A stretch of 23,117 nt of DNA from assembly GCA_013138755.1 (NCBI GenBank), contig WTCC01000011.1:1-23117 (forward strand). Reading direction: 5' to 3'. Within the stretch, counting starts at the first letter, position 1. Each line of letters opens with the position of its first letter. A model generated the notes under the pieces. The model did no database searches. It saw nothing but the letters and a program-made list of their open reading frames with translations, and had not been told where the DNA came from. The DNA comes from Gammaproteobacteria bacterium (GTDB lineage: Bacteria; Pseudomonadota; Gammaproteobacteria; SZUA-229). A program made the position numbers and the translations under genes. Of the stretch, positions 1-23,117 are shown piece after piece.

Positions 1-96
1 CCATATACCAATAGGTAATATAAGTGCACCGATATAATAAAACATTATTAAAGCTTCGGTACTAATAAAAGTTTTAAAAGTAAGGAAATCCATCAT
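1..96 (-). CDS. Partial membrane protein, DUF4282-like N-terminus (cassette ORF)
   Basis: This is the first 32 codons of a minus-strand gene that continues beyond the left edge. The translation begins MMDFLTFKTFISTEALI and runs into a hydrophobic stretch (FYYIGALILPIGIW), so a membrane segment starts near residue 19. The opening FLTFKTFI followed by a YYIG transmembrane segment reminds me of small DUF4282-type membrane proteins, but this is recall from a short fragment. Two ATGs are adjacent (96 and 93) and no good ribosome binding site is visible. The start lies 26 bases after the GTTAGGC core of the attC-like site at 121-210. That is the usual spacing for a gene-cassette ORF, and it is the main reason to believe the frame is real. 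Confidence 0.45.
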   Translation of the reverse strand, partial: MMDFLTFKTFISTEALIMFYYIGALILPIGIW

Positions 97-120
97 GAAT
101 TAATGCTCATGTTGTATAGC

Positions 121-210
121 TTGCCTAACGCTTAAGCTCAGTTGACGGCAATACAGAGTGTAAAGCAGCAAAACGGCGTATTGACTGGTCAACTTAAGTG
201 GTTTATTAGT
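121..210 (-). repeat. attC-like integron recombination site (site A)
   Basis: Read on the minus strand this stretch ends in GCGTTAGGCA, which fits the GTTRRRY core of an attC site. Its other end carries TAATAAACC, similar to the TAACAAACG end of Vibrio repeats. Between them are nested inverted repeats in the order expected of an imperfect folded attC: CTTAAG at 131-136 with 193-198, GTTGAC/GTCAAC at 141-146 with 188-193, and CAATAC/GTATTG at 149-154 with 178-183. An unpaired bulge sits on one side only. The length of about 90 bases is within the attC range. It lies just after the stop of the TRIC gene and just before the next ORF start, as the 3-prime site of a cassette should. Confidence 0.65.
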
Positions 211-237
211 CATGGTAGTTAATATCTACTCAGTAGA

Positions 238-873
238 TTAAGTTTTAAAACGGAATTTGGGTAAGCTAATATTAAAGCGTATGGCTATTAAACGTGCCGC
301 GAAAATCCCGGTGCCAGCCATTATGGCCGAAGCAGTTACACCAAAGTTAAAATGCAGCAAACCAATAAAAGCTAGCGACCCTACCCAAGAGACTGTTGCA
401 TATAAGGGGCTTGAGAAAACAACTGGCTGCTCATTGCAAAGTATGTCACGAAATATACCACCCATTGCGCCTGTCATAACACCCATAAAACTAGCGACCA
501 AAGCAGGCGCACCGACCATGAGAGAAACCAACGTACCTGCAACACCAAATGTTGCAAGACCCGCTGCATCTGCGACCAAAAAGAATTTAGGAGATATTTT
601 TATTAACCTCGCAGAAATAAATATAACTATTGCACTAATAAGAGACACTAAAAAAAAGGTTTGATCATGAATCCAAAAAACATCTCTATCAAGAAGCATG
701 TCACGTAGTGAGCCACCACCTAACCCTGTTGCAATGGCAATAATAATTACACCGAATAAATCAAATTGTTTAAATCCAGCCTTTAGAACCCCAGATGTAG
801 ATGACACTATTACAGCTAGCAGTGTAATCCAATAAAGGCTTTCTAATAATTCAGGTGTTGGGTTTAAATTCAT
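238..873 (-). CDS. TRIC/UPF0126 family membrane protein (YicG-like), cassette-borne
   Basis: This 211-residue inner-membrane protein has about seven hydrophobic segments. It shows the internal duplication typical of the UPF0126/TRIC family: GLGGGSLRDMLL in the first half and GAMGGIFRDILCNEQP in the second. Bacterial TRIC relatives are trimeric channels for monovalent cations; E. coli YicG and YadS are the uncharacterised relatives I have in mind. Length is normal for the family. The ATG at 873 begins 18 bases after the GTTAGGC core of attC site B and has no clear Shine-Dalgarno sequence, which is common for cassette genes. The stop is followed within 30 bases by attC site A. The gene plus site A therefore has the layout of one complete integron cassette. 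Family assignment is firm; the ion carried and the physiological role are unknown. Confidence 0.88.
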   Translation of the reverse strand: MNLNPTPELLESLYWITLLAVIVSSTSGVLKAGFKQFDLFGVIIIAIATGLGGGSLRDMLLDRDVFWIHDQTFFLVSLISAIVIFISARLIKISPKFFLVADAAGLATFGVAGTLVSLMVGAPALVASFMGVMTGAMGGIFRDILCNEQPVVFSSPLYATVSWVGSLAFIGLLHFNFGVTASAIMAGTGIFAARLIAIRFNISLPKFRFKT

Positions 874-890
874 AAGTAATTAATTATTAT

Positions 891-996
891 TGCCTAACGT
901 TCGAGTTAAGTAACCACAGCAACTCACATGAATATGAGGAAGTGCAGCAATGCAGTTACCGTGAAGCGATAGTCGCGCTTGAACGATTTGTTATCG
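891..996 (-). repeat. attC-like integron recombination site (site B)
   Basis: On the minus strand this begins with GATAACAAATCGTTCAAG and ends with CTCGAACGTTAGGCA. These are close to the outer ends of well-known resistance-cassette attC sites. CGTTC/GAACG (898-902 with 981-985) and GTAAC/GTTAC (910-914 with 955-959) pair as nested inverted repeats. The arms are unequal, so the fold is imperfect, as expected for attC. It shares the terminal CGTTAGGCA with site A, while the interiors differ, the usual pattern among attC sites in one array. It lies between the MAPEG-like remnant and the TRIC gene. Confidence 0.68.
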
Positions 997-1039
997 TTTT
1001 TTCATTACTCTATAGTGTATTCAGTTTAATAGCCCAGCT

Positions 1040-1183
1040 TTAATAACCAGGCAAGCCCACATAGAAAGGACTAATTTCACCCTTGCGGACGGATTGAACG
1101 CAATTTCTAAGTAGCGTAATCAACACAATAAAGGTAAGGACTACCATTGCGAACATGGGATAAATCAGAATAAATTGATTCAT
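1040..1183 (-). pseudogene. Truncated MAPEG-like membrane protein remnant
   Basis: A 47-codon frame begins ATG at 1183, preceded by AAAGGGCA as a possible ribosome binding site. It encodes MNQFILIYPMFAMVVLTF, continues through a hydrophobic helix to RNCVQSVRKGEISPFY, and stops. The YPMFAMVxLTFxVL pattern followed by a basic RVxxVRxG-E-S segment matches the start of bacterial MAPEG-family proteins as I recall them. Those are normally around 130 residues with four helices; only the first is present here. The frame stops about 45 bases before attC site B, so the gene was probably truncated when the cassette region was acquired, or it is a decayed cassette. A genuine small single-helix protein cannot be excluded. 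The rest of the 371-base gap between the TRIC gene and the lipoprotein gene holds only attC site B and AT-rich sequence. Confidence 0.5.
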
Positions 1184-1244
1184 CTATTTAAATGCCCTTT
1201 ATAAACAGAATCTGCAATAAGCTTCTTACTTTATACACTACATG

Positions 1245-1472
1245 CTATCTAGTTTGTTCTTCTATTTGTTTAGCACGCTGATCAGCATTATCTTGTAGCA
1301 TTTGCTCTACGCCTTTCGCCTTATCAAGCGCCCGCTTTTGGTCTGATGCGAAATGTTCCTTACCCAGGTTTTCTCCCGCAATTTCCTCGGTCGTCTTTTC
1401 TTCAGCTGGTGAACATGCTGTTATAACGATTGATGATGTTATAAGCGAAACATATAAAATTGTTTTAAACAT
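1245..1472 (-). CDS. Small lipoprotein of unknown function
   Basis: The start at 1472 (MFKTILYVSL) gives 75 residues. An upstream ATG at 1487 would add five residues (MDERI) in front of the signal peptide and is less likely. The N-terminus is a short basic-hydrophobic signal followed by the lipobox VITAC, so cysteine 20 of this form would be lipidated and the protein anchored in the envelope. The mature part is highly charged, rich in E, K, Q and A, and probably helical (KRALDKAKGVEQMLQDNADQ). I do not recognise a named family. It starts 28 bases after the stop of the PhnA-like gene on the same strand, so it is probably the last gene of the ubiD-phnA transcript. Function is unknown. Confidence 0.72.
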   Translation of the reverse strand: MFKTILYVSLITSSIVITACSPAEEKTTEEIAGENLGKEHFASDQKRALDKAKGVEQMLQDNADQRAKQIEEQTR

Positions 1473-1500
1473 TATTCTTTCATCCATTTTATTTAAATAA

Positions 1501-2094
1501 CTAATTAGATTTTTTTACAAATTTAGTCAATATAACAATTCGTTGCCCCTCTACTTTTCCTTCTATGTGCTCCGGGTTATCGTCTACTAAAGAAATGCCG
1601 CGAATTGCTGTACCACGTTTGGCGGTAAAGTTTGCGCCTTTTACATTTAGATCTTTTGTTAACGTGACCGTATCGCCAGCTTCGAGTACAGCCCCATTAC
1701 TATCAAAATGTTTTGCTTCCGCTTCTGCCTCTAGTCCTTCACCTGTTGCCTGTGCCCAAGCCAATGTTTCATCATCGAGATATAATGTATCGAGTAAGTC
1801 TTGCGGCCAACCTTCTTGACTCAAACGTGTAAGCATTCGCCACGCCAACACCTGTACGGCCGGAATCTGGCTCCACATGCTGTCATTAAGACAGCGCCAA
1901 TGATTTATTTCTTCTGAACTCGGATTATCTATCTGTGTTTGGCATATTCCACATAGTAATACACTATCATCTGTCGTTGCTTTTGAATCAGGCGGTACTT
2001 CATACACACGCAAATCTTCCGTGGCATTACATAATTCACATTTAGATTCACTACGCGCCTTTAATACATCTGATATTGGATTTACTTCTAACAT
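1501..2094 (-). CDS. PhnA/YjdM-type zinc-ribbon protein
   Basis: This 197-residue protein has an N-terminal zinc ribbon with cysteine pairs C19-x2-C22 and C48-x2-C51. Its C-terminal half is the conserved PhnA domain (DSNGAVLEAGDTVTLTKDLNVKG and KRGTAIRGI, ending EGQRIVILTKFVKK). Family members are often labelled alkylphosphonate-utilisation protein PhnA for historical reasons. The E. coli relative YjdM is not part of the C-P lyase, and its biochemical role is unresolved, so no phosphonate function should be inferred. Between the ribbon and the C-terminal domain is a helical segment with WRMLTRLSQEGWPQDLLDTLYLD, as in the longer PhnA forms. Its ATG overlaps the ubiD stop by one base (TAATG), implying translational coupling. 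Confidence 0.88.
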   Translation of the reverse strand: MLEVNPISDVLKARSESKCELCNATEDLRVYEVPPDSKATTDDSVLLCGICQTQIDNPSSEEINHWRCLNDSMWSQIPAVQVLAWRMLTRLSQEGWPQDLLDTLYLDDETLAWAQATGEGLEAEAEAKHFDSNGAVLEAGDTVTLTKDLNVKGANFTAKRGTAIRGISLVDDNPEHIEGKVEGQRIVILTKFVKKSN

Positions 2095-3560
2095 TAATCT
2101 AAGCCTAACTCACTCCACAGATCGTCGACTCGTTTCTTCACCGCCTCATCCATCTTTATAGGTGTACCCCACTCTCTATCTGTTTCACCTGGTAATTTAT
2201 TTGTTGCATCGATTCCAACTTTAGAACCTAAACCTGAGACAGGGGAAGCAAAATCAAGATAGTCGATCGGTGTATTTTCGATCATCGTAAAATCACGTAC
2301 CGGGTCAACACGCGTACTCATCGCCCAGATTACATCCTGCCAATCTCGAGTGTTCACATCATCATCAACAACGATAACAAATTTTGTATACATGAATTGA
2401 CGTAAGTACGACCACACTCCCATCATCACGCGTTTCGCATGACCGGGATATTGTTTTTTCATACTGACAACTGCTACTCGATAAGAACAGCCTTCTGGCG
2501 GTAGATAAAAATCGACTATCTCTGGAAATTGTTTCTGTAATATCGGAATAAATACTTCATTTAATGCGACACCTAAAATTGCAGGCTCGTCTGGTGGACG
2601 CCCGGTGTATGTGCTGTGATATATCGGGTTTTTACGATGACTAATTCGTTCTATGGTGAACACAGGAAACGTTTCCGTTTCGTTATAATAACCAGTGTGA
2701 TCGCCGTAAGGTCCTTCTTCAGCAAATTCATCAGGGTATATAAACCCCTCTAAAATATATTCAGCAGAAGCGGGAACTTGCAGTTCACTCAGTGCGCACT
2801 TCACCACCTCTGTCTTACTGCCTCGTAACAAACCGGCAAAACCATATTCTGATAACGAGTCGGGTACTGGTGTTACTGCGCCTAATATCGTTGCAGGATC
2901 TGCACCTAGCGCAACAGCTATCGGAAAGGGTTCGCCCAGATGCTGTTGTTGCCATTCCCGAAAATCCAGAGCTCCGCCTCGCTGCGCTAACCAACGCATG
3001 ATAACTTTATTTTTTGCGATTACCTGTTGACGGTAGATGCCTAAGTTCTGTCGCTCTTTTTCTGGGCCTTTAGTAACGACTAATCCCCAGGTAATAAGCG
3101 GTGCCACATCGCCAGGCCAACAGGTTTGTATGGGTATAGTATTTAAATCAACTTCATCTTTTTCAAAAACGATTTCCTGGCAGGGCGCTTTTTTAATTAC
3201 TTTTGGCGCCATATTTAATACCTGTTTAAAAACAGGCATTTTCTCCCAGGCATCTTTTAATCCTTTAGGCGGATCAGGCTCTTTCAGGAAGGCGAGTAAT
3301 TTTCCAACTTCACGTAATGCATCGATGGAGTCTTCACCCATTCCCATTGCGACACGTTGTGTGGTACCGAATAAATTTGCCAATATTGGAACAGGTGATC
3401 CTTTTACGTTCTCGAATAATAAGGCTGGGCCCTGTTGCTTCAGGGTGCGATCGCAGATTTCTGTGATTTCGAGATAAGGGTCAACCTCTACGCTGATACG
3501 TTTTAATAACCCTTTTTTTTCAAGTTGCGCAATGAAGTCACGCAGATCGTTATATTTCAT
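2094..3560 (-). CDS. ubiD: UbiD, 4-hydroxy-3-polyprenylbenzoate decarboxylase
   Basis: UbiD removes the carboxyl group from the polyprenylated 4-hydroxybenzoate ring in ubiquinone biosynthesis, using prenylated FMN supplied by UbiX. The 488-residue length is typical. Visible landmarks are NLGIYRQQV at about 172-180 (prFMN and metal site), [10 protein letters not shown], the substrate-side segment [11 protein letters not shown] at 282-292 containing the conserved acidic residues (E282, D287), and [14 protein letters not shown]. The start [17 protein letters not shown] matches other UbiD N-termini. The gene is transcribed away from gyrB, separated from it by a probable terminator, and is coupled to the PhnA-like gene downstream. 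Its presence indicates an organism that respires with ubiquinone. Confidence 0.97.
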
Positions 3561-3592
3561 TTATTTTCTAGCAAGTTATATTTAAATTGAAG

Positions 3593-3637
3593 AAAAATTT
3601 AAGCCCTGCTCAAACAACTATTTAGAAATGGCTTAAA
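3593..3637 (-). terminator. Probable gyrB terminator
   Basis: In the minus-strand direction TTTAAGCC (3637-3630) is followed by a 24-base loop, GGCTTAAA (3605-3598) and then five T residues (3597-3593). This gives a perfect 8-bp stem with a U-tract, 15 bases past the gyrB stop. The loop is longer than in classic intrinsic terminators, so strength is uncertain. Confidence 0.45.
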
Positions 3638-3651
3638 AATATATGAATAAT

Positions 3652-6078
<2,427 letters not shown>

Positions 6079-6094
6079 TTATTTGACCTACTGC

Positions 6095-6103
6095 ATTATA
6101 TCA
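6095..6103 (-). promoter_or_regulatory. Likely gyrB promoter (extended -10)
   Basis: On the minus strand the recF-gyrB gap contains TGATATAAT, a consensus TATAAT hexamer with the TG extension, about 29 bases upstream of the gyrB ATG. The hexamer 17 bases upstream (AGCTAT) is a poor -35, consistent with reliance on an extended -10. The element lies inside a short dyad, GACCT (6085-6089) and AGGTC (6103-6107). This may be a regulatory site or chance. Confidence 0.45.
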
Positions 6104-6182
6104 GGTCTTTCTCTTAGATAGCTCTATACTCCACAATAAAGCTGTAAAAATCATCTAATTAAACGATTGATTTATCCTTAGT

Positions 6183-7256
6183 TTATAATTTTAATTTACC
6201 ATGTTCCACGTGGAACACTTTCTTCTTCGGCCAGGCCGAGAGATTAATTTGATCTTGATCTATCGCTGTGAGAAAAAGTTGGATATTCATCGTTGAAAGT
6301 ACAGCAAGAATTTGATTGCGATGTTTTTCGTCGAGCTCAGCAGCCAGATCATCGTACAATAGTACACAGGGTTTATTTGTTGCCTCTGTAAATTGCATTG
6401 CCTGAGCAAGACGCATTAATGCAACCAGTGTTTTTTGCTGCCCTCGGGAAATACATGTTTGAGCCGATTGATTATTAACTTTTATCGTAATCTCAGCTCG
6501 TTGCGGTCCAAAGCCTGTATACCCCCTAAGCCTTTCTTTTTGCAGATTTTCCTCTAACAATTCTATCAATTTTTTATCGACTGGCCAGCCACGTTTATAC
6601 TGAATTTCAATAAGATCTTCATTAAAGAATTGACTTGTTAATTGATGAAAGTAAGGAGTTAATTTATCAAAGTATTGTTGGCGCAACTGGTCGATATAAT
6701 GTGCTGTTTGATTTATCTCCTGATTCCATAACTGACAGACTTCAAATTTTTGTTTTGATTTTAACGAAGCATTTCTTTGCGCCAGTGCTTTTTTGAATCG
6801 TTGCCAGGCTTTAAAGAAACCATGTTCCACGTGGAACACTCCCCAATCCAGATACTGTCTCCTCTGTGAAGCACTACCTGTAATTAACTTATAACTATCC
6901 GGATGGATAGCTAAGACTGGAAATTGTGCAGCAATATCAGATACCCTTTTAATTGGCTGTTGTTTAACGCGAATTTGGGATTTATTTCTACTTCTTCTGA
7001 TACCGAGAGGGATAACTTGTTGCTCTGCCGTTTCAATATTGGCGACGAGTTGTAGGTACGGGTTTTGTCTGCGGATCAGGTCAGTAACATGTTGTGTGCG
7101 AAAGGAACGTATATGACTTAAGTAATATATAGCTTCTAATAGACTGGTTTTACCAGAAGCATTGTCACCTACTATTAAGTTAACTCCCTGAACCGGGATT
7201 AACTGTGAATTTTCAATATTCCGAAAATTTTGTATTTCAAGTTTCGTTAAGCGCAT
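6183..7256 (-). CDS. recF: DNA replication and repair protein RecF
   Basis: RecF is an SMC-like ATPase that, with RecO and RecR, loads RecA at single-strand gaps. The 357-residue length is standard. Walker A is GDNASGKTSLLEA at residues 30-42 (K36, T37). The ABC signature is SRGQQKTLVALMRLAQA, and Walker B with the following D-loop is VLLYDDLAAELD. The gene sits between dnaN and gyrB in the usual order, 35 bases after the dnaN stop. Its coding sequence holds two perfect ParB-type palindromes, listed separately. They translate as FHVEH at residues 141-145 and again at 348-352, six residues from the C-terminus. Confidence 0.98.
   Translation of the reverse strand: MRLTKLEIQNFRNIENSQLIPVQGVNLIVGDNASGKTSLLEAIYYLSHIRSFRTQHVTDLIRRQNPYLQLVANIETAEQQVIPLGIRRSRNKSQIRVKQQPIKRVSDIAAQFPVLAIHPDSYKLITGSASQRRQYLDWGVFHVEHGFFKAWQRFKKALAQRNASLKSKQKFEVCQLWNQEINQTAHYIDQLRQQYFDKLTPYFHQLTSQFFNEDLIEIQYKRGWPVDKKLIELLEENLQKERLRGYTGFGPQRAEITIKVNNQSAQTCISRGQQKTLVALMRLAQAMQFTEATNKPCVLLYDDLAAELDEKHRNQILAVLSTMNIQLFLTAIDQDQINLSAWPKKKVFHVEHGKLKL
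6202..6217. promoter_or_regulatory. parS: parS chromosome-partition site 1 (ParB binding)
   Basis: The perfect 16-bp palindrome TGTTCCACGTGGAACA is the consensus bacterial parS, bound by ParB (Spo0J) to nucleate the partition complex. It lies within the last codons of recF (F348-H352). A parA gene begins at 22957, so the cognate Par system is encoded nearby. Confidence 0.9.
6823..6838. promoter_or_regulatory. parS: parS chromosome-partition site 2 (ParB binding)
   Basis: This is a second exact copy of TGTTCCACGTGGAACA, 621 bases from the first and also inside recF (F141-H145). The flanks CA before and CT after are shared with the first site, giving an identical 20-base core region. Two copies so close together form a plausible ParB loading cluster less than 2 kb from the origin. 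Confidence 0.9.
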
Positions 7257-7291
7257 TATTACGCCAATTGAATAATAATTATTTCAACTAA

Positions 7292-8392
7292 CTACAGACG
7301 CATTGGCATAATAACGTATTTACTATCCGATTGATCAGGATAAGTTAATAAAAAACTACTGTTTGAATCCCGCAAGGCGGTTTGTACCATTTCTGAATTC
7401 GTTACATTAAGCACATCTAACATGTAATTAACATTAAAACCTATTTCGATATCATCACCTGAATAATCGACTTCTAGTTCAATGTCAGCCTCTTCATGAT
7501 CCGGATTTTGTGCTTGTAGTTTAATGAGATTTTTTTCTAAAATTAATCTTATACCGCGATATTTTTCATTCGATAAAATTGACGCACGCATTAAAGCCTG
7601 ACGTAATTGTTCACGATCTGCGATCATAATATTATCGCCATCAGTTGGCATCACGCGATTATAATCGGGAAAACGTCCGTCAATAAGTTTTGAAGTTAAT
7701 CTTAATTGATCAAATTCGACTTGTAAGTGATTGCTTCCTAAAACAATTTTTACTTTTTCATCAGTATCTTTAAGTAATCGAATTAACTCTAAAACGCCTT
7801 TTCTAGGTAAGATAACTTGTTTTATATCTGCAATATCTGCGTTTGTTTCTTTTTCACTATAAGCTAAACGATGACCATCAGTTGCTACAGCTCGTAAATA
7901 ATTTGAGCTTATTTCTAACATTAAACCGTTTAAATAATAACGAACATCTTGTTGTGCCATTGCAAATGCTGTTTTATCGATAATGTCTCTTAACATTTTT
8001 TGAGTTATTTCAAACTCATAAATGCTATTGATAGCTTCTAGCGCTGGGAAATCATTTGCAGGTAATGTCGTTAATGAAAAGCGACTGCGTCCAGATTGGA
8101 CTAGCGCTTTAGTATCTTTAACAGAAAATTTAATGATTGCTTCATTAGGTAAAGATTTACATATATCGAGTAGTTTTCTGGCAGGTACTGTAATCTCACC
8201 TGGCTCATCAATAATAATACCTATCTGACTTACCAGTTCTATTTCTAGATCTGTAGCTGTTAGTGTTAATGAATTTTCAGTTGTTCGTATCAATACATTA
8301 GAAAGCGCTGGCATTGTCTGTCTTTTTTCCACTGCACCAATAATTTGCTGAAGTGGATTTAGCAAGGTTTCTTTATCAATTTGAAACTTCAT
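7292..8392 (-). CDS. dnaN: DNA polymerase III beta sliding clamp
   Basis: DnaN forms the ring-shaped dimer that tethers the replicative polymerase to DNA. The 366 residues equal the E. coli length and form three clamp folds. Recognisable segments are MKFQIDKETLLNPLQQIIGAVE at the start, TMPALSNVLI, the ATDLEIEL strand, RYYLNGLMLE, AVATDGHRLA, the domain-3 segment EKYRGIRLILE and the C-terminal YVIMPMRL, which lines the partner-binding pocket. AGGTAA lies six bases before the ATG. It sits between the origin region and recF, 35 bases from the latter, and is probably cotranscribed with recF. Confidence 0.99.
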   Translation of the reverse strand: MKFQIDKETLLNPLQQIIGAVEKRQTMPALSNVLIRTTENSLTLTATDLEIELVSQIGIIIDEPGEITVPARKLLDICKSLPNEAIIKFSVKDTKALVQSGRSRFSLTTLPANDFPALEAINSIYEFEITQKMLRDIIDKTAFAMAQQDVRYYLNGLMLEISSNYLRAVATDGHRLAYSEKETNADIADIKQVILPRKGVLELIRLLKDTDEKVKIVLGSNHLQVEFDQLRLTSKLIDGRFPDYNRVMPTDGDNIMIADREQLRQALMRASILSNEKYRGIRLILEKNLIKLQAQNPDHEEADIELEVDYSGDDIEIGFNVNYMLDVLNVTNSEMVQTALRDSNSSFLLTYPDQSDSKYVIMPMRL

Positions 8393-8686
8393 TATGTTAC
8401 CTATATATTATTAATATCTTTTTATTTATATATTATTATTATTATTATGTATCACATTAATCTGTGGATAAATACTAAAAACATATATAATTCAATATCT
8501 TATATGTAAATTTTCTTATTATAAACACTTTGTTTCATGCGTTTTAACTGTCGATGAATTGTGGATAAATGTTGTACTCATTTCTGTTGACAGAATACTC
8601 ATAAGTGAATCACATTTTATACACAGCTTTTAATTTTGTTATTATTGAGTTGTTAATAAGCTGTGGGTAAATGCTATCGATAGTCA
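8393..8686. other. oriC: Candidate replication origin (oriC), dnaA-dnaN intergenic
   Basis: This 294-base gap has no gene. It holds four DnaA boxes: perfect TGTGGATAA at 8463-8471 and 8560-8568, TTATACACA at 8617-8625 on the other strand, and one-mismatch TGTGGGTAA at 8662-8670. The dnaN side (8401-8450) is almost entirely A and T, with a run of TAT triplets at 8431-8449 directly beside the first box. That is a good candidate DNA-unwinding element. A 10-bp palindrome CTATCGATAG lies at 8674-8683 next to the dnaA stop. Clustered boxes beside an AT-rich tract between dnaA and dnaN are a standard origin layout. The rival position, the dnaA-rpmH gap used by pseudomonads, has only one box here. 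The dnaN promoter must also be in this gap. Confidence 0.72.
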
Positions 8687-10045
8687 TTAGTGACTCAGTA
8701 TACGTATCATGTTTTTGTAATCTTCATCTATTTTATTATCAGATTCTCTTAATTCAGCGATTTTTCTACAGCCGTGCAATACCGTTGTATGATCACGACC
8801 GCCAAATGCAGCGCCAATTTCTGGCAGGCTATGATTAGTCAGTTCTTTTGATAGAGCCATGGCTAGCTGCCTGGGCCTGGTAATGGAGCGGCTGCGTCGA
8901 TTTGAGTGTAAATCAGACGTCCGTATTTTGTAATATTCTGCAACGGTTTTCTGGATGTTATCCATGGTAATCGTTCTTTCTTGCAGTGCGATTAAATCAC
9001 GCAAAGCTTCCTTGGCAAAATCAAGAGTAATAGGTGATGCTGTAAAGTTTGCTGTTGCCATAACCCGTCTAAAAGCGCCTTCTAATTCCCTTATATTTGA
9101 ACGAATTCTTTTTGCGATGAAAAAAGCGACTTCATTTGGCAGTGAAATATTGGCTTCTTCAGCTTTCTTTTGCAGGATGGCTACACGTGTTTCTAATTCG
9201 GGGGGATCGATGCAGACGGGCAAGCCCCAGCCGAACCGCGAGCGTAATCGTTCTTCAAGGCCTTCTACTTCTTTAGGGTAGCGATCACAGGTTAAAATAA
9301 TTTGGCTGCCACCTTCTAATAAAGCGTTAAAGGTATGAAAAAATTCTTCTTGAGAGCGTTCTTTGCCAGCGAAGAACTGTATATCATCAACCAGAATGGC
9401 GTCTAAAGAACGGTAATGCTGTTTAAAGGCGTCGATAGAGTTATGTTGTAATGCTTTTACCATGTGCCCGACAAAGCGTTCTGAATGAATGTAAGTAATA
9501 CGAGCATCAGGGTTATGTTTTAGCATCATATTGCCTACAGCATGCATCAAATGTGTTTTACCTAAACCGACCCCACCATAGAAAAACAATGGGTTATAAG
9601 CAGATCCCGGGTTTTCAGCGACTTGCATCGACGCGGCTTTCGCTAGCTGATTGGATTTACCTTCAACAAAATTATCGAAAGTGAATAAAGGGTTTATGTT
9701 GTGTTCGACAAAGGATTTATTTGTCTGGGACTCCGGACCGGTAATAAAAGACTTAGTTTTTGGTGGTGCTGCCACAGTAGGGATTTTCTCGCCCGCTTTG
9801 CTCTGGCTACCAATTTCGACCAATAAACGAATATCTTGTTCGGGCTCAAGGTCAGATAAGATGGTTTGAATTTTTACCTGGAAATTTTGTTTTACCCAGT
9901 CCTGAACAAAACGATTAGGCGCTAATAGTCTAATCTGGTTACTTTCTTCAATTATCTGTAAAGGGCGAATCCAGGTATTTAGTTGCTGATCAGAGAGCTC
10001 TTGTTCTAACCGTTGTAAGCAATTGGACCACATTGTTTTGCTCAC
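8687..10045 (-). CDS. dnaA: Chromosomal replication initiator DnaA
   Basis: DnaA binds TTATNCACA boxes, opens the origin and recruits the DnaB helicase. The 452-residue protein has the usual four parts. They are the DnaB-contacting N-terminal domain, a short variable linker, an AAA+ core and the box-binding helix-turn-helix. The core carries Walker [14 protein letters not shown] and Walker [15 protein letters not shown]. The C-terminal part carries [18 protein letters not shown] and the signature [18 protein letters not shown] at 10045 is chosen because [17 protein letters not shown] aligns with the E. coli start MSLSLWQQCL and AGAGG lies ten bases upstream; ATG at 10033 would cut four residues. 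It is transcribed away from rpmH. Confidence 0.98.
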
Positions 10046-10117
10046 GTAGATTAAGCCTCTAACATTTTGTTAAGAATCAGCTCTGGTTTAGAGTGATGAC
10101 TCGGGTGAAATAAGGGG

Positions 10118-10178
10118 GATTGATTCTATACCCGTTAATCATACTTATCCACAAGAGAACATTAATATTGAATCAATC
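10118..10178 (-). promoter_or_regulatory. dnaA promoter region with DnaA box inside an inverted repeat
   Basis: On the minus strand TTGTGG (10154-10149) and TATAGA (10130-10125), spaced by 18 bases, make a plausible promoter for dnaA. A perfect DnaA box TTATCCACA at 10145-10153 overlaps the -35, as expected for DnaA autorepression. A 9-bp inverted repeat, GATTGATTC (10118-10126) and GAATCAATC (10170-10178), brackets the whole element and may be a further operator. The rest of the 308-base dnaA-rpmH gap contains the rpmH promoter and no gene. Confidence 0.45.
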
Positions 10179-10259
10179 TGAGTAATTATGATGGTAACTG
10201 CAAGCTAAGGTGATGAAAATATAACCAATAAAGAAATACATAAATACTGATAATTATTT

Positions 10260-10288
10260 TTGACTAAACGCTCTGTAGTACGTAAAAT
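10260..10288 (+). promoter_or_regulatory. Strong sigma-70 promoter for rpmH operon
   Basis: TTGACT (10260-10265), an exact 17-base spacer and TAAAAT (10283-10288) give a near-consensus promoter. Transcription would start around 10295, about 60 bases upstream of rpmH. It faces away from the dnaA promoter. Confidence 0.75.
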
Positions 10289-10353
10289 GCGCGGTTCGCT
10301 GAAACATTGTTACAAGTGTTTTTTATAAGTTTGTTTTTATTAGGTTTGTCGTT

Positions 10354-10488
10354 ATGAAAAGAACATTTCAACCCAGTTGTTTAAAACGTGCCAGAACACA
10401 TGGTTTTCGTGCCCGCAGTCGTACTGTTGGTGGTCGCAGAGTACTAAAAGCACGTCGTGCTAAAGGTCGTCATAGCTTAACTGTTTAA
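10354..10488 (+). CDS. rpmH: 50S ribosomal protein L34
   Basis: This 44-residue, very basic protein of the large ribosomal subunit starts [20 protein letters not shown] and ends [11 protein letters not shown], with the normal L34 length and arginine-rich composition. Position 9 is cysteine where asparagine is common (PSNLKR). The central segment [11 protein letters not shown] is somewhat unlike the enterobacterial MATKNGRQVL. It opens the rpmH-rnpA-yidD-yidC operon and sits directly behind a strong promoter, as expected for a ribosomal protein. The rnpA ribosome binding site follows about 40 bases after the stop. Confidence 0.98.
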
Positions 10489-10537
10489 TTTTGTCTCTAA
10501 GCGATTAGTGCAATAATTGAACGGTCAGGAAAAGGCC

Positions 10538-10915
10538 TTGTCCCCGGCTATTTCCCTGGCCTGTTTTAAAAAACAGGCTAAATTATTAAAAGCGGCAGAT
10601 TATGAACACGTTTTTGATAAGCCTGTACGCTCTTCAGATCGGTACTTTACTGTTTTAGCACGCTCTAATGATTTATCTCAAGCACGCTTAGGATTAGCGT
10701 TTACAAAAAAAAGAGTAAAACTTGCGGTAGCAAGAAATCGTTTAAAACGGATTTCTCGAGAAAGCTTTCGATTGTTACAGCTAGGACAGGATAAATTGAG
10801 TGTAGATTATATTGTTTTGGCAGGCTCGCAATGCGCTAAAGCGACAAACCAACAGTTATTTCTCTCATTGGAAAAACACTGGCACACTTTGAATAAAAAA
10901 TGCGCAAAATCTTAG
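10538..10915 (+). CDS. rnpA: Ribonuclease P protein component
   Basis: RnpA is the basic protein subunit that assists the RNase P RNA in removing tRNA 5-prime leaders. The signature is [16 protein letters not shown], containing the RNR motif, preceded by [15 protein letters not shown]. No ATG is available. I chose TTG at 10538 (product [17 protein letters not shown], 125 residues) because AGGA lies seven bases upstream. An in-frame TTG at 10517 would give 132 residues but has no clear ribosome binding site. Homology only becomes clear from about [12 protein letters not shown], so a still later start is possible. A near-perfect hairpin overlaps codons 8-14. The 3-prime end overlaps yidD by 16 bases, the usual arrangement. 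Confidence 0.95.
10559..10578 (+). other. Hairpin within the start of rnpA
   Basis: Two 9-base arms, GCCTGTTTT and AAAACAGGC, are separated only by AA, so the transcript can form a stem of about seven pairs with a small loop. It lies 21 bases after the chosen TTG start and is not followed by a U-tract, so it is not a terminator. It could dampen rnpA translation relative to rpmH, or be chance; the role is speculative. Confidence 0.3.
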
Positions 10916-11154
10916 TAAAACCAGTTACTTTATTGATACGAGCTTATCAGCTAGTGATTAGCCCGTATTTAGCGCCGAGCTGTCGCTATAGTCCTACATG
11001 TTCAGAGTATGCGATCGAAGCTTTTCAGCGCTTTGGTTTGATCCGTGGCTTGATTTTATCCGTTCGCCGAGTTTTCAGTTGTCACCCATGGCATTGTGGC
11101 GGGCATGATCCCGTACCTACATCATTTACTTTAAAAAAATCCATAGAAAAATAA
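10900..11154 (+). CDS. yidD: Membrane protein insertion efficiency factor YidD
   Basis: YidD is a small, membrane-associated protein that assists insertion of membrane proteins together with YidC. The 84-residue sequence shows the family hallmarks [17 protein letters not shown] and [13 protein letters not shown], with an amphipathic N-terminus ([18 protein letters not shown]). It overlaps the end of rnpA and ends 19 bases before yidC, the near-universal arrangement. Confidence 0.97.
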
Positions 11155-11173
11155 TCATTCGGAACACATACTA

Positions 11174-12808
11174 ATGGGTAATCATCGCGTACTTTTATAT
11201 TTCACTTTGTTTTTTATCATTTATATGATCTGGGCACAGTGGCAGATTGAATATGGCCCAAAGCCTGAGCCCGTAGTTGTAACTCAAGCCGGTGAAAAAC
11301 CAGCAACAGAGCGCATACCTTTAGCCGATGTGGCGGTAGGAAATGAGCAATCGACACCTTTACAGGCTAATGAAGCAGCTGTAACAAGTGAACGCATACA
11401 AATTATTACAGACGTAATAGACGTAGAGATTGATACCAAAGGTGGTGACTTCCGTCGGGTGGTTTTACGCAAATACTCTGTCACTGCTGATGCGCCGGAA
11501 GAAAAGCTAATCTTACTGACAGATGCGGAGATTAATTATCATGTGGCGCAATCGGGTTTAGTTTCAGCTAATAAAGGAACGGCGCCATCTCATAATGCTA
11601 TCTACCGAAGCGAGCAAAGTGTTTATCGTCTAGCTGAAGGCAAAGATGTCATCGATGTTCCGCTCTATTGGGAAGGTGAGAACGGCGTAAAGATTAAAAA
11701 AGTTTTAACCTTTAGACGTAATGATTATGTCGTCGACGTAAACTATTATATTACGTCAGGGCAGCAAAACTGGAGTGGTAGTGATTACATGCAGATCACT
11801 CGTTCTCGACCGGTCGAAATAAATGGTAATGCTTTCATCCGAACATATACAGGCGGCGTGGTATATAACGATGAAATTAAATATGAGAAATATGATTTCG
11901 ATGATATTGCTGATGAGAATCTAAATTATCAGCTAACCGATGGTTGGTTAGCGATGATACAGCATTATTTTCTAGCGGCATGGCTGCCTGAGTCGGGTAA
12001 AGATAATCTATATTTTAGCCGATACAATAGAGTCAAAGATCATTACACCTTAGGTACACGGACATCAGCCGTTACCATCGAAGCAGGACAGACGGGTGAG
12101 ATAACCTCTCGGTTTGTCGTGGGTCCAAAATTACAGAACAAACTCGAAGAGATAGCGCCAGGCCTGGATTTAACGGTTGATTACGGCGTGTTGACTATCT
12201 TTGCTAAACCATTGTTCTGGCTGTTGGATTTTTTCCACGGCATTTTTGAAAACTGGGGCTGGGCCATTATCTTCCTTACTATTACGGTAAAGGCGGTGTT
12301 TTATAAACTGTCAGAGATGAGCTATCGCTCAATGGCACGGATGCGTAAAGTTGCTCCACGTATTCAGAAGATGAAAGAACAGTTTGGAGATGATCGTCAG
12401 GCGATGAGCAAGGCGATGATGGATATGTACAAGCGAGAAAAAATTAACCCGATGGGTGGTTGTTTACCTATCCTTGTACAGATGCCAGTCTTCATCTCAC
12501 TCTACTGGGTGTTGTTAGAAAGTGTTGAGATGCGTCATGCACCTTTTGTTTTATGGTTGACGAATTTAACAGATAAAGACCCCTACTTTGTGTTACCAGT
12601 GTTAATGGGAATATCGATGTTTATTCAGCAGAAACTGAACCCTGCTCCTATTGACCCTATTCAGCAAAAAGTTTTCCAGATAATGCCATTTGCGTTTACC
12701 ATCATGTTTGCTTTTTTCCCGTCAGGCCTGGTTCTTTACTGGGTGGTGAACAATATACTGTCGATCACGCAGCAATATATCATTACTAAACGGATAGAAA
12801 ATAGTTAA
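11174..12808 (+). CDS. yidC: Membrane protein insertase YidC
   Basis: YidC inserts and folds inner-membrane proteins, alone or with SecYEG. This is the long Gram-negative form (544 residues). One N-terminal transmembrane helix (VLLYFTLFFIIYMIWAQW) is followed by a large periplasmic beta-sandwich domain (about 60-345) and a conserved C-terminal block of five helices. The conserved cytosolic helical hairpin lies in RSMARMRKVAPRIQKMKEQF. The block continues with KINPMGGCLPILVQMPVF and FFPSGLVLYWVVNN. It is the fourth gene of the rpmH transcript, and mnmE starts 36 bases after its stop. Confidence 0.98.
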   Translation: MGNHRVLLYFTLFFIIYMIWAQWQIEYGPKPEPVVVTQAGEKPATERIPLADVAVGNEQSTPLQANEAAVTSERIQIITDVIDVEIDTKGGDFRRVVLRKYSVTADAPEEKLILLTDAEINYHVAQSGLVSANKGTAPSHNAIYRSEQSVYRLAEGKDVIDVPLYWEGENGVKIKKVLTFRRNDYVVDVNYYITSGQQNWSGSDYMQITRSRPVEINGNAFIRTYTGGVVYNDEIKYEKYDFDDIADENLNYQLTDGWLAMIQHYFLAAWLPESGKDNLYFSRYNRVKDHYTLGTRTSAVTIEAGQTGEITSRFVVGPKLQNKLEEIAPGLDLTVDYGVLTIFAKPLFWLLDFFHGIFENWGWAIIFLTITVKAVFYKLSEMSYRSMARMRKVAPRIQKMKEQFGDDRQAMSKAMMDMYKREKINPMGGCLPILVQMPVFISLYWVLLESVEMRHAPFVLWLTNLTDKDPYFVLPVLMGISMFIQQKLNPAPIDPIQQKVFQIMPFAFTIMFAFFPSGLVLYWVVNNILSITQQYIITKRIENS

Positions 12809-12843
12809 GTAGTTTCTGCCGCTGAGATTTTTATACCAAGTTC

Positions 12844-14175
12844 ATGAATGATGACACCATCGCTGCTATCGCCACACCATCAGGCCAAGGCGGCGTTGGT
12901 ATTATCAGGGTCTCAGGTCCAAAGGCGACAGAACTAGCACAAAAAATTGCTGGTCTGAGCCCTTCCCCGCGCTATGCGCATTATGGTGTTTTTAGTGATA
13001 GAGATAAAAACACCATCGATAGCGGTTTAACGATTTATTTTAAGAAACCCTATTCATTTACTGGCGAAGACGTCATCGAGTTTCATGCGCATGGCGGCCC
13101 GGTCGTTTTAGATATTTTATTAAAAGAAATATTGCATCATGACGTGCGCCCTGCTCGAGCTGGTGAGTTTACCGAGCGTGCATTTTTAAATGATAAAATA
13201 GATCTGGCACAAGCGGAAGCGATTGCCGATTTAATCGCAGCCGATAGTGAGCAGGCTGCGCGTGCAGCCATGCGTTCTATGCAAGGCGAATTCTCTGCTG
13301 TGATTCATTCATTAGTTGAAGATTTAATCAAACTACGCATCTACGTCGAGTCTGCCCTTGATTTTCCTGAAGAAGAGATCGATTTTTTGGCTGATGATGC
13401 GATTGCGACGAATCTAAAGCAAGTGCAACTACGATTGCAGGATGTAAAAAAATCAGCGCAACAAGGGCGTTTGTTAAAAGAAGGAATGACCGTGGTTATA
13501 GCGGGCAAACCTAATGTGGGCAAGTCTAGTTTATTGAATCAATTGGCAGGACATGATTCCGCAATTGTTACTGAGATTGCGGGAACCACGCGTGATGTAT
13601 TACGCGAACATATTCAGATAGATGGTCTGCCACTGCACATAATAGATACCGCTGGATTACGTGAGAGCGATGATGTAGTCGAGAGAGAAGGTATTAAGCG
13701 AGCAAGACAGGTGATAGAAAAAGCAGATCGTGTTTTATTCGTGGTCGATGTTAACGACAAAGATAAAACCATGCTGCAGAGCTTGCCAAAAAATGTTGGC
13801 TTAACGACAATTTATAATAAGATTGATAAAAATAATCGTGCCGCTGAGATAATACAAACTGACTCAACAGAAATTTATCTGTCAGCGAAAACGGGTGACG
13901 GCATCACCCTGCTCAAACAGCATTTAAAAAATTGCATGGGGTATGAGCAAAAAAACGAAGGTCAATTTATTGCTCGTCGCCGCCACCTGGATGCCATCGA
14001 TACAGCTGAGCAGCATTTAACTATCGCAGATAAGAATCTGCATCAATTAAAGGCGGGTGAATTGTTAGCTGAAGAGTTAAGGCTTGCTCAGGATGCTCTT
14101 TCCTCGATTACGGGTGAATTCAGTAGTGATGACCTACTAGGTCGAATTTTTTCAGATTTTTGTATTGGTAAGTAA
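12844..14175 (+). CDS. mnmE: tRNA modification GTPase MnmE
   Basis: MnmE works with MnmG to place the carboxymethylaminomethyl (or aminomethyl) group on wobble U34 of certain tRNAs. The 443-residue protein has the tetrahydrofolate-binding N-terminal domain, the helical domain and an inserted G domain. G1 is GKPNVGKSS at 221-229, the G2 loop contains AGTTRD at 246-251, G3 is DTAG at 268-271, and NKID follows. It ends in the catalytic C-terminal motif CIGK (C440). In many gammaproteobacteria the partner mnmG follows closely; here it is about 6 kb away behind purU and soeABC. Confidence 0.98.
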
Positions 14176-14235
14176 CATTATTTGTGGCAAGGTGAAAAGA
14201 TAATTACAAACAGGTAATTTACTAACAACTAAATC

Positions 14236-15105
14236 ATGACACAAGAAAATAAAACATCTGCTATTTTATTGATTCACTGCCAGGATACACCCGGTATCGT
14301 AGTCACCATAACAGAATTTATTCATAATAATGGCGGCAACATTCTCTATTTGGATCAGCATGTTGATAGTGAGCATGGCGTATTTTTTATGAGGATAGAG
14401 TGGGATTTGGAAAACTTTGCGATTCAGCGCGATAAGGTAGCAGAGTACTTCGAGACGTTGGTTGGTTCGCGTTATCAGATGAACTCACAACTGCATTTTT
14501 CTGATAAAAAACCGCGCATGGCATTGTTTGTTTCTAAGATGTCACATTGTTTCCATGACCTACTGGCAAGATATGAATGTGGCGAGCTAAACGTTGAAAT
14601 CCCTGTCGTTATTAGTAACCATTCCGATTTACAAGTAGCTACCGAGAGACTGGGGATAGATTTTCATTGTATAGCCATCAATAAAGAGAATAAAAAAAAA
14701 CAGGAAGTGAAACAAAAGCTTTTATTAGCGGAACATAACATCGATTTTATTGTTCTAGCACGTTACATGCAGGTCTTAAGTGATAACTTTGTTAAAGACT
14801 ATCCGCAACGCATCATTAATATCCACCATTCTTTTCTACCAGCTTTTCCTGGCGGCAGACCGTATCATAGTGCCTACGAGCGTGGTGTGAAGATAATTGG
14901 TGCGACCAGCCACTATGTAACGGCAGAATTAGACGCGGGTCCTATCATTGAACAAGATACTGTTCATGTTAGCCATAAAGATTCAGTTGAGGACATGGTA
15001 CGAATTGGCCGAGACTTAGAAAAAATTGTTTTAGCACGAGCTGTTCGCCATCATGTGCATCATGATTTGTTGGTGTACGAAAACAAAACAATAGTCTTTG
15101 AGTAA
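14236..15105 (+). CDS. purU: Formyltetrahydrofolate deformylase
   Basis: PurU hydrolyses 10-formyltetrahydrofolate to formate and tetrahydrofolate, balancing one-carbon pools and supplying formate to PurT. The 289-residue protein has an N-terminal ACT-type regulatory domain (about 9-87, with HCQDTPGIVVTITEFI) and a formyltransferase-fold catalytic domain. Catalytic-type residues are visible: N128 in VVISNH, the histidines of NIHHSFLPAFPG (197-198) and D233 in AELDAGPII. ARYMQVLSDNF is typical of the family. It lies 60 bases after mnmE with no visible terminator between them. It converges with soeC, the two stop codons being one base apart. Confidence 0.97.
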   Translation: MTQENKTSAILLIHCQDTPGIVVTITEFIHNNGGNILYLDQHVDSEHGVFFMRIEWDLENFAIQRDKVAEYFETLVGSRYQMNSQLHFSDKKPRMALFVSKMSHCFHDLLARYECGELNVEIPVVISNHSDLQVATERLGIDFHCIAINKENKKKQEVKQKLLLAEHNIDFIVLARYMQVLSDNFVKDYPQRIINIHHSFLPAFPGGRPYHSAYERGVKIIGATSHYVTAELDAGPIIEQDTVHVSHKDSVEDMVRIGRDLEKIVLARAVRHHVHHDLLVYENKTIVFE

Positions 15106-15106
15106 G

Positions 15107-16084
15107 CTAAATCGTCTGATAGTAAAGATTCTGAGGATGATTTGCCTGCGCGAAGAAAAACCAGCGCTCAGCGATTAAGCCGATATATTGCACAACAAAA
15201 GCACTAGCAAATAACGCAAACATATCAGTTGCCAGCGCGCCAGAAAGTAAAAGTGTTGGAACAATAAAAACCAGCATTAAAAATACCCACTTAATACTTT
15301 TAAAAAAGATTGGCTTTGCTCCGTGAAAATATTCACGTGTATTAAAAGAGCCACCCATCGCTCCCTGTGCCTTCTGTTTTATACTGGTATGACGTATTCC
15401 TATCGCTGTGCTTAAGTTTGATTTGTATTTGATTTTTGTATTGCGTATTAAAGATGCACTGCGGGTAATAAAAGCAAAAAGTGTTAAAAAGATTGTCCAG
15501 GCTGCATAAAAATTCACTAGCTCAGAACTAACGTAGGCGGCGAAAACCGTGCTTAAGGCAAAGCCTGAGGCCATGCCGAGTAACGTGTAGTTCACCACGG
15601 TTAAAGGTGTCGCCCATTCTTGCAAGAATTTAATACAGGCATAAATCATGCCGGTGCAAATAAATAATATAAAAGCTAACAGAGTGTTGACGGCGCCGAC
15701 GACGAGAGACAGGTCGATGATAAAGGATTCATTGATGATAAATAAAACGGGGTTCCAGCCATAGATATGGATCATCGAGTAGATGAAGGTGGTGCCGATA
15801 AAGGCAGGCAGTGCAATAACCTCACGGGATAACCACGATGTTTTCCATCTGGCTGCAGATCGCCACGCACGTTCAGGACGGCCCAGGTGAAAGACAGATG
15901 CGACGAGCCCGGCGATTAAGAATATGACGGAAAGTAAACTGCCATAGCCATAAAAGCTAGCCGAGTCCTGCACCGGTAATACTTTTATAACAGAATATAA
16001 TTGCCCGGTGTATAGCGCTAAAAACAAACCCTGACCGACGCCGATTAAGGTAGTTAAAAAAATGACTGAAAAAGCTGGATGCAT
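15107..16084 (-). CDS. soeC: Membrane anchor subunit of sulfite dehydrogenase, SoeC (DmsC family)
   Basis: This 325-residue integral membrane protein has about eight hydrophobic helices and belongs to the DmsC-type anchor family. The start MHPAFSVIFLTTLIGVGQGLFLALY is characteristic. The segment FHLGRPERAWRSAARWKTSWLSREV between the second and third helices is the family's best-conserved loop. It would pass electrons from the iron-sulfur subunit to the quinone pool. It is the last gene of soeABC, 47 bases after soeB. A DMSO reductase anchor is the main alternative; the cytoplasmic nature of the catalytic subunit favours SoeC. The substrate is inferred, not shown by the sequence. Confidence 0.82.
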   Translation of the reverse strand: MHPAFSVIFLTTLIGVGQGLFLALYTGQLYSVIKVLPVQDSASFYGYGSLLSVIFLIAGLVASVFHLGRPERAWRSAARWKTSWLSREVIALPAFIGTTFIYSMIHIYGWNPVLFIINESFIIDLSLVVGAVNTLLAFILFICTGMIYACIKFLQEWATPLTVVNYTLLGMASGFALSTVFAAYVSSELVNFYAAWTIFLTLFAFITRSASLIRNTKIKYKSNLSTAIGIRHTSIKQKAQGAMGGSFNTREYFHGAKPIFFKSIKWVFLMLVFIVPTLLLSGALATDMFALFASAFVVQYIGLIAERWFFFAQANHPQNLYYQTI

Positions 16085-16131
16085 AATAGTTCTCTTCTAG
16101 GTTTTTAAGATAGCTTTGCTTAACAGCAAGG

Positions 16132-16863
16132 TTACCAACTCATAATATCGTCCAGGGTTTGCTCGTCTTCGTCTGGCATTGGTAGCTGACGTTCTTTATT
16201 CAGCGGGTTGTCTACACGGGTTAACTCATCTTTGTGTATGGAGATGTTCGCTTTACGCCTTGGTAGATAGTGATTAGCTGGCTTCGTGCCCCACTCCGGC
16301 ATTAATTGATAGCCACCATTCTCACGTATCTGAACAGAGACGTGAGAGTCCGGGTCGTTAACATCGCCAAACAAGCGTGCACTGGTTGGGCAAGCTAAAA
16401 CACAGGCCGGTTTACGCTCTTCTTCAGCTAATGTTTCGTCATATATACGATCGACACATAAGGTACATTTTTTCATGACCTTCTGGTTTTCATCAATTTC
16501 ACGTGCGCCGTAAGGGCATGCCCAAGAACAATATTTACAACCGATACATTTATCGTAATCGACTAAAACGATGCCGTCTTCTTCTCGCTTGTAACTTGCT
16601 CCAGTCGGGCAGACTGGAACGCATGGCGGCTCTTCACAGTGCAGGCAGCTTTTAGGAAAGTGAACGGTTTGAGTGTTGGGGTACTCCCCTACTTCAAAAG
16701 TTTGTACCCGGTTAAAAAAAGTACCCGTCGGATCTTTTTCATATGGGTTGTAGTCAGACATGAACCCGGCAGTGCCAGAGGTGTTCCATTCTTTACAGCT
16801 GGTGACGCAGGCATGACAGCCAACACAAACATTTAAGTCGATAACTAGAGCAAGTTGAGTCAT
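16132..16863 (-). CDS. soeB: Iron-sulfur subunit of sulfite dehydrogenase, SoeB
   Basis: This 243-residue ferredoxin-like electron-transfer subunit of the molybdoenzyme complex has four cysteine clusters, as in DmsB and PsrB relatives. They are CVGCHACVTSC at 13-23, CLHCEEPPCVPVCP, CIGCKYCSWACP, and CTLCVDR with the later KPACVLACP. These indicate four [4Fe-4S] centres. It has no signal peptide and should stay on the cytoplasmic face with the catalytic subunit. Its ATG follows the soeA stop by one base, so translation is probably coupled. The C-terminal 45 residues are polar and poorly conserved in appearance. Confidence 0.87.
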   Translation of the reverse strand: MTQLALVIDLNVCVGCHACVTSCKEWNTSGTAGFMSDYNPYEKDPTGTFFNRVQTFEVGEYPNTQTVHFPKSCLHCEEPPCVPVCPTGASYKREEDGIVLVDYDKCIGCKYCSWACPYGAREIDENQKVMKKCTLCVDRIYDETLAEEERKPACVLACPTSARLFGDVNDPDSHVSVQIRENGGYQLMPEWGTKPANHYLPRRKANISIHKDELTRVDNPLNKERQLPMPDEDEQTLDDIMSW

Positions 16864-16864
16864 A

Positions 16865-19771
16865 TTATTTTACCTTTTTACCAGCGAAGTATTTTAACCA
16901 GCGCCCACGGAAGGATTTGGTTCCAGGTGTTTTAGCGCCCTCTTTAAATTGAGGGAAGGTTTCTTCTGGCTCATCAGCGTCAGCGGGATATATTTTGACG
17001 CGTACGTCATACCACCCTGCTTGTCCGGTCACAGGGTCTGAGTTTGATAAGTGATCACCCGCTTCGCTCGCTGGTAACTCCTCGCTGATTAAATGATTTA
17101 ATAAGAAACCTTTTTGAGATTCGTTGGCGTCATTCTTTAAGCCCCAGGTGCCTTTAGCTTTACCGATGGCATTCCAGGTCCAGACGGTTCCTGGTTCGAC
17201 GGCTTCGGAATGTCGACACATGCAGCGCACCTTGCCGTGCATCGATTCCACCCACATCCACTGTCCATCATCGATACCTGCCGCTTCGGCCGTTGCGGTG
17301 TTTACGTGCAGATAGTTGTGTGCATGAATCTGACGTAACCAGGCGTTTTGCGAATCCCAGGAATGGTACATCGCCATCGGTCGTTGTGTGATTGCGTTAA
17401 GTGGGTATTGTCGCAAGTCTGTCTGTTGTGCTTCCAAAGTATCCGAATAGAATGGCAGCGGATCAAAGTGTGTGTTGATGCGATTACGTAGATGTTCCGG
17501 TGGTTGCTTACCGTCAGATTTACCTTGAGCGGCCAGACGGAATTTTTGTAGCACTTCACTATAGATGTGAATGTTAATGGGTTCAGCATAACGCGTAAGG
17601 CTATGACGCTTGGCCCATTCTAGATAACCCTGATTCCAGTTGCGCATGTATTGGTAGGATTTTGGTAGTTCATGTTGATACACGCAGTTGTTCTTTTCGT
17701 ACATCTCCCATTGGTTCGGATTCGGGTCACCTTTCATGAACTTCTCACCGCCCTTTCCACGCCAACCTGCCAGAAAACCGATGCCAGAATTCGGGGCTGT
17801 TTCGTAGTTAATAATGAAGTCTGGGTAATCCCGGAATTTACGCTCACCCTTTTCGTTTACAAATGCGGGTAGTTTTAAACGTGAACCTAATTCGATTAAG
17901 ACTTCCTGGAACGGTTTACACTCACCCATCGGTTCAACGACTGGAATACGCACAGAATCGACAGGCCCTTCAAATTCAGAAATCGGACGGTCTAACATCG
18001 ACATCACATCGTGACGTTCCAGGTAGGTAGTATCGGGTAGTACCAGATCAGCAAACGCTACCATTTCAGACTGGAAAGCATCGCATACGATCAAAAAAGG
18101 AATTTTGTATTCGCCCTGCTCATCTTTATCATTCAGCATGTCGCGAACACTGGTGGTATTCATCGTTGAGTTCCACGCCATGTTGGACATGAATATCAAC
18201 ATGGTATCGATAGAATAAGGGTCACCGCGCCACGCGTTGGTAATCGCATTCTGCATCAAGCCGTGAACGGATAAAGGGTGCTCCCAGGAAAAGGCTTTAT
18301 CCAGACGGATGGGTTTACCATCATCATCAACGAAGAGATCATCTGGATCAGCCGGCCAACCTAAAGGCATGCCATTTAAAGGTGTATTGGGTTGAATATC
18401 ATCCCAGCCGGTTGGCGTCTTAGCGCAGGGTGGAATGGGTCTCGGGAATGGCGCTTTGTGGCGGAAGCCACCGGGGCGATCGATAGTACCGAGGATACTC
18501 ATCAAGATGGACATGGCGCGAATCGTCTGGAAACCGTTTGAGTGTGCAGCTAACCCACGCATGGCGTGAAAAGAAACCGGATTACCGGTTACGTGGTCAT
18601 GTTCCTTACCCCAGGTATCTGTCCAGGAAATCGGTAACTCGATTTTTTCATCACGTGCAGTGATGCCCATTTCATAAGCGAGTCGTTTGATGGTTTCTTC
18701 GGGAATGCCAGTAATTTCAGCCGCCCATTCCGGGGTGTAATCTTTTACGCGGTCGACTAATAACTGGAAAGCTGTTTTTACTGGTGTGCCATCATCAAGG
18801 GTAAACTCACCAAGCAGGTAAGGGTCAGAGCCTTCAGTATGCATCGAGATAGGGGTGTTTAATTCGCGATCCCACCAAAGTTTGTTCTGAGCATCGAAAC
18901 AGCCTTCTTCTTTCGGCACTTCAAATCGGACGAACATGCCATGTTCAGTAGACGCTTCGTCCATGTTGACCAGCTCAGCAGAATTGGTGTTATTGATCAG
19001 GAAATCGCGGTCAAATAAACCTTGTTTTATAATTTCATTAATAATGGACAAAAACAGGGCGCCATCCGTGCCAGGCTTAATAGGGACCCATTCGTCAGCA
19101 ATAGCAGCATAACCACTGCGCACAGGGTTGATAGCAATGAACTTTCCGCCCTTGCGTTTAAAATCAGCTAAAGCGATCTTCATCGGGTTAGAATGGTGGT
19201 CTTCAGCGGTTCCAATCATAATGAACAGCTTGGAGCGCTCTAGATCAGGGCCGCCAAACTCCCAAAATGAACCACCGATGGTGTAGATCATGCCAGCGGC
19301 CATATTCACTGAACATAAGCCGCCGTGGGCGGCATAATTAGGTGTGCCGTATTGTTTTGAAAATAAACCGGTTAATGCCTGCATCTGGTCGCGACCGGTA
19401 AATAAGGCAAACTTTTTGGGGTCGGTAGCGCGGATATGAGCCAGCCGTTCTTCCATGACGGAAAAAGCTTTCTCCCAGGAGATTTCTTCAAAGTCATTGT
19501 CACCACGATCGCTTCCCGGTTTACGCATTAACGGTTTGGTTAAACGCGCTGGGGAATATTGTTTCATGATACCGGAAGCGCCTTTGGCACAGATAACCCC
19601 TTTATTCAGTGGGTGATCAGGGTTGCCTTGAATATAGCGAATGTCTCCATCACGCAATGTAACGCGAATACCGCAACGGCAGGCACACATGTAACAGGTC
19701 GTATTTTTGATTTCTATGCGACTATTTTCGTCAGTGGCTTTAGATGTTGGATTGTGTACAGGGTTGGACAT
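16865..19771 (-). CDS. soeA: Molybdopterin catalytic subunit of sulfite dehydrogenase, SoeA
   Basis: This 968-residue molybdo-bis-MGD oxidoreductase belongs to the DMSO reductase superfamily. The N-terminal [4Fe-4S] motif is C26-x2-C29-x3-C33 with C61 in GVICAKG. C153 in HGGLCSVNMAAG is the likely molybdenum ligand. The C-terminal dinucleotide-binding domain includes HNYLHVNTATAEAAGI. There is no twin-arginine signal, unlike periplasmic DmsA, PsrA or TtrA enzymes. A cytoplasmic enzyme with a DmsC-type anchor is the hallmark of SoeABC, which oxidises sulfite to sulfate and feeds electrons to quinone in purple sulfur and other sulfur-oxidising bacteria. Assignment to this subfamily is from memory of motifs and layout. 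AGGT lies upstream of the ATG. Confidence 0.85.
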   Translation of the reverse strand: MSNPVHNPTSKATDENSRIEIKNTTCYMCACRCGIRVTLRDGDIRYIQGNPDHPLNKGVICAKGASGIMKQYSPARLTKPLMRKPGSDRGDNDFEEISWEKAFSVMEERLAHIRATDPKKFALFTGRDQMQALTGLFSKQYGTPNYAAHGGLCSVNMAAGMIYTIGGSFWEFGGPDLERSKLFIMIGTAEDHHSNPMKIALADFKRKGGKFIAINPVRSGYAAIADEWVPIKPGTDGALFLSIINEIIKQGLFDRDFLINNTNSAELVNMDEASTEHGMFVRFEVPKEEGCFDAQNKLWWDRELNTPISMHTEGSDPYLLGEFTLDDGTPVKTAFQLLVDRVKDYTPEWAAEITGIPEETIKRLAYEMGITARDEKIELPISWTDTWGKEHDHVTGNPVSFHAMRGLAAHSNGFQTIRAMSILMSILGTIDRPGGFRHKAPFPRPIPPCAKTPTGWDDIQPNTPLNGMPLGWPADPDDLFVDDDGKPIRLDKAFSWEHPLSVHGLMQNAITNAWRGDPYSIDTMLIFMSNMAWNSTMNTTSVRDMLNDKDEQGEYKIPFLIVCDAFQSEMVAFADLVLPDTTYLERHDVMSMLDRPISEFEGPVDSVRIPVVEPMGECKPFQEVLIELGSRLKLPAFVNEKGERKFRDYPDFIINYETAPNSGIGFLAGWRGKGGEKFMKGDPNPNQWEMYEKNNCVYQHELPKSYQYMRNWNQGYLEWAKRHSLTRYAEPINIHIYSEVLQKFRLAAQGKSDGKQPPEHLRNRINTHFDPLPFYSDTLEAQQTDLRQYPLNAITQRPMAMYHSWDSQNAWLRQIHAHNYLHVNTATAEAAGIDDGQWMWVESMHGKVRCMCRHSEAVEPGTVWTWNAIGKAKGTWGLKNDANESQKGFLLNHLISEELPASEAGDHLSNSDPVTGQAGWYDVRVKIYPADADEPEETFPQFKEGAKTPGTKSFRGRWLKYFAGKKVK

Positions 19772-20099
19772 ATAGGTGACCTGAAAACTTAGTAGGTGGA
19801 GCGGTGGTAATAATGTAATAGAACCGTCACTGAGTGCTACTGTACGTGAACGGGACGGGTGTGGCTAATCAGCATTTTTATAGCACTCATAAAATATTCT
19901 AATATTCTAATATAAGCTTAGCTTATGACAGGCAGCAGGAGAAAATATAAAGCAATAGCGTGAATGCACGGGCTTTTGTATGGGTATTTATAAGTGTCAT
20001 TTTTTCAACATTATTGGGAAATTATGCTATATAAATGTTAATTGAAGTTTTTAAGTGATGGTAGTTGATATGTTAGCGAGACCTAAAGGGGTGGAAGCG
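19772..20099. promoter_or_regulatory. Divergent intergenic region between soeA and a small ORF
   Basis: No gene is visible in these 328 bases beyond a possible 5-prime extension of the small ORF. It must contain the soe promoter (leftward) and probably one for the small gene (rightward). Notable are two tandem copies of AATATTCT (19893-19908) with a partial third, and then the inverted repeat ATAAGC-TTA-GCTTAT (19912-19926). An operator or promoter-associated element is likely there. On the right, TTCAAC and TATATA spaced by 18 bases could drive the small gene, but this is weak. Confidence 0.4.
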
Positions 20100-20312
20100 A
20101 TGTCTTTATTTCACGATAAGTGGGCAATGGGTATTTTCGCCTCTTTAATGCTGTTGGCGACGACGGCTTATCTTGGGCAAAACAGTGTGCAGTCATCGAT
20201 AGCATCAGATCTGGTGCAGTTCTCAAAATTAAGTAATGCGGATATCGATAACATCATCGCTATTAAAGCAAAAATGCAGACGGCAAGAATTCAGGCAAAT
20301 TTAGGCCTTTAG
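20100..20312 (+). CDS. Small single-span membrane protein of unknown function
   Basis: I do not recognise a family. From the ATG at 20100 (preceded by AAAGGGG and GGAAG) it encodes 70 residues: MSLFHDKWAMG, one hydrophobic helix (IFASLMLLATTAYLG), then a polar tail, QNSVQSSIASDLVQF, and a helical segment IDNIIAIKAKMQTARIQANLGL. GTG 20055 or ATGs 20058 and 20070 could extend it by up to 15 residues. The helix near the N-terminus without a cysteine suggests a signal anchor or an uncleaved signal with the tail in the periplasm. It lies divergent to soeA and about 50 bases before mnmG. Amino-acid composition looks like real protein, but expression is unproven. Confidence 0.55.
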   Translation: MSLFHDKWAMGIFASLMLLATTAYLGQNSVQSSIASDLVQFSKLSNADIDNIIAIKAKMQTARIQANLGL

Positions 20313-20332
20313 GTTTACCTATCCAGTTGTAT

Positions 20333-20338
20333 TATAAT
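20333..20338 (+). promoter_or_regulatory. Possible mnmG promoter (-10 element)
   Basis: A perfect TATAAT lies 27 bases upstream of the mnmG ATG. The matching -35 (TAGGTT at 20310-20315, spacer 17) is weak and overlaps the stop codon of the small ORF, so mnmG may also be read from upstream. Confidence 0.4.
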
Positions 20339-20364
20339 GTGCAGCCTTGTTCCAGAGGTTGTAC

Positions 20365-22263
20365 ATGTTTTATTCAGATTCTTTTGATGTTGTTGTTATC
20401 GGTGGTGGTCACGCGGGTACAGAGGCTGCGCTAGCTGCTGCGCGCATGGGTGTAAAAACACTGCTGTTAACACATAACATCGAAACTCTGGGTCAGATGA
20501 GTTGTAATCCGGCTATCGGCGGTATCGGCAAGGGTCATCTGGTGAAAGAGATTGATGCTTTGGGTGGCGTCATGGCGAAAGCGGCCGATCTTGGTGGCAT
20601 TCAGTTTCGTATTTTAAACAGTCGCAAAGGACCGGCAGTACGTGCAACGCGCGCGCAAGCCGACAGAGTTTTATATAAAGCGGCTGTTCGCGAAGCATTA
20701 GAGAATCAAGAAAATCTATCTTTGTTTCAACAAGCCGTTGACGATTTAATTGTAGAAACCATTAATGGTGAACAACAGGTTACCGGTGTTGTTACCCAGA
20801 TGGGTCTTAAGTTTAAAGCCAAGGCTGTGGTTTTAACGGTGGGTACTTTCCTTGGTGGTTTAATACATATCGGTGAAAAGAATTTTTCGGGTGGTCGCGC
20901 GGGGGATCCGCCGTCAATTGCATTGGCGAATCGCTTACGCGAATTACCCTTTAGGGTCGAGCGTTTAAAAACGGGTACACCACCGCGTATTGATAGCCGC
21001 ACTATTGACTATACCGACTTAGCTGAACAACCAGGTGATACACCGGTGCCTGTTTTTTCTTATACAGGCAATGTTAATCAACACCCGAAGCAGGTCAGTT
21101 GTCATATAACGCACACCAACGAAAAAACCCACGACATCATTCGTGAAGGATTGCACCGTTCGCCTATGTACAGTGGTGTTATCGAAGGTGTCGGTCCGCG
21201 TTACTGTCCGTCGATTGAAGATAAAGTGGTTCGTTTCGCTGATAAAACATCGCATCAAATTTTTATTGAACCCGAAGGTTTGACCACTCACGAAGTTTAT
21301 CCGAATGGCATTTCGACTAGCCTGCCGTTTGATATGCAGTTTGAGTTTGTGCGGTCGATGAAAGGTTTTGAAAATGCGCACATTACACGTCCGGGTTACG
21401 CTATTGAATATGACTTTTTTGATCCTCGCGATTTAAAAGCATCATTCGAAACAAAATTTATTGGCGGTTTATTTTTTGCGGGCCAGATAAATGGCACAAC
21501 AGGTTACGAAGAGGCTGGTGCGCAAGGTCTACTAGCAGCAATCAATGCTGCACGTTTAGTACAAGATAAAGACGCGTGGACACCAGCGCGCGATCAAGCC
21601 TACATTGGTGTGTTGGTTGATGATTTGGTCACACTGGGTACGCAAGAACCTTATCGCATGTTTACCTCGCGAGCAGAGTACCGACTAATCTTGCGAGAAG
21701 ACAATGCGGATCTAAGGTTAACGGAATGTGCACATAAGATGGGCTTGATCGATGAGGCACATTGGCGGGCCTTTTCGGAAAAACGTGTAGCCATCGAAAC
21801 AGAGCAACAGCGTTTAGCTGAAATGAATGTACAGCCAGAGTCGGCAATGAGTAAAGCTTTTGCCGAGAAGCTGGCAGTAGACGGTAAGGTAAAACCTTTA
21901 ACGCGTAATTATAAAGCCGCTGATCTATTACGCCGTCCAGAGATCGACTACGCCGGGTTGACCGAGATTATCGGTGAAGGTAAAGACGTGACTAAAAGTG
22001 TCGCCGAACAGGTAGAGGTTCAAGCGAAATACTCAGGCTATCTTGATCGTCAGTTAGATGAGATCGAAAAAACCAAGCGCCATCAACAGACTGGTATTCC
22101 GAATATTATTGATTATCAGAAGGTGCGAGGTCTATCAGCTGAAGCGCAACAAAAGCTCAGTGACCATCGTCCAGAAACCATCGGACAGGCCGGGCGTATC
22201 CCCGGCATAACACCAGCGACTATATCGTTGTTGATGGTGCACCTGAAAAAAGTAAAATCTTAA
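20365..22263 (+). CDS. mnmG: tRNA uridine-5-carboxymethylaminomethyl modification enzyme MnmG
   Basis: MnmG (GidA) is the FAD-dependent partner of MnmE in wobble-U34 tRNA modification. The ATG at 20365 ([18 protein letters not shown]) is chosen because AGAGG lies seven bases upstream and the dinucleotide-binding fold begins at once. A TTG six codons earlier is open but unlikely. The product has 632 residues, normal for the family. Motifs are the FAD-binding [17 protein letters not shown], the family-typical [30 protein letters not shown], and the MnmE-binding C-terminal helical domain ending [13 protein letters not shown] with [13 protein letters not shown]. rsmG begins 31 bases after its stop. 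Confidence 0.98.
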
Positions 22264-22293
22264 CCATCTACGAGCTTCAACTCAGAGTCAACA

Positions 22294-22935
22294 ATGAAAG
22301 AACCACTGCGTCAACAATTGCAGCACGGCCTAAAGCAGATGGGTTTGCATTATTCTGTGGAAGCGCAACAAAAACTGGTGCATTACATTCAGTTAATCGC
22401 CCGCTGGAATAAGGTTTTCAATCTAACGGCTATACGCGACGTGGAAGAGATGGTGAGCAAGCATCTGCTAGACAGTCTGGTGGTGCAGCCTTACCTTGAA
22501 GGTAAAACAGTTCTGGATGTCGGTAGTGGTGCGGGTTTACCAGGCATTCCTTTTGCGATCACTTCGCCAGACAAACAATTTGTATTGATCGATACCAACG
22601 GTAAAAAAACGCGATTTTTAACCCAGGCGAAAATCGATTTAAAACTGGATAATGTTGAGGTTGTGAACCAGCGAGTAGAAGATTATCAGCCCACGAAAGA
22701 AGGACATAGGATATACTTCGATGTGATAACCGCTCGTGCTTATGCCGCTACAGATGATATATTGAGTAGCACACTCCACTTGCAGAGTGCAGTGACTAGC
22801 ATATTGGTTATGCAGGGCAAGTTAGAACCGCACTTTACTAGTGAACAGCACGTATTATGTGAATCGCAATCGTTAGATGTATACGGTTTAGACGCAGAAC
22901 GGCATCTGTTAGAAATAAAGAAAAAAACAATTTAA
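22294..22935 (+). CDS. rsmG: 16S rRNA (guanine-527-N7) methyltransferase RsmG
   Basis: RsmG (GidB) methylates G527 of 16S rRNA using S-adenosylmethionine. The 213-residue length is normal. The N-terminal helices contain YIQLIARWNKVFNLTAIRD. The SAM-binding loop is TVLDVGSGAGLPGIPFAI, and VLIDTNGKKTRFL and DVITARAYA follow in the usual order. It stands between mnmG and parA, its standard place, with 22 bases to the parA start. Confidence 0.97.
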   Translation: MKEPLRQQLQHGLKQMGLHYSVEAQQKLVHYIQLIARWNKVFNLTAIRDVEEMVSKHLLDSLVVQPYLEGKTVLDVGSGAGLPGIPFAITSPDKQFVLIDTNGKKTRFLTQAKIDLKLDNVEVVNQRVEDYQPTKEGHRIYFDVITARAYAATDDILSSTLHLQSAVTSILVMQGKLEPHFTSEQHVLCESQSLDVYGLDAERHLLEIKKKTI

Positions 22936-22956
22936 TTACTTTCACGCAAAATACAC

Positions 22957-23117
22957 ATGTCTAAAGTACTCGCATTGGCAAATCAGAAAGGTGGTGTTGG
23001 TAAAACAACGACCAGTGTAAATCTTGCGGCTTCGCTTGCCGCCACCAAAAGAAAAGTATTATTGATCGACCTCGACCCCCAGGGCAACGCCACTATGGGC
23101 GTCGGTGTGGATAAAAA
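22957..23117 (+). CDS. parA: Chromosome-partition ATPase ParA, 5-prime part only
   Basis: The first 53 codons are present; the gene runs off the right edge. [20 protein letters not shown] contains the deviant Walker [24 protein letters not shown] is the second conserved ParA/Soj segment. ParA drives origin segregation by acting on ParB-parS complexes; parB would be expected just beyond the window. The two parS sites in recF are the likely targets of that system. Confidence 0.95.

Follow-up and report, generated by a model that had tools for sequence, protein, structure and literature searches.

Gene organization of the locus

The window described here is a stretch of 23,117 bases that represents one entire contig (C256) of a draft genome of 2.15 Mb, distributed over 368 contigs, 73% complete and with a contamination of 3.9%. 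From the dnaA-gyrB side leftwards, the minus strand carries ubiD, phnA, an ORF of 80 aa, an ORF of 47 codons, attC site 2, an ORF encoding a TRIC/UPF0126-type membrane protein, attC site 1 and a truncated ORF (Table 1); the array continues past base 1, where the contig ends. According to the ORF coordinates, site 2 lies about 2.7 kb from the end of gyrB, 7.7 kb from the stop of dnaA and 9.0 kb from its start. The names gyrB, ubiD and dnaA are presumptive ones given by the look of the sequences, as are hemY-like, hemD-like and glutaredoxin-like below, and none of these comes from a family search; phnA, MOSC, the reductase domains, the LysR-type gene, ccmE and the IS91 domains were named by Pfam. 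No match was obtained in Rfam at the gathering score, nor in a plasmid search with bases 1-1600 as query.

Table 1. Features between phnA and the end of the contig, all of them on the minus strand.
Feature	Position	Strand	Evidence and remarks
Start of next cassette ORF	1..96	-	At most 32 codons visible, cut by contig end; perhaps DUF4282-like
attC site 1	123..211	-	Closes the TRIC cassette at its 3' end; R' box GTTAGGC preserved, R'' box (GACTAAT) degraded
TRIC/UPF0126-type membrane protein (Gly_transporter PF03458)	238..873	-	211 aa, intact; Pfam 117.2 bits, cut-off 23.5
attC site 2	892..996	-	Front-most attC; R' GTTAGGC intact, R'' CGATAAC; arms long, irregular
Membrane ORF, 47 codons	1040..1183	-	Open frame just upstream of site 2
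Lipoprotein-like ORF, 80 aa	1245..1487	-	Open frame between phnA and the array
phnA/YjdM	1501..2094	-	PF03831, 94.8 bits; last gene of the conserved ubiD side, flanks the cluster; beside ubiD in several relatives

The TRIC ORF is maintained by selection, with pN values of 0.13-0.16 against pS values of 0.67-0.82 in five comparisons in which synonymous changes are near saturation, and its public homologues are up to 98% identical. The ORF at the contig end shows a tentative likeness to PF14110 (13.4 bits, E 0.13, under the cut-off of 27). No Pfam family above cut-off was found for the 47-codon ORF, which has one weak match in another genome (E 0.003); a suspected likeness to MAPEG was supported by no search. 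The lipoprotein-like ORF has a 58% homologue elsewhere in the genome G005 and 38 homologues among public proteins. Neither small ORF was found beside phnA in the relatives examined, so that the unusual stretch extends to about position 1500 and does not give way to ordinary chromosome at 1040-1245, where the initial annotation had placed the border. No outstanding promoter occurs over positions 1-3700 (seven promoter-like sites against 10.8 expected); given this and the codirectional genes, read-through from ubiD-phnA is a likely expression route, by which the TRIC ORF is probably transcribed.

Identification of the attC sites

Both sites end in CGTTAGGCA on the minus strand, a shared terminus already remarked upon in the initial annotation. 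The string occurs ten times in the genome, against 12 times for its reversed control; being as common as the control it constitutes no evidence by itself, and for this reason 20 attC sites were collected for a covariance model. The R' box GTTRRRY is present as GTTAGGC (123-129 and 892-898), a motif which on its own is at chance level, its number being equalled in 61 of 200 shuffles. At its threshold, an attC scanner written by hand overlooked all four sites of contig G012:C50 as well as both window sites, and was therefore replaced by the covariance model.

This model (R1) was built from sites of arrays on integrase-carrying contigs of eight other genomes; no sequence of the source genome was used for training, although one of the training sites (L150:11532-11622) is closely related to site 1. 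The training alignment supports the R and L arms: 87.9% of the cells are paired and, of 15 pairs, 10 show changes in both partners, two measures on which none of 500 shuffles did as well, slid controls reaching at most 41%; on one measure, further pair types, 38 of the 500 shuffles did as well. The search of the contig returned site 1 with 40.9 bits (E 3.5e-8) and site 2 with 36.9 bits (E 3.5e-7), both on the minus strand and at the places initially annotated, and no third match in the 23,117 bases up to E=10, the E-values of such a model being rough. Both are confirmed as integron attC sites. Site 1 also resembles individual sites of the same genus: its local alignment score with the attC behind the intI of G012:C50 is 92 (maximum in 300 shuffles, 32), and it agrees with an attC of G012:C54 in 90% of 71 aligned bases. 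For site 2, plain alignment was tried against six sites and beat the shuffles with only one, L150 site A (score 38, best shuffle 34); having no close relative by this measure, its identity rests on the model.

The two sites are separated by 680 bases and bracket the complete TRIC ORF, as had been described from the sequence, and they are followed at cassette spacing by the next ATG (18 bases from 892 to 873, and 26 bases from 123 to 96). The source genome carries attC matches on other contigs as well: with C256 counted in, nine contigs gave at least 12 matches at E values of 10 or less, seven of the 12 with E<0.05, when 150 of 266 candidates were scored. With the model and the accompanying set of integrase loci, a resource was gained for a gammaproteobacterial genus known here from drafts only. 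One of these drafts, G005, contains 35 attC matches at E<=0.1 over many contigs (L249-L252) and two integrases, which amounts to a large cassette store.

Folding and probable decay of the attC sites

In contrast to the R' boxes, which are intact, the R'' boxes are altered. In the R1 alignment, R'' of site 1 retains five Watson-Crick pairs and a T-G pair and has lost the AAC triplet, and that of site 2 keeps AAC and pairs at four of seven positions. Bottom-strand folding, proposed in the initial annotation as a check, had no clear advantage over shuffles and gave no stable fold: z was -0.57 for site 1 and -1.42 for site 2 (-0.53 and -1.91, respectively, with longer cuts), and 19 of the 20 training sites, with a median z of about -3.1, fold better than both. 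Across both sites and strands z ranged from -0.5 to -1.9; the bottom strand was slightly more stable than the top in each site, and the best fold, that of the site 2 bottom strand, was equalled by 11 of 200 shuffles. The poor folding together with the damaged R'' boxes is read here as decay of the attC sites, which now probably recombine poorly. That they were once functional is indicated by their intact R' cut boxes and by arms of the type found in this lineage.

The front of the array and the integron integrase

By the orientation of the cassettes, the front of the array (the attI side) faces phnA, that is, the origin side. The suggestion of a larger leftward array, of which the fragment could be the distal end, consequently had the ends the wrong way round, and was right in that the array does continue leftwards. 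No intI match exists on the 23-kb contig, and the interval 996-1501, where intI belongs and where a complete integron would carry it, holds two small ORFs and then phnA. As for attI, a search by motif found no exact GTTRRRY on the minus strand between site 2 and phnA. Over the whole assembly (73% complete), the best match to an integron-integrase profile scored 81 bits against a cut-off of 265, a cut-off exceeded in 10 of 17 same-genus genomes. Given an array that continues beyond base 1 and a genome of which part is missing, the absence of intI applies to the front side and to the assembled part of the genome; the description as integrase-less holds for the origin side and the contig, and genome-wide for that assembled part only. 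The integrase match covers 315 positions; in several genomes the open frame around it is 430-497 residues long, which hints at N-terminal extensions.

The attC sites of chromosomal integrons are described as oriented with their bottom strands on the leading-strand template (PMC11023631). If replication starts at dnaA, the bottom strands of the window sites would likewise lie on the leading-strand template.

The locus in related genomes

In genomes of the same genus, the first neighbour beyond phnA is a small membrane gene, a glutaredoxin-like gene that faces phnA, or both in a row, and then come the genes for a 2Fe-2S reductase, a MOSC protein, a hemY-like and a hemD-like protein; one or more of these genes are missing in some genomes, and in G013 the reductase gene comes directly after phnA. 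None of 14 same-genus loci at ubiD and/or phnA (L123-L136) contains an attC match. Seven of these are informative (G002, G005, G006, G008, G009, G010 and G013), with phnA and 2.6-11.9 kb beyond it, so that attC at the phnA junction was seen in none of the seven same-genus genomes that show it. The other seven say little because phnA is not beside ubiD in them and the room is limited (0-10.8 kb beyond ubiD, none in G007). Neither of the outcomes that the initial annotation had named as refuting came about: a covariance model matches both sites, and the seven same-genus genomes that show the junction have no attC there.

In the source genome, the small membrane, glutaredoxin-like, reductase, MOSC and hemY-like genes are located on contig C232 in the order of the relatives, and the end of this contig cuts the small membrane gene. 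In the simplest reading, the array would sit in the junction between phnA and the membrane gene, and C256 and C232, which are not joined in the data, would flank one insertion. The bases after the phnA stop (TAGTTATT) are common to G005, which has no insertion, and no clean front boundary (G|TT) of a cassette insertion was found at phnA.

The integron integrase occurs elsewhere in the genus. Five same-genus genomes (G004, G006, G008, G012 and G017, of ten with intI) have a common platform (L141, L144, L147, L149 and L152) in which intI adjoins a lipoprotein gene and a small conserved gene. As its neighbours differ from those of the window, the window cluster lies off-platform, and it does not look like a capture platform near oriC. 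G026, of the same family, has beside phnA a gene that is 34% related to the platform lipoprotein gene (L046, G026:C17, 1501-2798), which may point to a former link between the intI platform and the phnA locus. In G009, intI is on the same contig as phnA (L123, G009:C63, 153-1790), at a distance of about 2.6 kb from it, and follows the MOSC gene after 12 bases. The corresponding junction is closed in the source genome, where the gap between the MOSC and hemY-like genes on C232 is 12 bases, and descent of the array from a G009-type integron by simple deletion was rejected on this basis.

Origin of the cassette cluster

Taken together, the stretch from position 1 to about 1500 most likely represents an off-platform group of integron cassettes (CALIN) downstream of phnA, seen at its front end. 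It would occupy the junction where relatives have the small membrane and glutaredoxin-like genes, some 8-9 kb from dnaA. An integron integrase working in trans may have placed the cassettes there, with a non-canonical, attG-like chromosomal site as its target; or else a rearrangement may have severed an array from its platform and left cassettes beside phnA. With no integrase nearby and with weakened arms, the cassettes would probably be static. Several points count against this reading. With its ORFs 1245-1487 and 1040-1183, the front segment does not have the make-up of an ordinary single-gene cassette; both sites fold no more clearly than shuffles; phnA is without a clean cassette boundary; the phnA locus of G026 has a relative of the platform lipoprotein gene; and, given the contig end and the 73% completeness, an integrase may lie beyond the left end or in the missing part.

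That a chromosomal rearrangement, and not insertion by an integrase, joined an existing array to the phnA side is a possibility of some standing, if still a doubtful one. It would account for the lack of a recognisable recombination boundary at phnA and for a front that holds a short ORF of no assigned family next to a lipoprotein-like ORF with a relative elsewhere in G005. On the other hand, the flanking genes, ubiD-phnA on one side and the glutaredoxin-like, reductase, MOSC and hemY-like genes on the other, keep the order seen in relatives, as would be expected for a simple insertion.

The window could also contain one broken end of a complete chromosomal integron whose array was inverted or split and whose intI lies further left or unassembled, its absence being an assembly effect. 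Fragmentation and incompleteness of the draft (368 contigs, 73%) leave room for this, as does the G009 arrangement, with intI on the phnA contig 12 bases past MOSC. Arrays do break assemblies, given that each of the 12 intI contigs listed for the genus stops within 0.2-4.6 kb in the direction of the array, and drafts are described as overestimating CALIN (PMC9024848). This explanation is nevertheless unlikely, since the contig includes the array front, where two small ORFs and phnA are found in place of intI, and the junction between MOSC and the hemY-like gene that carries the integrase in G009 is closed in C232 by a gap of 12 bases. Chance inverted repeats in ordinary intergenic DNA, which the unremarkable energy folding, the commonness of the nine-base terminal string and the chance-level R' motif would suit, are hardly credible in view of the E-values of both model matches with no third up to E=10, the strong likeness of site 1 to same-genus attC sites and the fitting cassette spacing and orientation.

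Comparison with known integron systems

Cassette insertion into genomic attG sites was reportedly described by Loot et al. 2024, and the boundary motif of attG is G|WT. The cluster beside phnA resembles such insertions in that its cassettes are surrounded by ordinary host genes and lie away from an attI platform. The junction is free of attC in seven out of seven same-genus genomes that show phnA and its next genes, and no G|WT boundary could be made out at the window locus, so that the cluster is at most a candidate member of this class.

Compared with sedentary chromosomal integrons (e.g., those of Vibrio and Xanthomonas), the window has an attC type that is common between species of the genus; unlike these, it has no integrase at the front and only two visible sites. 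The two attC sites point the same way, have 680 bases between them and share a contig with no intI, and the cluster thereby has the number of sites, at least two close together, by which CALIN are defined (PMC9024848); it departs from that reference in being cut by the contig end, in the weakened folding of its sites and in having been recognised by a model made here and not by that of IntegronFinder. In Xanthomonas, CALINs are described as clusters at several loci away from the intI platform at ilvD (PMC12444791). The present cassettes are similarly located away from a recurrent intI platform with no integrase seen nearby, whereas the lineage is another one, the cluster is known from one genome only, it is missing at the junction in seven same-genus genomes and it lies beside ubiD-phnA and oriC.

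Distribution of the TRIC gene and a remnant at a second locus

TRIC relatives occur in many genomic contexts, and close ones are present in 12 of 274 genomes of the class. Flanks of up to 1.5 kb contained no attC in any of 21 relatives, and the same was true of eight further TRIC loci of the class (0/8), so the candidate view of TRIC as a common cassette was rejected. When wider flanks were inspected in five relatives, same-strand attC matches upstream of TRIC appeared in two, at 2.7 kb (L248, G037:C41) and 2.6 kb (L255, G023:C43), and none near TRIC in G005, G024 and G001. Among 16 named loci scored, L020 (Methylophaga NORP93, 21-4814) has three attC-like matches, the last of which (22.3 bits) ends 9 bases before the TRIC start, and L032 has one weak match about 1 kb from TRIC. 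TRIC is thus for the most part not a cassette gene, and may have some association with arrays. In a study of river sediment, a YadS/trimeric intracellular cation channel gene is listed among the neighbours of dfrB10, its cassette status not being clear there (PMC10432401).

A tree was calculated with 13 of the 16 named loci and 19 of the 21 relatives (33 rows, 30 different sequences). The window copy falls in a supported set of 12 rows (95/85) with copies from Thiotrichaceae, Chromatiales and Methylophaga and with that of the same-genus G001, and the other nine of ten same-genus copies lie outside this set. The source genome contains a second trace of TRIC, a remnant of 36 codons (L243, G000:C319, 1439-1546) located between a LysR-type gene and ccmE, which is the place of the intact TRIC gene in G010. 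The remnant is 69% identical to the window copy, and its best match, narrowly ahead of others, is the G010 copy (86% of 36).

A remnant elsewhere and an intact copy in a cassette suggest, and do not prove, replacement by a cassette-borne TRIC. Tentatively, a case of cassette domestication may be envisaged in which a TRIC gene belonging to a different branch of the family arrived as a cassette downstream of ubiD-phnA near oriC, the copy at the second locus then decayed and the loss of attC folding froze the cassette in place. Loss and regain may also be unlinked, given that seven of the 17 genomes of the genus lack TRIC, and that three of these seven have a completeness of 95% or more. The GC3 of the cassette ORF (0.29), which matches that of host genes such as gyrB (0.30), and the 3.9% contamination of the draft count against replacement. 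The literature searched contained no report of cassette-borne gene replacement, which is weak evidence of absence. If the replacement is true, it would provide a concrete case of cassettes entering the core chromosome, testable by genome comparison. At this locus near the origin, cassettes have apparently outlived their integrase and are becoming ordinary genes.

IS91-type elements beside attC-like sites

Two further contigs of the source genome carry an IS91-type transposase (Y2_Tnp and a zinc domain) with a tyrosine recombinase: L158 (G000:C278, 1313-3448), where the recombinase frame is broken, and L244 (G000:C138, 3960-5260), where the recombinase is a fragment. In both, the element adjoins the R'' side of an attC-like site. 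The site in C138 scores 24.0 bits with R1, and that in C278 is weak (14.6 bits, outside the genome-wide matches) and folds well, with a z of -3.06.
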